Of a stretch of 64,000 nt of DNA, positions 1 to 64,000 are shown piece by piece. A program made the position numbers and the translations under genes. The stretch's first letter is position 1; each line of letters begins with the position of its first letter. The notes beneath the pieces were generated by a model, which did not search any database, was not told the origin of the DNA, and saw only the letters and a list, made by a program, of their open reading frames with translations. The stretch comes from Thermoflexus sp. (GTDB lineage: Bacteria; Chloroflexota; Anaerolineae; Thermoflexales; Thermoflexaceae), in assembly GCA_025057635.1 (NCBI GenBank), contig JANXBD010000004.1, positions 1 to 64,000 of the forward strand. Direction: 5' to 3'.

Positions 1-1044
1 CATTTCCTTCGTCCCCACCACCCGTGCCTCGCCGTCCGCGATGTCCTGGGTGCGGTATCCGGCTTCCAGCACCGCCGCCACGGCTTGTTCAATGGCCCGG
101 GCCTCCGCCTCCAGTCCGAAACCGTAGCGCAACATCAGGGCGCCGCTCAGGATCGCCCCAATGGGGTTGGCTAGATTGCGCCCAGCGATGTCTGGTGCGG
201 AGCCGTGCACCGGCTCGAAGAGGCCGGGCGGCGCTTCCCCCAGCGAGGCCGAGGGGAGCATCCCCATAGACCCCGCCAGCACCGCCGCCTCATCGGTCAG
301 GATATCCCCGAACATGTTTTCCGTCACCACCACATCGAAGACCGCTGGACGCCGGATCAGGTGCATGGCGAAGGCGTCCACCAGGATGTGCTCCAGGGCG
401 AGGTCGGGGAATTCCCGCCGGACCACCGCCTCGGTCACCCGGCGCCAGAGGCGGGAAGCCGCCAGCACATTCGCCTTGTCCACAGAGGTCAGCTTCTTGC
501 GGCGGCCACAAGCTAGGCGGGCCGCCAGCCGCACCACCCGTTCGATCTCCGGCCGGGTGTAGCGCATCGTATCGTAGGCCTCCTCGCCGTCCGGCCCAGC
601 TTCCTGGCGGGGGCCGAAATACAGGCCCCCCGTCAGCTCCCGGACGAAGAGGATATCTACCCCCTGCACGATCCCTGCTTTCAGTGGGGTCGCATGAACC
701 AAAGAGGAGAAGACACGGACCGGGCGGAGGTTCGCAAACAGGTCGAAGGCCTTGCGCAGGCCCAGCAGGCCCTGCTCCGGCCGCATGGGAGCCGCGGGAT
801 CATCCCACTTCGGCCCCCCCACGGCTCCCAGGAGGATCGCATCGGAACGGCGGCAACGCTCCAGGGTTTCCGGGGGAAGCGGCGAGCCGGTGGCATCGAT
901 CGCCGCTCCGCCCACCAGGGCCTCATGGAACTCGAATTGATGCCCGAAGCGATGCTCCACCGCCTCCAGGACCCGCAGAGCCTCCGCCGTCACCTCCGGC
1001 CCGATCCCATCCCCTGGCAATACAGTGATCACGAAGCGTCCCAT
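1..1044 (-). CDS. leuB: 3-isopropylmalate dehydrogenase LeuB (3' end outside window)
   Basis: NAD-dependent oxidative decarboxylation of 3-isopropylmalate in leucine synthesis; the same enzyme can act on the methylmalate intermediate of the citramalate route to isoleucine. The frame is open for 348 codons from ATG at 1044 to the window edge, ending in GTKEM, the usual LeuB C-terminal motif, so only a few codons are missing. Visible motifs are LPGDGIGPE (residues 9-17), the metal-binding [15 protein letters not shown] (about 237-251) and the cofactor loop [11 protein letters not shown] (about 279-289). An in-frame upstream ATG at 1062 is possible, but the start at 1044 fits the family N-terminus better. 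It is the last gene of the ilv/leu operon and is separated from cimA by a terminator, so it may be transcribed less than the upstream genes or have its own promoter. Confidence 0.95.
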
Positions 1045-1073
1045 GGAGAAGCCTCGTTCCATCGCAAGATTCT

Positions 1074-1093
1074 GGGCAGGCAGCGGCCTGCCC
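1074..1093. repeat. perfect inverted repeat upstream of leuB
   Basis: An 8-bp perfect stem (GGGCAGGC/GCCTGCCC) with a 4-nt loop lies about 30 nt before the leuB start. It has no T-run on either side, so it does not look like a terminator. It could be an operator or an mRNA hairpin near the leuB ribosome binding site. Function unknown. Confidence 0.5.
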
Positions 1094-1219
1094 TCAAGGA
1101 GCGCGCTGCGGCATCGGCTGATCCGCCAGATCCTCCCAAAGCGGCAGCGCCCCCTCAAATGGAATGGGGGGCAGGTCGTTGCCTAGTCGGCCGGAAACCC
1201 ATCCCTGCGGACGCTCTAC

Positions 1220-1250
1220 AAAAAAAGGGGCGGCGCGGGGCCACCCCTTT
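1220..1250 (-). terminator. intrinsic terminator or attenuator between cimA and leuB
   Basis: Read on the minus strand, an 11-bp stem (AAAGGGGTGGC with GCCGCCCCTTT, one mismatch) and a 5-nt loop are followed directly by a T-run. It begins 22 nt after the cimA stop. It should end most transcripts from the upstream genes before leuB. No leader peptide or competing hairpin was recognised here, so plain partial termination is the simplest reading. Confidence 0.7.
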
Positions 1251-1272
1251 GAAAGGCCTGTCCGGGACGACC

Positions 1273-2832
1273 TCAGTCGACCCACAGACCGAACTCTAGG
1301 CCGTCCTCTAGGGCGAGCCGGCTGGCCTCCAGGATGTTGGTGGAAGCCCCCACCGTCCGCCAGATGCGCTGGCCGTCGGTGCTCTCGATCCATACCCTCA
1401 CCCGGGCCGCCGTCCCGGCATCCCCGTTTAGGATATGGACCCGGTAATTGGTCAAATGAACGCGGGACAGAACGGGATAGCGAGGGAGGAGCGCCTTGCG
1501 CAGCGCCGCGTCGAGGGCGTTGACCGGGCCGTTGCCCTCCGCGGCCGTGTGCACGGTCTCCCCGTCCACCCGAACCTTCACTGCGGCTTCCGCAACCGGC
1601 TCGCGGCCGTCCCGTCGCTCCACCATCACGACATAATCGAGGACCTCGAAGGGCGGGGTGTAATCCGGCCGCGCGCGCCGCAACATCAGGATCACCGAGG
1701 CCTCCGCGTCCTCGAAGTAGAAACCTTCGTTTTCCAGAGCCTTGATGCGACGCACCACCGCCTGCACCGCCGGATCATCGGGATCCAGCCGCAGCCCGAA
1801 CTCCATCGCCTTGGCGACGATGTTCCCACGCCCGGAGAGCTCAGAGACCAGAACCCGCTTGACGTTGCCCACGCGGGCCGGATCGATGTGCTGATAGCTC
1901 TCTTCCACTTTCAGGATGGCCGCGACGTGGATACCACCCTTGTGGGCGAAGGCGCTGGCCCCCACATAAGGCTGATGGGAATCGTGAGGAAGGTTGGCCA
2001 CCTCCGCCACAAAGCGAGAGATCGCTGTCAGACGGGCCAACTGCTCGTCAGTTACACAATCGATCCCCATCTTAAGCTTCAAGTTGGCAATGATAGAGAT
2101 CAGGTTCGCGTTGCCCACCCGCTCTCCATACCCGTTAATGGTGCCCTGCACCTGTCGGACACCCCGGCGGATCGCCGCTAGGGAATTGGCCACTGCCAGC
2201 TCACTGTCGTTGTGAGCGTGGATGCCGAGGGGAACGGAGACCGCCCGTTTGGCCGCTTCCACCCCGTCCTCAATCTCCCACGGCATGGAGCCGCCGTTGG
2301 TGTCGCAAAGGACGATCCAGTCCGCCCCACCTGCCTGCGCGGCCCGCAGGGTGGCCAGGGCATAATCCGGATTCCGCTTCCAGCCGTCGAAGAAGTGCTC
2401 GGCATCGTAAACGACCTCCCGCCCATGGGCCTTCAGGAGAGCCACGCTCTCCCGGATCATCGCCAGGTTCTCCTCCAGCGTGGTCTCCAGCACGTGATGA
2501 ACGTGGAGGTCCCACGACTTGCCGACCACGGTGACCACTGGGGTCTCCGCCTCCAGCAACGCCCGCAGGTTCTCGTCGTCCTCCGCCCGGCGGCCCGGAC
2601 GTCGGGTCATGCCGAAGGCGGCGATGCGGGCATGGCGAAGCGGCCGATGGCGGACCCGACGGAAGTATTCCGCATCCTTCGGGTTAGAACCTGGCCATCC
2701 ACCCTCGATGTAATGAACACCCAATTCGTCCAGCTTCTCGGTGATCCGGAGCTTATCCTCAACAGTAAAAGAGATCCCTTCCCGCTGACTGCCGTCGCGC
2801 AGCGTCGTATCGTAAAGCCAGACAGATTCCAT
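1273..2832 (-). CDS. cimA: citramalate synthase (CimA-type)
   Basis: Condenses pyruvate with acetyl-CoA to (R)-citramalate, the first step of the threonine-independent route to isoleucine. The 519-residue product starts at ATG 2832 behind a perfect AGGAGG; the longer open frame upstream is not needed. It has the HMGL-like TIM-barrel signature DTTLRDGSQREG (about 7-18), the metal ligands HAHND (about 203-207) and a C-terminal LeuA-type allosteric domain (about 390-519), where isoleucine or leucine feedback would act. It differs clearly from the LeuA in this operon (GSQREG instead of GEQSPG), which supports CimA rather than a second isopropylmalate synthase. The substrate is inferred from family and context. 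About 280 bp separate it from leuD. Confidence 0.88.
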   Translation of the reverse strand: MESVWLYDTTLRDGSQREGISFTVEDKLRITEKLDELGVHYIEGGWPGSNPKDAEYFRRVRHRPLRHARIAAFGMTRRPGRRAEDDENLRALLEAETPVVTVVGKSWDLHVHHVLETTLEENLAMIRESVALLKAHGREVVYDAEHFFDGWKRNPDYALATLRAAQAGGADWIVLCDTNGGSMPWEIEDGVEAAKRAVSVPLGIHAHNDSELAVANSLAAIRRGVRQVQGTINGYGERVGNANLISIIANLKLKMGIDCVTDEQLARLTAISRFVAEVANLPHDSHQPYVGASAFAHKGGIHVAAILKVEESYQHIDPARVGNVKRVLVSELSGRGNIVAKAMEFGLRLDPDDPAVQAVVRRIKALENEGFYFEDAEASVILMLRRARPDYTPPFEVLDYVVMVERRDGREPVAEAAVKVRVDGETVHTAAEGNGPVNALDAALRKALLPRYPVLSRVHLTNYRVHILNGDAGTAARVRVWIESTDGQRIWRTVGASTNILEASRLALEDGLEFGLWVD

Positions 2833-3110
2833 CGCGCACCTCCTCGACCGGTATAAGTAGCATAGAATGGAAAGTAAAGGATACCGTCCGGCCGAAAACG
2901 GCGGCGATGGCGCGGGCAACCCCGCTTAGGAACCCTATCCAGCGGTTCCAGCGCGGGGCAACCCGGGTCCACCTCCTGTTCCGACGATCCATAGAAACCT
3001 CCCTCGCAACCAGATTCCCTTCCTGGGCTTGACCGCTGGTGACGATCATCCTAGCAAACGGTCAAGCGCAAAATCAGCCAAGCATTCCCCGAACGCTATT
3101 CCCCCGAACC

Positions 3111-3623
3111 CTATACGGTGCTTGGTTGAGACTTCGCCAGCCGAGCGCGAGTGTAGGGGATCAGCCCGCCAGCTTGGATCAGCTCAAGCATGAAACGCGG
3201 ATAGGGCTTAGCCCGAAAGGTCTGACCAGTCCGGCAGTTGTGGATCTCCCCAGTGTCCAGGCGAACCTCCAGCTCATCTCCGGGTGCGATCGCCTCCACC
3301 GCCTCCGCGCATTCCAACACAGGGAGGCCAATGTTGATGGCATTGCGGAAGAAAATCCGGGCGAAGGATTTAGCGATCACACATGAAATCCCAGCTGCCC
3401 TCAGACTGATCGGCGCGTGTTCCCGCGAGGATCCGCTCCCGAAATTGCGCCCGGCCACCATGATATCGCCCGGCTGCACCTTGCGGGGGAACTCCGGATC
3501 CACCCCTTCCATACAGTGGGCGGCGAGCTCTTTCGGATCGGTGGTGTTCAGATATCGGCCCGGGATGATCACATCTGTATCAATGTTGTCCCCGAAAACC
3601 CAGGCGCGTCCGCGGAAGCGCAT
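3111..3623 (-). CDS. leuD: 3-isopropylmalate dehydratase small subunit
   Basis: Small (swivel-domain) subunit of isopropylmalate isomerase, which with LeuC converts 2- to 3-isopropylmalate and can isomerise citramalate. The 170-residue protein is the short thermophile/archaeal type. The motif GSGSSREHAP (about 61-70) is the substrate-recognition loop of the family; IDTDVIIPGRYL lies near the N-terminus. The start at 3623 is chosen because AGGAGG lies seven bases upstream and the family begins with a short strand before GDNIDTD; the longer frame would overlap leuC. It follows leuC by 58 bp on the same transcript. Confidence 0.93.
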   Translation of the reverse strand: MRFRGRAWVFGDNIDTDVIIPGRYLNTTDPKELAAHCMEGVDPEFPRKVQPGDIMVAGRNFGSGSSREHAPISLRAAGISCVIAKSFARIFFRNAINIGLPVLECAEAVEAIAPGDELEVRLDTGEIHNCRTGQTFRAKPYPRFMLELIQAGGLIPYTRARLAKSQPSTV

Positions 3624-3681
3624 AACCCCTCCTCCTTGAGATTCCTCAAGTTCAGAAAGGACAAGAAACGAAATCTGCTTG

Positions 3682-4968
3682 CTAACCAGCAAAGGCCTCA
3701 GCCCGGATTTGAATTTCCTCCGGGCTGGCGATGCGACCCAAGATGGCGCTGGCGGCCGCCACAGCGGGATTAGCCAGATACACCTCGCTGGTCGGATGAC
3801 CCATCCGGCCTACAAAGTTACGATTGGTGGTAGAGACACAACGCTCCCCTGGCCCTAGCACCCCGGAGTATCCGCCCATGCATGGGCCACAAGAAGGCAA
3901 GCCCACCACTGCACCTGCTTCCACAAAAATATCGATCAACCCTTCATCTAGCGCCTGACGATACGTAGGCCCACTGCCTGGGATGATGATGCACCGAACC
4001 TCGGGATGCACCCGCTGACCACGAAGGATATGGGCTGCCAGCCGCAAATCCTCAATCCGCCCGTTGGTGCACGAGCCGATGAACACCTGATCGATCCGAA
4101 GATCGGCCAGCTCCCCCACCGGCCGCACATTCGAAGGCAGGTGCGGCACCGCGATCGCGGGCTCCCACTCGCTTACATCGAAATCCAGATCGATCTCATA
4201 TCGGGCATCGGGATCGTCCTTGTAAACTGTGAAGGGCCGCTTCGCTCGAGGGCGGACGTAATCGAGGGTCTTCTCATCGACCTCCATCAGTCCGGCTTTT
4301 GCCCCTGCCTCAATAGCCATGTTCGCGATCGTGAACCGCCCATCCATGCTGAGGGCCTGGATGATCGGTCCGGTGAAGAACATCGCCATATACAGTGCGC
4401 CATCAACGCCGATGCGACCGATGGTGTGAAGGATGAGATCCTTCGCCGTCACCCAGGGCCGGAGTGTGCCGTGATAGTACAAGCGCATGGTGGAGGGCAC
4501 CTTCAGCCAGAGCCGGCCGGTGGCCATCGCCACGGCGGCGTCGGTGGAGCCAACGCCGGTTGAGAAAGCCCCTAGAGCCCCATATGTGCAGGTGTGAGAA
4601 TCCGCCCCGATGATGATCTCCCCGGGCAGCACTAACCCCTGTTCCGGCAGCACAATGTGCTCAATCCCACCGTCCCGCCCGCCCTCAAAGTAAAGGATAC
4701 CCTTGCGACGGGCCCAGTTCCGGACGGCCATGCACTGTTCAGCCGCCTTAATGTTGGGCGGGGGCACAAAATGGTCAGCCACGAAAGCCACCCGTTCCCG
4801 GTCGAAAACCTCTTCGACCTCGAGCTTTGCGAACTCCTGGATGGCCAGGGCAGCCGTAATATCGTTGGCCATCACAAAATCCACCTGCACTTCCACCAGC
4901 TCCCCTGGTTCCACGCGATCCAACCCAGCATGAGCAGCGATGATCTTCTCCGCCATAGTCATCCCCAT
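3682..4968 (-). CDS. leuC: 3-isopropylmalate dehydratase large subunit
   Basis: Aconitase-superfamily [4Fe-4S] enzyme, large subunit of isopropylmalate isomerase. The 428-residue protein belongs to the short class shared by archaea and thermophilic bacteria, which pairs with a short LeuD as seen here. Cluster ligands are visible in GSCTNGRIEDL (about 297-307) and SCGPCMGG (about 356-363). GGAGG seven bases before ATG 4968 fixes the start. This class includes homoaconitases and methylmalate isomerases, but leuA, leuD and cimA beside it support an isopropylmalate/citramalate role. Confidence 0.93.
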   Translation of the reverse strand: MGMTMAEKIIAAHAGLDRVEPGELVEVQVDFVMANDITAALAIQEFAKLEVEEVFDRERVAFVADHFVPPPNIKAAEQCMAVRNWARRKGILYFEGGRDGGIEHIVLPEQGLVLPGEIIIGADSHTCTYGALGAFSTGVGSTDAAVAMATGRLWLKVPSTMRLYYHGTLRPWVTAKDLILHTIGRIGVDGALYMAMFFTGPIIQALSMDGRFTIANMAIEAGAKAGLMEVDEKTLDYVRPRAKRPFTVYKDDPDARYEIDLDFDVSEWEPAIAVPHLPSNVRPVGELADLRIDQVFIGSCTNGRIEDLRLAAHILRGQRVHPEVRCIIIPGSGPTYRQALDEGLIDIFVEAGAVVGLPSCGPCMGGYSGVLGPGERCVSTTNRNFVGRMGHPTSEVYLANPAVAAASAILGRIASPEEIQIRAEAFAG

Positions 4969-5034
4969 AGGTGATCCTCCAGATTAGGTTCTGGCCGTAT
5001 CGGGATCACTCCGATCGAAACAGGATTTGGTCTG

Positions 5035-6621
5035 TCATGGGACCGGGATAGAGATTTTCTCGGTCATGGCAGCCTGAGGCGCGTGACTTAACCGTAGGAG
5101 CGCATGGAGATAGGCCTTCGCAGCTGCCACGACAATATCCGTATCCGCGCCGAATCCGCCAGCGAGGCTACCAGTATGGGGATCCTCCACCTGGACGAAG
5201 ACACGGCCCATTGCATCGCGCCCGGGAGTCACCGCATGGACATTGAATTCCAACAGGCGGGCCTGAACCCCTAAGGCGATCTCAATGGCTCGATAGGCCG
5301 CATCCACTGGCCCGTTTCCGGTTCCCGTGCCCAGACGGATCTCCCCATCGGGTCCTACCAGTCGGACGGTAGCGGTGGCAATTAACGGTGTGCCACAGGT
5401 CACCTGCAGGGTATCCAGCCGCCAGGCCTGGCCGCTGTTCTGAGTGAAATCTGCCATCAGCGCTTCCAGGTCAAAATCCGTCACATACTTCTTGCGGTCA
5501 CACAGCGCTTTAAACCGGCGGAACGCTTCCTCGAAGACGTCCGGCGGGAGGTGATAGCCCATCTGCTCCAGGCGGACCCGGAAGGCGTGCCGCCCGGAGT
5601 GCTTCCCTAGGACTAGCCGGGATTCCGGCACCCCCACAGTCTCCGGCCGCATGATCTCGTAGGTTAGGGGGTTCTTTAGCATCCCATCCTGGTGGATGCC
5701 AGCCTCATGAGCGAAGGCGTTCGCCCCTACGATAGCCTTGTTGGGCTGGACGGGGATGCCAGTGAGGGCGCTCACCAGACGGCTGGTGCGGTAGATCTGG
5801 GTGGTGTCGATATGGGTGCGCACCCCGAACACATCCCGTCGGGTATGAAGGGCCATCACCACTTCCTCGAGAGCCGTATTCCCAGCTCGCTCCCCAATCC
5901 CATTGATGGTGACCTCCACCTGGCGGGCACCGTTGCGGATGGCGGCCAGGGTGTTGGCCGTGGCTAAGCCCAGGTCGTTATGGCAGTGGGCGGAAAGGAT
6001 CACCCGTTCCACTCCAGGAACCCGAAGGCGGATCTCCGCGAAGAGGCTTCCGAACTCCTCTGGGGTAGTGTAACCCACAGTGTCAGGGATATTCAGGGTG
6101 GTCGCGCCAGCTTCCACCGCCACCGTCAGCGCCTGCATCAGAAAATCACGATCAGTTCGTCCTGCATCCTCCGGAGAGAACTCTATATCCTCACACAGAC
6201 GGCGGGCATAGGCCACCATCTCGCGGATCCGAGCTAAGCACTCCTCGCGGGTCATCCGCAGTTTGTACTGCAAATGGATATCAGAGGTCGCTAGGAAAAC
6301 ATGGATTCGAGGGCGAGGAGCTTCCCGCACCGCTTCCCAACACACATCAATGTCCTCGCGATTGGCCCGGGCGAGCCCCGCGATCACTGGAGGGCCGTTC
6401 GGGCGGTCTTTCCCCAGGGGGCCGATCTCCTGGGCGATCCGCCGCACCGCCTCGAAATCGCCCGGCGAGGCGATGGGAAAGCCCGCCTCGATGATGTCCA
6501 CCCCCAGGCGGACCAGCTGCCGGGCGATCTCCAGTTTCTCCTCCACGGTGAGCGTTGCACCGGGTGATTGCTCGCCATCCCGCAGAGTGGTATCGAAAAT
6601 CCGAACGACATCGTCCCCCAT
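5035..6621 (-). CDS. leuA: 2-isopropylmalate synthase
   Basis: Condenses 2-ketoisovalerate with acetyl-CoA, the committed step of leucine synthesis. 528 residues, standard length. The catalytic barrel carries [13 protein letters not shown] (about 9-21) and the metal motif HCHNDLGLA (about 208-216). The C-terminal part (about 395-510) is the LeuA regulatory domain that binds leucine, with a [13 protein letters not shown] segment. AGGAGG before ATG 6621 supports the start. It begins 12 nt after the ilvC stop, so the two are likely translationally coupled. Confidence 0.96.
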
Positions 6622-6633
6622 TGAGCCCTCCTT

Positions 6634-7635
6634 TCAAACCTCCTTGGGGTTCAGCCAGGGCATCATGGCCCGCAGGCGACGGCCCACCTGCTCAATCGGA
6701 TGCTGTCGTTCCTCCTCCCGCTTGGCATTAAACCACGGCCGTCCCCTCGCATTCTCCTCAATCCATGACTCCGCATATGATCCGTTGCGGATCTCCTCCA
6801 GGATCTGTTTCATCGTGGCCCGCACGCGCTCATCGATGACTCGTGGCCCGCTTACATAATCGCCGTGCTCTGCGGTGTCGCTGACGGAGTATCGCATATA
6901 AGAAAGCCCGCCCTGATATATTAGATCCACGATCAATTTGAGCTCGTGCAGGCACTCGAAATAAGCAACCTCCGGCTGATAGCCCGCCTCTACAAGGGTC
7001 TCGAAGGCCGCCTTAATCAGATGACTGACCCCACCACACAGCACCACCTGCTCCCCGAAAAGATCGGTCTCCGTTTCCTCCGCGAAGGTCGTCTGGATCA
7101 CCCCCGCTCGGGTGCAGCCGATCCCCTTGGCATAGGCTAAGGCGATGTCCATGGCCTTCCCTGTTGCATCCTGGTGCACAGCCACCAGAGCTGGAACTCC
7201 CCCACCTTCCCTGAACACCTCCCGCATCCGATGACCTGGGGACTTGGGAGCCACCATACTGACGTCCACATCCGGCGGCGGGACGATCTGGCCGAACCGG
7301 ATATTAAAGCCGTGGGCGAACATCAGGGTCTTGCCCGGGGCCAAATTCGGAGCCACCGCTTCCCGATAGAGAGCCGGCTGAGCAGGATCCGGCACCAGCA
7401 TCACAATAATGTCGGAGCGCCGCACCGCCTCGGGGACTTCGTAGACCGGCAATCCATCCGCCTGTGCCTTCGGCCAGGATTTGCTGCCCGGATAAAGGCC
7501 CACGCACACGTCGCACCCGCTGTCTTTCAGGTTCAGCGCATGGGCGTGGCCCTGACTGCCGTAGCCCAGAACAGCGATCCGGCGGCCGTTGAGAAGGCCA
7601 AGATCGGCATCAGCATCATAGTAAATGCGCGCCAT
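6634..7635 (-). CDS. ilvC: ketol-acid reductoisomerase
   Basis: NADPH-dependent isomerisation and reduction of acetolactate or acetohydroxybutyrate, the second common step of valine and isoleucine synthesis. 333 residues, class I (short) form. The Rossmann motif [17 protein letters not shown] is at about 24-40, [13 protein letters not shown] at about 125-138, and the Mg-binding helix with [12 protein letters not shown] at about 190-201. It lies between ilvN and leuA with short spacers. No ilvD is found in the window, so the following dehydratase step must be encoded elsewhere. Confidence 0.97.
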
Positions 7636-7725
7636 CGGGATGCCTCCCGTTAAAAGGTCTGCTCAGACGAGGGCCGAATCGCCTTTCCGTGCGCAGGATC
7701 GCGACCTGATTTTAGAAAACCGATT

Positions 7726-8244
7726 TCAAGCAGCTGCCTCGGTCACTCGATCGGCTAGCGCCGCCTCAGCCTGTCCTCGGACCATCGCCATCGGCCCGGA
7801 ACGGATTACCTCTATCACACCGAACCGCTCCAAGCGGGCGATGCATGAATCCACCTTCTCCCTCGAGCCTGTGACTTCCACAATGAGGGTCTCCGCGCCC
7901 ACATCCACGACCCGCGCTCGATAAAACTCCGCTAGCTGGGCAATCTCTACCCAAGTCTCCGCTGGCGCTCGAACCTTCACCAGGGCCACGTCGCGGACCA
8001 CCAGTGTGCACTCTCTCCAATCCTCCACAGCCTTCACGCAGAGCAATTTCTCCAAGTTAGTCCGAACCCGATAGGGATCCACTCGGGCTGGATCCACCTC
8101 GATCAGAAGGCGAAGATCCTGAGGATCCCCAGTCCGATGCATGAAGATCTCACCGACCGGGAGATGGCGTCGGCGCAGCAGATGGAACACACGATTCAAA
8201 CTTTCCACTGAGTTCTCAACAGTCACCGCCAGCCAGTGTGGCAT
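7726..8244 (-). CDS. ilvN: acetolactate synthase small (regulatory) subunit
   Basis: Regulatory subunit of acetohydroxyacid synthase, which gives valine feedback and stimulates the IlvB subunit. 172 residues from ATG 8244, which follows a GAGGAGG; the family N-terminus HWLAVTVENS begins right after the start, so the longer frame was trimmed. An N-terminal ACT domain (about 3-75) and a C-terminal ACT-like domain (about 85-160) are recognisable. It sits between ilvB (144 bp upstream) and ilvC (90 bp downstream). The gene symbol ilvH would be equally valid. Confidence 0.92.
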   Translation of the reverse strand: MPHWLAVTVENSVESLNRVFHLLRRRHLPVGEIFMHRTGDPQDLRLLIEVDPARVDPYRVRTNLEKLLCVKAVEDWRECTLVVRDVALVKVRAPAETWVEIAQLAEFYRARVVDVGAETLIVEVTGSREKVDSCIARLERFGVIEVIRSGPMAMVRGQAEAALADRVTEAAA

Positions 8245-8388
8245 CTCGCCTCCTCGCATCCCAAACATCCCCTGCTCTACATGCAATATGCCTAAGTGAG
8301 CCGGTGGGAAATCCACCGCTTGCGCTTGGGCGCGTTATCTCTCATTGGCTCTGACGCTAGCCGATGAGGCACGCACTTCCCCACAGGC

Positions 8389-10146
8389 CTATGGCACAGC
8401 CTTGACGCCAGGGGCAATCATCATGTCAAACACCGTCATCCCGGAGGGGATCATCGGGAAGCAGTTCTCCTCCGGATCCACGAGAATATCGACCACCACC
8501 GGCCGATCGGTGATGGCCAGGGCCTGCCGGACTGCTGGCTCCACCTGATCCGGCCGCTCCACCCGGATCCCGGCAGCACCCACTGCCTCCGCCAGACGGG
8601 CGAAGTCTGGGTTGGCCAGGTAGACGGCAGAGTAGCGCCGGTTGTAGAACAGCTCCTGCCACTGGCGGACCATGCCCAGATACTGGTTGTTGATGATAAA
8701 GACCTTGATCGGCAGCCGCCATTCCACAGCGGTGATGAGGGCCTGGAAGGTCATCTGGAAGGACCCGTCGCCGTTGATGTTGATCACTAGGCGGTCTGGG
8801 CGTCCGAACTGGGCGCCGACCGCCGCGGGCAGGCTGAAGCCCATCGTCCCCAGCCCACCGGAGGTGATGCAGGTCCGCGGCTCCGTCCACGTAAAGAACT
8901 GGGCAGCCCACATCTGGTGCTGGCCCACATCCAGCGTCACAATCGGCCGATAATCCTTTGTCAACTCATAGATCATCTCGATGGCAAACTGCGGCTTGAT
9001 CACATCATCCCCCTGCCGGTAGCGCAACGGATATCGGGACTTCCACTCCTCGATCTGTCGCCACCAGGCCTCGGTGTCAGGCGGACGGACTAGCGGCAAC
9101 AATGCTCGGAGCACCTGTTTAGCATCCCCAATCAGTGGGACATCAGCTCGGCGGTTCTTGTGGATCTCCGAAGGATCGATGTCGATGTGAATCACCTTCG
9201 CATGGGGAGCGAAGGCGGAGAGCTTGCCAGTCACCCGATCATCGAAGCGGGCGCCGACGGCGATGATAAGATCGGAGAAATTGATGGCGAAGTTCGCGTA
9301 AACCGTCCCATGCATTCCCAGCATTTTGAGAGCATAGGGGTGATCCTCGGGGAAAGCCCCGAGGCCCATCAGCGTGGTGGCCACCGGGATGCGGGCCTTT
9401 TCCGCCAATGCCCGGATCTCAGGGGCCGCGCCGGAATGAATAGCTCCACCGCCTACATAAAGGATGGGACGTTTGGATTCAGCGATGAGATCTGCGGCCT
9501 GTCGAAGCGCTAACTCACTGGGGAAGGGAGAGCGAGAGCGTGAGGGCCGAAACGTCTCGGGGTCTTCGAAGACGAAATCCGCCTCCATGAGGAGCACATC
9601 CCGCGGGATATCCACCAGGGTCGGGCCGGGCCGCCCATCGGTAGCCAGGCGGAAGGCCATGTGAACGGCCTCGGGAGCCTGGGCGGGCTTTCTCACCAGC
9701 CAGTTGTGCTTGGTGACCGACATCGTGAGGCCGATCACGTCCGCTTCCTGGAACGCATCGCCGCCCATAAAGAACGTGGGAACCTGACCGGTGATCGCCA
9801 CCACCGGCGTGGAGTCCATCATCGCGTCTGTGAGGCCGGTTACCAGATTCGTTGCCCCAGGCCCTGAGGTCGTGAAGCACACTCCAGGTTTCCCAGTGGC
9901 TCGGGCGTAGCCCTCGGCCATATGGACGGCGGACTGTTCATGGCGGACGAGGATATGGCGGATCTGAGGATAATCACAAAGCGCATCATAGAGGGGCAAA
10001 CAAGCACCTCCAGGGAGGCCGAAAGCAACGTCCACACCCTCACGGACTAAGGCCTCCATCACGGCCCACGCCGTCTTCATCCGACGGCGCTCCCGTCGGA
10101 ACGTGCGGGAGATCACCGAAGTCTGAGCAATGGTCGCTGCTTCCAT
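8389..10146 (-). CDS. ilvB: acetolactate synthase large (catalytic) subunit
   Basis: Thiamine-diphosphate enzyme making acetolactate from two pyruvates, or acetohydroxybutyrate from pyruvate and 2-ketobutyrate. 585 residues with an N-terminal extension of about 22 residues. Catalytic Glu70 is in RHEQSAVHMAEG; the ThDP/Mg motif begins GDGSFQMTFQ near residue 455 and ends near NNQYLGMV. The start at 10146 has GGAGG six bases upstream. It is the first structural gene after the attenuator, so its expression depends on antitermination. Confidence 0.97.
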   Translation of the reverse strand: MEAATIAQTSVISRTFRRERRRMKTAWAVMEALVREGVDVAFGLPGGACLPLYDALCDYPQIRHILVRHEQSAVHMAEGYARATGKPGVCFTTSGPGATNLVTGLTDAMMDSTPVVAITGQVPTFFMGGDAFQEADVIGLTMSVTKHNWLVRKPAQAPEAVHMAFRLATDGRPGPTLVDIPRDVLLMEADFVFEDPETFRPSRSRSPFPSELALRQAADLIAESKRPILYVGGGAIHSGAAPEIRALAEKARIPVATTLMGLGAFPEDHPYALKMLGMHGTVYANFAINFSDLIIAVGARFDDRVTGKLSAFAPHAKVIHIDIDPSEIHKNRRADVPLIGDAKQVLRALLPLVRPPDTEAWWRQIEEWKSRYPLRYRQGDDVIKPQFAIEMIYELTKDYRPIVTLDVGQHQMWAAQFFTWTEPRTCITSGGLGTMGFSLPAAVGAQFGRPDRLVININGDGSFQMTFQALITAVEWRLPIKVFIINNQYLGMVRQWQELFYNRRYSAVYLANPDFARLAEAVGAAGIRVERPDQVEPAVRQALAITDRPVVVDILVDPEENCFPMIPSGMTVFDMMIAPGVKAVP

Positions 10147-10174
10147 TGGATCCCTCCTTTCATGGGACAGGGAT

Positions 10175-10210
10175 AAAAAGGAGGGGGCCTCCCGTTTGGG
10201 AGGCCCCCTC
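10175..10210 (-). terminator. attenuator terminator (stem 3:4) before ilvB
   Basis: A perfect 13-bp stem (GAGGGGGCCTCCC with GGGAGGCCCCCTC, loop AAAC on the minus strand) is followed at once by CTTTTT. It lies between the leader peptide stop and the ilvB ribosome binding site, where a terminator only makes sense as a regulated one. Confidence 0.93.
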
Positions 10211-10305
10211 TTGATTTACCGATATGCTATGCAGAGCGCAACCCGGGCTACTCAGGGATGGTTCCCTCCCAAACGGGCATCGCCTCTCCGAGGCGAAGGA
10301 TGCCC
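10191..10305 (-). promoter_or_regulatory. attenuator: protector (1:2) and antiterminator (2:3) pairings
   Basis: Two further pairings compete with the terminator. The protector hairpin (10275-10305) joins GGGCATC to GATGCCC and GCCTC to GAGGC around a 3-nt loop with a 4-nt bulge. The antiterminator joins 10265-10277 to 10191-10203 in 13 perfect base pairs (minus strand CCCGTTTGGGAGG with CCTCCCAAACGGG), sequestering the 5' arm and loop of the terminator. The 5' half of the protector lies in leader codons 18-20, just after the Leu/Val/Ile run. A ribosome stalled there would free region 2 to form the antiterminator. This is the enterobacterial ilv/leu attenuation logic. Confidence 0.88.
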
Positions 10306-10358
10306 CGAAGGATAAGGACGACTAGGACGAGGGAGAGAACCACCAGACCCATAAACAT
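10248..10358 (-). CDS. ilv operon leader peptide
   Basis: A 36-codon open frame lies about 30 nt after the predicted transcription start and ends 38 nt before the terminator stem. Residues 5-23 contain 15 Leu/Val/Ile out of 19 (core LVVLSLVLVVLIL), the amino acids made by the operon. A weak AGGA precedes ATG 10358; a second in-frame ATG at 10352 is an alternative start. Its role is to sense charged Leu/Val/Ile tRNA by ribosome stalling, not to act as a protein. A small membrane peptide would also be hydrophobic, but the overlap with the protector/antiterminator sequences argues for a leader. Confidence 0.9.
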   Translation of the reverse strand: MFMGLVVLSLVLVVLILRGILRLGEAMPVWEGTIPE

Positions 10359-10394
10359 GGGAAATCATTCCTGAGCATTCAGAATCTGAACCTA

Positions 10395-10423
10395 CTTATA
10401 ACACAGACTTAGAATTTTGTCAA
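10395..10423 (-). promoter_or_regulatory. sigma70-type promoter of the ilv/leu operon
   Basis: On the minus strand TTGACA (10423-10418) and TATAAG (10400-10395) are separated by exactly 17 nt. The predicted start near 10388 gives a leader of about 240 nt that contains the leader peptide and attenuator. Confidence 0.88.
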
Positions 10424-10537
10424 GATCTCGACCCAGGAACGCCAAAGGTGCACAGGGGGATCCGAACGAGGATCTCGCGTCTCTTTCGGTGATGTAGAGG
10501 ATACAGGAAGGCGAGCTTTCCAAGAAAGTCCACGCTA

Positions 10538-11257
10538 TCAGCTCCTCCGAAAGCAGATCCACCATTGCGGGAGGGTCTCCTTGACCGGGCCGCGCCAGAT
10601 CTCAGCCATCAGAGGCGTCAGCAAGGTATCCTCGAGGTTGAATTCCACCAGATAAGCGCCATGAGCTCGGGCCAGACGGGGGAGGCTGGCCGCCGGTTCC
10701 ACGATCCCCGAGGTGCCAATCACTAGGAAGATCTCGGCCTCGCAGGCCGCTTCCATCGCATGCCGCCACTCCTCGGGAGGAAGGGGCTCGCCGAACCACA
10801 CCACATCCGGCCGCAAAAACGCCCCACACGTCGGGCAGCGCGGTGGCAGCTCCGGGAGCGGGACATGATGATCTTCCCATACATGCCCTTCTCGAGGACA
10901 CCGAACCCGCCACAGGTTCCCATGGAGCTCGACCACCCGGCGGTTGCCGGCCCGTTGGTGCAGGCCGTCCACGTTCTGGGTGATGAGCAGAAAGCCGGGC
11001 AGGACGGCTTCCATCTCCGCCAGGGTCTGATGAGCGGGGTTCGGCTCCGCGCGGGCGATGAGCTCCCGACGCCATGCATACCACTCCCAGACCCGCAAGG
11101 GATCGCGGGCGAAGGCTTCCGGGGTCGCTAGCTCCTCTAGGCGATACCGTCCCCAGAGGCCATCAGGCCCCCGAAAGGTCGGCACCCCACTTTCCGCCGA
11201 GATCCCCGCTCCGGTCAGCACGACCATCCGAGGTCCGAATTCCGCGAAGCCCTTCAT
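10538..11257 (-). CDS. cobB: NAD-dependent protein deacylase (sirtuin)
   Basis: Removes acyl groups from lysines with NAD consumption. 239 residues from ATG 11257 (GGGGGAG six bases upstream; ATG 11263 is the alternative). The NAD motif [15 protein letters not shown] is at about 16-30, followed by [12 protein letters not shown] and the catalytic His in ELHG. The zinc site is unusual: the usual two CxxC pairs are CPRE (one Cys, followed by GH) and CPTC, so one ligand may be His or zinc may be absent. The long open frame upstream overlaps plsY and is not needed. No substrate gene is adjacent. Confidence 0.88.
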
Positions 11258-11424
11258 CCACATCTCCCCCTGTTCCACCCGCAAGGGCGCTACGGCTTTG
11301 CTGACCTGAGGGATTTTGAGGATAGGAGTGGGGCCGCTGAATGCGACCCCACCCCGCCTCGAAATATCCAACCTCCATAGGGCGGCAGAGCCCTGCCCTT
11401 GCCGCGGATGCGAAAATCGCCCCT

Positions 11425-12012
11425 TCAATGCGGCAACCGCTGCCCACGAGTTTGAACCACTGTCCACAGCAGACCCACATTTCGAATCAGCACCACCAGC
11501 ATCACAGCGAAAGCGATGGCCAACCGTTCCGGAGGAACCTTCCACCACAGCATGAAGATCAGGCTGAGCGGCAAAGCGACAATCCCTACGCTGGGAAGCC
11601 AGCGGAAGCGATAGGCGGCTAAAGCGCCCAGCACATACGCGGGGACCACCTCCCGGAAGGCCAGCGCGAACAACGCTCCCGTTGCCGGCCCCAATCCTCG
11701 CCCCCCTCGATCCAGGCGGATGACCTTATAAAACGGCCAGCAGTGGCCGATGACCGGGGCGACGGCGACCGCAATCAATTCCCACGGGCTGAGCCCAGCC
11801 CGGAGCGCGATCCAGGTGGGAACCGCGCCCTTCCCCAGGTCAAACAGGATCGTGATCATGCCGGCCACTGGTCCCGCCAGACGCCACGCCCCGCCGCCGC
11901 CCGGGTTGTCTTCGAACTCATGAGGGCTACGACCGGTCTTCCATCGCACGAAGATCTCCGCTGGGAGGATCGAGCCCACCAGATACGCTGCCAGAGCCAG
12001 CCCTAGCCCCAT
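11425..12012 (-). CDS. plsY: PlsY-like glycerol-3-phosphate acyltransferase, divergent
   Basis: Integral membrane acyltransferase family that moves acyl groups from acyl-phosphate to glycerol-3-phosphate. 195 residues with about five membrane segments. The family loops are present but altered: GSILPAEIFVRW matches the SxPxA region, DNPGGGGAWR stands where GSGNIGATNVLR is usual, and GHCWPFYKVIRLDRGGRGLGP replaces the GHxFPxFLxFKGGKGVA loop. These substitutions make the substrate uncertain. The start at 12012 follows GGGGAGGGG. It lies between dnaE and cobB on the same strand. Confidence 0.75.
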   Translation of the reverse strand: MGLGLALAAYLVGSILPAEIFVRWKTGRSPHEFEDNPGGGGAWRLAGPVAGMITILFDLGKGAVPTWIALRAGLSPWELIAVAVAPVIGHCWPFYKVIRLDRGGRGLGPATGALFALAFREVVPAYVLGALAAYRFRWLPSVGIVALPLSLIFMLWWKVPPERLAIAFAVMLVVLIRNVGLLWTVVQTRGQRLPH

Positions 12013-12134
12013 GGCCCCTCCCCTTGCAACCGGTTCTATACTGAACCGGATTGCCAGCCTAAAGAGTTAGAAAGCGAGAGCATGCATGGCCGATCATCCT
12101 TCATTCCGGCCTGCCCCCGTGTTTTGCCACCGGT

Positions 12135-15100
12135 TTACAGAACAGACAAAACCCGAACAGAACCCGGGCCCAGGAGGCTCTCCAAGCGAGCCAGCAACTC
12201 CGGGGAATAGGTGGTGCCATGATGGGGGAACCGCAGACGCACTTGTCGCCGATCCGGATACACCACCACCACGCTGAAGGGATCCGGACCCGGCCGCTCC
12301 GTCAACACCCGATGGACTTCCTGAAGACGACGGAGATCCTCTTCGAATTGTTCGGTTCGATGGAAATAGATGAGAAGATGTCGCGATGCCGTCGCTCTCG
12401 GACCGGAGGAAACAGGCGGCCCTCCGGACGTCATCTCCCCTGCCGCGGGGCCGGAGGAATCCAGGGTCCAGCCTCCCCAATCCGGAGCGCGCGCCGCCTG
12501 ACCAGCCCTTTCCGCTGAGTGCCTGCTTGAGCCCTCCGGAGAGGATAGGGCCTCTGCCGTGGAAACAGCGAGCATGCGGGCGGTTTCCTCATCCTCTGAC
12601 CCCTTGAAGTCCAGATCCTCGCAGAGGACACCCGAGGGCTCGTTCTCACGGGGGAGAGGGGGATGCGTCGCAATCCGTTCATTCCCCTCGCCCTGTGAGA
12701 TACCAGATCCTGGAGGCTCCACCTGGGATTCCGGATGGCCCCACGAAGGATTTGGATCGGGCGAAGGGGCGCGTTGCCCTGCATCCCTCTCCAGGATCGA
12801 ACTTGTCGGGGTCTCGCTTTTCTCCAGGCTCGCCCCAGCGGAGGGTAGCTTCTCCATGTCCTCCCAAGGCATGGCCAGGTCTTCTTCCTCCCCCTGATCC
12901 TCCAGCGGCCGCACCAGTATGTCCTGATCCCGCAGATCCTCCGCGATGATCCGGGGCTCCCGTCCGCTCACTTCCGCCCGGCCCACGACGATCAGGATCG
13001 CCTCGGGACGCGCCAGGTGGCCCTTCTGCTTCCAGAGCCGCGGGAAGACCACCACCTCCACCATCCCTTGGATGTCCTCCATCGTCACATAGGCCATGGT
13101 CTCTCCGCTCCGGGTGGTGGCGGTGCGCACCCCCCGAACGATCCCGGCAAGCTTGACGGTCTGGCCATGGAGCTCCTCGCCCAGATCCGCTGTGGTATGG
13201 CTGATCAGCTGCTGGAGCACCGGCCACTGTCGGGTGAGCGGGGTCTCGGAGAGATAGGCACCGACGAGATCCTTCTCCCACTCCAGGATCTGGTTTTCCT
13301 CCACTTCGGGAAGCGTGGGGAGCGGACCGATCAGGGAGGCCGCTTCCATCGAGATGCCGCTCAGTTCGAAGAGGCTGAGCATGCCCTGCTGGCGTTCCCG
13401 GTGATAACGGGCACTGGCCTCCATCCAGCGATCCAGGATCTCCAGAAGCTGCGCCCGGTTTCCGAAAGCCCCCAGGGCTCCCACCCGGATCAGTGATTCC
13501 AGCGCCCGCCGGCCGATCTCCTTCAGATCCACCCGCCGGGCGAGATCATCCAGATCTCGGAACGGCCCGCCCTCCCGACGGGCGGCCAGGATGCGAGCGA
13601 CCGCCCCCTCCCCCACGTTCTTCACCGCCGCCAGCCCGAACCGGATGGCCTCCTGGCCGTCGGGTGTCCGCTCAATGGTGAACGTCGCTTCGCTCCGATT
13701 GATATCCGGTGGCAGGAGCGGGATCCCCAGCCGTCGGCACTCCGCCACGTAAAGGCCGATCTTCTCGGTTTTATCCCGGTCCACCGTCATCAGGGCGCAC
13801 AGATACTCCACCGGGTATTTCGCCTTCAGGCAAGCCGTCTGGACGGTGATCACGGCGTAAGAGGCGGCGTGGGCGGCATTGAAGCCGTAGCGGGCGAAGA
13901 ACTCGATGTCCCCCCAGATCGTCTCGGCGGTCTCCTGCGGGATGCCGTTGCGAACGCAGCCCTCTAGGAATTTCGCCCGTTGCTTCGGGAAGGCCTCGCC
14001 CTTCTTCTTGGCCACCACCTTCCGCAGCTCATCCGCCTCAGAAGGCGTGTAGCCGGCCAGGTCGATGGCCACGCGCATGATCTGCTCCTGATAGACCAGG
14101 ATCCCCATCGTGCGCTGGAGGATGGGCTCCAGTCGGGGGTGGCGGTATTCGATGGGCTCCTGGCCGCGCATGCGGCGGATGTAATTCGGCACATATTCCA
14201 GCGGTCCTGGGCGATAGAGGGCCAGGGCGTCCATCACATGGGAGAAGGCGCGGGGCTTCAGATCCCGCATCATCCGGCTGAACCCGCGGCCTTCGACCTG
14301 GAACACCCCGATGGTCTCGCCCCGACCCAGCAGCGCGTAGGCCTCCGGCGCGTCCGTGGGGATCGTCTCCAGATCCAGCCGGATGCCATGTCGACGGGCG
14401 ACTAAATCACAGGTCTCCCGCATCACGGTGAGCGTGGAGAGGCCCAGGAAGTCGATCTTCAGCAGTCCTAGGGCCTCCAGGGCCTCCATATCGAACTGGG
14501 TGACCGGCAAGAGGGCCTCCCCGCCCCCCTCCCCCTCGCCGTTTTCCTCCCGGGCGCTTCCTTTCACCCCGGTGGGCCGGTGCAGGGGGACATAATCCAC
14601 CAGCGGCCGGTCGGCAATCACCACACCGGCGGCATGGGTTCCGGCGTGGCGCACCGTCCCCTCCAGCTGCATCGCCAGATCCAGCAATTCCCGGATATAG
14701 TCCTTCTCCTGATACAGGCGGCGCAGCTCGCGTCCCTCCTCGTTGGAGGGATCCAGGAGATCGCGGATCGAAACCTCCTTGCCGGGGATGGCCGGGATCA
14801 GCCGGGCCACGCGATCCACCTCCGGCAGGGGGAGATCCAGCGCCCGCCCCACATCCCGAACGGCGGCCCGGGCCTTCATCGTTCCGAAGGTGATGATCTG
14901 GGCCACCCGATCCGCCCCATACCGGCTCACCGCATAGCGGATCATCTCGTCCCGCCGGTCGTCCGGGAAGTCGATATCGATGTCCGGCATGGACACCCGA
15001 GCGGGGTTCAGGAAGCGCTCGAAGATCAGATCCAGCTCGATGGGATCCACCCGGGTGATCCCCAGGCAATACGCCACCAGGCTCCCTGCGCCGGAGCCCC

Positions 15101-16166
15101 GCACATTCCACCAGATCCCCCGTTCCCGGGCGTAGCGGATGAGGTCCCACACAATCAGAAAGTAAGCGTCGAACCCCATCCGATGGATGATCTCCAGCTC
15201 GTAGTCCAGCCGCTCCCGATAGCCGGGTTTGGGCTGGGGGAAGCGCGCCCGGAAGCCTTCCTCCGCCAGATGGCGGAGATAGGCCGCCGGATCCGGGAAG
15301 CCGGGCGGAGGCGCAAACTGGGGCAGACGTTGCCGGCCCAGCTCCAGCGTCAGCGAGCACATCTCCGCCACCCGGAGCGTGTTGGTCAGGGCCTCCGGGA
15401 CCTCGGCGAAGACCGCCTTCATCTCCTCCGGGGGGCGGAGATAATACGTCTGATCGCTCATCCGCATCCGGCCGGGCTCTTTCAAGCGCTTCCCTGTCTG
15501 GATGCACAGCAGGATATCTTGGATCCCGGCGTCCTCTGCTCGGACGTAGTGGACATCGTTCGTGGCCACAAGCGGAAGGTTCAGACGTCGGGAGAGAGCG
15601 ACCAGCCCTCGATTGATGTCGTTCAGCTCCGGGATCCCCGGGTGGGATTGCAGCTCCAGAAAGAACCGGCCGGGGAAGCGCTCCGCGAACCAAGCGGCGA
15701 CGGCCTCGGCCTCCTCCATCCGCCCCTGGGCCAGTAGGCGGGGGATCTCCGCGGAGGGACATCCGGAGAGGACGATCAGGCCGTCCGCGTGGCGTTCCAG
15801 AAGGGCTTTGTCGATGCGCGGCTTATAGTAGAAACCCTCCAACTGGGCGATGGTGGCCAGCCGGATCAGGTTGCGCCACCCGGTTTCATCCATCGCCAGG
15901 AGGGTCAGGTGGTAGAGGCCCCGGTCATCCGGCTCCCGATCGTGAATGGTGCGACGGGCCATGTAGGCTTCCATCCCCAGGATCGGCTGGATCCCCGCTT
16001 CCCGGGCTTTCTGATAAAATGTGACGGCCCCATATAGGACGCCATGGTCCGTCAGGGCGATCGCTGGCATGCCCATGCCCGCCGCCTGATGGACCAAGTC
16101 GTCGAGCCGGCTGAGCCCATCCAGCAAAGAATACTCGCTGTGGACGTGCAGGTGGACGAACGACAT
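12135..16166 (-). CDS. dnaE: DNA polymerase III alpha subunit
   Basis: Replicative polymerase, 1343 residues. The PHP domain (HLHVHSEYS at about 4-12, ALTDHG near 37-42) is followed by the C-family polymerase core with catalytic aspartates in PDIDIDFPDDRRDE (about 395-408) and the third Asp in LLKIDFLGL (about 575). Helix-hairpin-helix and OB-fold regions follow up to about residue 1100. A long low-complexity Gly/Pro/Ser/Glu stretch (about 1110-1250) then precedes a compact C-terminal domain of about 80 residues that starts near HLLIYFHRTEQ. The linker is longer than in typical DnaE. The start is supported by the family N-terminus and AAAAGG upstream. Confidence 0.97.
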   Translation of the reverse strand: MSFVHLHVHSEYSLLDGLSRLDDLVHQAAGMGMPAIALTDHGVLYGAVTFYQKAREAGIQPILGMEAYMARRTIHDREPDDRGLYHLTLLAMDETGWRNLIRLATIAQLEGFYYKPRIDKALLERHADGLIVLSGCPSAEIPRLLAQGRMEEAEAVAAWFAERFPGRFFLELQSHPGIPELNDINRGLVALSRRLNLPLVATNDVHYVRAEDAGIQDILLCIQTGKRLKEPGRMRMSDQTYYLRPPEEMKAVFAEVPEALTNTLRVAEMCSLTLELGRQRLPQFAPPPGFPDPAAYLRHLAEEGFRARFPQPKPGYRERLDYELEIIHRMGFDAYFLIVWDLIRYARERGIWWNVRGSGAGSLVAYCLGITRVDPIELDLIFERFLNPARVSMPDIDIDFPDDRRDEMIRYAVSRYGADRVAQIITFGTMKARAAVRDVGRALDLPLPEVDRVARLIPAIPGKEVSIRDLLDPSNEEGRELRRLYQEKDYIRELLDLAMQLEGTVRHAGTHAAGVVIADRPLVDYVPLHRPTGVKGSAREENGEGEGGGEALLPVTQFDMEALEALGLLKIDFLGLSTLTVMRETCDLVARRHGIRLDLETIPTDAPEAYALLGRGETIGVFQVEGRGFSRMMRDLKPRAFSHVMDALALYRPGPLEYVPNYIRRMRGQEPIEYRHPRLEPILQRTMGILVYQEQIMRVAIDLAGYTPSEADELRKVVAKKKGEAFPKQRAKFLEGCVRNGIPQETAETIWGDIEFFARYGFNAAHAASYAVITVQTACLKAKYPVEYLCALMTVDRDKTEKIGLYVAECRRLGIPLLPPDINRSEATFTIERTPDGQEAIRFGLAAVKNVGEGAVARILAARREGGPFRDLDDLARRVDLKEIGRRALESLIRVGALGAFGNRAQLLEILDRWMEASARYHRERQQGMLSLFELSGISMEAASLIGPLPTLPEVEENQILEWEKDLVGAYLSETPLTRQWPVLQQLISHTTADLGEELHGQTVKLAGIVRGVRTATTRSGETMAYVTMEDIQGMVEVVVFPRLWKQKGHLARPEAILIVVGRAEVSGREPRIIAEDLRDQDILVRPLEDQGEEEDLAMPWEDMEKLPSAGASLEKSETPTSSILERDAGQRAPSPDPNPSWGHPESQVEPPGSGISQGEGNERIATHPPLPRENEPSGVLCEDLDFKGSEDEETARMLAVSTAEALSSPEGSSRHSAERAGQAARAPDWGGWTLDSSGPAAGEMTSGGPPVSSGPRATASRHLLIYFHRTEQFEEDLRRLQEVHRVLTERPGPDPFSVVVVYPDRRQVRLRFPHHGTTYSPELLARLESLLGPGSVRVLSVL

Positions 16167-17338
16167 GAGGCCTTTTGGACTAAATCAAAAACCTTGGGAA
16201 GATGCAAAACCCGTTCAGTAGCCTACTTATACCACCGCTTTGGCAGGGAGGGGAGACGAGAGGGTTGGCTTTAACCTTTGCGCAGCCCACCGGCGAACGC
16301 CGTATCGATAGCAGAGATCGGAAGACCTGCTCGCCTCGATCATGAAAAAGCCTCCCGGAATGCTATTCTCCAGACTGCAGCGAGGAGAACGCAAGAGACC
16401 AGCTCGACCCGCGAACAGGAGAACCTAGGTTGTTGCATCGTCCACCAGCACTCATTAAATCAAGATCTCCGCCATCTCAAGATGATGTGCCATAAAGTCT
16501 CGGAAAGCAAGGGGAAATTCACCTGCTGACGGGCTTGTCGAGCAGTCGCCCAGACACGCTCTAATTTCGGCGGCTTCCCGCGCCGGATGTGCTCCACCCC
16601 CTTTGCCACACTGGCATGGGTGCCATCCCGCCATCAGCAAAGTGGTGATTCGCACCTAGTAGCGGGCCTTACCCGGATGATGAAGCGTCACCTTATTGCA
16701 TTCCGGCAAGACCATGTCACCCAGCAACACGCTATCCACCCTCTCACCTGCTAGCTCCATCTTCTGCTCGGCGATCGCTCCGATACGAATTCGGCGTATT
16801 GCACGCCCAGTTTGACAATAATTGAAGAATCCACTCGCTGGTCACCACTTCCGATTTAACCCCGACCTTAAAGGCCCGTAGCATCCTAGTGGGCACCGAT
16901 GCCCCTGATCATTACGATTCCAAGCCTGAACCAGCTCGATAGAATGGCATAGACAGCCATCAGCATGACCACGCTGAGCACCAAACGGGATTGAGGGGGC
17001 TGGGCGATCTTTGAGCCATATCCTCCCATTACTGGACACAGCGCACTGCTTTCCGAAAAGCTGGAGTGTTCCGAAGGCAAAGAGCGACATGCTACATGCT
17101 ATACGCATGGGAACCTACTGGCAGCGAAGGCCGCTCATGCTTCCTGATAAGGAGACCATCGGTTCGCATCCAAGCCAATTTTGCACGGCGAACTGAAAGG
17201 CTTGAGTCCCGAGAAGCTCTGAGCCGTTTCCCCATCCGACCGAATCTGAAAACATCAGCTTCCAAGAACGTAATGAGGGCACAGTAAAAATCAGACGACT
17301 GTCGCAAACGCATGGCTCCGACCCGTAGAACAGGATGG
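16167..17338. other. 1.17-kb gene-poor stretch
   Basis: No recognisable gene, RNA or repeat family. Only short frames (60-90 codons) without ribosome binding sites occur, on both strands, and base composition is less GC-rich than in neighbouring genes. The minus strand between about 16,680 and 16,830 reads like coding sequence without a start (a run including MELAGERVDSVLLGD), which may be the remnant of a decayed gene. I could not assign it. Confidence 0.45.
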
Positions 17339-18214
17339 CTATGGTGACCGAGACTCCAGGAAGTGCTCCAGCACGCGGCCGACCGCCTCTAGGGTATGGG
17401 GGGAAACGCGATCCAGGGTGTCCGCAGTGGTATGCCACGCCGGATAATCGAAATCGATGATATCTACCGCAGGAATGCCCCGCTGCAGGAAGGGGAGATG
17501 ATCATCGATCAGCGCCCAGCGGGGTTCCGGAATAAACCATTCTCGATAACCCAGCTCCGCCGCGATCCGCCAAAGCCGTTCGCGCAACACGGGATCCGAA
17601 TGCCGCTCGTAATAGAACTGTGGGTCGGCGTCCCCGACCATGTCCACCAGGATCATGGCGGTGGGGGTCGTCGTGAGCGTGGCCGCGAAATGCGTGGAAC
17701 CGATAATCCAGGGAAGGCCGTCCAGCTCCCCCTGATCCTCCGCGTCGAAGAACACCAGCCAGACCTCATGCCGCATGCGCGGGCGATCCAGCGCGCGGGC
17801 CAGCTCCAGCAGCACCGCCACACCGCTCGCTCCGTCGTTGGCCCCGAGCACCGGATCCTCTGGGCGTTCTGGATCCCGATCCGCCCGGCGACGGGTATCA
17901 TAATGCGCCCCCACTAGGATCACCGGACCATGGCCGGTGCGGGCGATCAGGTTGCGCCCGGAGATCCCCGAGGCAACGAAGGGCTGAACCTCAAAGCGCC
18001 AGCCCTCACGGATCACATGGTCCTGAATATAGCGCTGAACCTGTTCCCAGCCGGGGCTTCCGGGATAACGCGGGCCCATGGCCAGCTGGGCCTGGATATG
18101 GCGGAACGCTGCCTGACCATCGAAGCGGCGTTCCACAGCAGGAGGCGATGGGAGGCATGCGATGAGCAACAGCAGGAAAATTCCCACGCTCTCGCGCAAT
18201 GCGTTCATCCCCAT
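17339..18214 (-). CDS. M28-family zinc peptidase / glutaminyl-cyclase-like lipoprotein
   Basis: Secreted di-zinc hydrolase fold. 291 residues from ATG 18214. The N-terminus has a hydrophobic stretch ending LLLLIAC, a good lipobox, so the mature protein is probably lipid-anchored outside the membrane. Metal-site motifs are GAHYDTR (about 101-107), LGANDGASG (about 119-127), FFDAEDQGE (about 153-161), the DDHLPFLQRGIP loop (about 236-247) and AWHTTAD (about 256-262). The DDH..FL.RG.P and WHT motifs resemble glutaminyl-peptide cyclotransferases more than aminopeptidases, so either activity is possible. The long upstream frame extension lacks family similarity. Confidence 0.82.
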   Translation of the reverse strand: MGMNALRESVGIFLLLLIACLPSPPAVERRFDGQAAFRHIQAQLAMGPRYPGSPGWEQVQRYIQDHVIREGWRFEVQPFVASGISGRNLIARTGHGPVILVGAHYDTRRRADRDPERPEDPVLGANDGASGVAVLLELARALDRPRMRHEVWLVFFDAEDQGELDGLPWIIGSTHFAATLTTTPTAMILVDMVGDADPQFYYERHSDPVLRERLWRIAAELGYREWFIPEPRWALIDDHLPFLQRGIPAVDIIDFDYPAWHTTADTLDRVSPHTLEAVGRVLEHFLESRSP

Positions 18215-18604
18215 AATCGGAGATTTCGAGAGGCTAGGAAGGCCCTTCTTTTCGGCCCCTCTCTCTAGGAGAGCCGATCGGGGTTCCTCGAGGTCTGGAG
18301 ACGGGCAGAGCCGCCTTCGACGGTTCCACCCGCTCCAAAACCTCGCCCTCCCCTCTTGCTGGCGAGACCGGAAGCCCAGCCGTTCCCGTTGCGAACGCGT
18401 GCGGTGAATTCGAAGCCGCTCGCGCGAACCATCGATCTCTTCATAGTGGCTCGGGGGCTGGCGGCCCTCCAGCGCCCTCCCAAAGGCTTGCCAGGTCCTC
18501 ACAGCTGGAATTCACGGCGCACGTTTGCCCATCTGAAATCACAGGGCCGGCAGCGAAGCCGCCCACTCTGCTTTCGCCTTACCCCCTATGCATTCACGAA
18601 GGCC
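18215..18604. other. intergenic stretch between apgM and the M28 gene
   Basis: The frame of the M28 gene stays open far upstream here (to 18502), but the sequence is Arg-rich with no domain character, and a signal peptide begins at 18214. No hairpin terminator or clear promoter was seen. Confidence 0.4.
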
Positions 18605-19816
18605 TCACGCTCCCAGCCGGGAAAGGCGGCCGGCGTGGGCCAGGATTAGGGGCATGAGATCTGTCGCTGCGAAGATCCCCAGCCCTCCCGTCCGGCACGC
18701 TCGCTCCCCAAAGCCGGGCGCGCCATCCGGTCGGGCAGTCCGCGGCGCCCAGAGGAGCACCGGGACTGGGTGCCAGGTATGGGTTCGCAGGGCCGCTGGC
18801 GTGGAGTGATCGCCGGTAATCACCAGGACATCCGGCTGCCGCTCCAACAGGATCGGCAGGGCGGCGTCCACAGCCTCAATCACCCGAACCTTGGCCTCGA
18901 AATCCCCATCCTCCCCCCGGCTGTCTGTGGGCTTGATGTGGATGAAGAAGAAATCGAAGCGATCCCAGTGGGCGATGGCTTCCTGAAAGATCTCGGCGGG
19001 GGTATCGCCATGGACATCGAGGGTTTCCATCCCCACCAAGCGGGCCACCCCGCGATACATCGGGTAGACGGCGGCAGCGACGGCGCGGAGCTTGTAGACG
19101 TCCCGAAAAGACGGCAGGCGCGGGGGACGATCGAACCCGCGCAGGGTGACCATATTGGCCGGATGGGCATCGGCTAGGAGCGCCCGCGCGTGCTCGATCC
19201 ACTGGTTGACCAACGCGGCGGTCCGTTCCGCTTCGGGCTGAAGCGGATGGACGGGCATCGGCGGCACGCCAGTCCTCCCCGGATCGGTCTCCGTCAGCGC
19301 GGGGGAAAGCCCTTCTCCGCGCAGCACCAGGATGAAGCGATGCTCTTTTACTGGCTCCACAAATATCTCCACACCCTCCAGGCGAATAGACCGCAAGCGC
19401 TCCACGAGGCGGGCGTTCACCTCCGTCGGGATCCGGCCAGCGCGCCGATCCGTAATTCGGCCTTCCGCATCCACGGTAACGAAGTTGCCCCGGGCAGCCA
19501 CATCGTGAGGCTCCAGGGGGAAGCCGATTCCGACCGCCTCCAGCACTCCCCGTCCGACTGGGTAGGCCAGCGGATCGTAGCCAAAGAGGGCCAGATGGGC
19601 ATATCCGCTTCCAGGGGCTATTCCGGGCCGCACCGGGATGTGGAGGCCCAGCGTGCCCTCCGCCGCGAGGCGGTCCATGTTCGGCGTATGGGCAGCCTCC
19701 AGCTCCGTCGGCCCTCCGGGCTTTACCGGCATCCCGCCCAGGCCATCCATGACCAGTAGCACGATCTTGGTCGCGCCCTCGGTGGCAAGCTCCGCAATCA
19801 GCCTAAGATCCGCCAT
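18605..19816 (-). CDS. apgM: 2,3-bisphosphoglycerate-independent phosphoglycerate mutase, archaeal type
   Basis: Interconverts 3- and 2-phosphoglycerate in glycolysis. 403 residues of the alkaline-phosphatase superfamily aPGAM class. VLLVMDGLGGMP near residue 20 carries the first metal Asp, APGSGYAHLALFGYDP (about 66-81) the catalytic Ser region, and VITGDHSTP (about 340) the C-terminal metal His. The start at 19816 follows GGAGG. The aPGAM class is widespread in archaea and in Chloroflexota and other thermophiles. No other glycolytic gene is nearby. Confidence 0.92.
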   Translation of the reverse strand: MADLRLIAELATEGATKIVLLVMDGLGGMPVKPGGPTELEAAHTPNMDRLAAEGTLGLHIPVRPGIAPGSGYAHLALFGYDPLAYPVGRGVLEAVGIGFPLEPHDVAARGNFVTVDAEGRITDRRAGRIPTEVNARLVERLRSIRLEGVEIFVEPVKEHRFILVLRGEGLSPALTETDPGRTGVPPMPVHPLQPEAERTAALVNQWIEHARALLADAHPANMVTLRGFDRPPRLPSFRDVYKLRAVAAAVYPMYRGVARLVGMETLDVHGDTPAEIFQEAIAHWDRFDFFFIHIKPTDSRGEDGDFEAKVRVIEAVDAALPILLERQPDVLVITGDHSTPAALRTHTWHPVPVLLWAPRTARPDGAPGFGERACRTGGLGIFAATDLMPLILAHAGRLSRLGA

Positions 19817-20093
19817 TGGGCCTTCCTCCGTTGTAGAGGATTTCGGAAGTGGAAGCGAGCGAGCCGCTCGATGGTTGAGAAAGAGCCTAGTGGTTCAAAC
19901 ACGACTTCCAATCCTTAGCCCCGAAAAGATTTTTCCCCTTCCTCATCTCAGAGGCCCTAGAGAGAAGCCTATCCTACTTCTTCTATCGCAGGAGCTTAGA
20001 TCAGCGCTGCTGCCCGAGGTTGCCCAAGGTGCATACCCCGTTTGCCTGAAGTCAAATACTAAAGTCGAATACTAAAATGGCTTGGGGCGAAAT

Positions 20094-20498
20094 TCACTCC
20101 GCTTCCAAGAAGCGCTGCAAAGCCTCTTGAAGCCGTCGGGCGAGCAGGAGAACCTCCTCCGGAGCGGCGCGACCCGCCGTCCGATCCTGAAGCCTCTGGA
20201 AGTCCGCCTGCAATTGTCGCACTTCGACCGGACGGGTCAACGCCAGATGCCCTGCCGCCTGATCAAACGCGGAGCGCGCCCGCTGCAGCGCTCCCTGCGC
20301 CTCATCGGGCGCGGTCGGATAGGTTTGCAGGAAAAGATCGAGCTGGCGGACGGCCTCTTGAAGCTCCCGGCGCGCGAGCCGTGCGGTTTCCGCTTCCGTG
20401 CGGGGCCGTATGGCCCAAGCCAGGCCCCCCAGGAGACCCACGATGGTGGCTGTGCCCAGCAGGATGGGCACCCAGTGAGCTCGAAGCCAGAGTATCAT
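20094..20498 (-). CDS. single-pass membrane protein with coiled-coil, unknown function
   Basis: 134 residues from ATG 20498, which follows GGAGGAACT; the longer open frame upstream is less likely. Residues about 8-28 form one membrane helix. The rest is a highly charged Leu/Ala/Arg/Gln-rich region that should form extended helices, probably a coiled coil. No enzymatic motif. It lies upstream of apgM on the same strand with a 277-bp gap and diverges from the glycosyltransferase gene. Family not recognised. Confidence 0.7.
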   Translation of the reverse strand: MILWLRAHWVPILLGTATIVGLLGGLAWAIRPRTEAETARLARRELQEAVRQLDLFLQTYPTAPDEAQGALQRARSAFDQAAGHLALTRPVEVRQLQADFQRLQDRTAGRAAPEEVLLLARRLQEALQRFLEAE

Positions 20499-20592
20499 AG
20501 TTCCTCCGAAGCCAATGTCGCAGCAGGGTGATGGGGTTGAGAGACGGATGGGGCCGCCGAAGACGGCCTCGCCCACTTCTCCCTGAGCAGTT

Positions 20593-20621
20593 ATCTTAAC
20601 CCGTTTGACCGAGAGTTCCAA
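20593..20621 (-). promoter_or_regulatory. putative sigma70 promoter for the membrane coiled-coil gene
   Basis: On the minus strand TTGGAA (20621-20616) and TAAGAT (20598-20593) are 17 nt apart, about 95 nt before the ATG at 20498. Both boxes match the consensus at four or five of six positions. It lies directly against the divergent glycosyltransferase start. Confidence 0.45.
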
Positions 20622-20623
20622 CC

Positions 20624-22837
20624 GTGAGAAGGCTGGGATTATTGCTGCTCTCCTTTTTAATGATCGGGCTTCTCTTCCAGCTCACCGTGCCCCTCTTTGA
20701 GACGCCAGATGAGATCTGGCATATCGGCCTAGCCGCCCATCTGGCGCGAGGAGGATCATTGCCGATACAGGTGCCAGGGGAGGACACACCCTGGCGTCAG
20801 GAAGGAAGCCAGCCGCCCCTGTATTACATGCTCCTGGCTGCCCTCACCCGCGTGCTCCATCTGCCCCTGGAGGATCTGGATCGGGTTCTGATCGTGAACC
20901 GTCATCCGTCCCCCGGCAACGCTGCTCTTCCGGACAACAAGAACATGGCCCTTCACGGATCGTGGGAGCGCTTTCCCTGGCAGGGAGCTGTCCTCACCCT
21001 CCATCTCTGGCGGCTGTTCTCGCTGGTCCTGGGGATGATCGCCCTGGTCGCGATCTACGGTGCCCTTCGGACGATGGCCCCGGATCGGCCGCGCTGGGCC
21101 ATCGGGACCGCTGCCCTGGTGGCGTGGAACCCGATGTTTCCCTTCATCATGGGCGCAGTGAACAACGATGTCCTGGTGAATACACTCTCCGCGGTTGCCC
21201 TCTGGCTGCTGGCCCTGATCTGGCGAAAAGGACCTTCAGGGTTTCGCCTGATCCTGCTGGGGCTGATCCTGGGGATGGCGGCCCTGAGCAAACTCAGCGG
21301 GCTCGCCCTCTGGATCTTCACTCCAGGCGTCCTCGTCTTGCTCTGGAACAGGCATCGATGGAGCCGATGGGGCCTTCTTCAAGCCCTCGCCCTAATCTAC
21401 GGGCTGGCCGGCCTGGTCTCCGGATGGTGGTTCGCGCGCAACTTCATGCTGTATGGGGATCCCACCGGATTGAACGTCATGCTGGAGATCTTCGGCCGCC
21501 GATCCCCTCCCCACAACCTGGCAGAGCTGCTTTCGGAGATGCGCGGGCTGATCTGGTCGTTCTGGGGAGTATGGGGATGGTTCAACATCGTCGCCGATCC
21601 GCCGGTTTACTTGTTCCTGGAGCTTTGGGGCGTCTTATCCGTGATGGGCGCCATCTTCACGGGGGCCAGGGCCTGGCGTCAGCCGGACCGCGAGCTTCGG
21701 GCGCTGTGGGCGGGCGCGCTGGGCTACACCGGCCTGGTCCTCCTCGGGCTGCTTCGGTGGACCTCGTTGACCTCTGCTTCCCAGGGGCGGTTATTGTTCC
21801 CGGCGATTGGGCCGATCGCCTGGATGCTCTGGGCCGGTTGGGAATACTGGGTCCGTCGATGGGCCCGGGGCAAGTCCGCAGGATGGGTGTGGGCTCCAGC
21901 GGTGATCTGGATGGGGATCGCGTGGATAGCGCCCCTTCGCTACATCTGGCCGACCTATGCAGGGCCATCCACGTGGACAGCGCTCCCGGCTCAGGCCCGC
22001 ATGGTCGATGGGGTGTTCGGAGATCATTTGCGGCTGGTGGCCTATCTTCCGGGCTCTGCCGCGCCCGGACAGCGCCTTCCGTTCACGCTGTTCTGGGAAT
22101 GCCTGCAACCCACGGAGCGGCCCTGGAGCGTGTTCCTCCATCCGGTCCAGACTCCCCGTGTGCATGATGTTCGGCAGGTGGATCGCCATCCAGGCCGGGG
22201 CCTGTTTTCCACCACCGACTGCCGGCCGGGCTTCCGGTTCGTGGATCCCTACTGGGTGACGGTGGGCTTCGACAACGAGGTTCCGGCCGTCCTCCGCTTG
22301 CGCATCGGGATGTGGGATCTCGACAGCGGTTGGATCGCCCCGATTCGGGATGGCCAGGGGCAGCCCATCGATTACCTGATCCTGGAGGCCGGGAAGATCC
22401 GGGGGCGGACGCCGCTCTCGCCCACCCAGTTGATCGACGCGCGTGTCGGCCCGGCTCGCCTGATCGGCGTGGATCGCCCGATGGAAGTCCGCCCGGGGGA
22501 GACCTTCACCGTCACACTTTACTGGGAGGTGGAAGCGGCGCCCGTGGAGGACTGGCGGGTGTTTGTGCATGTGGGGGATCCCGATCGCCCGCCGCTGCTC
22601 CAGCATGACGGCCCTCCCGTGCAGGATGATCTTCCCGCCCGCTGGTGGGAGCTGGGGGATCAATTCGCGGACCCTCATCCTTTGAAGATCCCACCCGATT
22701 TCCTACATGGGGTTTACGCACTGCGGGCCGGCCTCTACCGCCCAGATGGGCTACGGGCCGAAGTGACGGGCCCGCAAGGCGAGCGCCCGCCTCACCGGGC
22801 CGTGGAGCTGGGGATCCTTCGTGTAGTCTCTCCCTGA
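20624..22837 (+). CDS. polytopic GT-C fold glycosyltransferase-like membrane protein
   Basis: 737 residues. The N-terminal 480 residues hold about ten membrane helices; the first external loop carries ETPDEIWH (about 26-33), the acidic motif typical of GT-C enzymes that use polyprenyl-phosphate sugars, and NNDVLV lies near 180. The C-terminal 250 residues form two similar soluble beta-rich modules (around FTLFWECLQP and VTLYWEVEAA), probably carbohydrate-binding or Ig-like domains outside the membrane. The start is GTG 20624 with only a weak GAGAG upstream. The acceptor, protein or cell-surface glycan, cannot be told. Confidence 0.8.
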   Translation: MRRLGLLLLSFLMIGLLFQLTVPLFETPDEIWHIGLAAHLARGGSLPIQVPGEDTPWRQEGSQPPLYYMLLAALTRVLHLPLEDLDRVLIVNRHPSPGNAALPDNKNMALHGSWERFPWQGAVLTLHLWRLFSLVLGMIALVAIYGALRTMAPDRPRWAIGTAALVAWNPMFPFIMGAVNNDVLVNTLSAVALWLLALIWRKGPSGFRLILLGLILGMAALSKLSGLALWIFTPGVLVLLWNRHRWSRWGLLQALALIYGLAGLVSGWWFARNFMLYGDPTGLNVMLEIFGRRSPPHNLAELLSEMRGLIWSFWGVWGWFNIVADPPVYLFLELWGVLSVMGAIFTGARAWRQPDRELRALWAGALGYTGLVLLGLLRWTSLTSASQGRLLFPAIGPIAWMLWAGWEYWVRRWARGKSAGWVWAPAVIWMGIAWIAPLRYIWPTYAGPSTWTALPAQARMVDGVFGDHLRLVAYLPGSAAPGQRLPFTLFWECLQPTERPWSVFLHPVQTPRVHDVRQVDRHPGRGLFSTTDCRPGFRFVDPYWVTVGFDNEVPAVLRLRIGMWDLDSGWIAPIRDGQGQPIDYLILEAGKIRGRTPLSPTQLIDARVGPARLIGVDRPMEVRPGETFTVTLYWEVEAAPVEDWRVFVHVGDPDRPPLLQHDGPPVQDDLPARWWELGDQFADPHPLKIPPDFLHGVYALRAGLYRPDGLRAEVTGPQGERPPHRAVELGILRVVSP

Positions 22838-23207
22838 TGGGTTATAATTTCTTTATAGCCATAATCGATAATACCAGCGAATTACGCAGGGCATCCCATT
22901 TCGGCTGGGCGGAAGATCTCCTCACCCCATTCCCTCTCTCCCACAAGAAGAGAGGGGAAAGGGGGTGGGGCGGCAGCTTCCCTGTCGTCCCTAAATTTCT
23001 CCTTGTCCTTTGCCAGAAGAGAGAAGAGGCGAGGGAGATGAGAGGAGCAGATCCGCCCTCCAGGTTATTCCTGCCGCGGGACCACTGCAATCCGTTTCCG
23101 TCTATTTTTGTGCGAGGTATATAGAGCTTCGGCTAGTCGGTGATCTACCAAGCTCCGAAAAGGGCCTTGCCCGCTACGATACGGACACTACTCAAGGGGA
23201 TCTCGAG
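22838..23207. other. intergenic region with a purine/pyrimidine-rich inverted segment
   Basis: No gene seen. Around 22,925-22,970 CCCTCTCTCCCAC is followed shortly by AGAGAGGGG, an imperfect hairpin of about 9 bp that could act as a terminator for the glycosyltransferase gene, although the run after it is G-rich rather than T-rich. A related CCCTCTCTCC string occurs near 29,488. Confidence 0.35.
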
Positions 23208-23678
23208 ATGGATCTCACGGATTTGATTTTGCTTCCGGTGGCTTTCCTGGGTGCGACGGTAGCCGCCTTCTGGCTAAGCATGGTGATCTGGACGTTCCGG
23301 GACATCCGATCTCGGACCCGGGATCTACCCACCCAATTTTTAGCTACGTTGCTGGTGGCCGTGCTGAACGTTCCGGGATTGCTGATCTATCTGATCCTGC
23401 GGCCTCAGGAGACCCTAGCCGAAGCCTACGAACGGGCGCTGGAGGAGGAATGGATCCTGCAGAGCTTAGAGGAAATCGAGCAGTGCCCAGCTTGCAGTCG
23501 GCGGGTGAAAGCAGACTTTATCGTCTGTCCTTACTGCCACACCCACCTGAAACAACCCTGCCCTCGCTGCCAGCGGGCGTTGCGCATGGAGTGGAGCCTG
23601 TGCCCGTATTGCGGCATCACATTAGGTGCTCCCACCCCATCGCCAACAGCATCCACTTCAGCGCGCGGGCACCAGTGA
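23208..23678 (+). CDS. membrane protein with double zinc ribbon
   Basis: 156 residues from ATG 23208 (AAGGGG upstream); the longer frame begins in non-coding-like sequence. Two membrane helices (about 5-28 and 44-64) are followed by a cytosolic helix and two zinc-ribbon units: CPAC..CPYC (about 93-113) and CPRC..CPYC (about 120-140). The DZR-type ribbon suggests protein or nucleic-acid contact next to the membrane. No pathway is indicated by the neighbours. Confidence 0.78.
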   Translation: MDLTDLILLPVAFLGATVAAFWLSMVIWTFRDIRSRTRDLPTQFLATLLVAVLNVPGLLIYLILRPQETLAEAYERALEEEWILQSLEEIEQCPACSRRVKADFIVCPYCHTHLKQPCPRCQRALRMEWSLCPYCGITLGAPTPSPTASTSARGHQ

Positions 23679-24755
23679 AGGGATTGTGTCAGAATCACCG
23701 AGCTTTACTGACTTCCGCGGCTGGAAACCTTGGGATAAACTTCCGACAGAGCCCAAGGAGGCCGATCTGCCGATGAGAGGAGGGTGATCCAGCTGGCATG
23801 ACGGCGCTGCTGGCTGTCGACGTGGTTTACGAAGGCTCAGCGCTTCTGGCGGCCTGACGCCGAGATGGTCTGCCTCGCGTTGCGCTCTTAGGTGCCCGAC
23901 CAGAAGGTCTCTGAACGGCGGGGATGATCAACAAGTGAATGCGACCTAAGCATTCGTGCTCGTTCAGGAATGATCCCCACATGATGGCGACGCTGACGGC
24001 GATACTTCCTCCCTGGGGCTTCACACAGCTTGATCCTCGGGATCGATCGTTGTCTGCAAGTTATCGGCTTCTCATAATGAAAGCCCCATCCGTCTCGCCG
24101 AAGGGGGATCTTAGAGCAAGGAACGTTCTAACCCTCATATTGTAGTAAGCCACACCCAGTGATGCTCCCGCACCACTCCCCAGATCCCAGAGAACCACAC
24201 AGGGGATGTCCAGCCTTCTTGCGAGCTGAAGAGCGGCCCGCTCCATCGCTAGCAAGGGCACGATGGCACGGTCTCCCTCGGCGGATGAGCTATAGTGGAT
24301 AGCCCCCGGTGCCAGGCGGAAAATACCTAGACCCCAATGGCGGTTCAAGCAAGGCGACCGATCCCAAACTGGACTTAGATCCTTAAAACGCTGCGGCTTC
24401 CGAATTGGAGCTGAAATATCGGCGTTCGCTTATGGAACATCCCCTTATGGAACATCCCCTCTGGCTGCTCTCGATTTGGATCCCAGCCAGACTCTGAGGA
24501 ATGGCGATTATACGACTGAGATTTCATAGGTCTGGGATGGAGCAAGGCCATTGGCGCGACTCAAGATGCCCTTGGACCCATCCGATTCGTGGCTTTCCCA
24601 AGAGCACACGCCGGGCCTCAGGCCTCGCGCTGAATTCTTGCTTGCGGCTCACTGTGGGAACAAGGCCGAAACTCCTTCAACAGCCAATGGGGCCTCAGAA
24701 GAGCTGATGCTGAATCGACTTGGAAGGAGAAATCTGAGGTCTACCGAATCCAGAT
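23679..24755. other. 1.08-kb gene-poor stretch upstream of rel
   Basis: No confident gene. A plus-strand frame at 23,799 with a GGAGG-containing leader begins MTALLAVDVVYEG but stops after 19 codons, possibly the broken start of a gene. A minus-strand frame at 24,061-24,348 (95 codons) has protein-like Ala/Leu composition but no ribosome binding site or known motif. Both may be relics. Confidence 0.4.
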
Positions 24756-24761
24756 TATAAT
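24756..24761 (+). promoter_or_regulatory. -10 box for rel
   Basis: A perfect TATAAT sits 27 nt before the rel start codon. No good -35 box lies 16-18 nt upstream (TCTGAG at the best spacing), so this is a -10 element with a weak partner, or one used with an activator. Confidence 0.45.
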
Positions 24762-24787
24762 AAACAAATAGGAAAGGCGGTGGCGAC

Positions 24788-27001
24788 ATGGTGGGCGTCC
24801 AGAATCCTACGACCCTCGAGTTCCTACTGGAACGGATTCAGGATCCCCTGAGCCCTTCGGATCGAGAGCGGATCGAGCGGGCTTATCAGTTCGCGGGATG
24901 GGCTCATGCTCATCAGACCCGCGCCTCGGGAGAGCCGTATTTGTATCATTGCTTAGCCGTGGCGAGCATTCTGGCCGAGCTCCGCATGGATCCTCCAGTG
25001 ATCGCGGCCGGCCTGCTCCATGACGTCGCTGAAGACACAGGGGTCACCCTGGAAGATATCCGGCGGGAATTTGGAGAAGAAATCGCCCGTCTGGTCGATG
25101 GGGTCACCAAGCTGAAATACATCGATCGCCTCCGCGCCCAGCCGGAGGATGGGGAGGCCCGTCGCACCGCTCGAGATGAGCAGAGCGCTGAGAACATCCG
25201 CAAAATCTTCTTCGCTATGGTAGAAGATCCCCGGGTGGTGCTGATCAAGCTGGCGGATCGCCTCCACAACATGCGCACCTTAGGAGCGCTTCCCCCTGAG
25301 AAGCAACGGCGGATTGCCCGTGAGACGCTGGAGATCTATGCTCCTCTGGCCAACCGCCTAGGGATCTGGCAGCTGAAGTGGGAACTAGAGGATCTGGCCT
25401 TCCGCTACTTGGAGCCGGAGAAGTATCGGGAGATCGCCCGGGCCATCGATGAACGCCGAGCGGAACGGGAGCGTCATATCCGGCAGATTGTCGAGCGGAT
25501 CAAAGCTCGCCTAGCCGAAGAAGGGATCCAGGCCGAGGTCACCGGCCGGGCCAAGCACATCTACAGCATCTACCGCAAAATGCTCCGCAAGGGGGTCTCC
25601 TTCGACCAGGTCTACGATGTGCGGGCCGTCCGCATCATCGTGAACACAATCCCGGAATGCTACCAGGTCCTGGGCATCATCCACTCCATGTGGCGACCCA
25701 TTCCGAAGGAGTTCGACGACTACATCGCCAATCCCAAGGATAACTCCTACCGTAGCCTGCACACGGCGGTGATGCTGGAGGACGGCAAAACCTTAGAGGT
25801 GCAAATCCGCACTTGGGAGATGCACTGGGAGGCCGAATACGGTATCGCCGCCCACTGGATCTATAAGGAGCGCGTTTCCCGACGCGACCTCGCTTACGAG
25901 CGCAAAGTGGCCTGGTTGCGCTCCCTGATGGAATGGCGTAACGAGGTGGCCTCTGCTCGCGAGTTCGTGGAGTCTCTCAAAACCGACGTCTTCGAGGATC
26001 GAATCTATGTGTTCACCCCCAAAGGGGACGTGATCGACCTGCCCCGGGGGAGCACTCCCATCGATTTCGCCTATCATATCCACACTGAGCTCGGGCATCG
26101 CTGTCGCGGTGCCCGAGTGAACGGCAAATGGGTTCCCCTGAACTATGTCCTTCAAATGGGGGACCAGGTGGAGATCATCCCGGCTAAGCACGGCGGCCCC
26201 AGCCGAGACTGGCTGGATCCGGCCAAGGGCTACGTCAAGACCTCTCGCGCCCGACAAAAGATCCGCCAGTGGTTCAAGCAACAGGGTCGAGCCCAGAACA
26301 TCCTCCACGGTCGGGAGATCTTAGCCCAGGAAATCCGACGCTTAGGGGTCCCCTTCTCGGTCGACGAGGCCCTCCGACGGCTGTTCGATGAGTTCCGGGA
26401 GTCCGGTTATAAGGAGCCCGATGATCTGCTAGCGGCCATCGGGTGGGGGGATATTTCTCCTGAGCAACTGGCCCCTCGCCTGATCCGGATGGAAGAAGAA
26501 CGTCGTCGGGAGGAACAAAAGTCCACGTCCGAACTTCCCACCCCTACTGAGCGCTATGAGGCCTCCCCGCCCGTGCTGGTGGAGAATAACCCTCAGGGCC
26601 TTCTGATGCAACTAGCCCGCTGTTGCAACCCGGTGCCCGGGGATGAAGTAATCGGATATATCACCCGCAACCGGGGGATCACCATTCACCGCCGCAATTG
26701 CCCCAACGTTCTGAACATCCGCATCCCCGAGCGCCTCATCGAGGTGCAGTTCCCTGCCGGGGAGAAGGGATACCCCGTTGAAATCGAGATCGTGGCTATC
26801 GACCGGGTGGGCCTGCTTCACGAAATCAGTGGCGTGTTGAAGGACGAGCAGATCAACATCGCCCGGATTACAGTGGACACACGGAACGGCTTCGCGGTCT
26901 TCCAGGCCACTCTGGAAGTCCGCTCGGTGGCCCAGCTACATCGAGCGCTGACCCGAATCGAGCAGATCGCAAATGTCCGCGAGGCTTATCGCCGTCGCTA
27001 A
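24788..27001 (+). CDS. rel: (p)ppGpp synthetase/hydrolase, Rel/SpoT type
   Basis: Controls the stringent response by making and degrading (p)ppGpp. 737 residues with the full long-RSH layout: HD hydrolase domain with HDVAED (78-83) and RLHNMRT near 157, synthetase domain with YDVRAVRI near 274 and KDNSYRSLHTAV near 316, TGS domain (about 400-460), a conserved-Cys zinc-finger segment (ARCCNPVPGDE near 615) and a C-terminal ACT domain (about 660-735). The intact HD motif indicates a bifunctional enzyme. A terminator follows at 27,065. Confidence 0.96.
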   Translation: MVGVQNPTTLEFLLERIQDPLSPSDRERIERAYQFAGWAHAHQTRASGEPYLYHCLAVASILAELRMDPPVIAAGLLHDVAEDTGVTLEDIRREFGEEIARLVDGVTKLKYIDRLRAQPEDGEARRTARDEQSAENIRKIFFAMVEDPRVVLIKLADRLHNMRTLGALPPEKQRRIARETLEIYAPLANRLGIWQLKWELEDLAFRYLEPEKYREIARAIDERRAERERHIRQIVERIKARLAEEGIQAEVTGRAKHIYSIYRKMLRKGVSFDQVYDVRAVRIIVNTIPECYQVLGIIHSMWRPIPKEFDDYIANPKDNSYRSLHTAVMLEDGKTLEVQIRTWEMHWEAEYGIAAHWIYKERVSRRDLAYERKVAWLRSLMEWRNEVASAREFVESLKTDVFEDRIYVFTPKGDVIDLPRGSTPIDFAYHIHTELGHRCRGARVNGKWVPLNYVLQMGDQVEIIPAKHGGPSRDWLDPAKGYVKTSRARQKIRQWFKQQGRAQNILHGREILAQEIRRLGVPFSVDEALRRLFDEFRESGYKEPDDLLAAIGWGDISPEQLAPRLIRMEEERRREEQKSTSELPTPTERYEASPPVLVENNPQGLLMQLARCCNPVPGDEVIGYITRNRGITIHRRNCPNVLNIRIPERLIEVQFPAGEKGYPVEIEIVAIDRVGLLHEISGVLKDEQINIARITVDTRNGFAVFQATLEVRSVAQLHRALTRIEQIANVREAYRRR

Positions 27002-27064
27002 AGAACGCGAAAGAAGAACGCGGCTTCGCTCCATCTGCCTACCCTCTCGATCCTTTCCACAGCG

Positions 27065-27097
27065 CCCCTCCGGTTTTAGGAGGGGATCTTTTCATTT
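27065..27097 (+). terminator. intrinsic terminator of rel
   Basis: CCCCTCC/GGAGGGG stem (7 bp) with a 7-nt loop followed by ATCTTTTCATTT. It overlaps the last codons of the convergent methyltransferase gene. Confidence 0.75.
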
Positions 27098-27886
27098 CAC
27101 CAGCCCTCGCTGACGAGCTACCTCGTAAAGAAGAAGGGCCCCGGCCACTGCAACGTTTAAGGACTCCATCCCCCGAGCCATTGGGATCCGCACGGTGCGA
27201 TGGGGCATGGATTGCGCCTCCGGCCCTGGACCAGCCGCTTCGCCCCCGAGGATCAGAGTCACGGGCTTCCGCCAATCCACCTCGAAGTAAGAGTAGATGC
27301 CTGTGGGCATCGCCAGCCAGATCGCAGTGCCCTCCAGGAGACGGGAGATGTCCATCCACGAGGCCTGACGCACCGGTAGAACGAAATGGGCACCTGCCCC
27401 AGCCCGCACCGCCTTCGGATGCCAGGGATCTGCGCTGCCTGGAGAGATCACCACACCCTCCACACCGGCCGCCGCCGCGCTGCGCAGCACTGCCCCGATA
27501 TTCCCCGGCTCCTGCACCCGATCCAGAAGGACTAGAAAAGTCAACCGCTCCGGCCAAGGAAGCTCTGGGATCGGTGCCACCGCAATCAACCCTTGAGGAG
27601 TCTCCGCCTCCGTGCACATTCGTAGAATCGCGGGAGCGACCTCATAACAGGGCACTTCTGCGGCCCGAAGGCGGGCCAGAGTCTCTTGGGCGCGAGGGGT
27701 GGGATTCCCATAGAAGGCGAAAACGGGCCGACAATCCGGATGCTGGGCGCTGAAACGCAACGCCTCGTCGATCAGGCGGGGGCTCTCCAGAACCATCTGC
27801 CGATACTCCCGACGCGCTTTCCGATGCTTTAGCAGCGCCCGCACCCGCTTGACCTTTTGGTTGGAGGGACTGGCAATTCGGAGCAT
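27092..27886 (-). CDS. SPOUT-class RNA 2'-O-methyltransferase (TrmH/SpoU family)
   Basis: SAM-dependent ribose methylation of rRNA or tRNA; a knotted dimeric fold is expected. 264 residues from ATG 27886, with family start LRIASPSNQKVK; the open frame extends seven codons further. An N-terminal substrate-binding domain (about 5-85) is followed by SPOUT motifs 1 (LDRVQEPGNIGAVLRSA near 118-134), 2 (LILGGEAAGPGPE near 212) and 3 (IPMARGMESLNVAVA near 233). The exact RNA target cannot be told. No strong ribosome binding site is visible. Confidence 0.88.
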   Translation of the reverse strand: MLRIASPSNQKVKRVRALLKHRKARREYRQMVLESPRLIDEALRFSAQHPDCRPVFAFYGNPTPRAQETLARLRAAEVPCYEVAPAILRMCTEAETPQGLIAVAPIPELPWPERLTFLVLLDRVQEPGNIGAVLRSAAAAGVEGVVISPGSADPWHPKAVRAGAGAHFVLPVRQASWMDISRLLEGTAIWLAMPTGIYSYFEVDWRKPVTLILGGEAAGPGPEAQSMPHRTVRIPMARGMESLNVAVAGALLLYEVARQRGLVK

Positions 27887-28062
27887 CGCCGAGAGGCAAA
27901 CGCACATCTTTAAGAAGCAGGCGGGTCATTTTCAAGTAGCCCACCCCACCTTTCAACGTCGCGGGCGCGTAGTCTTACGCCCGGTCCTCTCAGACGGAGA
28001 GCACCCGCTTCTCCCTCCCCCTCCATCCGGCTCAGATGCGTGGGGGAAAGCCGAGAGAAGGA

Positions 28063-28434
28063 TTAAGCGGGCTCCAACGCCTGCAACGCCTGACGCGCAG
28101 TTTCAGCCAGCTGGGCAAAGGTTGCCGCATCCCTCACTGCTAGATCTGCTAGGATCTTACGGTTGATCGCGATCCTAGCAGCCCGCAACCCTGCGATCAA
28201 CCGGCTATACGAGAGACCATTCTGACGCGCTGCGGCATTGATCCGCATGATCCAGAGGCGGCGAAAATCCCGCTTGCGTTCCCGCCGGTGGCGATAGGCA
28301 TAAGCTAAGGATTTAATCATCGCCTCGTGGGCTCGTCGATAATGCCGACTGCGAGACCCTCGTTGGCCCTCAACATGTTTCAAAACCTTCTTGTGGCGAC
28401 GGCGATTGGTCACACTGCTTTTTACACGAGTCAT
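28063..28434 (-). CDS. rplT: ribosomal protein L20
   Basis: Primary-binding large-subunit protein of domain II of 23S rRNA, needed for assembly. 123 residues; basic N-terminus ([16 protein letters not shown]) and the globular half with [13 protein letters not shown]. Start at ATG 28434 behind GGGGG; the longer frame is discarded. It is the third gene of the infC-rpmI-rplT operon, separated from rpmI by 209 bp containing a strong hairpin. Confidence 0.97.
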
Positions 28435-28539
28435 TGCGACTTTCCCCCGATCGTTTATGCCCATGATTCCGTTCGACTGCGCTGGGCCGCAGCAAGAGGG
28501 CAAATCCCTTTCAGCGCGCGCCGGCCCATAAAGAAGGCT

Positions 28540-28565
28540 GGGGCGCCGTGTTTAGGCGGCGCCCC
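28540..28565 (-). promoter_or_regulatory. strong hairpin between rpmI and rplT
   Basis: A perfect 9-bp GC stem (GGGGCGCCG/CGGCGCCCC) with an 8-nt loop lies in the unusually long rpmI-rplT spacer, about 105 nt before rplT. The downstream sequence is only mildly T-rich, so it is a weak terminator or a regulatory element. L20 autoregulation through mRNA structure is known in other bacteria; a role here is inference. Confidence 0.45.
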
Positions 28566-28643
28566 GGTCGTGAAATTCAGACTAAGATTCATAGCCAGGA
28601 AGCTTAGATCAAAAAGGCAACCAGCCAAGCTGTTCCCTCTGAT

Positions 28644-28847
28644 CTAGTCTAGATACGGGGCCAGCCGCTTCACTTGTTTATAAACAGAAGGCTCGTTCAC
28701 CGTCAACATCTCATCGTAGAGCCGCTTCGTGCGTTTCGCACGCTTGCGACGCAGATGGCTGCGGCCAACTTTTGCACGCAACAGTTTCCCGCCTCCAGTA
28801 TACCGAAGCCGCTTAGCGGTCGCCTTATGTGTCCGAATTTTTGGCAC
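28644..28847 (-). CDS. rpmI: ribosomal protein L35
   Basis: 67 residues, normal length, with PKIRTHKATAKR at the N-terminus. The start codon is GTG at 28847, preceded by GGAGGT. It overlaps the 3' end of infC by 23 nt in another frame, which couples the translation of the two genes. Confidence 0.96.
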   Translation of the reverse strand: MPKIRTHKATAKRLRYTGGGKLLRAKVGRSHLRRKRAKRTKRLYDEMLTVNEPSVYKQVKRLAPYLD

Positions 28848-29415
28848 TTTCGATTACCTCCGAACTGGATTCCGCCTTTCGTTCCACGGATAGCCCTCCC
28901 TTCCGGCGCAGAGGGGCCAGCACCATCACTATGCTCTGCCCTTCCACGCTAGGTGGCGTCTCCATCGTTCCCACATCGGCCACCTGTTCTGCAAAACGCT
29001 GCAACATCTCTATTCCTAGTTGCAGGTGCATCATCTCCCGCCCACGCATCCGAACCTGAACCTTCACCTTATTTCCATCATTAAGAAAGCGCCGGGCATC
29101 CCGCACCTTGAATCCTATATGATGAGGATCCGTAGTCGGGCGCAGGCGAATCTCTTTCACCACGATCTGCTTAAGCGCTTTGCGAGCCTCCCGTTCCTTC
29201 TTGGCCTGTTCGTAGAGGAACTTGCCGTAGTCCATAATGCGGCAGACCGGCGGATCTGCCTGGGGAGCTACCTCCACCAGATCCAAGCCATGTTGACGCG
29301 CGGCAGCGAGAGCCTCTATCAGGGAAACCACACCCATCTGCTTTCCATCCGGGCCGATCAACCGAACCTGCCGCGCCCGGATTGCCTCATTCACACGATG
29401 CTTTCGCGCCGAAAT
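28825..29415 (-). CDS. infC: translation initiation factor IF-3, ATT start codon
   Basis: Binds the 30S subunit and checks start codon-initiator tRNA pairing. 196 residues if translation starts at ATT 29415: AGAGGAGG lies five bases upstream and the first residues then match the family start (RVNEAIRARQVRLI). A GTG at 29394 is in frame but has no Shine-Dalgarno. AUU is the known IF-3 start in E. coli, used for autoregulation because IF-3 rejects non-standard starts. The N-domain (about 10-80), Lys-rich linker and C-domain (about 90-175) are all present. Confidence 0.95.
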   Translation of the reverse strand: MSARKHRVNEAIRARQVRLIGPDGKQMGVVSLIEALAAARQHGLDLVEVAPQADPPVCRIMDYGKFLYEQAKKEREARKALKQIVVKEIRLRPTTDPHHIGFKVRDARRFLNDGNKVKVQVRMRGREMMHLQLGIEMLQRFAEQVADVGTMETPPSVEGQSIVMVLAPLRRKGGLSVERKAESSSEVIESAKNSDT

Positions 29416-29450
29416 ATGATCCTCCTCTTGGAAACAGGATCTGGCAAAAG

Positions 29451-29479
29451 ATCATAGCATAGGGCTGCCCGAGCGTCAA
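29451..29479 (-). promoter_or_regulatory. sigma70-type promoter of infC-rpmI-rplT
   Basis: On the minus strand TTGACG (29479-29474) and TATGAT (29456-29451) are separated by 17 nt. It gives a short leader of about 30 nt before the infC Shine-Dalgarno and ATT. Confidence 0.82.
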
Positions 29480-29856
29480 ACCCAACACCCTCTCTCCCCA
29501 GTAAGGACAACGCATATGGCAAACCTACCAAACAACTCGACTACCCCCGCCAGCTGGGATCTGCTGGCCTAGGTCTGGTTGAATTAATCCGACAGACCCG
29601 ACTTGGAAAGGGGAACCTTTATTAGTTACGATCTGCTCGATCTGCTGGGCTTGCTCCGCCCACTCCATCGGGACTGGAACCTCCACCCAATGGAAGGACG
29701 CTGCGATCAGCGCTCAGCGCTATAGATGGCCTCATAATGAAGCCAGGGATGGATTCCTTTCCGCTCCAGTCGGGCTCGCACTATCTGATCCTCGATCGGA
29801 TCCCCCACCTCATAAGATCATCATCCAGTCCGCGTGGAATCGCAAGGCGTGCTCCT
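29480..29856. other. intergenic region with no gene seen
   Basis: Nothing beyond the infC promoter at its left edge. Frames here are antisense shadows of the YtxH-like gene. No hairpin with a T-run was seen. Confidence 0.4.
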
Positions 29857-30237
29857 TCAGGCCGCAGGTCCCTCTGTGAACGGTTCACCTGTTGTTGGCG
29901 ACGCTTCACCTCGACGCTGAGCCATTATTTGCTCGAACTGGGCCCGACTTTCCTCCAGCCATTTACGGAGCTCCTCCGCACGGCGGCGTGCTTCCGCCGC
30001 GGCCTCCTCAGCCCGTCGACGGGCTTCGATCAGCGCGGCCTCGGCATGCGAGCGGGCCTCAGACGCCACCTCCTCAACATGCGTTTTCAGCGCAATCCCC
30101 TGCTCCTGCAATAACCGTCGAGTCTCCTCACCCGAGCGAGGCGCAAACAAAAGGGCCGCTACCGCGCCTACTAGGGCTCCGGTCAGGAACCCAGCTAGAA
30201 AGGCCCCGAACTCTCCCCCATGCTCGTGCTCCGCCAT
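29857..30237 (-). CDS. YtxH-family membrane protein
   Basis: 126 residues. One membrane helix (about 10-31, FLAGFLTGALVGAVAALLFA) is followed by PRSGEETRR, the signature of YtxH proteins, and then a long Ala/Glu/Arg coiled coil (about 45-105). The start follows GGAGGTGACAA. It lies downstream of a DUF948-like membrane protein on the same strand, the same pairing as ytxG-ytxH in Bacillus general-stress loci. Function unknown, probably envelope stress or scaffolding. Confidence 0.8.
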   Translation of the reverse strand: MAEHEHGGEFGAFLAGFLTGALVGAVAALLFAPRSGEETRRLLQEQGIALKTHVEEVASEARSHAEAALIEARRRAEEAAAEARRRAEELRKWLEESRAQFEQIMAQRRGEASPTTGEPFTEGPAA

Positions 30238-30523
30238 TTGTCACCTCCATTTCTAAGATCAAGAATCGAAGCGAAAATCCTGAATGATGATGCGTGTCCC
30301 TGCAGAGATCTAGAAGCGGGACTGCAAGCCCTTCGCTGCCGAATAACTGCAATCTCCCATCGATTAAGAAGCCAGCATCCCAGCAACCCTTAAGCTTGCA
30401 TGCAGATACGCTTCCCCGCGGGAAACGTCTAAGCCCCAGTGAGGTGGAAAGCACACTCCTCCTTTCTCACCTCTCACCCAGGCACCAGAATGAAGCTGGG
30501 CACCGCCCGGAGCGCGCCTGATA

Positions 30524-30913
30524 TCAACGACCGCGCAGCAAACGGATTACAGTTCGCGCCACTTGAGCGAGCCCCGCTATCACACTAGCCGCTTCAATTG
30601 TCGGACGAGCCATGTGTCGGCCTAAGAAGACACTCGTCCCATGCACCGTATCCACCGTTTCCCGAGCCCGTTGAAGGATAGGTTGGATCTCCTGCTGGAA
30701 CCAATCCAAGAGGCGGATCACTCGATAAATCAGAAAGATCCCTACGGTGGTCAACAAGAACAACTGAAGAGCAAGAGCAACGATCAGCACATCCCGCAGA
30801 ACTGCAGCGGTGGCTGGGTGCATGTAAAGAAAGACCAAGAAGACCACCATCAGGGCCAGGGCTGCCGCGCTCACAAGGATCCAGCTGACACGAGGCCAGC
30901 GATGCAAACCCAT
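30524..30913 (-). CDS. small membrane protein, DUF948/YtxG-like
   Basis: 129 residues from ATG 30913 (AGGTG seven bases upstream; ATG 30952 is possible). Two hydrophobic helices (about 10-30 and 40-62) precede an amphipathic helical tail (LDWFQQEIQPILQRARETV) resembling the repeated helix of DUF948 proteins. With the YtxH-like gene about 290 bp downstream it likely forms a two-gene unit. The family assignment rests on layout, not on a strong motif. Confidence 0.62.
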   Translation of the reverse strand: MGLHRWPRVSWILVSAAALALMVVFLVFLYMHPATAAVLRDVLIVALALQLFLLTTVGIFLIYRVIRLLDWFQQEIQPILQRARETVDTVHGTSVFLGRHMARPTIEAASVIAGLAQVARTVIRLLRGR

Positions 30914-30979
30914 AGGAAACACCTGTTCTGGGATTAGTGGGCAAAAAGCCATCGTTCTGTAATACCACCCGCCAAATAG

Positions 30980-31008
30980 ATTATAGCCGAAATATCCCCA
31001 GGATAAAT
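30980..31008 (-). promoter_or_regulatory. putative promoter for the DUF948-like/YtxH pair
   Basis: Minus strand TATAAT (30985-30980) is perfect; ATTTAT at 17-nt spacing is a poor -35. The predicted leader is about 60 nt. Confidence 0.5.
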
Positions 31009-31256
31009 GCGCCACGGCGAGTGCCTCGCGGGGGAGATCAGGCTGCCCTCTTAGCAACACGATGGATCTGATCCCCTCAGCCGGATCGGCAACTCCTGCC
31101 CCCTCACATGGATTTCACGGATTCTAGAACTGCAACATCGTCGAGCGTAGTTCCTTCAATCCAAAGAGCAGTTGAAGCAACTCCCAGCTACGTTCCAGTT
31201 TCTCAGATTTGACTGCTACGAACAATCCAACCCGTTGCGAATTCTGCGCGGAGCAG

Positions 31257-31285
31257 TTGTGCAGGGAAAGGCTTTTTGATATAAT
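31257..31285 (+). promoter_or_regulatory. sigma70-type promoter of bpsA-speD
   Basis: TTGTGC (31257-31262), a 17-nt spacer and a perfect TATAAT (31280-31285). The start point near 31,292 leaves a leader of about 430 nt before the coding region, unusually long for this window. Confidence 0.62.
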
Positions 31286-31291
31286 AAGCCA

Positions 31292-31720
31292 TTGCGGATT
31301 GGATCGCATGCAGTCATGGTTTTGTTAGGATCGGCACAGCCTGCTCAGCCGCCACGCATCCATGATTGCGGGAATAGGGGGAACAGCCTGGAGGATTACC
31401 GAGTCCTCAGCATGAAAATGTCCCGTGCTGCTTCACGGCGTAGGCCAAGCAAGTATCCCGGGCGAAGGGTATGGCTTCTTTAGCTTTCGTCTTTTGACGA
31501 ACCGGTCATCACCTTGCATTGAGGTCATCTCCTCAGAGCTATTAGGTTCGCCAACCAAATAGGCAGCCGTTCCGGCTTTTGGCATGCGTCGGGCGCCTCC
31601 GATGATGCCGGGTGCGGAACCCGTGCTGCCTATTTGCTTTGTAGGGAACGGTGCGTGCGGAGCCGTTTCCCTTCAGGCGCTGGAGGGCGCCGATCACATT
31701 CCGGGGAAAGGAGGTGAACG
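31292..31720 (+). promoter_or_regulatory. long structured 5' leader of bpsA-speD (candidate cis-regulatory RNA)
   Basis: The non-coding leader contains several stable hairpins. The main one spans 31556-31636: a perfect 12-bp base (31556-31567 with 31625-31636), then GTTCCG/CGGAAC (31569-31574 with 31615-31620), GGCAT/ATGCC (31581-31585 with 31605-31609) and GTCGG/CCGAT (31588-31592 with 31599-31603). A second (GGGAACGG with CCGTTTCCC, 31644-31671) and third (GGCGC/GCGCC, 31676-31691) follow just before GGAGGTGAACG-ATG. Upstream there is a perfect TTCGTC/GACGAA hairpin near 31,485-31,500. No T-run terminator or known riboswitch consensus was recognised. A SAM or polyamine sensor is a reasonable hypothesis from the gene it precedes. 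Confidence 0.55.
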
Positions 31721-33244
31721 ATGGCGGGGGAGATCCTGACCCTGGGACGCTCGGAGCTGGCCCGGCTCCTGCGTGCGATCCTGCGGGAGGGGAACCCCTG
31801 GCAGGCGGCGGGCACCGCTGGGCTCCCCTTTCCACGGGTGGTCGAGGGCATCAAGCAGCTCCTCGATGCCGGAGCCCTTGCCTTCGATGGGAACCGCCTG
31901 CAACTGACCCCACGGGGCCAGGATCTGGCCCGGGATCTGGGGATTACGGTGGCCCCGGACATCCGGTGCCTTGCCTGCCAGGGGAGCGGGATCGATCTGA
32001 GCTTCTTCCAGAAGGTGACCCGGCGCTATGAGGAACTGGCCCAGGGGCGCCCCGAACCTTTGGCGGCTTACGACCAGGGCTATCAGACCATTGACTCGGT
32101 GATGCGCCGGGTGGCCCTGATGATCGCCCAGGGGGATGTGGAGGGCAAGGACGTGGTGGTGCTGGGAGATGATGACCTGGCCAGTCTCGCCTTGGCCCTG
32201 ACCGGGTTACCCCGCTCGGTCGTGGTCATCGAGATCGATCAGCGCCTGTGCGCGTTCATCGAGCAGGCCGCTCGCCGCGCCGGCCTGAACGTCACGGTCT
32301 ACTGCCGTAGCCTGACGGATCGCCTTCCCCCTGAGCTCCTGGGACAATTCGATACCTTCCTGACCGATCCGACGGAGACGGAGCATGGCCTCCTGTTGTT
32401 CCTGGAAAAGGGGTTCATGTGCCTGAAGAAGGGGGAAGGCCGCGCGGGTTACTTTGGCATCACCCGCATTGAGTCCAATATCAGCAAGTGGCACATCTGG
32501 CAGCGGGAGCTACTGAACCGGAATGCCATCACGTTCACCCACATCCTGCCCGACTTTAGCCTCTACGCCAACTGGGAGGAGCCCGAAGAACAGCCCATCC
32601 CAGACCTTCCGCCTTTCGCCCGTCCTTCCCCTGTGCCTTGGTATCGCTCGACGTTCTTCCGGGTGGAGACCCTGCCTGAGTTCCAGCCGCCGGCGGATTA
32701 TGTGATCGAAGGAGGGCAGGAACTTTACGAGGATGAGGACGCCATCGACAAGGTGTGGCGCAGTCTGGATGTGGACACTGCGATCGCTGCCTCGGTGATG
32801 ACGCCCGCTCCGACCCCCTTCCCCACCCAGCTGACCTTGGGGCGGCACGTGATCGCGGAGTTCTGGAAGTGCCGGAACCGGGAGCCCTTACGGAACCTCA
32901 AGCAGGTTCTGGAGCTCACGGTGCGCAGGGCCGGCGCCACCTTGCTGAACATGAAGATCCATCGCTTCGTCCCCGATGGCTTCTCGGCCATAGTGTTGCT
33001 TGCCGAGTCGCACATCTCCCTGCACGCCTGGCCGGAATACGCGTATGTGGCGGTCGATGTGTTCACCTGCGGGGGAGCAGATCCGGAGGTGATCGTTGAG
33101 ATGCTTAGGGACTATCTACAACCTACCGAGTCCGCTCAAATCGCCTTGGAACGTGGCTTAGGGCCCTTGTTCGTCTTGCCAGCTCTCCCTCCGGAAACTA
33201 AGGCAGCTTCTCTGGGCTCCCCACCACTTTCTAGGGGATTTTGA
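31721..33244 (+). CDS. bpsA-speD: fused N4-bis(aminopropyl)spermidine synthase (BpsA) and S-adenosylmethionine decarboxylase (SpeD)
   Basis: One 507-residue protein carries both the decarboxylase that makes decarboxylated SAM and the aminopropyltransferase that uses it to form branched polyamines. Residues 1-75 are a winged-helix-like N-domain and 83-89 CLACQGS. The BpsA catalytic domain (about 110-290) has YDQGYQT (117-123), GDDD (149-152), EID (171-173) and TDP (215-217). After a linker, SpeD (about 372-470) has the self-processing site LAESHISLHAWPE: cleavage between Glu429 and Ser430 would give the pyruvoyl group; His435 and Cys450 (FTCGG) are the expected processing and proton-donor residues. 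All key residues are intact. The start follows GGAGGTGAACG. Branched polyamines stabilise nucleic acids in thermophiles. Confidence 0.92.
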   Translation: MAGEILTLGRSELARLLRAILREGNPWQAAGTAGLPFPRVVEGIKQLLDAGALAFDGNRLQLTPRGQDLARDLGITVAPDIRCLACQGSGIDLSFFQKVTRRYEELAQGRPEPLAAYDQGYQTIDSVMRRVALMIAQGDVEGKDVVVLGDDDLASLALALTGLPRSVVVIEIDQRLCAFIEQAARRAGLNVTVYCRSLTDRLPPELLGQFDTFLTDPTETEHGLLLFLEKGFMCLKKGEGRAGYFGITRIESNISKWHIWQRELLNRNAITFTHILPDFSLYANWEEPEEQPIPDLPPFARPSPVPWYRSTFFRVETLPEFQPPADYVIEGGQELYEDEDAIDKVWRSLDVDTAIAASVMTPAPTPFPTQLTLGRHVIAEFWKCRNREPLRNLKQVLELTVRRAGATLLNMKIHRFVPDGFSAIVLLAESHISLHAWPEYAYVAVDVFTCGGADPEVIVEMLRDYLQPTESAQIALERGLGPLFVLPALPPETKAASLGSPPLSRGF

Positions 33245-33307
33245 AACTCACGTCCTCCATGTGCCCGCAGGGAGAGAAGATATCCCATTTTTAGTTCCAT
33301 ATAGTCT

Positions 33308-33338
33308 CCGGGAAGGCTGCTAGAGACAGCCTTCCCGG
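33308..33338 (+). terminator. terminator hairpin after bpsA-speD
   Basis: A perfect 12-bp stem (CCGGGAAGGCTG/CAGCCTTCCCGG) with a 7-nt loop begins about 60 nt after the stop. The tail CTTCTCCATCT is only moderately T-rich, so termination strength is uncertain. Confidence 0.65.
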
Positions 33339-33477
33339 CTTCTCCATCTCGGCAAGTTGTGACACAAGCCTATACTAGCCTTAAATAGCAAGCATGAGAG
33401 CCTAACAGGTAGTGCGACCTCCCATTCAGACCGATTTTCCACGACCAGCTGGCCTGTCCCTCACAGAGGTTCTCACC

Positions 33478-34407
33478 TTATCTCACCTCGGCCTCTCCCG
33501 TAGCCGATGGAGAGGGCAGGCGCTCCAGCGCATGTCGCAACAAAGAGATTCGCTCCTCAATCCCTAGCGGTCGTGCTGGAAGAAGAATACTGATCATCGT
33601 TCCCTGCTCCTCTCCACCGCGAAGGAACAAATCCCCACCTAGGGCTTGCGCAGTGCGCTTGGCGATGACCAGCCCCAGCGCCGCCGGATCAATATGAGAT
33701 CGGGCCCGCTGCAGATAGAAGCCCTCCATCATGCCCTCGTTCAGCCAGGCGAGGATCTCCCGAGATAGACTCAGACCAGGATCCACGATCTCGATCAGCA
33801 AAACTGGCTCCTTCACCTGTCCATGGATCTCAATCTTTCCTTCCTCAGGATGAATGGTGAGCAAGAAATCCAATAGGGTGCGCAGGATGTAAGAGGTATA
33901 AGGCCCATCTACCGCGGCTTGAGCCGCTTCCGGCGATAAATGAACATGGAGCTCAATCTTTTTTTCGGACATGCGGGACTCATACGCCCGGAGGAGAGCT
34001 TGAATCAGATGAGTTAGGGGAAGAGGATCTACAAAAGCAATCGGTTGGCGCTGGAGCTCCGCAAAAGCGGCCAAGGGGACGATGTACTCCAGCAGCCGAT
34101 ACGCCCCCCGTAAAGCCGCATGGAGCATGGCAACGGACTCTAGATCGCTCCGATCCTTCAGATGCCCTAAGGCAGCCTCCAAGAAACCGATCACTAATCC
34201 CAGCGGCTGGCGGAGCTCTGCCCCCGCCCGGGCGATGAAGGAAGTCTTTAGCTCATCCAAATCCCTCAATCGGCGATAGGCATGTTCCAATTCCTCTCGC
34301 TTCGACCGCTCCTGTTCGTAGAGCCCTCGAAGCTCCCGAAAGGCGGAGAGCACCTGATGCTCTAGGCGAGACAGCCACTCGTCAGGTGTCAAATGTGGGT
34401 AACTCAT
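33478..34407 (-). CDS. degenerate histidine kinase-like protein lacking the phospho-acceptor His
   Basis: 309 residues, no membrane helix. An N-terminal coiled coil (about 20-55) leads into a DHp-like helix where the usual SHELRTPL is GAELRQPL: Ala63 stands at the phosphorylated His. The ATPase-like domain (about 125-285) is also altered: the N-box Asn is Phe181 (RTLLDFLLTI), while the G1 Asp (EIVDPG, Asp209) and G2 region (ALGLVIAK, about 243-250) remain. It probably cannot autophosphorylate and may act as a binding or scaffold protein, or as an anti-sigma-like partner. No response regulator is adjacent. The start follows GGAGCGATCG. Confidence 0.82.
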   Translation of the reverse strand: MSYPHLTPDEWLSRLEHQVLSAFRELRGLYEQERSKREELEHAYRRLRDLDELKTSFIARAGAELRQPLGLVIGFLEAALGHLKDRSDLESVAMLHAALRGAYRLLEYIVPLAAFAELQRQPIAFVDPLPLTHLIQALLRAYESRMSEKKIELHVHLSPEAAQAAVDGPYTSYILRTLLDFLLTIHPEEGKIEIHGQVKEPVLLIEIVDPGLSLSREILAWLNEGMMEGFYLQRARSHIDPAALGLVIAKRTAQALGGDLFLRGGEEQGTMISILLPARPLGIEERISLLRHALERLPSPSATGEAEVR

Positions 34408-34955
34408 CGATCGCTCCTGCTATGAAAAAAGATCCGCCTCTATTCGAAATCAGATCAGCTTGTGGGAGCTCAGGGGACGATTGAAGACAATCCGCCTAAC
34501 CTCCAAGAGCCGTAACACAAGGGCATGGGTCCTCGCCTCAGGGTCCAATGCGCTCACGTGACGGGGTTCGCTTCATAAGCATGTAGTTCCTTACTTCAAA
34601 TTTTATCCTCTTATTTTTGGAAAGAAAAAACCGAACGTCATCCGGTGACTGCTGACTTCTATCCTTTATCTCTAGGCACAAACGGCCAAAGAGGATAACG
34701 CCACAATATGATCGCCTCATCGTCTCCTAAGGGGAGCCGCCGCGTTCGATAGACAGGCGATCAGGTGATGAGTCAAAATTCCCTTGTTGCAAAGCCGAGA
34801 CTATGAGGATGCAGAGAGAGGCCGACATGGCCTATGATTCCTTTTCGCACATTGGTTGCCGCTCTTCAACAGAAGAAGCAATAGGAACCCAACCGGAGGA
34901 TCCATATTGACTAACAGGAAGGCACAGCATTCCTGAGGGAGGGAACGGGAAGGGG
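34408..34955. other. intergenic region between divergent genes
   Basis: No gene seen. An AT-rich stretch at about 34,590-34,640 contrasts with the surroundings and may contain promoters for the divergent kinase-like and murJ genes, but no well-spaced pair of boxes was identified. Confidence 0.4.
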
Positions 34956-36542
34956 ATGAGAGCTCACAAACGTCTTCAGAGGTTGATGCAGCGGCTTTCT
35001 CCATGGGAGATTGAAACGCTTCAGTTCGCCCGCGATGCGTTGATCATCGCGTTAGGAAATATCGTTAGCCGTCTGATTGGGCTGTTTCGGGAGACGGTCA
35101 AAAGCGAACTGTTCGGATCGAGCGGGCCGCTAAGCGCCTTCGAGGCCGCAGCGGTCGTCCCGATCCAGCTTTATGATCTCCTTGTTGGAGGAATGGTGAG
35201 CTCCGCTTTGGTACCGGTGTTTCGGGAGTATGCCGACCGCCTTGCCGAACTCCGCCGTCTTGCCGGCGCGGTTCTCACCTGGGTCTGGCTGATAATGGGA
35301 TGCGCCGTGTTAATCGTTCAGCTCGCCGCAAAGCCAGCGGCCTGGCTGCTCGCGGGCGGTCTGGAGCCTGAGCTGCTGGAGCTTACAGCCAATCTGCTCC
35401 GCTGGACGATCCTATCAGTCTGGTGGATTGCGACAGCCGGGGTGCTCGGCGGGCTCCTGCAAGCATGCCAACGGTTTGCTCTCCCTGCCTTCACTGCCGC
35501 AATCTTCAATGCCGCGATGGTCACGATAGCGATCCTGTTCGGAGCGCAGCTGGGCGTCACCGCCTTAGCCCTGGGCATGGTGGCTGGCGCCCTCCTCCAA
35601 GTCCTGTTGCAGCTCCCAGCTCTATATGGCCTGTGGCCAAAGCTGTCTTGGTATCATCCCGCTCTGCTTCGCATCGTTCAACTGTATTCCCCCGTAGTGT
35701 TCGGATTAGCTGTCAATCAGATCGCTATCTTGCTCAGCTACCATCTGGCCTCCCATGCCGGCCCCAACAGCATCGCTTGGATGCGGTATGCGACCACATT
35801 GATCCAGTTCCCCTTAGGCCTGATCGTGACGGCCATCTCCGTGGCCATTCTCCCTCGGCTCTCTCGCCTGAGCGTGGAGGCCCGCCAGGGGAAAGAAAGT
35901 CTGGAGCCCTTCCGCGCCACCTTGATGGCCGGATTGCGGATGGTGATCGCCCTGATCATCCCTGCTGCCTTTGGCCTGTATGTGCTGGCAGATCCAGTGA
36001 TCGACCTTCTTTTCCAGCATGGGCACTTCACGGCCACTGACACTGTCGTTGTAGCAGGAGTATTACGCGCTTATCTTCCCGGACTGATCTTTGCTGCAAT
36101 TGACCAGCCACTGGTTTTTGCCTTCTATGCCCGTCAGGATACTCTCACCCCCGCCATGGTGGGTTTGATTTGCAACGTAGGGATTTATTTGGCGGCGGCC
36201 CTAGCACCCACCCTCTTTCGCCCGCTCCAGGTGACAGATTTGGCAATAGCGAATTCAGTGCAATGGGCTGCGCATGCGCTGCTAATGAGCATATTGCTCC
36301 TCCGTCAGATCGGGCCTATGCACTCCTACGGACTGGGTCGATGGACGGCCCATGTCCTGATTGCCTCGCTCGTGATGGCCCTGGGCATTGCGCTCGTCTG
36401 GTCTAGGCTCTCCTCTCCTATCTCTCCTTCTACGCATCTTGAGGAGGCGACCCGCCTGTTCACGGTCGGAGGCTGCGGCTTGATCATCTACGGTTTCACC
36501 TTGGGAGGCTTAAGCCGGCTTTCGGTTACCCGCTGGTCTTAA
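34956..36542 (+). CDS. murJ: MurJ/MviN-family lipid II flippase
   Basis: Moves lipid-linked peptidoglycan precursor across the membrane. 528 residues with about 14 membrane helices and the MATE-like MviN signature in the first third: NIVSRLIGLFRE (about 35-46) and the LVGGMVSSALVPVFREY region (about 75-92). A second repeat of the fold starts near residue 235. The N-terminus has a short basic cytosolic segment. It stands alone on the plus strand. Confidence 0.93.
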   Translation: MRAHKRLQRLMQRLSPWEIETLQFARDALIIALGNIVSRLIGLFRETVKSELFGSSGPLSAFEAAAVVPIQLYDLLVGGMVSSALVPVFREYADRLAELRRLAGAVLTWVWLIMGCAVLIVQLAAKPAAWLLAGGLEPELLELTANLLRWTILSVWWIATAGVLGGLLQACQRFALPAFTAAIFNAAMVTIAILFGAQLGVTALALGMVAGALLQVLLQLPALYGLWPKLSWYHPALLRIVQLYSPVVFGLAVNQIAILLSYHLASHAGPNSIAWMRYATTLIQFPLGLIVTAISVAILPRLSRLSVEARQGKESLEPFRATLMAGLRMVIALIIPAAFGLYVLADPVIDLLFQHGHFTATDTVVVAGVLRAYLPGLIFAAIDQPLVFAFYARQDTLTPAMVGLICNVGIYLAAALAPTLFRPLQVTDLAIANSVQWAAHALLMSILLLRQIGPMHSYGLGRWTAHVLIASLVMALGIALVWSRLSSPISPSTHLEEATRLFTVGGCGLIIYGFTLGGLSRLSVTRWS

Positions 36543-36896
36543 CTCCGTCCACAAGAGCCCATTTCATCATAATCCAGTGCAGAAGAGCCAGAAGGTTCAG
36601 CGCCTGCCAGGCGCAGTGGGACAACTCTCACATCTCCCCCTCTGTTTTCACCAGCTCGCTTGAATCCGTCTGCTGATTGTTCAGCAACGCGATGCTTCCC
36701 CCACCAGATCAACATTCCTTCGAAGATCCTCAGCCTGGGGATATACCATTCACAAGCTCCTCGATGGCTCTCGTCGGGAACTTCCTATCCGCCACGGACG
36801 TCTTCTATATCGGAACGGCTCCTTAGGGGATATCGACCCGATGAGGCTACCCGAGGGGCTGTCGGCTGAGAAAAACTCATCTTGTAGGAGGTCACC
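36543..36896. other. intergenic region with no gene seen
   Basis: Only short frames without ribosome binding sites. No clear terminator for murJ was found. Confidence 0.4.
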
Positions 36897-37664
36897 ATGA
36901 AAGGCTCGCGATGGTTGATCGGTTGGGGGGGAATGATCGGATTGTTGCTGATCAGTGCATGCCGTCCAGTCATTGCTCCATCTAGCACCGAAGCCCCGTT
37001 GACATCCGACGTTCGGGCTGCTTTCGCGGCTTCGGCGGGCAATTCCGCGGGGCTCAGCGTAATCGGCGTAGGAACCGTGCGAGCGCGGCCGGATCAGGCG
37101 GTGGTGACACTGGGGGTGGAAACGGAGAGCGAAGCCCTCGCCACCGCCCTAAAGGAGAACAACGAAAGGGCCTCAGCAGCACTGGCAGCACTCCGAGCGC
37201 ACGGGGTAGACGAGGCAGACATCCAGACTGCTTCCTTTCAGATCCAGATCGAGGAACCCCGAGATCCGCAGACTGGCCGACGGATTGGCCCCCCAGTCTA
37301 TCACGTGACCCATATATATACCGCTGTCTTTCGGGATTTGGATCGCGTGGGCGCTGGGGTGGATGCGGCGGTTGCAGCAGGGGCCAACCGGGTCGACTCG
37401 ATCGCCTTTGAGATCGGGAATCCGGACCGCTTAGTGACAGAGGCGCGGCGGCTAGCCGCCGAAGACGCAAAAGCACGAGCGCAAGCGCTGGCCAGCGCCT
37501 TGGGAGCCCAGTTGGGTCGCATCATCAGCATCACAGAAATCACGAGCCCGCAGCCAGTGCCGCTGGCCCGCGCTGCCGCCTTCGCCGAAGCCACCGCCGT
37601 CCCAATAGCCTCCGGACAGCTGGAGATCACCGTCCAGATCCAAGTAACCTGGGAGCTGCGATAA
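36897..37664 (+). CDS. SIMPL-domain (DUF541) lipoprotein
   Basis: 255 residues. A signal peptide ends in the lipobox LISAC (Cys22), so it is probably a lipid-anchored extracytoplasmic protein. The SIMPL domain covers about 50-255 with the opening VIGVGTVRARPDQAVVTLGV-type strand and the repeated alanine-rich helices of the family. BP26 and related members form oligomeric channel-like rings, but the bacterial role is unclear. GGAGGTCACC precedes ATG 36897. Confidence 0.88.
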   Translation: MKGSRWLIGWGGMIGLLLISACRPVIAPSSTEAPLTSDVRAAFAASAGNSAGLSVIGVGTVRARPDQAVVTLGVETESEALATALKENNERASAALAALRAHGVDEADIQTASFQIQIEEPRDPQTGRRIGPPVYHVTHIYTAVFRDLDRVGAGVDAAVAAGANRVDSIAFEIGNPDRLVTEARRLAAEDAKARAQALASALGAQLGRIISITEITSPQPVPLARAAAFAEATAVPIASGQLEITVQIQVTWELR

Positions 37665-37885
37665 TCCCGCTGCAGATTGGCTGGGCTGCTGTCCATCCGG
37701 ATGACCCTCGTCCACCCTGAATCCTAAGGGCGCCTGAAGAAGCTGGGAGGGAAGAGAAGAGCGAGCTTAGGCTCAGCGATCCTCATCGTCATGGCATTTC
37801 TCAATTCGGAGGCATGATTTTCAATCCGGAGGTTCGTCCCGCATTGGGCAGCCCGGAGAGCAATGGAGAGAGCAACACGGTCAGA

Positions 37886-37915
37886 GGGTGCAAGCTGCTT
37901 CAGCGGCTTGCACCC
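37886..37915. terminator. hairpin between convergent SIMPL and YqeY genes
   Basis: A perfect 10-bp stem (GGGTGCAAGC/GCTTGCACCC) with a 10-nt loop, followed by TTTC on the plus strand. It is well placed to end transcripts from one or both sides. Confidence 0.65.
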
Positions 37916-37930
37916 TTTCAAACCTGGATG

Positions 37931-38386
37931 TTATGTGGAGGCCTCCGCCAGAAGGCGACGCACGATCTCCTGGACCTCTCGACCATCCGCCCGGCCGCGG
38001 ATCCTAGGCATTAACCGCTTCATCACCTCCCCCAAATGAGCTGGAGAAGCAGCACCGATCTCCGCGATCGCCTCTCGCGCTATCCCTTCGATCTCCTCCC
38101 GGGTCAGCGGCTGTGGAAGGTAAGCCAGCAGGGCTTCTAGCTCTGCCCGTTCCGCGGCAAGACGATCGGGGCGATGGGCCCTTTCTAACTCCTCTAGCGT
38201 CTCGCGACGCCGCTTAACCTCACTCTGGAGCACCCTTAGGATCTCATCCTCGCGGAGCGGACGTGCCGCTTCTACCTCCGCCATACGAATCGCGAGCAAC
38301 GCCATCCGGATAGCGGTCTTGCGGGCCTCATCTCCCTTGCGCATAGCTTCCTTCAGATCTTCCTGCAGTTGCTCCTTTAAACTCAT
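37931..38386 (-). CDS. GatB/YqeY domain protein
   Basis: 151 residues, full length for the YqeY family: helical N-domain with DLKEAMRKGDEARKT (about 10-24) and a C-terminal domain related to the tail of GatB that binds tRNA in the amidotransferase. A role in tRNA-dependent amidation is inferred from homology only. GGAGG lies upstream of ATG 38386. Confidence 0.9.
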   Translation of the reverse strand: MSLKEQLQEDLKEAMRKGDEARKTAIRMALLAIRMAEVEAARPLREDEILRVLQSEVKRRRETLEELERAHRPDRLAAERAELEALLAYLPQPLTREEIEGIAREAIAEIGAASPAHLGEVMKRLMPRIRGRADGREVQEIVRRLLAEAST

Positions 38387-38767
38387 CCCGATTTTCCTCC
38401 CATGAGCTCGTTGCGCTACGCAGAGGATTCAGGCATCTCTGGAGGTTGAGGCATGGCTCTCCGCCACCAACGGGATATCTGCTACCTTCAGTCTGGGAAA
38501 AGAAGCGCAGAGAGCATCCTCTTATCTCATCTGAGCTTCGATCCGGTTGAGGCGTGGAGCCCACCCGCACCCTGCCCGAGACATGCGTGCCGCAGTAGGC
38601 AGTAGAAAGGCCCCGCTCCGCATTGAAGATCGTTCGTTGCGCTTTTAAAGACGAGCGGAGCGAAGAGATAATCAGCTTGGTCACTCATTGTTCACGATTA
38701 TTATCTCGATGCTCTCAGTTACGGACAAGTGAAGTTCGAGGAACCCTGGGTTCCGAGGTGAAGGGGA
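38387..38767. other. intergenic region between divergent yqeY and birA
   Basis: No gene or RNA seen. It should hold the promoters of both divergent genes, but no well-spaced box pair stood out. Confidence 0.4.
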
Positions 38768-39574
38768 ATGATGAAGGAAAATTCAGCAGCAGTGCTCCGA
38801 ATGGCTGGGAAGATCCCTTGGATCCGAGATCTCTATCTCTATGAGGAGGTGGATTCCACGAATGATGTGGCACGAGATCTGGGAGAAAGAGGAGCCCCGG
38901 AGGGGATTGTGGTGTTGGCCGATGCCCAGCGAGCCGGGCGTGGGCGGGCTGGACGTTCCTGGTGGACTCCACCTGGCATGGCGCTGGCGGTGTCGATCCT
39001 GGTGCGTCCACGCCGCCCCCTGAAAGACTGGCCTCAACTGATGATGATCGCCGGGCTAGCCGCCGTGGAAGGGATCGAGAGGGTTGATTGTCCCGCTGGT
39101 CTGAAATGGCCAAATGATATTATGATCCCTCCAAGGCCAAATCGCGAGATGCCAGCGATCGCCTGGCGGAAAGCAGGCGGGATTCTGGTAGAGTCTGTGC
39201 TCCCGGCGTTTGCGGTGGTAGGAATCGGGATGAATGTGAATATCCCCACGGAGATGGCACCCTCCGAACTTGCCGAGATCATGGGCAGCATCTGCGATAC
39301 GGTGGGGCGGCCAGTCTCTCGGCTTGAAGTTCTGGAAGGCCTGCTACAGGCCTTTGCGGATCTGTATACGAAATGGAACGAGGGAATGAGTGTGCTCGAG
39401 CGCTGGGCGGCTCGCCTGATCATGCTGGGTCAACACGTCCAAATCCACACTCCTGGGGGAATCCAAGAAGGGATTGCGGAATCCGTCAGCGCCGAGGGTG
39501 GGCTCTGGTTGCGTCTTCCAGATGGGCGTCGGGAATACTTTGTGGCAGGCGACGTCTCTTTGCGCTGGATGTAG
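38768..39574 (+). CDS. birA: biotin-[acetyl-CoA carboxylase] ligase
   Basis: Attaches biotin to carboxylase carrier domains through biotinyl-AMP. 268 residues, class I form without an N-terminal DNA-binding domain, so it should not act as a repressor. EEVDSTNDVA (about 26-35), the adenylate-binding GRGRAGRSWW (about 57-66), KWPNDI (about 112-117) and KAGGILVES are present. The C-terminal SH3-like domain is complete. GAGGTG seven bases before the first ATG supports the start. Confidence 0.93.
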   Translation: MMKENSAAVLRMAGKIPWIRDLYLYEEVDSTNDVARDLGERGAPEGIVVLADAQRAGRGRAGRSWWTPPGMALAVSILVRPRRPLKDWPQLMMIAGLAAVEGIERVDCPAGLKWPNDIMIPPRPNREMPAIAWRKAGGILVESVLPAFAVVGIGMNVNIPTEMAPSELAEIMGSICDTVGRPVSRLEVLEGLLQAFADLYTKWNEGMSVLERWAARLIMLGQHVQIHTPGGIQEGIAESVSAEGGLWLRLPDGRREYFVAGDVSLRWM

Positions 39575-39742
39575 GAGGAATCAGGATCCGTTCTCATCCC
39601 TTCAGGCAGCTTGGCTGTCTATCCATGCTCCCCTTCGGATAAGATGCGGGCGGCCCTCGGCAGCTTTTGACCTGCGAAAAATTCTGCGGAAGCGAAATAA
39701 GAACGTCTTGAAACCCTGAGGCGAACCCGAGGAGCAATCCCT

Positions 39743-39771
39743 TTGCCGAATCTCACCCGCCTGACTATAAT
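39743..39771 (+). promoter_or_regulatory. sigma70-type promoter of the S1-domain gene
   Basis: TTGCCG (39743-39748), 17-nt spacer, perfect TATAAT (39766-39771). It overlaps the beginning of the longest open frame, which shows that translation must start further downstream, at 39,861. Confidence 0.72.
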
Positions 39772-39860
39772 TGAGGAAAATCCCTTGCTGGAAGCTGAAA
39801 TACTTAGAGAGTCTCAACAGAACTGGACCCACCCTACATGCCGCCGGGAGCATACCTAGG

Positions 39861-41069
39861 ATGAATCGCGAAGAGGCCCAGCAGGATCACCCTGAGAACA
39901 TTAGCGCGATGGCCGAGATGGGCGAATGGCTAGAGATGTCTCCCTCTCCGCTTCGGCGGGGGGATATTGTGCGGGGGACAATCGTCCGGATCACCCCCAC
40001 GGAGATCCTGGTGGATATCGGGATGAAAGCAGAAGGGGTGATTACAGGCCGTGAGCTAGAGCGAATGCCCCGGGAGATTCGCGAAGTCCTACGGGAGGGA
40101 GATGTGATTCAGGTTCAGGTTGTGAACCCCGAAGATCGCAGCGGCAATATCTTGCTTTCGCTCCAGCGAGCCCTTATGGAGGAAGATTGGCAACATGCCC
40201 GCCGATTGATGCAGGAAGAGGCAATCTTGGAGCTCACGGCCAACGGCTACAACAAGGGCGGATTGGTGGTGAAAGTGGGTCGACTGCGTGGGTTCATCCC
40301 GGCGTCTCACGTTGCTCCTCAAGAGGCAGGGGAGGAGAAGCTTCCTGTAGAGCAGCGGCTGAAGCGTCGCGTGGGTCAGCGGATTTATGCCCGGATTATC
40401 GAAGTGGATCCGGAGGCCAATCGGCTAATTCTCTCCGAACGGGTGGCCCAGCAGGATCTCCGACGTCGCCAAAAGGAAGAGCTGTTGGCTCGCCTTGAGC
40501 CGGGGATGCGCGTGAAGGGGCGCGTGATCAGCCTAGCTGACTTTGGAGCGTTCATCGATCTAGGCGGCGCGGATGGTCTGATTCACATTAGCGAGCTCTC
40601 TTGGCATCGGGTGAGCCATCCCCGGGAGATTCTCTCGGTAGGCCAGGAGATCGAAGTAGAAGTTCTCAGCGTGGATCGGGAGCGCAAGCGGATTGCGCTA
40701 AGCCGAAAACGGGTGGAGCCAGATCCCTGGCAGCAGATGGTATCTCAGCTACGGGAAGGTCAACTGGTCGAGGCAGTGATCACCCGATTGACCAACTTCG
40801 GGGCCTTCGCGGCGCTGAAGGAATTCCCCGGCGTGGAGGGCCTGATCCACATCTCCGAGCTGGCTGAACGTCGGGTTCATCATCCTAAGGAAGTGGTTCG
40901 GGAGGGAGAGGAGCTGGTAGTACGCCTGCTCCGGATCGACCCAGAGAACCGACGACTGGCCCTCAGCCTGCGTCGGGTCACGTCCCCCGAGTATGCAATG
41001 CTAGACTGGGAAATGGCCCGAGCTCGCCTCCAGATGAGTGAAGAAAAAGGTTCGGAGAAGCCCACATAA
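39861..41069 (+). CDS. rpsA: ribosomal protein S1-like RNA-binding protein with four S1 domains
   Basis: 402 residues starting at ATG 39861, downstream of the promoter at 39,743. Four OB-fold S1 repeats cover about 32-102, 118-190, 207-280 and 292-365; the third and fourth are canonical (FGAFIDLGGADGLIHISELS, FGAF....VEGLIHISEL), the second is degenerate with RLRGFIPASH. S1 proteins help mRNA bind the 30S subunit; four-repeat forms are common outside Proteobacteria. The acidic C-terminus is short. Confidence 0.88.
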   Translation: MNREEAQQDHPENISAMAEMGEWLEMSPSPLRRGDIVRGTIVRITPTEILVDIGMKAEGVITGRELERMPREIREVLREGDVIQVQVVNPEDRSGNILLSLQRALMEEDWQHARRLMQEEAILELTANGYNKGGLVVKVGRLRGFIPASHVAPQEAGEEKLPVEQRLKRRVGQRIYARIIEVDPEANRLILSERVAQQDLRRRQKEELLARLEPGMRVKGRVISLADFGAFIDLGGADGLIHISELSWHRVSHPREILSVGQEIEVEVLSVDRERKRIALSRKRVEPDPWQQMVSQLREGQLVEAVITRLTNFGAFAALKEFPGVEGLIHISELAERRVHHPKEVVREGEELVVRLLRIDPENRRLALSLRRVTSPEYAMLDWEMARARLQMSEEKGSEKPT

Positions 41070-41464
41070 GTTGCTTCAGTCCCCCCTTGAACGCCCTTCT
41101 CCGCAAGACGCCTGCCCCTAAATTTGAACGCACACGCGTATAAAACATCATGTAGCGCTCGATCCATGAACGGAGCATTCAGTAGAGAGGATTACACAGC
41201 CGGTTCAGATATTCCCAAACCAACACCCTTGCCGCTGGATTCAGCAAGGGGGCGTCTCAAGCGCCCCACCTCTATCCTCCAGCTCCCTCAGGGTGGATCC
41301 ATCACCTTCCCCTCAAAGCGATGGGGTTGGGCTTGATGCCTAAACCCAACCAACAGTGCACGCCCCAAACTCACCCAAAAAGGGAACAGCATGTTATACT
41401 AAAAGCAGAACCGGCTGTGCCCTTATCTACAGAAACCTTAGCAGTCGGTTTCAAGGAGGATGCG
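41070..41464. other. intergenic region before clpC
   Basis: It contains two adjacent hairpins near 41,226-41,277 (CCCTTGC/GCAAGGG, then GGGGCG/CGCCCC), which may end S1 transcripts. A TATACT at 41,395-41,400 is a candidate -10 for clpC without a good -35. No gene seen; the frame of clpC extends through here but its start is fixed at 41,465. Confidence 0.4.
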
Positions 41465-43933
41465 GTGTCTAGCAAGCTGGATCGGTTTACGCAGCGGGCC
41501 AGGCGGGTGTTGGCGTTGGCTCAGGAGGAAGCCGAACGCCTGAACCATACCTACATTGGCACTGAACACCTGCTCCTAGGCCTAGTCAAAGAAGAGCATG
41601 GGATTGCCGGTCAGGTGCTCCGACGCCTAGGAATAACCTCCCAGAGGGTGGAGGAGATGGTCCTTCGGATGTCAGGGCCTGGCCGTCGCACCCCCCACAG
41701 CAAGCCGGATCTGACGCCTCGGATCCGCCGGGTGATTGAATTGGCCGTCGATGAGGCCCGTCGAATGGGTCATCATTACATTGGCACGGAACACCTTCTC
41801 CTCGGGCTAGTACGCCTAGGAGACGGAATGGCAGTGGACATCCTTAAGAACCTAGGGCTATCCCTAGAGCAAATCCGGCGGGAAACCAACCGGGCCATCC
41901 AAGAGACGACTGCAGCGACTCGACCCCGGCGAGAACGTCCCAAGACGCCCCTACTTGACCAGTTGGCGATTGATCTAACGGGGCTGGCGGAGGAAGGAAA
42001 GTTGGATCCGGTGATTGGCCGGGAACGAGAGATCGAGCGGGTGATCCAGATCCTCTCACGTCGAACGAAGAATAATCCAGCCCTGATTGGGGAGCCCGGG
42101 GTGGGTAAGACCGCGATTGTGGAAGGGCTTGCCCAGCGTATCGTGGCCAGTGAGGTCCCTGAGCCCCTCCTCAATAAGCGAGTGCTGCAGCTAGACGTAG
42201 CCTCGTTGGTGGCGGGAACAATGTATCGGGGCCAGTTTGAGGAACGCCTAAAGCGGGTGCTAGAGGAGTTGAAGAGCGCGGACTGCATCCTATTCATTGA
42301 TGAGATGCATATGTTGGTCGGCGCCGGAGCGGCTGGCAGCGCGGTGGACGCCGCCAACATCTTAAAGCCGGCCCTAGCTCGAGGGGAGATTCAATGCATC
42401 GGGGCCACCACCTTCGATGAGTATCGCAAGTATATCGAGAGCGACGCCGCTCTAGAGCGTCGGTTCCAGCCCGTGGTGGTGGAGGAACCCACGATCGAAG
42501 AAACAATCGAGATCCTGCGAGGCATCCGCCATCGCTACGAGGAGCACCACAAGCTAGCCATCACGGATGAAGCCATCGAAGCCGCTGCTCGCCTCTCCGC
42601 CCGGTATATCCCTGAACGTTATCTTCCGGACAAGGCCATTGATCTGGTCGATGAGGCAGCGGCCCGAGTGCGAATGTATAAAGCCTCCCGCTGGCCCAGC
42701 CTCCAGAAAGTCTACACGGAGCTGCGAACCGTGCAGCGTGAGCGGGAGGAGGCCCTGGCTGAGCGCCGCTACGAGGACGTAGCGGATCTAAAGGCTCGAG
42801 AGGAAGAACTGCAGACGCAGCTTCAGCAACTCCGCATGCGCAGCGAGATCGACGAAGGCCCTAAGGTCACCGCTGAGGACATCGCTGAAGTCGTCGCGAT
42901 GTGGACGGGGATCCCGGTGAGCCGCATTGCCGGAGATGAATCCCAGCGCCTGCTCCAAATGGAAGAAGAGCTGAAGAAGCGCATTGTGGGGCAGGATGAG
43001 GCCATCAGTGGGATTTCCCGAGCCGTTCGGCGGGCCCGTGCTGGCCTGAAGGATCCCCGCCGACCAATCGGCTCCTTTATTTTCCTCGGGCCTACCGGGG
43101 TGGGCAAGACTGAGCTTACCAAGGCCTTGGCGGAGTTCCTCTTCGGCTCTGAAGACGCCTTGCTCCAGCTAGATATGTCCGAATTCATGGAGCGGCACAC
43201 CGTCTCGCGTTTGGTGGGGGCACCTCCGGGCTATGTGGGCTATGAAGACGCCGGGCAGCTCACCGAATATGTCCGCCGCCGGCCGTATTGTATTATCGTC
43301 TTCGACGAGATCGAGAAGGCCCACCCTGACGTTTTCAACATGCTTCTACAGATTATGGAAGAAGGCCGGCTGACGGACGCTCGGGGCCGCAAGGTAGACT
43401 TCCGCAATACGATTGTGATTATGACCTCCAACATCGGTGCAGAAACCATCCGAAAGGCCCACTTAGGGTTCCCGACCCAGAAGCAAGAGGAGGTGGATCT
43501 AGAGCGGCGCTATCGGGAGATGCGGGAGAAACTGCTGAACGAGCTGCGCAAGGTCTTCCGGCCTGAGTTCCTAAACCGGGTAGACCAAGTCGTGGTTTTC
43601 CGACCGCTCAGTCGGGAGGATATCCTCAAGATTGTAGATCTGGAACTGGGCAAGGTGGAGGCCCGCCTGAAAGAGCACCGCTTGAGCCTTAAGGCCACCC
43701 CCGCCGCCAAGGCCTTTCTGGCTGATAAGGGGTATGATCCTGAATATGGCGCGCGACCATTGCGTCGAGTGATCCAGAACTTGGTGGAAGACGCCCTTTC
43801 CGAGGGGATGCTGGCCGGAAAGTTCCAGCCGGGAGATACGGTGGTGATCGATCTGGAAGGAGACCAGCTGGTCTTCCGCTCAAAGGGGATCGAAGAACTC
43901 ACTCCGCCACCCGTCCTGATCGTGGAGGGGTGA
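41465..43933 (+). CDS. clpC: ClpC-type AAA+ unfoldase
   Basis: Two-ring-domain Hsp100 ATPase that feeds ClpP. 822 residues from GTG 41465, with AAGGAGG five bases upstream and the family start [13 protein letters not shown]. The N-domain has two Clp repeats (each with [12 protein letters not shown]). AAA-1: Walker A GEPGVGKT near 209, Walker [10 protein letters not shown] near 274. A UVR-type coiled middle domain is near 420-450. AAA-2: GPTGVGKTE near 542, [10 protein letters not shown] near 610. The short M-domain marks ClpC rather than ClpB. No ctsR or mcsAB is adjacent. A strong terminator follows. Confidence 0.95.
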
Positions 43934-43964
43934 TAGATTTCTAAATCATCGTCATACGGCCGGG

Positions 43965-44004
43965 CCGGGGCGGTGTGTTCAAGCGCGCCGCCCCGGTTAT
44001 TTTC
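43965..44004 (+). terminator. intrinsic terminator of clpC
   Basis: Perfect 9-bp stem CCGGGGCGG/CCGCCCCGG with a 14-nt loop, followed by TTATTTTC. Confidence 0.8.
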
Positions 44005-44227
44005 GGGGCATCGTATTCCGAATCTCTAGGTGTGCGCCTTCGGTGACGGACTCGATTAAAATGCCTTCGGGATGAAAGAGCTCCCGCCCTCCAATTCTCA
44101 AGCTCTCAAGAGCATACGGAATTTGCTTGGCGTCTCCGCAAACCGCTGCATAGGTCGACTCGACCCAGTCAATCCCGCTTGGCCTCAAAGGGCCCAGGGT
44201 TGGCAGGGAACAACGGAGTAGGATCCG
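43997..44227 (-). other. open frame in phase after the ubiD stop, unassigned
   Basis: 76 sense codons continue in the ubiD frame directly after its TAA and read like protein (for example YALESLRIGGRELFHPEG) before a stop at 43,997. There is no ATG/GTG with a ribosome binding site; a TTG at 44,188 is the only candidate start. It could be a small downstream gene, a relic, or chance. The preceding UbiD already has full family length. Confidence 0.25.
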
Positions 44228-45694
44228 TTATTCCAGCCCATACTCTGCCCACCGCCGATCCACGAGCGCTCGGATCTCTGGACTCATCTCGATTCGCTCC
44301 GGCCAGCCCCGCGGATGTCCTTCCGCTGGCCCCTTGGCGGTAGCATCAAGGCCGATTTTCCCCCCATATGCTCGCAGCGGTGCCGCATGATCTAAGTGAT
44401 CGACCGGCCCTTCCACGATCACGACATCTCGCTTCCAATCCACATTCCCCAGCACTTGCCATGCTACCTCTGAGAGGTTATAAACGTCCACCCACTCATC
44501 CACCACCACGATGCATTTCGATAAGCTGAGTAACCCCAGACCCCACAACCCAAAGATCACCTTGCGGGCGTGGCCGGGGAACCGCTTGCGGATGCTGACG
44601 ATCACTAGGTTGTGGAAAACCCCCTCGGCGGGCATATGGTAATCCACCACTTCAGGAAGGAACAGGCGAACGAGCGGAAGGAACAGCCGCTCTGTGGCCT
44701 GGCCCATCCAGTAATCCTCCATGGGCGGCCGGCCGACAATGGTAGTAGGGTAGATGGGATCGCGCCGATGGGTAATTGCGGTGATATGCATCACTGGGAA
44801 GAGCTCCGGGGGCGTGTAGTATCCTGTGTGATCCCCGAAGGGCCCCTCCAGGCGTTGCTCGCGGGGATCGATGTAGCCCTCGATAACGATCTCCGCGTAG
44901 GCAGGGACCTCAAGGGGTTGCGTCACACAGCGAACCATTTCGACGGGCCGTCCCCGAAGCCATCCAGCAAGCAGATATTCATCAATGTCTGGAGGAAGGG
45001 GCGCGCTAGCCGCCCACATACAGGCCGGATCGCCCCCTAAGGCGATCGCGATTGGGATCCGCTCTGCACCGGCCTCCCGAGCAACCCGCTCATGCTCCGC
45101 ACCCCCCTTGTGAATCTGCCAGTGCACCCCTAGGGTGCGCTCATCGTGAACCTGGAGGCGGTATAGCCCCACGTTGCGCTTTCCCGTGCGCGGATCGCGG
45201 GTGATCACCTGACCTAGGGTGATATAACGGCCAGCGTCCTTCGGCCAGCATTTTAAGATCGGCAAGAACTCCAGGGAGGGACGCTCTGCCTCTACGATCT
45301 CCTGGCATGGGGCCTTGGAAATCCGTCGCGGGCCCAGGCCGACTCCCCGAAGGGCCTGCAAAAAGCTTCCTAGGCGCGCGAATGCTTCGCCAAGGCTCTG
45401 AGGAAACTCCGGACGGATTAGCGCCTCCAGTCGCCTTCGCAAGTCTTCCAGTTCTTCCACCCCCAGCGCCCATGCCATTCGCCGGGGAGATCCGAATAGA
45501 TTGATAACGACTGGGATCCTCTTGCCGTCCACGTTTTCAAAGAGAAGCGCCTTGTTACGCGCGGACGGGCCCTTCATCACTCGATCCGCAATTTCAGTGA
45601 TTTCTAGCTCGGCTGAGACTGGGGTGCGAACGCGGATCAGCTCTCCTTCCCGCTCCAGACGATTGAGGAAATCCCGAAGGTCTCGATAAGCCAT
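44228..45694 (-). CDS. ubiD: UbiD-family decarboxylase
   Basis: Prenylated-FMN-dependent (de)carboxylase of aromatic or unsaturated acids. 488 residues from ATG 45694 (GAGGAG upstream), typical length. Conserved blocks are GPFGDHTGYY (about 283-292), the catalytic-Glu region around PAYAEIVIEGYI (about 263-274), and IVGRPPMEDYWMG (about 318-330). The substrate is unknown: it may be the menaquinone/ubiquinone precursor or another acid. No ubiX (prenyl-FMN synthase) is in the window, so the cofactor must come from elsewhere. Confidence 0.92.
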   Translation of the reverse strand: MAYRDLRDFLNRLEREGELIRVRTPVSAELEITEIADRVMKGPSARNKALLFENVDGKRIPVVINLFGSPRRMAWALGVEELEDLRRRLEALIRPEFPQSLGEAFARLGSFLQALRGVGLGPRRISKAPCQEIVEAERPSLEFLPILKCWPKDAGRYITLGQVITRDPRTGKRNVGLYRLQVHDERTLGVHWQIHKGGAEHERVAREAGAERIPIAIALGGDPACMWAASAPLPPDIDEYLLAGWLRGRPVEMVRCVTQPLEVPAYAEIVIEGYIDPREQRLEGPFGDHTGYYTPPELFPVMHITAITHRRDPIYPTTIVGRPPMEDYWMGQATERLFLPLVRLFLPEVVDYHMPAEGVFHNLVIVSIRKRFPGHARKVIFGLWGLGLLSLSKCIVVVDEWVDVYNLSEVAWQVLGNVDWKRDVVIVEGPVDHLDHAAPLRAYGGKIGLDATAKGPAEGHPRGWPERIEMSPEIRALVDRRWAEYGLE

Positions 45695-46038
45695 CGCATG
45701 TGCTCCTCTAAAACGCTTTGGCACATTCCTCGAGCAAAGACATCCCTTTGCTGACTAGAACGAACCGGATTCATGATATCGCACCCCTTTCCGCTATAGA
45801 GGTATAGAGGCGATTGTCCAAGCAAGGAATGGAGGCTATCGCGAATTTCCATTCCCTCCCAGAGCTTGGAAAATACAACATTTCCTTCGGTGTTTCCCAG
45901 CCATCCATCATCTTCTTGTTGATTCGTTAGAGCAGGAGAACCTCGTTATAATCGATGTCGAAGGGAATTCGAGATTGAGCGCGCGCAGCTCCGCTTTATC
46001 GGGCTTTACCATCTGATCGCCGATCAGGAGCACCCTTC
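45695..46038. other. intergenic region between divergent ubiD and cmk
   Basis: No gene seen. A perfect TATAAT at 45,947-45,952 on the plus strand, about 90 nt before cmk, is a likely -10; the TCGTTA at 17-nt spacing is a weak -35. Confidence 0.45.
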
Positions 46039-46749
46039 ATGATGGGAAAGCCGTTACGAATCGCCATTGACGGGCCAGCAGCGTCGGGGAAGAGCGCGCT
46101 TGCTCAGCGTTTAGCGGCTCACTTAGGATACGCGTATGTCGATACAGGAGCGATGTATCGGGCTGTCACGTGGGCTGCTCTAAACAAAGGTATCCCCCTC
46201 ACGGATGAGGATGCCATGACTCGTCTGGCGGAGAGCCTAGATCTGGACATCCTGCCTCCCACCGTGGCCGATGGCCGCCCATACACTGTGCAGGTGGAGG
46301 GCATGGATGTCACGTGGGCGCTTCGCAGCCCTGAGGTGGAGGCAGCCGTCTCCCAAGTGTCGGCCTATCCAGGCGTCCGCCGCGCCCTCGCCCATCGCCA
46401 GCGTCAGATCGGGCTGCGAGGTCGGGTAGTGATGGTCGGACGAGATATCGGCACCGTCATCCTCCCTGAAGCGGATTTGAAACTCTATCTGGACGCCGAT
46501 CTGAAGACGCGAGCGCAGCGTCGCTACCAGGAGCTTCGGGATCGAGGGGAGATCGTATCTTTTGAGGAGATCCTGGAGGCTATACAGCGACGGGATGCGT
46601 TGGATCAGGGACGAGAGGTCGCGCCGCTCCGTCCGGCCCCTGACGCGATTGTCCTAGATACTACGGCGATGAATATCGAGGAGGTATTCCATCGAGTGCG
46701 ATTGCTAATCGAAGAGCAGTGCCAGGAGACAACTCATGTGGCGGGTTGA
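46039..46749 (+). CDS. cmk: cytidylate kinase
   Basis: Phosphorylates CMP/dCMP to the diphosphates. 236 residues; P-loop DGPAASGKS (about 11-19), DTGAMYRAV (about 35-43) and VGRDIGTVILPEA (about 133-145) are diagnostic. AGGAG precedes ATG 46039. Its last 14 nt overlap the start of the PHP gene, so the two are translationally coupled. Confidence 0.96.
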   Translation: MMGKPLRIAIDGPAASGKSALAQRLAAHLGYAYVDTGAMYRAVTWAALNKGIPLTDEDAMTRLAESLDLDILPPTVADGRPYTVQVEGMDVTWALRSPEVEAAVSQVSAYPGVRRALAHRQRQIGLRGRVVMVGRDIGTVILPEADLKLYLDADLKTRAQRRYQELRDRGEIVSFEEILEAIQRRDALDQGREVAPLRPAPDAIVLDTTAMNIEEVFHRVRLLIEEQCQETTHVAG

Positions 46750-47386
46750 ACTGCATGCCCACACGCTTTACTCCCCCGATAGCTTGGTTTCCTTAGAGGA
46801 CTTCCTCACGGCCTGCCGCCGAAAAGGCCTGGATCGTGTGGCGGTAACTGATCACAACACAATCGAAGGAGCGCTGCGACTGAAGGAGCGAGCTCCAGAC
46901 CTCATTATCATTGGGGAGGAAATTCGAACCCAAGAAGGCGAGGTGCTCGCTTATTTCATCGAACGGGAGATCCCTAAAGGCCTCCCCATGAGGGAAACGG
47001 TTGAACGAGTTCGGGAGCAAGGTGGGATAGTGGCGCTCCCACATCCATGCGACCGGGCTCGGGGCTTGGCGATGGGGCAGGAGATCATACAGGCGATGAT
47101 CCCTCTGGTGGATGCCATAGAGGTCTTCAATGCGCGTTGTGTGTTCCCACGCGATAATGCACGTGCGGCTGCGCTGGCTGCACGGTTCAACAAGCCAGGT
47201 TTCTCTGGCAGCGATGCCCATACCCTGGAAGAGCTAGGCCGGGCATGGACAGCCCTTCCGCCTTTTGAGGACGCAGCGGGTTTTTTGCAGGCTCTATCTC
47301 AGGCTCAGCCCACACGCCGCCTGAGCCCCTTTTGGGTGCATCTGATCTCCCTGTGGGCGAAGTGGCACCGCACCCATAGGAGATAA
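46736..47386 (+). CDS. PHP-domain phosphoesterase
   Basis: 216 residues. Metal-binding motifs of the PHP superfamily: ELHAHTLYS (5-13), VTDHNTIEG (about 37-45), LPHPCDRARG (about 101-110) and SGSDAHT (about 153-159). Such stand-alone proteins hydrolyse nucleotides or oligoribonucleotides. AGGAGACAACTC precedes the ATG. Coupling to cmk hints at nucleotide metabolism, but the substrate is unknown. It converges with the ABC gene 15 bp away. Confidence 0.86.
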   Translation: MWRVELHAHTLYSPDSLVSLEDFLTACRRKGLDRVAVTDHNTIEGALRLKERAPDLIIIGEEIRTQEGEVLAYFIEREIPKGLPMRETVERVREQGGIVALPHPCDRARGLAMGQEIIQAMIPLVDAIEVFNARCVFPRDNARAAALAARFNKPGFSGSDAHTLEELGRAWTALPPFEDAAGFLQALSQAQPTRRLSPFWVHLISLWAKWHRTHRR

Positions 47387-47401
47387 CGGCCAACTTCCCA
47401 G

Positions 47402-48166
47402 TTATCCGGGCCAGATCAACCACCCAGCCTCCGGATGTCGGTCCACCCGCATTGGAATCTCATAAGCCGCTTCCAGCAGAGCCGGCCGAAGGACCTTCTC
47501 CACAGGGCCCAAAGCAAGGGCTCGGCCGCTTTTAAGCAGCAGAAGCTGATCACAAAAGCGGGCTGCTAAATGGAGATCGTGGATCGCCAGCACCCCGGCC
47601 ATCTTCTCCGCCTGCAACGTTTGACGGATCAACTGGAGAAGGCGGATCTGATATTTCAGATCCAAGTGGGCAAAGGCCTCATCTAGCAACAAGACGCGAG
47701 GCGTCTGAGCGAGAGCACGAGCGATGAGCAGGCGCTGACGCTCTCCTCCTGAAAGCATCCCTACCCGCTGTTCTGCGAAGGCTTGAGTCTCCGTCCGGAT
47801 CATCGCTTGCTCAATATGCATGCGATCCGCTTCGGAAAGCGTCGACAACCAAGAGAGATAGGGAGTGCGCCCGAAGCTCACCACCTCCTCCCCGGTGAAC
47901 GCTTCGGGTAGAGAGGCCCCCTGGGGCACCACGGCGATCCATCGGGCCCGCTGCTCAGGGGAAAGCCGATAAAGCGGCACATCCTCCCAGAAAATTGTGC
48001 CTCTCTGGATCGGGATCACGCCACTTAGGGCCCGAATGACTGTCGTCTTTCCGGCCCCGTTGGGACCGATCAACCCTAACACCTGTCCAGGCTCCACACA
48101 GAAGCTCAAGCCTGCGACAATCACTCGGTTCTCGTAAGCAACCTGCAGGTCCTCTACTCGGAGCAT
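47402..48166 (-). CDS. ABC transporter ATPase, iron-siderophore/cobalamin type, orphan
   Basis: 254 residues, FecE/BtuD-like. Walker A GPNGAGKT (34-41), Q-loop VVPQGASLPEAFT (about 79-91), signature LSGGERQRLL (about 138-147), Walker B VLLLDEAFAHLD (about 158-169) and switch His in IHDLHLA. The tail, with GPVEKVL near the end, fits the siderophore/B12 group. No permease or binding protein gene is next to it, so it must pair with components elsewhere. The start lacks a strong ribosome binding site. Confidence 0.88.
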   Translation of the reverse strand: MLRVEDLQVAYENRVIVAGLSFCVEPGQVLGLIGPNGAGKTTVIRALSGVIPIQRGTIFWEDVPLYRLSPEQRARWIAVVPQGASLPEAFTGEEVVSFGRTPYLSWLSTLSEADRMHIEQAMIRTETQAFAEQRVGMLSGGERQRLLIARALAQTPRVLLLDEAFAHLDLKYQIRLLQLIRQTLQAEKMAGVLAIHDLHLAARFCDQLLLLKSGRALALGPVEKVLRPALLEAAYEIPMRVDRHPEAGWLIWPG

Positions 48167-48279
48167 TCCGTGCTACACCACCCCTCGTGAAGGCCGCTCG
48201 TTCGAAGATTAACTTCATTCGATCGGATCGCTTTTGCGGCGCTTCCTTCAGCCTAGGCTTCCTGCCCGACACGATCAGA

Positions 48280-48768
48280 TCAGCCTGAACGGGATAAGAG
48301 CTCCTCGAACGTATGGATTTGATCAGGATTTAGCGACCGGATCAGACGCAGAAGGGCTTCAAAGCCCTCAGAAGTAATTCGGAAGACCGTGCCATGGCGA
48401 ATACGGAGAAACTCAAAGTGAGCGCGAGCGTGGGGGATCTGCTGCACTAGAAAGAGCGGGATGGGCTCGTGGAGCCTCGCGATAGGGAAAGGGGCTAAAT
48501 CAAATGTATCGTAAGGCCCTCCCTCGATCTCCGGGTAACCATCGGAAGCCAGACAGGCCAAGCCGATAATCCCCTCACCCGCCTGGTAGGCCACCACAAT
48601 ATCACCTCTGCGCATCTCTCGGATCCGCGCCCATGAGACCGGCGAACGAATCCACTCCCGACCTCCCCAGTTCCTTCCCTCTTCAGCCGGGTTCCGGAAG
48701 AAATCCAACCAGTGCCAACGCCCGACTGCAGCATTAGCGACCACCCACCATGCTCGGCGAGGATCCAT
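48280..48768 (-). CDS. EVE-domain protein
   Basis: 162 residues with the PUA-like EVE fold: WWVVANA at the N-terminus, GDIVVAYQAGEGIIGLA in the centre (about 55-71), and a closing RHGTVFRIT strand. EVE domains bind modified bases in DNA or RNA and are often found in defence or modification systems. Its neighbour is a DNA glycosylase, also a base-recognition protein, but no restriction genes are nearby. The start at 48768 is supported by the domain start and AAGAGG upstream. Confidence 0.82.
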   Translation of the reverse strand: MDPRRAWWVVANAAVGRWHWLDFFRNPAEEGRNWGGREWIRSPVSWARIREMRRGDIVVAYQAGEGIIGLACLASDGYPEIEGGPYDTFDLAPFPIARLHEPIPLFLVQQIPHARAHFEFLRIRHGTVFRITSEGFEALLRLIRSLNPDQIHTFEELLSRSG

Positions 48769-48922
48769 GGCCTCTTCTGTAGATTTCGCGGATACGAGAG
48801 AATGGAGCCATCCCTTCGCGCGTTCTGAAGCGTAGAAGCTGACTTCGGCAGCGTTCCCGAATTCCGATCTTCACCAGCCGACAGCCTCATTAGCCCGAGC
48901 ATGAAAATCCCAGATCATCCGG

Positions 48923-49543
48923 CTATCTCGACACCAATGGATGATCCCGAATATAGAACCGCCAAGGCCGGGTGCGAGCAAGGAGGTCTCCTCGCACCCG
49001 AATGCGAGGGCTGCTGGCCACCTGATCGTTGGGAATCGGTTTCCCCCACTCGACCCAGAGCTGGGAGTCCGGCGCGCAGAGGTCATGGCCGTTCAACGCC
49101 CGATGGATCCCCAGCCCAGCGCATACCCTGCCCGGGCCGCGAAGCCAGTCCTGAATCCGAATCCCACGTCGCCGCCGGGCGATCCACGAGAGGCCCTCCT
49201 CTGGCTCCAGAGCCCGAATCAAGATGGCAGCTGGGAAACCCTCTGGCTCGGTGACGATATTCAGACAGCAGTGCCGGCCGTAGAGCATGTAGACATAAAT
49301 ATGACCGGGGGGGCCGTACATGGCCGCATTGCGTGCAGTTCGACCGACGGAAGCATGAGAGGCAAGATCGTCCTCTCCGATGTAGGCCTCCACTTCGATG
49401 ATCCGCCCGGAGATCCGGTGCCCACGGATCAGACGCACCAGGCGCCGGCCCAACAGATCTCGCGCCACTTCCAAGGTGGGCCGCTCGAAGAAAGAACGGG
49501 GCAACCGCCTCATGGACTTCGAGACAGGCCGCCGAAGATCCAT
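48923..49543 (-). CDS. mpg: 3-methyladenine DNA glycosylase (AAG/MPG family)
   Basis: Excises alkylated and deaminated purines in base-excision repair. 206 residues. Family motifs: FFERPTLEVARDLLGR near 18-33, the catalytic Glu in GRIIEVEAYIGEDDLASHA (about 46-64), RNAAMYGPPGHIYVYMLYG (about 71-89) with the intercalating Tyr, and GPGRVCAGLGI (about 135-145). It begins 23 nt after the gene of the IGPS-like protein and is probably co-transcribed with it. ATG 49513 is an alternative start. Confidence 0.93.
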   Translation of the reverse strand: MDLRRPVSKSMRRLPRSFFERPTLEVARDLLGRRLVRLIRGHRISGRIIEVEAYIGEDDLASHASVGRTARNAAMYGPPGHIYVYMLYGRHCCLNIVTEPEGFPAAILIRALEPEEGLSWIARRRRGIRIQDWLRGPGRVCAGLGIHRALNGHDLCAPDSQLWVEWGKPIPNDQVASSPRIRVRGDLLARTRPWRFYIRDHPLVSR

Positions 49544-49566
49544 CGATCCATCCGCCTTGATTGTTT

Positions 49567-50397
49567 TTACGATCTAAAACCTAACTTGTGATATTGGATC
49601 ACCGGGTCATTAGCACCAAGCAAGGATTCCTCTAGGATCACCGCATGAAAGCCGAGGGCTCGAGCTTCCTCGATCTCCTGAGGGCTGGAGATGTCACCAG
49701 CTACTACGCGGATGGCAGCATCCGGAAGGAACGGACGCAACTTGGCGGGCAGGGCACGATCGATCTCGAAGGTTCGCCAATCTCGCCGCTGGACGATCAA
49801 AACCCTTAGGCCCGCCTTCCAAGCGGCTTCTATCTCGGTCTCCGTCCGAACCTCGGCTAACACCTCTAGTCTGTATTTGGCGGCGGTGGCCAAAAGATCC
49901 CGGAGCGCGGAGGGACTTAAGATCCCCAGATTGATCCAGATGGCATCTGCTCCAAAGGCCCGGGCCTCCAACACTTGGAAGGGATCGAGAAAGAAGTCAT
50001 GACAAATCAATGGAATGTTGATTCGCTGGCGGAACAAAGCCCGTTTCACTTCCATCAAGTGCCCCATACGGCCCTGATAGTAGCGGGCATCCGTCATCAC
50101 CGCGAAGGCAGCTACCCCATGGAAGGCGAAGGAGAGGGCAAGTCGAGCCGGATTATAGGTTGGGCGTAACAGGCCTTGAAAGGGAGCCGCCCGCATCAGG
50201 GCGACCACCGGCCGGAGTCGGCCCTGAGGATCCAGCAGGGCAGTTCGCAAAGCGATCGGGCTGGGCCACAGGCAGGCCAACAGGCGCAACGCTCCTTCGT
50301 TCAGAGCCCGTCGCCGCCTCGCCAACTCCCGCCGTTTATCCTCCAAGATCTGATCCAAGAAACGACCACGTCGTCGAGCTCGGTCCCAGGCACTCAC
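49567..50397 (-). CDS. indole-3-glycerol-phosphate synthase homologue with lost catalytic residues
   Basis: 276 residues with the full TrpC TIM barrel outline, including YYQG (107-110), DFFLDPFQVLEAR (134-146) and RDWRTFEID (205-213). The active site is not conserved: the IAEVKKASPSKG motif reads VALMRAAPFQG, with Ala66 and Met68 at the catalytic Glu and Lys; the CKDF Lys is His133 (ICHDF); INNRDL is VQRRDW; and SESGI is AGDIS (233-237). Only the AEV Glu182 remains. It is unlikely to be a working IGPS and no trp gene is nearby. It starts at GTG 50397 with a 4-nt GTGA overlap with the upstream gene, so they form an operon. Confidence 0.85.
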   Translation of the reverse strand: MSAWDRARRRGRFLDQILEDKRRELARRRRALNEGALRLLACLWPSPIALRTALLDPQGRLRPVVALMRAAPFQGLLRPTYNPARLALSFAFHGVAAFAVMTDARYYQGRMGHLMEVKRALFRQRINIPLICHDFFLDPFQVLEARAFGADAIWINLGILSPSALRDLLATAAKYRLEVLAEVRTETEIEAAWKAGLRVLIVQRRDWRTFEIDRALPAKLRPFLPDAAIRVVAGDISSPQEIEEARALGFHAVILEESLLGANDPVIQYHKLGFRS

Positions 50398-51290
50398 GAT
50401 ACTTTAGAGGAGCGTGAAGAGGATTTTGTCGCCCGCACCTTATAGGCCAGGTCCGTTTCTGTTCTCAAGCGCTGGTAGAGCGCGAGCAGATTGCGATGAT
50501 GCAACTGGGGAGCTAAACCGCCCAAGGCAATCCGCGAGATCCCACAGGTCTCGACATCCAACTCCCGCAAGGCTTCCCGAGACTTCCCCTGCTGCAGATA
50601 GCGCCAGACCTCCCGGGTGATGGTATTCAAATAGTTGATGCTCGTCTGGATGGCATCGGAAACCTCGCCACGCAGGATCGGCTCCCCATGACCAGGGACT
50701 AACGTTTCGATCTGAAATTCCCGAAAGCGCTGAAGCGTAGCGATCGCCTGCTCCACATCCCCATCCACAATATAGGGGATAGGCATCATCACATCCCCAG
50801 CGAAAAGGATCCGATCTTCACGAACATAAACGGCCAGCCCGTCCGAAGAATGACCGGGCGCATGGAATAGATGCAGAGTTTTATTCCCTAAGCGTAACAC
50901 TAGATCGCCTTCCTCTATCACCACATCTGGCAGGCGAAGGCTCAACGTAGCAAAAGCCGTGTCCTGGGCTATCGTCTCTCGAAGGGCTCGCTCTCCGTGC
51001 TCCTCCATACGCCTTCGACAAAGCGCGTGGGCGATCACGATCGCCTTAGGAAACAGACATGCGCCCAGCGTGTGATCGGTGTGATAATGGCTAAACACCA
51101 AATAAATCGGACGTCCCCCTGCTTCCCTCTCCACCAGTGCAATGATCTCTCGGGTCTCTTCGGGGAATGGAAGGGTGTCAATCACCACAACTCCATCGGA
51201 GGCAGAGATGACCCCTGCGTTCACCTGAGCATACAGATCGCTGGTGAAGACGTAGATGTCATCGGTGATCCGATCCCGCTGCATAGGCAA
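50394..51290 (-). CDS. metallo-beta-lactamase-fold hydrolase
   Basis: 298 residues. Di-metal motifs: HYHTDH (68-73), APGHSSDGL (about 141-149), FAGDVMMP (about 162-169) and PGHGEP (about 197-202). The C-terminal 80 residues are helical. This SoxH/quinoprotein-relay-like group hydrolyses varied esters and thioesters; the substrate is unknown. The start is TTG 51290 (GGAG at seven bases) or ATG 51284. It is first in the MBL, IGPS-like, glycosylase unit. Confidence 0.88.
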   Translation of the reverse strand: MPMQRDRITDDIYVFTSDLYAQVNAGVISASDGVVVIDTLPFPEETREIIALVEREAGGRPIYLVFSHYHTDHTLGACLFPKAIVIAHALCRRRMEEHGERALRETIAQDTAFATLSLRLPDVVIEEGDLVLRLGNKTLHLFHAPGHSSDGLAVYVREDRILFAGDVMMPIPYIVDGDVEQAIATLQRFREFQIETLVPGHGEPILRGEVSDAIQTSINYLNTITREVWRYLQQGKSREALRELDVETCGISRIALGGLAPQLHHRNLLALYQRLRTETDLAYKVRATKSSSRSSKVS

Positions 51291-51487
51291 ACGCTGTCTC
51301 CTCGGAAATCGACCGCTCCCCCCAGGTTCACTTTAGTATCATGAAGGGGAACTCCATGCTCGAGATTCTATTGATCATCTTCCGAACCGTCAACTAGTCC
51401 GTTCTCATGACGATCCCCAACGAATTCCAACGGGAGCTGCCGGTGTCTGATCAAGGATCGATCTGCTCTAAATCCGAGGAGGAGGGT

Positions 51488-52348
51488 ATGAAGATGCAAA
51501 CCGTGCTGATCACAGGAGCGAGCAGTGGGATCGGAGCGGCCACCGCTCGATGGCTGGCCCGCCAGGGGATGCGGGTTGTCCTCACCGCTCGGCGTCAGGA
51601 TCGTTTAGAGGCCCTAGCTCGGGAGATCCGCGCCCAGGGGGGGAGCGCTTTAACAATCCCAGCAGATCTAGCGGATCCATCGGCCCGCCGACGTTTAGTG
51701 CATCAGATCGAAGAGACATGGGGACCGGTGGAGGTTCTCGTGAATAATGCGGGCTTCGGTTATTACGCCACTTTAGAGGAAACCCCTTGGGAAGTGGTCG
51801 AGCGGATGTTTGCTGTGAACATCCTGGCGATGATTCATCTGGTTCAGCTTGTAGTGCCAGGCATGCGACGTTTAGGACGAGGACACATTATTAACATCGC
51901 CTCGGTGGCCGGATATATCTCTACGCCACCCCTTACGGTGTATTCCGCCACCAAGTTCGCTGTAGTCGGGCTTAGCGAGGGCCTGCGTCGCGAGCTCAAG
52001 CCCCATGGCATTCACGTAACTGTCATCAGCCCTGGCCCAGTGCGCACGGAGTTCGGACGAGTCGCTAGCGGGCTGGCGGTGGATCCCGGAGAGGTGCCGG
52101 GTGGGCTGCATCCTGAGGCCGTTGCTCGGGCGATCGCGCGGGCATTGCGCCGGCCCGTGCGCGAGATCGTGATCCCTGCTCGATATCGCCCAGCGATCTG
52201 GATCAACCGGGCGTTGCCCCGACTCGTCGATTGGGGCGCTGCTCGGCAGGGTCAGGCTTGGCTACGCCATATCGAGGAGGCACGTCGTCGTCATAAACGC
52301 GAAGCCAAAGAAACCGCCTTAAATGACCCCAATCGCTTAATCCCTTAG
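51488..52348 (+). CDS. short-chain dehydrogenase/reductase
   Basis: 286 residues from ATG 51488 (GGAGGAGGGT upstream). Classical SDR motifs: TGASSGIGA (8-16), NNAG (about 86-89), catalytic Ser in [10 protein letters not shown] and YSATK (about 155-159). Arg in LTARR after beta-2 suggests NADP preference. The tail is basic and may contact the membrane, as in acyl or sphinganine reductases of this group. The substrate is unknown. Its last 12 nt overlap the convergent HAD gene. Confidence 0.88.
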
Positions 52349-53008
52349 ATCCCCATTCCGCTCCGAGAGCAAACGTTGGATCAACGGCTCAATCGCCAGG
52401 ATATCCGGCACTGAGAAGACCTCCTCATCTTCTTCTGAATCGCCATCCACGAGGATGGTGATCATGCCCAGTGCTCGCGCGGGGCGGAGATTACGAGTGG
52501 AGTCATCCACAAAGATACACTCTGGGCCCTGGGCGTTCAGATGCCGAAGGATCCGCCGGTAGGCCTCCGGATCCGGCTTGTTGGAATACTCCAAGCGGCG
52601 AACGTCTAAGATGATCGGGAAATGTGAGGCCACCCCCAGCCGCTCCAGCACCCGTCGGGCGTGCTCCTCACTGGCATTGGTGAAGATCACCTTCGTTAAA
52701 GGAATGCGGCTCAGCATTTGATCGAGGGCAGGATTAGGCTGGAGATACGCATCCAACGGCACATCATGAACATATGCGAGATAGTCCTCAGGATCAATTC
52801 GATATTCCTCCATCAGCCCTCGCATGGTAGTGCCGTAACGAGCGTAATATTCCCGCCGCAACGCTTCGGCGTGATCTGGAGAGAGGCCTAAGCGTTCCGT
52901 CATATATTGACCGATCCGCATGCTGATAAGATCCATCAAACCAGAGCGACGAGGATATAAGGTGTCGTCCAAGTCTAAAATTAGGTAGCGCAATCGGAGG
53001 CCGCCCAT
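52337..53008 (-). CDS. HAD-family hydrolase, pyrimidine 5'-nucleotidase-like
   Basis: 223 residues. Motif I DLDDTLYP (11-18) with the nucleophile Asp, motif II FTNAS (about 109-113), Lys of motif III in SNKPDPEAY (about 142-150) and motif [10 protein letters not shown] (about 165-172). The helical cap with FxxY-type residues resembles SDT1/PHM8 pyrimidine 5'-nucleotidases. The substrate is inferred. It shares its 3' end with the SDR gene (12-nt overlap). Confidence 0.88.
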
Positions 53009-53410
53009 CTCCTACCCCACTTGAATCATTCTCATCCTTTCGGGGATATTTAGTTTACATCGGAACTGGGATTTCGCAAAAATTCAATCATCCATTGCAA
53101 TCCGTCCCCGCTCTAAGCCTTCTATTGATTTTTAAGAGTAAGATATAAACAAAAAGCTCCGATTGCGTTATCCGCTTTTAACGCTCCACAAGGCTGAGGG
53201 AAGCGGGGTATGCTGTTTCAAATCGACACTGCAGTCGAGACGTCACGTCGTCCCACAAGGTCTCAGATCGCTCCCTTCTTATCTCTAACTCGCAAATAAC
53301 AAAAGGGCCGTCAACAAGAGGGAAAAAGTCGTGGTCTTCTGGAACGGCTGAGGTTCTTCACGATGGGCGGAAAGGATCCGCCCCGATGTCACAACCCGTC
53401 TCCGGATGGA
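53009..53410. other. AT-rich intergenic region
   Basis: No gene or tRNA seen. The stretch at 53,040-53,180 is clearly AT-rich. A perfect 7-bp hairpin GGGCGGA/TCCGCCC at 53,365-53,383 lies 30 nt after the rimO stop and may assist its termination, although no T-run follows. Confidence 0.4.
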
Positions 53411-54817
53411 CTAGCGAGGGGAACCATTCGGAGGTGAAGAAGGGAAGGAAGTCTGCTCGTGAGCGGATAGAGAAGCCTCCACCACACCTATCAGGTCATA
53501 CGTCATGGCCCCAGTAATACGAACTGGGAGCAACTGACCAACTGGCCACTCCCCTTCCACCAGCACCAGCCCATCGATCTCAGGTGCATCCCGATAGGTC
53601 CGTCCAACGCTCAAGCCATCCCCCACGCCTTCGATCAGCACCTCCAGGGTCTTCCCCACCAGGGCCTGATTCTTGCGCAGGGAGATAGGTTGCTGAGCAG
53701 CCATCAACCGCTCATAACGTTCCCGCTTGATTTCCTCAGGGAGATGCCCAGGCTGCCGAGCCGAGGGGGTTTCCGGCTCATACGAATAGGTGAAACATCC
53801 GATCCGGTCGAACTCCAGATCCTGGATGAACCGAAGCAGCGTTTCGAATTCTTCCTCGGTCTCCCCGGGATAGCCCACGATGAAGGTGGTGCGGATGGCG
53901 ATATCGGGCATCGCCCTCCGGAGCTTCTCGATGGTGCGATAGACCCACCCAATGTTCGCCGGGCGACGCATCCGGCGCAGCACCGCGGGATGTCCATGCT
54001 GAAGCGGTAAATCGAGATAGTGCGCCACCTGCGGATAGCGGGCCATCGTCTCGATTAGACGGTCGGAGACAGCGCCGGGGTAGGCATACATCACCCGGAT
54101 CCACTTCACCTCTGGGACCTGCTGCACCAGGCCCTCGATCAGGATAGGCAGCCCATCCCGCATCCCGAGATCGTGACCGTAGTCCGTGGTGTCCTGCGCG
54201 ATCAGGATCAGCTCCCGCACCCCCCGATCGACTAGGCGACGGGCCTCCGCCCAGATGACCTCCGGCGGACGGCTGACAGCGGGGCCTTTAATGAGAGGAA
54301 TAGCGCAGAAAGCGCACGGACGGCGACAGCCGTCGGCGATCTTCAGATAGGCGCTGACCCCCTGCACCGCGGCCCGCAGCACACCCCGCTCCTCCCGGTG
54401 GATCGGCCCATCCTCTGGGATATGGAAGAGGGGCTCCGGAACTATGCGCCCTCGGAGCCTTTCAATGAACTCGAGGATGTCCATCCACCGCCGGGTGCCG
54501 ATTACCCCGTCGATCCCGGGCACCTCTTCCACCAGGCGGGCTCCCCAGCGCTGGGCGAGACATCCCGCCGCAATGAGCAACTGCCCCTTCTTCTTCCGCG
54601 CCGCCAGCTCCCGCAGGGCCCTCAGGGATTCCTGACGGGCGGCCTCGATGAAGCCACAGGTGTTCACAATGAGCACATCCGCCCGGACCGGTCGATCCAC
54701 CGATTCATACCCGGCCCTCTCCAACAATTCGGCCATGCCGGCGGAGTCCACTGCGTTCTTCGCACAGCCCATCGTAATCAGATAGTAGCGCTTGCTCGAT
54801 CCGGAGGTCTTGGACAT
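53411..54817 (-). CDS. rimO: ribosomal protein S12 methylthiotransferase RimO
   Basis: Radical-SAM enzyme that adds a methylthio group to an Asp of S12. 468 residues. The UPF0004 domain has cluster cysteines Cys18 (TMGCAKN), Cys54 (NTCGF) and Cys86 (AAGCLAQR); the radical-SAM cluster is Cys164-x3-Cys168-x2-Cys171 (CRRPCAFC); a TRAM domain closes the protein (about 385-450). KNAVDS and the IKG after the radical-SAM motif distinguish RimO from MiaB. Confidence 0.94.
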   Translation of the reverse strand: MSKTSGSSKRYYLITMGCAKNAVDSAGMAELLERAGYESVDRPVRADVLIVNTCGFIEAARQESLRALRELAARKKKGQLLIAAGCLAQRWGARLVEEVPGIDGVIGTRRWMDILEFIERLRGRIVPEPLFHIPEDGPIHREERGVLRAAVQGVSAYLKIADGCRRPCAFCAIPLIKGPAVSRPPEVIWAEARRLVDRGVRELILIAQDTTDYGHDLGMRDGLPILIEGLVQQVPEVKWIRVMYAYPGAVSDRLIETMARYPQVAHYLDLPLQHGHPAVLRRMRRPANIGWVYRTIEKLRRAMPDIAIRTTFIVGYPGETEEEFETLLRFIQDLEFDRIGCFTYSYEPETPSARQPGHLPEEIKRERYERLMAAQQPISLRKNQALVGKTLEVLIEGVGDGLSVGRTYRDAPEIDGLVLVEGEWPVGQLLPVRITGAMTYDLIGVVEASLSAHEQTSFPSSPPNGSPR

Positions 54818-54941
54818 TCCGCCTACTCTCGCATGAATATTCCGAATACAAATCCGAACAGCGAGGACAAAATCCTAGAGGGTCTGTGCCGTGTCAGCTG
54901 CGGATCGCATGGCCTCAACAAGCCATTTGGCTCGATTACAG

Positions 54942-57521
54942 TTACAGAACATCCAACGGATCCACATCCACCCGCCAATCCGGAGGGATTGGGAAATCCC
55001 GAAGCCATGATACAGGATCCGGGCCTCGAAGGAGAAGCTGCCATCGATAAAGCCCCCGCAAGCGGCTAAAGTAACATGGTGCCGGGCCGATGAGGGCCAT
55101 GGCGGGGGCTCCCTTTTGCTCCAGATGATGACGCAAAGCTTCTCCCAGCCGCTCGGCCGCCTCCCGAGCCCGGTTTGGATCCGCGTGCCAGTAAAGCAAC
55201 CGCACCAGACGGTTGAACGGCGGATACCCATGGGCTTTCCGGAAGGCCCGCTCCCTCCGGTAAAATCCATCCCAATCATACTGCGCGGCGGCCGCGACGG
55301 CGGGATGATCCGGTCGATAGGTTTGCAGGATCACCCGCCCCTCAAAGAGGCCCCGTCCCGCCCGGCCTGCGACCTGCACCAGCAGCTGGAACGTCCGCTC
55401 TGCGGCCCGGAAGTCTGGCAGTCCCAGCCCCACGTCCGCCAGGATCACCCCCACCAGTGTCACCAAGGGGAGATCTAGCCCTTTGGTTAACACCTGGGTG
55501 CCGATCAGGATATCCGCTTCCCTATTTGCAAAACGCTGCCAGATCAGGGCATGGGCCGCTCGGGTCGGAGCTGTATCCAGATCCCATCGCAACACACGAG
55601 CTTCCGGCCAGCGCTGGCGCACGGACTCTTCCACTGCTTGAGTGCCGATGCCCATCCCCTTCAGCCGCCGGGATCCACATCGTGGGCATCGTGCGGCGGG
55701 CTTCTCGACGGCCCCGCAATGGTGGCAGACCCACCGGGTCGGCTGATGATGCTCTGCGAGAGAAAGATCGCAATGGGCACACTGGATTAAGTGGCCGCAA
55801 TCCCGACAAAACACGAACGGCGCGGCACCCCGACGGTTCAGGAACAGGATGGCCTGCTGCCCATCGCGGAGCACCTGGGCAAGGGCCTTCTCCAGCGCCC
55901 GGCTGAAGATCCCGGTGTTCCCCGCTTTCAGCTCCTGCCGCATATCGACAACTTCGATTGAGGGCAGGTCACTCTCTAAAGCTTCGCTTCCGACTTCCGC
56001 AAACCGATCGAGGGAAGCGCCGAACTGTCGGGCTTGCTCCATCAGACGCTGGCGATAGCCCCTCAGGCGGCGGGGAAGGCGCAACTCCTCCAGCATCCCC
56101 CGTTCCACCCGATCGCGCAGCTCCACTCCCGGCGTCGCCGTGCCTAAGATGACCACTGCCTCCAGATAGCGGGCCAAGGCCAGCGCGGCATCCACGGCAT
56201 GGTAGGCAGGCAGGAGATACGAGATCTGAGGCTCAACGCCTTGTTTATAGCTAGCGTCGTGGGCCTCATCGATGACGATCAGCCCAAGATCCGGCATCGG
56301 GACAAACAGGGCAGAGCGGGTGCCCACAATGACTCGGGCCTGACGACGGCGCACCCGCTCCCACAGCGCTCGCTCCTGCGCGGGAGACATCCCACCTGTC
56401 CATACCGCAACCTGACCCGGGAAGCGAGCTTGAAAGCGCCGCGCGGTCTGAGGCGTCAGAGCCAGCTCCGGCACCAAAACAATAGCTCCTTTCCCTCGAC
56501 GCAGGATCTCGGCCACCGCCCGCAGATAGAGCTCCGTCTTTCCACTGCCGGTGATCCCCCAAAGCAGAAACGCATGGAAGCGACGTGCCTCGATCGCGCG
56601 CGCAATCGATTGCCAGGCAACGGCTTGATCCGACGTCAGGCTCGGCGGCTCCTCCGGCACCGGATAGGGATCCACCATCTCCCATGCAGGCTGTTCAAAG
56701 AGTTCCAGGAAACCCCAGCGAGCAAGCTGCCGTAGATCTTGAGCGCTACAGCCTGTCTCCATCCGCAGCCAATCCGCTGGCAGCGGCCGCCCCGTGGCCT
56801 CGAGGCGTTCCAGCAGCTGTCGTCGCCGCTCCACCACTGCCCGGCTCCGCCCCAGGCGGAAGGCCGGGTCCGGCAGGGCTTTCAGCCGAACCCAGCGGAG
56901 CATCGGGAGACGGCGTTCGCGGACCCACCAACCCCGTCGGATCCATCCCCGCTGGAGCAGGAACTGGATCGCCCGTCGCCGCTCGACGAGCGGGAAATCC
57001 CGCAAAATGGCCTGAACCTCGCTGTGGGTCAGGGGTCCCTCTGCGAGCGCAGCAAGCAATACCTGTTCAGCGAACGACACAGCCACGGCCTGCTTCAGAT
57101 CTTGGTCGGTGAAGGCCGCTGTCACCTGCCCCAGCTCATACATTGATTCTCGACGGGGGATTAGGCCAGAGGGGATCATTAGGCGAAGGCATTCATTGAT
57201 TGGGGCCAGATACGTCTTGCTGAGCCAGGCCGCCCACTCCAGACGCGGCGGATCTAAAATCGGGTCGGGTTCCAGGCCCCGCAATACCGCCTTGAGAGGA
57301 CGATCGTCCTCAATCCGCTTCCGATCGTGGGGATGCGCGATCCACGGATCAACAATCCGGCGCAACACAACTCCCGGTTCGGGTCGATCGCTTCGTCCGA
57401 ACGGCACCAATACTAAATGCCCAGGCCGGAGATGGCCATCCAGTCCCTTGGGCTCCTTATAGGTGAAGACGCCGCCGGCATAGGCCGCGCCAGCAGCTAG
57501 AACAGCGATCTCCAGAGCCAT
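54942..57521 (-). CDS. priA: primosomal replication-restart helicase PriA
   Basis: 859 residues. A DNA-binding N-domain (about 1-110) and winged-helix region (about 145-260) precede the superfamily 2 helicase: Walker A GITGSGKTELY (about 319-329), DEAH box VIDEAHD (about 413-419), and GTQVLTKGLD near 680. Eight cysteines for two zinc ions lie inserted near 575-625 (CRDCGH, CAHC, CHHCG, CPRCGS). The C-terminal domain is complete. It lies upstream of rimO on the same strand, 124 bp away. Confidence 0.95.
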   Translation of the reverse strand: MALEIAVLAAGAAYAGGVFTYKEPKGLDGHLRPGHLVLVPFGRSDRPEPGVVLRRIVDPWIAHPHDRKRIEDDRPLKAVLRGLEPDPILDPPRLEWAAWLSKTYLAPINECLRLMIPSGLIPRRESMYELGQVTAAFTDQDLKQAVAVSFAEQVLLAALAEGPLTHSEVQAILRDFPLVERRRAIQFLLQRGWIRRGWWVRERRLPMLRWVRLKALPDPAFRLGRSRAVVERRRQLLERLEATGRPLPADWLRMETGCSAQDLRQLARWGFLELFEQPAWEMVDPYPVPEEPPSLTSDQAVAWQSIARAIEARRFHAFLLWGITGSGKTELYLRAVAEILRRGKGAIVLVPELALTPQTARRFQARFPGQVAVWTGGMSPAQERALWERVRRRQARVIVGTRSALFVPMPDLGLIVIDEAHDASYKQGVEPQISYLLPAYHAVDAALALARYLEAVVILGTATPGVELRDRVERGMLEELRLPRRLRGYRQRLMEQARQFGASLDRFAEVGSEALESDLPSIEVVDMRQELKAGNTGIFSRALEKALAQVLRDGQQAILFLNRRGAAPFVFCRDCGHLIQCAHCDLSLAEHHQPTRWVCHHCGAVEKPAARCPRCGSRRLKGMGIGTQAVEESVRQRWPEARVLRWDLDTAPTRAAHALIWQRFANREADILIGTQVLTKGLDLPLVTLVGVILADVGLGLPDFRAAERTFQLLVQVAGRAGRGLFEGRVILQTYRPDHPAVAAAAQYDWDGFYRRERAFRKAHGYPPFNRLVRLLYWHADPNRAREAAERLGEALRHHLEQKGAPAMALIGPAPCYFSRLRGLYRWQLLLRGPDPVSWLRDFPIPPDWRVDVDPLDVL

Positions 57522-57738
57522 TGGGATCCCGCACGAATGATATCATGCCTAAGGATCGCTTCTGACCTCTCCCGCGGATTTGGAGGATGAGGCGTTCCCG
57601 TCGACAGCACTTTAGCCCCAAAACGATTCTTCCCTTATGGCCTTGAAAGCCCTTAAGGAAGAGCCCGACCGAACTCCTTCCAAGACGCTTGGATCGAACA
57701 GGTCGCCGTATCGCCGGAAGACTTCGACGGGCCCGGAT

Positions 57739-59976
57739 TCATGCACTCGCGCCCCTATTCACGGACGGATCCTTCCCCGGCACCCGGTCAGGATATAATC
57801 CGGCATACACCCGATCTGGGGTTAGGGGAAACGCATGGAACCATATCCCAGTGGCCTCATGGACAGCAGCGAGCAGCGCAGGAGCTAAAGGTAGAAAGGG
57901 CATCTCCGCCATCCCCCGCACCCCCCACGGGCCCAGGGGGTCCGGGTGCTCGAGGATCAGGCTTTCCACCTCATTGGGAATATCATAGATTCCGGGGATC
58001 AAATAGGTGCTGAGATGGCGGGTGAGGATACGGCCCTGCTGCACGATGAAATTCTCAGTGATAGCATAACCCACCGCTTGCACCACTCCGCCCTCGATCT
58101 GCCCTATCAGACCGATTGGATGGATGGCCCGACCCACATCGTCGGCGCAGATCACCTTTACTGGCCGCACCTGCCCGGTCTCTACATCGACCTCCACGAG
58201 AACGGCCTCGGCCACGTATCCGTAGGTCACATTCGGGCGTTCGGAGAAACCCGTTTCTGGATCGAAGGGGAAGGTGCGCACGGGCCGGTAAGTGAACTCG
58301 CCGACGGCTGGGCGCTCTTCGTTGCGCCAGGCGGCCAGGGCCCGTTCCGCCGCGCCCCGAATCGCGTGGCCGGCCATGAAGGCCATCCGGGAAGCTGAGG
58401 AGCTCCCAGAGCTCTCGGTAAATGCAGTGTCCGAGGCCCGCAGCTCGATCCTCTCCGGCGGCACCCCTAGCGCCTCAGCGGCCATCTGGACGATCACCGT
58501 GTGCGCTCCTTGCCCCACCTCTGCGCCTGCATGAAAGACGATCGCCTTCTCGATATGGGCGTCCCCGTGGATCTCGATGCGAGCCCAGCAATGCTCCGGG
58601 AAGCCAAAGCTGTAGCCGACGTTCTTGAACCCACAGGCGAATCCCCAGCCATAGCGCTTCGCAGGATCCGGGGAGGAGGGCGCTTCCGGTCGAACCCATC
58701 CCCTTTCCGTCGGACGCCAGCCAGCTGCTCGGGCGCATGCTTTGATGACTTCCTCGATGCTCACCCCCTCCGGCACCATCCCCCCTGTGGGCATGCGAGA
58801 GCCCTCCCGCCAGACGTTCTTCAGTCGGATCTCCACTGGGTCCATCCCCAGAGCCTCCGCGAGCTTGTTCATCTGGGTCTCGGCGACGAAGAGGGCCTGA
58901 GGTGCCCCGAAGCCTCGCATGGCTCCGGTCGGCGGATTGTTGGTCAGCACTCCCCGGATATCCGCCCGGACATTTGGGACCTCATAAGGGCCACAGAGGG
59001 ACATCGTGATGTTGCTCAGCACCTGGCTGGAAGTGTACGCGTAAGCGCCCACGTCCGCGATCACGTCCGCCTCCACCGCCAGCAGCCGCCCCTCTCGGTC
59101 TGCCGCCCAGCGCGCCCGGGCCACCACCGGATGGCGCTTGTGATGGCCGATGATGGATTCCTCCCGGCTCCAGACGATCTTCACCGGTCGACCGAGCTTC
59201 CAAGCGGCCAGCCCCAAAAGGATCTGCACCGACATATCCTCTCGGCCGCCGAAAGCTCCACCGATCGCCGCATAGATCACCCGGATCCGATCCTCGGGAA
59301 GTCCCAACGCATGGGCAATCTGACGACGATCCTCGTGGATCCACTGCCCCGCGGTTACCACCGTGATCCGGCCTTCCTCATCGATGTAAGCGACCCCCGC
59401 CTCGGGCTGGAGGTAGGCGTGCTCCTGGAACGGCGTCCGATAGGTTCCCTCGACGATCACCGCCGCCTCCCGGAAGGCGGCCTCCACATTGCCCTGGCGG
59501 ATCCGGTAATGGCAGAGCAGGTTCCCCGGATAATCAGGGTGAACCTGCGGCGCACCGGGACGCAGCGCTTCCTCGGGGTCGTAAACCCCCGGCAGGTCCT
59601 CATACTCCACCTCAATCAGCCCCACGGCCTTCGCCGCGATCTTTTCACTCTCCGCTGCCACCAGGGCGACGACGTCCCCTTCGTAGCGCACTACGTCCGC
59701 ACCGGGCTTGCTCCCCGGCCCGCAGATCACCGGCTGATCGAAGTAGACTAGCCCATATTCATTGACAGGCACATCTTTCGCCGTGAACACCGCCACCACG
59801 CCCGGCAACGCCTCTGCCCGGCTCGTGTCGATGCGACGGATCCGGGCAGGGGCTCGCCCAGCCCATTTGACCTTCAGGTAAAGCTCCCCCGGCAAATCCA
59901 GATCCCCTGGATAGGGGGTTCGACCGGTAACCTTCCCTTCTGCATCGATCCGCGGGATGGAGATCCCAACGGCCAC
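57739..59976 (-). CDS. molybdenum hydroxylase, large Mo-cofactor subunit (xanthine dehydrogenase family)
   Basis: 745 residues from GTG 59976 (GGAGG upstream); a longer frame is available but lacks similarity. An a/b-hammerhead domain (about 15-125) is followed by the molybdopterin-binding domains: GGAFGGRED (about 233-241), [10 protein letters not shown] (about 352-361), EVGQGAHT near 500 and the catalytic Glu near GMAEMPF at about 700. The substrate (purine, aldehyde, nicotinate or other heterocycle) cannot be read from sequence alone. The partner gene for FAD and FeS functions lies upstream. No XdhC-type maturation gene is present. Confidence 0.92.
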
Positions 59977-60251
59977 TCGCTCACTCCTCCACTTAGGAAG
60001 CTGATCCGGTTGCCTTGCGCGGCGCGCGAACGAACGAGATGATACATCGCTTAAGGAAACCGGAATTGTGCTCGTAGCGCCTTCTATTGGTTTTCGGGCG
60101 AGGGGAAACGACCTTCCGAATCGGCTTTGGTTTCTCAACCCCCCAATTTGTAGCCAGGCATGGTGAAACACGCAAGCGCCCGTTAGACATCCTCAAAAGA
60201 GAGAACGGGAGCTCATGCGACCGACCGCGAAAAAGATCCCCCGCCGGGATT

Positions 60252-61706
60252 TCATCCCAGCGAACCGCCGGCGGCTTCCTGCACCGCCCGGATGATGCTG
60301 TAATAACCGGTGCACCGACAGAGGTTGCCGGCGAAGGCCTGACGGATCTCCTCGAGAGTGGGCCGGGGCACTTCTTCTAACAGCACCACTCCGGACATGA
60401 TAAACCCGGGCGTGCAATACCCACACTGGACAGCGCCCTGATGGATGAACGCGGCTTGGAGGGGATGAAGGGCGTCCCCAGGGGCCACGCCTTCCACGGT
60501 CACAATCTCCGCCCCATGCGCCCGGGGCGCCGGGACCAGACAGGATAACACTGCCATGTCGTCCATGATCACAGTGCACGCTCCACACTCTCCCTCGGCG
60601 CATCCCTCCTTCGTGCCCACCAGCCGAAGATCTTCTCGCAGCATGCGCAGGAGGGTTTTATCGTTCGCCCCATGCACCACATAGCGGCGTCCGTTCACGG
60701 TCGTGAGGATCGGCGCGGGGCCTTCCTCCCGATGACGAATCCGGCCATCCCAGGTAGCCAGCTCGGCCGGAACCTGAGGCCAGGACCGAGGTCGCCCATC
60801 GGAGGGCTTCCAGAGCAGCACCGGACGCTCCGGAAAGCCCGCACGCTCCATTCCATCCCGCAGCTGACGCAACGCGCGCATCGTGAGCACCCGGACCATC
60901 TCGGCGCGATACCAAGCCGGCCCGCGGATGTCGTCGATCGGACGAGCGGCAGCCTGGGCCAGCTCCCCAGCCTGAGCAATGACGTCCTCGGTCAGACGCT
61001 GCCCTTGCAGAACCGCTTCCGCTTCCGGAGCCCGAACGATGGTCGGTGCCACCGCTCCCAAGGCGATCCGGGCCCGAGTGACCCGGTCGCCTTCTAGGGC
61101 GACCACCGCCGCCACGCTGACCACGGAGATTGCCTGGAACCGACGCAGCCCCAGCTTCAGGAAGATGCCCCGCTCGTTCGACCTCAGGGGTTCGAACGCA
61201 ATATCCACTAGCATCTCATCCGGAGCCATGGCGGTCTGCCGAACCCCTTGATAGAACTCCTCCAGGGAGAGGGTGCGCTGGCCTCGGACGCTCCGGAGCG
61301 TCACCGTGGCGTCCATAGCCCGTAAGGGGACAATCGTATCGTTCGCCGGGGAGGCCGTGATCAGATTGCCCGCCACCGTGCCTCGGTTACGGATCTGAGG
61401 AGAGCCGACCTCCCAGCATGCTCGAGCCAAGGGGAAAGCTCGCTCCCGGCAGAGCGAGGAGGCCACCACCTGGTTGTGGGTGACCAGAGGCCCTAGATGC
61501 AGGCGTCCGTCCGCTCCAATCGCAATGGCATCTAGACCGGGGATCCGAGTGATATCGATCAGGACCTCCACGCCAGGGCGTTGGCCTCGTTCGAGCTCCA
61601 GGAGGAGATCAGTGCCGCCAGCGATAATCCGCGCTCGGCTACCGTATTCGGCCAGCAAGCTTAGGGCTTCCTCTAGAGACGTTGGCGTATAATATGCTTT
61701 CCACAT
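60252..61706 (-). CDS. molybdenum hydroxylase FAD/[2Fe-2S] fusion subunit
   Basis: 484 residues from ATG 61706 (GAGGGGAGATCG upstream). Residues 1-285 are the FAD domain ([15 protein letters not shown] near 27-41, [17 protein letters not shown] near 106-122). After a linker, 335-484 are the iron-sulphur domain: plant-type ferredoxin cysteines in [12 protein letters not shown] (about 370-381) and the second cluster in CGYCTPG and CRCTGY. One gene therefore supplies electron transfer for the Mo subunit. The FAD-then-FeS order is the reverse of eukaryotic xanthine dehydrogenase. Confidence 0.92.
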
Positions 61707-61997
61707 CGATCTCCCCTCTAGCGAATAGATGGGCATATCGATCCCACAACAACTGCTCTTCTACCCCCTAAGTTTAACGGGATTTAGAGCGTTACTCCAG
61801 AAAGCTCAGTGAGCCCCTTCATCCCTTAATCGTCCGTTGTCTATCGGATTCGCCTCATCTTCGTGGGCTGACTCCACCAACCGTTCTTAATCCTCTTCCT
61901 CCCGCTCATGGGCTGCTTTGCGCCGGATTGATAACCGGTTATTATTTAAAAAACAGGAGATCCGAAACTATGAGCCAGATCCCACGTGGAACATTCG

Positions 61998-62612
61998 ATG
62001 GGGAAGCAGCCGATCCTAATTGGTCTAACCGGGAACATCGCTTGCGGCAAAAGCACAGTGGCCCGCATGCTGGCGGAAAAAGGGGCCTATGTCATCGACG
62101 CCGACGCGATCGCCCATGAAGTGATCCGGAAAGGCACGCCTGCCTACGAGGCCATCCTCCGCCGTTTCGGAGAAGGGATCCTCGGACTAGATGAGGAGAT
62201 CGATCGTCGACGTCTTGGAGCGATTGTTTTCCGGGATCCGAACGCCCTGCGGGATTTAGAAGCGATCGTTCACCCAGCTGTGCTGATGGAGATTCGACAA
62301 CGGATCCACGCCCATCCCGAGGCTCCCGCAATCGTTGTCGAGGCCATCAAGCTTATCGAATCCGGATTCGCCGAGGCCTGCGATACCATATGGGTAGTCA
62401 CATGTCCCGAGCCTGAGCAGATCCGTCGGCTGATGGTCGAGCGGGGGTTACCTGAAGAAGAGGCCCGCGTTCGAATCCAGATCCAATCCTCTCAGGCCGA
62501 GAAGATCCGACATGCCGATGTCATCATTGACAACAGTGGAGATTTGGAAGCCACGCGTCGTCAGGTGGAGCAGGCTTGGCGAGCGCAGGTGGAGCGAGAT
62601 GGGGCCAGTTGA
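61998..62612 (+). CDS. coaE: dephospho-CoA kinase
   Basis: Last step of coenzyme A synthesis. 204 residues from ATG 61998 (GTG 61986 is an in-frame alternative). P-loop GLTGNIACGKST (about 9-20), DADAIAHEV (about 34-42), HPAVLMEI and VVEAIKLIESG are characteristic. It starts a plus-strand group of four small genes at the right end of the window. Confidence 0.94.
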   Translation: MGKQPILIGLTGNIACGKSTVARMLAEKGAYVIDADAIAHEVIRKGTPAYEAILRRFGEGILGLDEEIDRRRLGAIVFRDPNALRDLEAIVHPAVLMEIRQRIHAHPEAPAIVVEAIKLIESGFAEACDTIWVVTCPEPEQIRRLMVERGLPEEEARVRIQIQSSQAEKIRHADVIIDNSGDLEATRRQVEQAWRAQVERDGAS

Positions 62613-62715
62613 GCAGTCTGTCAAGGTCTGCCGAGACACGCTGCGACGTTTGCGACGTAATCAGAACACTGTGCTCGAGGCCATCGATGGTATAGGATCC
62701 ATCGCCAAATTCTAG
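62599..62715 (+). CDS. possible 38-residue protein between coaE and the GNAT gene
   Basis: ATG 62599 follows GGTGGAGCGAG and overlaps the coaE stop by 14 nt; the frame ends 15 nt before the GNAT gene, filling the gap. The peptide is basic and amphipathic (VCRDTLRRLRRNQNTVLEAI), likely helical. It may be a real coupled small protein or a chance frame. No family recognised. Confidence 0.4.
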   Translation: MGPVEQSVKVCRDTLRRLRRNQNTVLEAIDGIGSIAKF

Positions 62716-62730
62716 ATCGAGGAGGACAGG

Positions 62731-63225
62731 ATGAAGCTTACCATCCGCCGAGCACGGCCTGCTGATGTTGATGCAATCCGGGATCTGGTTCGACGGGCCA
62801 CTCGAGGCCGCATAAACCCCTCCACTGATGAAGTCTTTGATCGCATGGCTGAGCGCGGGATGTTGCTGGCCTTTAGCCCGGAACGCGAGCTGGTGGGCCT
62901 GATCAGTTGGCGGGTGGAGAACCTGGTTGCCCGGATCTTAGATTTTCTGGTCCATCCCCACAACCTTCGACCGGTGGTGGGCCGGCAACTGATCGAGGCA
63001 GTTGAAGAGGAGGCGCGCCGTTTAGAGTGTGAAGCTTGCTTTATCTATGCTTCTCCCGAGATGTCCTCAGAAGCTCTTGCCTTTTACATTGGGTTGGGGT
63101 ATATCCGGTGGCCGGAGGAAAGTCTTTCCGAGCCATGGCGCGAGGCTGCTCATGAATTCGACGCCCTCGGGCGTGTGGCATTGATCAAGCAAATTCGCGC
63201 CGAGCGAGTCACGCAACCGATTTAG
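62731..63225 (+). CDS. GNAT-family N-acetyltransferase
   Basis: 164 residues. N-terminal TIRRARPADVDAIRDLV is a typical GNAT start; the acetyl-CoA site is atypical (NLRPVVGRQLIEAVEEEAR, about 76-94, replacing RxxGxG/A), and the last strand ALAFYIGLGY (about 114-123) is well kept. AGGAGGACAGG precedes ATG 62731. The acceptor is unknown. Confidence 0.85.
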   Translation: MKLTIRRARPADVDAIRDLVRRATRGRINPSTDEVFDRMAERGMLLAFSPERELVGLISWRVENLVARILDFLVHPHNLRPVVGRQLIEAVEEEARRLECEACFIYASPEMSSEALAFYIGLGYIRWPEESLSEPWREAAHEFDALGRVALIKQIRAERVTQPI

Positions 63226-63254
63226 TGGCATTCTTCCTTAGGAGGGAACACGAG

Positions 63255-63494
63255 ATGTGGACAGCGATCAAGGGATTCACCGAGCGACATCCACGTCTGA
63301 CCGCGTGGATCGCCCTCGCGATTGGGATGGTGGCTATCCTGTTATGGTCGGCCCGAGATGTCGGCTTAACTCCCTCTCAGCTCCTGGCCCTTGTGATCGC
63401 GACCATCGTGCTGGCCGGGCTGTGCGTATGGATCATCAGTTGGGAAGACGATGAAGAAGAAACCGGCTCTCAGAGTTCATCATCGAAACCATAG
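63255..63494 (+). CDS. small two-helix membrane protein
   Basis: 79 residues from ATG 63255 (GGAGGGAACACGAG upstream). Two hydrophobic helices (about 15-31 and 41-62) and an acidic Ser-rich tail (EDDEEE, SSSS). Unknown function. It starts 30 nt after the GNAT stop and is probably the last gene of this operon. Confidence 0.72.
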   Translation: MWTAIKGFTERHPRLTAWIALAIGMVAILLWSARDVGLTPSQLLALVIATIVLAGLCVWIISWEDDEEETGSQSSSSKP

Positions 63495-63579
63495 GCCCCG
63501 CCGCGCCAATCGGGCGATGGACGGAAATAGACCATGAACATCGGGCAGGGAACACCTGAGTGGCAAACGCGCTAGACTG

Positions 63580-63775
63580 AAAACAAAATGCCCCGCCGTG
63601 CCGTGGGCCGCTGGGCTGATGCACCCGCTCGCTTAGGTGGGGGTCTCCTGCTGGTTGCCGCCTTGACGTGCCCCGCGCGCAGGCCGTCTAACGCGTCCCC
63701 ACGCTAGAGTCCGACCCCCCTTTGAAAAGGTGTTGGCGCAAGCCGCTGAACACGACCTCACGCACACAGCCGGGC
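63580..63775 (-). ncRNA. structured small RNA, about 190 nt, unassigned (6S-like size and layout)
   Basis: On the minus strand the 5' end (GCCCGGCTGTG..CGTG from 63775) pairs with the 3' end (CACG..CACGGCGGGGC, ending 63590) in a long, slightly interrupted closing stem, followed by ATTTTGTTTTC, a terminator-like tail. Inside are a hairpin GTGTT..GGC/GCC..AACAC, a long-range stem GGGGGTC/GACCCCC enclosing further hairpins (CTAGCGT..ACGCGTTAG) and a CACC/GGTG hairpin. The promoter places the transcription start exactly at the first base of the closing stem. No tmRNA tag frame, RNase P core or SRP tetraloop motif was recognised; 6S RNA is the best but unproven candidate. Confidence 0.6.
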
Positions 63776-63782
63776 TAACCTT

Positions 63783-63812
63783 ATTTTAACCAGAGCCCCC
63801 CCCGAGAGGCAA
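63783..63812 (-). promoter_or_regulatory. promoter of the small RNA
   Basis: Minus strand TTGCCT (63812-63807), 18-nt spacer with a G-run, TAAAAT (63788-63783). The predicted start at about 63,776-63,775 coincides with the 5' end of the RNA closing stem. Confidence 0.6.
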
Positions 63813-64000
63813 GAAAAGTCAATCCGAAAATCCTTTCATCGGGGGTTGTTGACACCTCATCAGAGACCCGCAAGCGAATGAGGCGCCTCAGCCAGGTCTA
63901 AAACATCCCGATCAAGTGGCATCAGGAGCGTAAAAGCGTTATGATCATAATAAGGAACTACACCGTCTGACCTCTAACCGGGAGATCGGGGCGCACATTC

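Follow-up and report, generated by a model that had tools for sequence, protein, structure and literature searches.

A diverged 6S RNA gene in Thermoflexus and its relatives in the class Anaerolineae

The architecture described for 6S RNA (PMC8876501) matches that of an RNA gene that we found in Thermoflexus sp., and the mechanism that we consider for this RNA, occupation of RNA polymerase followed by pRNA-templated release, is taken from the same source. In E. coli 6S RNA, the 3′ strands of the central bubble and of the P2 helix pair to give the release hairpin (PMC8876501). The pRNA is initiated with a G both on the 6S-1 RNA of B. subtilis (PMC8876501) and on the 6S RNA of Aquificaceae (PMC4227106), as we predict for Thermoflexus. 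The Ms1 RNA of Actinobacteria is about 300 nt long, carries extra terminal hairpins and binds the core polymerase (PMC9130861). Our literature search on 6S RNA in Chloroflexi, Anaerolineae and Thermoflexus, whose scope did not take in the key 6S surveys, returned nothing specific, and the Thermoflexus genomics paper nowhere mentions small RNA, ncRNA or SsrS.

The 6S RNA gene and its surroundings

We analysed a stretch of 64,000 nucleotides of one Thermoflexus contig (the window). Near its end, a first-pass annotation made from the sequence had placed an unassigned structured RNA at 63580-63812, proposing either a divergent 6S RNA or a new class. An all-Rfam scan of the 64-kb window gave a single match, RF00013 (6S RNA, SsrS), at 63,586-63,778 of the minus strand with 48.1 bits (E 1.5e-6). 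The match is full-length (model positions 1-187 of 187), and its margin over the gathering cut-off of 46.4 bits is narrow. A permissive scan of the region (E<=1) yielded no family besides 6S. The signature motifs of 6S RNA, of which the first-pass annotation had seen none, are present (GUGUGCGUG, GCGCCAACACC, CCCACCU...GGGUGCA and CACGGCACGGCGGGG), and the RNA is 193 nt long, within the length of about 180-200 nt expected of 6S RNA, with both ends joined by a closing stem. No second 6S gene was found in the same assembly, which is about 77% complete. We are nearly certain that this locus is the single 6S RNA (ssrS) gene of the Thermoflexus assembly, which would act by the polymerase-mimic mechanism of 6S RNA, with the function assigned by homology. 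Thus, of the two options of the first-pass annotation, the divergent 6S RNA is borne out by the full-length match above the cut-off, the canonical architecture and the class-wide covariation described below, and the new class falls with that match and the class alignment.

The gene and its flanking elements are as follows.
63586..63778, minus strand: 6S RNA (SsrS) gene, 193 nt, in which RNA nucleotide n is window position 63,779 - n; identified by RF00013 and by homologues in the other Thermoflexus genomes (8/8).
63807..63812, minus strand: -35-like element TTGCCT, with TTGC invariant in 9/9 genus sequences and flanks that do not align.
63783..63788, minus strand: -10-like element TAAAAT, at a spacing of 18 nt to the -35 element; all nine genus sequences have TANAAT here.
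63580..63588, minus strand: T-rich 3′ tail TTTTGTTTT, following the closing stem and T-rich in 9/9 genus sequences.

Judged by these elements, which are kept in all nine genus sequences, the 6S gene is free-standing with a putative sigma-70-type promoter of its own, and the -10-like element places the expected RNA start at about 63,777-63,775. The interval of the first-pass annotation can be narrowed, with the RNA proper occupying about 63,586-63,778 and the remainder being promoter and T tail. Its claim of an own promoter holds (TTGCCT-18-TAAAAT at 63,812-63,783). The claimed terminator is retained as a T-rich tail and lost as a classical hairpin, since a strict terminator scan gave the tail no score as one.

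The nearest plausible open reading frame ends at 63,494, and the next one, outside the window, has its start further along the contig at about 64,056; the 6S stretch is therefore intergenic and not crossed by any protein-coding gene. A protein-coding reading of the stretch itself was rejected, with stops in all six frames in the window and no frame open in all nine genus sequences. The 6S gene is preceded on the opposite strand (61,986-63,494, plus strand) by coaE, a GNAT acetyltransferase gene (both by Pfam) and an 89-aa ORF, which has a hydrophobic segment and matches no Pfam family. The 6S gene lies downstream of coaE and on the opposite strand, as in the window, in 4/5 Thermoflexus coaE loci; the fifth (L058) stops at a contig edge just past coaE. 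The order coaE-GNAT-small ORF of the window recurs in locus L039, where an extra ORF, about 120 aa long, intervenes, and locus L037 has coaE, GNAT and an extra ORF similar to that of L039. Farther away, two genes occupy 57,739-61,736 of the minus strand. The first encodes CO-dehydrogenase/molybdopterin-dehydrogenase FAD-binding domains fused to a 2Fe-2S domain (Pfam), and the second, an 810-aa ORF, looks like the matching molybdopterin-binding large subunit.

Conservation, structure and alternative readings

We found 6S copies by blastn in all eight other Thermoflexus genomes (84-89% identity). The nine genus sequences align without gaps over 193 nt, with a mean column identity of 94%. In a fixed register, their pairwise identity is 89-98% across most of the RNA and 71% in the 5′ bubble strand, and more than about 20 nt outside the RNA it falls to 28-46%, with TTGC, TANAAT and the T tail as the only exceptions. 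Seven of the eight other copies score 23.6-45.9 bits, under the RF00013 cut-off, and the eighth was missed by the filtered Rfam search and found by blastn; standard Rfam annotation therefore leaves the genus largely without a 6S RNA. Most families of the class likewise carry a 6S copy. In a search of 60 related genomes, the window's own included, 53 gave a match at E<=1 and 42 were above the Rfam cut-off. Class members reach up to 93 bits against RF00013 and share the core motifs and three helices in register with Thermoflexus. For the three class sequences in which the class model also matched the reverse strand, it gave 131-146 bits on the called strand vs 24-26 on the reverse. Two genomes (G040 with loci L044 and L045, G055 with L017 and L042) have two 6S genes each, like the 6S-1/6S-2 pair of B. 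subtilis, with one copy much nearer to the family model than the other. Two genomes of one family (G011 and G048 of f4, 97-98% complete) gave no match with RF00013 or the class model, pointing to either loss or strong divergence. The identity, structure and conservation of the RNA, as well as the sequence elements of its promoter and tail, are established.

The following parts make up the RNA.
63759..63775, minus strand: closing stem P1, 5′ strand (RNA nt 4-20), paired with 63,590-63,605.
63590..63605, minus strand: closing stem P1, 3′ strand (RNA nt 174-189).
63735..63744, minus strand: P2 or downstream helix, 5′ strand GGCUUGCGCC (RNA nt 35-44), from which the pRNA is expected to be copied.
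63614..63625, minus strand: P2 or downstream helix, 3′ strand GGUGCAUCAGCC (RNA nt 154-165), interrupted by a 2-nt bulge.
63720..63734, minus strand: central bubble, 5′ strand, starting AACACC (RNA nt 45-59), with AACAC conserved over the class.
63626..63638, minus strand: central bubble, 3′ strand ACCUAAGCGAGCG (RNA nt 141-153), able to pair with the first part of the P2 3′ strand in a short hairpin.
63713..63719, minus strand: apical stem P3, 5′ strand GGGGGUC (RNA nt 60-66).
63639..63645, minus strand: apical stem P3, 3′ strand GACCCCC (RNA nt 134-140).
63646..63712, minus strand: apical domain with an internal-loop motif, GCGUUAG (63,694-63,688) ... GUCAAGGC (63,667-63,660), flanked by helices that covary.

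Over the 43 class sequences, P1 is paired in 94.3% of cells with both-side changes in 13/16 pairs, and P3 in 92.7% of cells with both-side changes in 4/7 pairs. A large central bubble (nt 45-59 opposite nt 141-153) lies between the covarying P2 and P3. The consensus fold is rod-shaped, opened by a central bubble, and has no true branches. The end-to-end closing stem that the first-pass annotation had drawn (63,775-63,759 with 63,605-63,590) was thus right; its GGGGGTC/GACCCCC stem (63,719-63,713 with 63,645-63,639) is P3, and the branched fold built on that stem is abandoned.

The P2 helix of Thermoflexus is GC-rich, with a 2-nt bulge on its 3′ side and an outer part shifted by two, and that of the rest of the class is a continuous GUUUUGAGCC/GGUUCAAAAC helix, GUUUUGAGCC being the 5′ strand. 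The GGUG of the P2 3′ strand has three possible partners, namely the CGCC of P2 and two CACC sequences, one in each strand of the bubble. The CACC on the 5′ side would give a collapse helix (nt 47-50 with 157-154), which is paired in 36/36 cells in the genus and 90/136 in the class; that on the 3′ side is the core of a hairpin, paired in 44/45 cells in the genus and 129/170 in the class. The whole hairpin, ACCUGC/GCAGGU, is paired in 87.6% of cells, strong in the rest of the class and shortened to about five pairs in Thermoflexus. In the relatives, RNAfold also predicts other pairings that compete for the P2 3′ strand. With the template blocked, its model for 8/9 genus sequences favours a hairpin made from the P2 3′ strand and the nucleotides that directly follow; a hairpin like that of E. 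coli was not obtained as the template-blocked fold in most genus sequences.

The divergence of P2 and the 3′ bubble strand in Thermoflexus could suggest a 6S-derived RNA with a changed function, such as core-polymerase binding like that of Ms1. We consider this very unlikely, for the bubble and template sequence GCC/AACACC is kept between Thermoflexus and the class, no non-6S Rfam family appears at E<=1, and Ms1 is an RNA of about 300 nt with extra hairpins (PMC9130861).

The apical domain is the most conserved part of the RNA in the genus (nt 79-133, 98% pairwise identical). Its motif, GCGNUAG...GGCAAGGC, is an asymmetric internal loop between covarying helices. As a fuzzy pattern, it occurs in 9/9 genus sequences and in 26/34 other class sequences, which come from most of the sampled families (loci L003-L032); the pattern was built from these alignments, so that the class figures are descriptive and not a test. 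Of ten further rows of a phylum-wide search, one of them on the reverse strand, four have the motif, all from loci of the same class. The wider 6S search reached 43 genomes through loci, and one of the 27 6S hits outside the class matches the pattern, by a long-range match away from the apical position. Shuffled sequences match it in 2-7% of cases. There is a slim chance that this lineage-specific module (GNUA opposite AAG), conserved in the genus above the polymerase-facing helices, binds a protein or a lineage-specific sigma/polymerase surface. A highly conserved domain with a motif not convincingly seen in 6S hits outside the class, together with the low Rfam scores of the genus, might be read as a new class of structured RNA resembling 6S RNA only in its length and closing stem. 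Such a class is exceedingly improbable, given that the RF00013 match covers the whole model and that the core motifs and all three helices are in register with class members of up to 93 bits.

The fold energy of the 233 nt is -105 kcal/mol vs -98.8 +/- 4.75 kcal/mol for shuffled sequences (z -1.31), and 22/200 shuffles are as good. Since this is within the shuffle range, the single-sequence fold is no evidence for the structure, and conservation and covariation are. In P1, P2 and P3 together (33 pairs, 43 class sequences), 91.6% of cells are paired and 23/33 pairs changed on both sides, and sliding the partners by 1-3 columns as a control drops the pairing to 36.9-48.9%. None of 500 shuffles reached the covariation score of the class alignment. 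The agreement of the class with the 6S structure is partly selected, because the class sequences were collected by the 6S model. This selection bears less on the genus copies, which were found by blastn, and in the genus alone 96.6% of cells are paired and five pairs show changes on both sides. A structured RNA on the minus strand, the central claim of the first-pass annotation, is thereby confirmed, two of its proposed checks, Rfam covariance models and covariation in relatives, having returned 6S with no other family and conserved pairing with compensatory changes. Of the outcomes that it had named as refuting, neither a lack of such pairing at homologous loci nor a coding gene running across the RNA was observed. 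That GC-rich DNA between genes merely folds by chance or is coding, as the unexceptional fold energy and the short ORFs overlapping the 6S stretch might suggest, has a negligible probability in view of the genus-wide conservation with compensatory changes and of covariation far above the slid controls.

Proposed mechanism and use of the findings

For the 6S RNA identified here, we infer expression, polymerase binding, pRNA start and release by homology with 6S. The sigma-70-type promoter would direct the synthesis of a rod of about 190 nt, with closing stem, P2, open central bubble and apical stem. By analogy with E. coli and B. subtilis, the bubble would imitate an open promoter, and the RNA, seated in the active site of the housekeeping polymerase holoenzyme, would damp transcription as nutrients run out. 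Upon the return of nutrients, the polymerase would transcribe a short pRNA from the 5′ strands of the bubble and of P2. If the analogy holds, this pRNA may start with the G opposite C47 (63,732) and read 5′-GUUGGCGCAAGCC..., and the predicted 5′ end for the C47 start is 5′-GUUGGCGC. The pRNA would then open P2, the freed 3′ strand would refold and the polymerase would be released.

The main value of these findings is the correction of an annotation gap, with a well-supported 6S copy in all eight other Thermoflexus genomes. A class-level model recovers the 6S copies of the genus and yields a concrete pRNA prediction for a thermophilic lineage of Chloroflexota, while the apical motif offers a small lead on the contact between 6S RNA and polymerase in other phyla.

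Comparison with known systems

Ms1 resembles 6S RNA as a polymerase-associated small RNA with a central bubble, whereas the conserved block of Thermoflexus is 193 nt long and ends at the closing stem, short of the length and extra hairpins of Ms1. With B. subtilis 6S-1 and A. aeolicus 6S RNA, the Thermoflexus RNA shares a possible bubble-collapse pairing, CACC/GGUG, in 9/9 genus sequences, but the other class sequences form it incompletely (90/136 cells). As in E. coli 6S RNA, the bubble has an opposite 3′ strand able to form a hairpin with the P2 3′ strand, seen as ACCUGC/GCAGGU in the class. Unlike in E. coli, this hairpin has about five pairs in Thermoflexus, and, with the template strand blocked, the P2 3′ strand is usually predicted to pair with its own continuation downstream.

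The likeness to RF00013 extends to the length, closing stem, P2, central bubble, apical stem, core motifs and full-length model match. The differences are the GC-rich P2 with its 2-nt bulge and shifted outer register, the longer and nearly invariant apical domain, and the low family score of the genus. The Thermoflexus 6S RNA is thus an ordinary family member at the diverged end of RF00013, belonging to a known kind of RNA that is present across the class of its host, and what the analysis adds is limited to details of the lineage.
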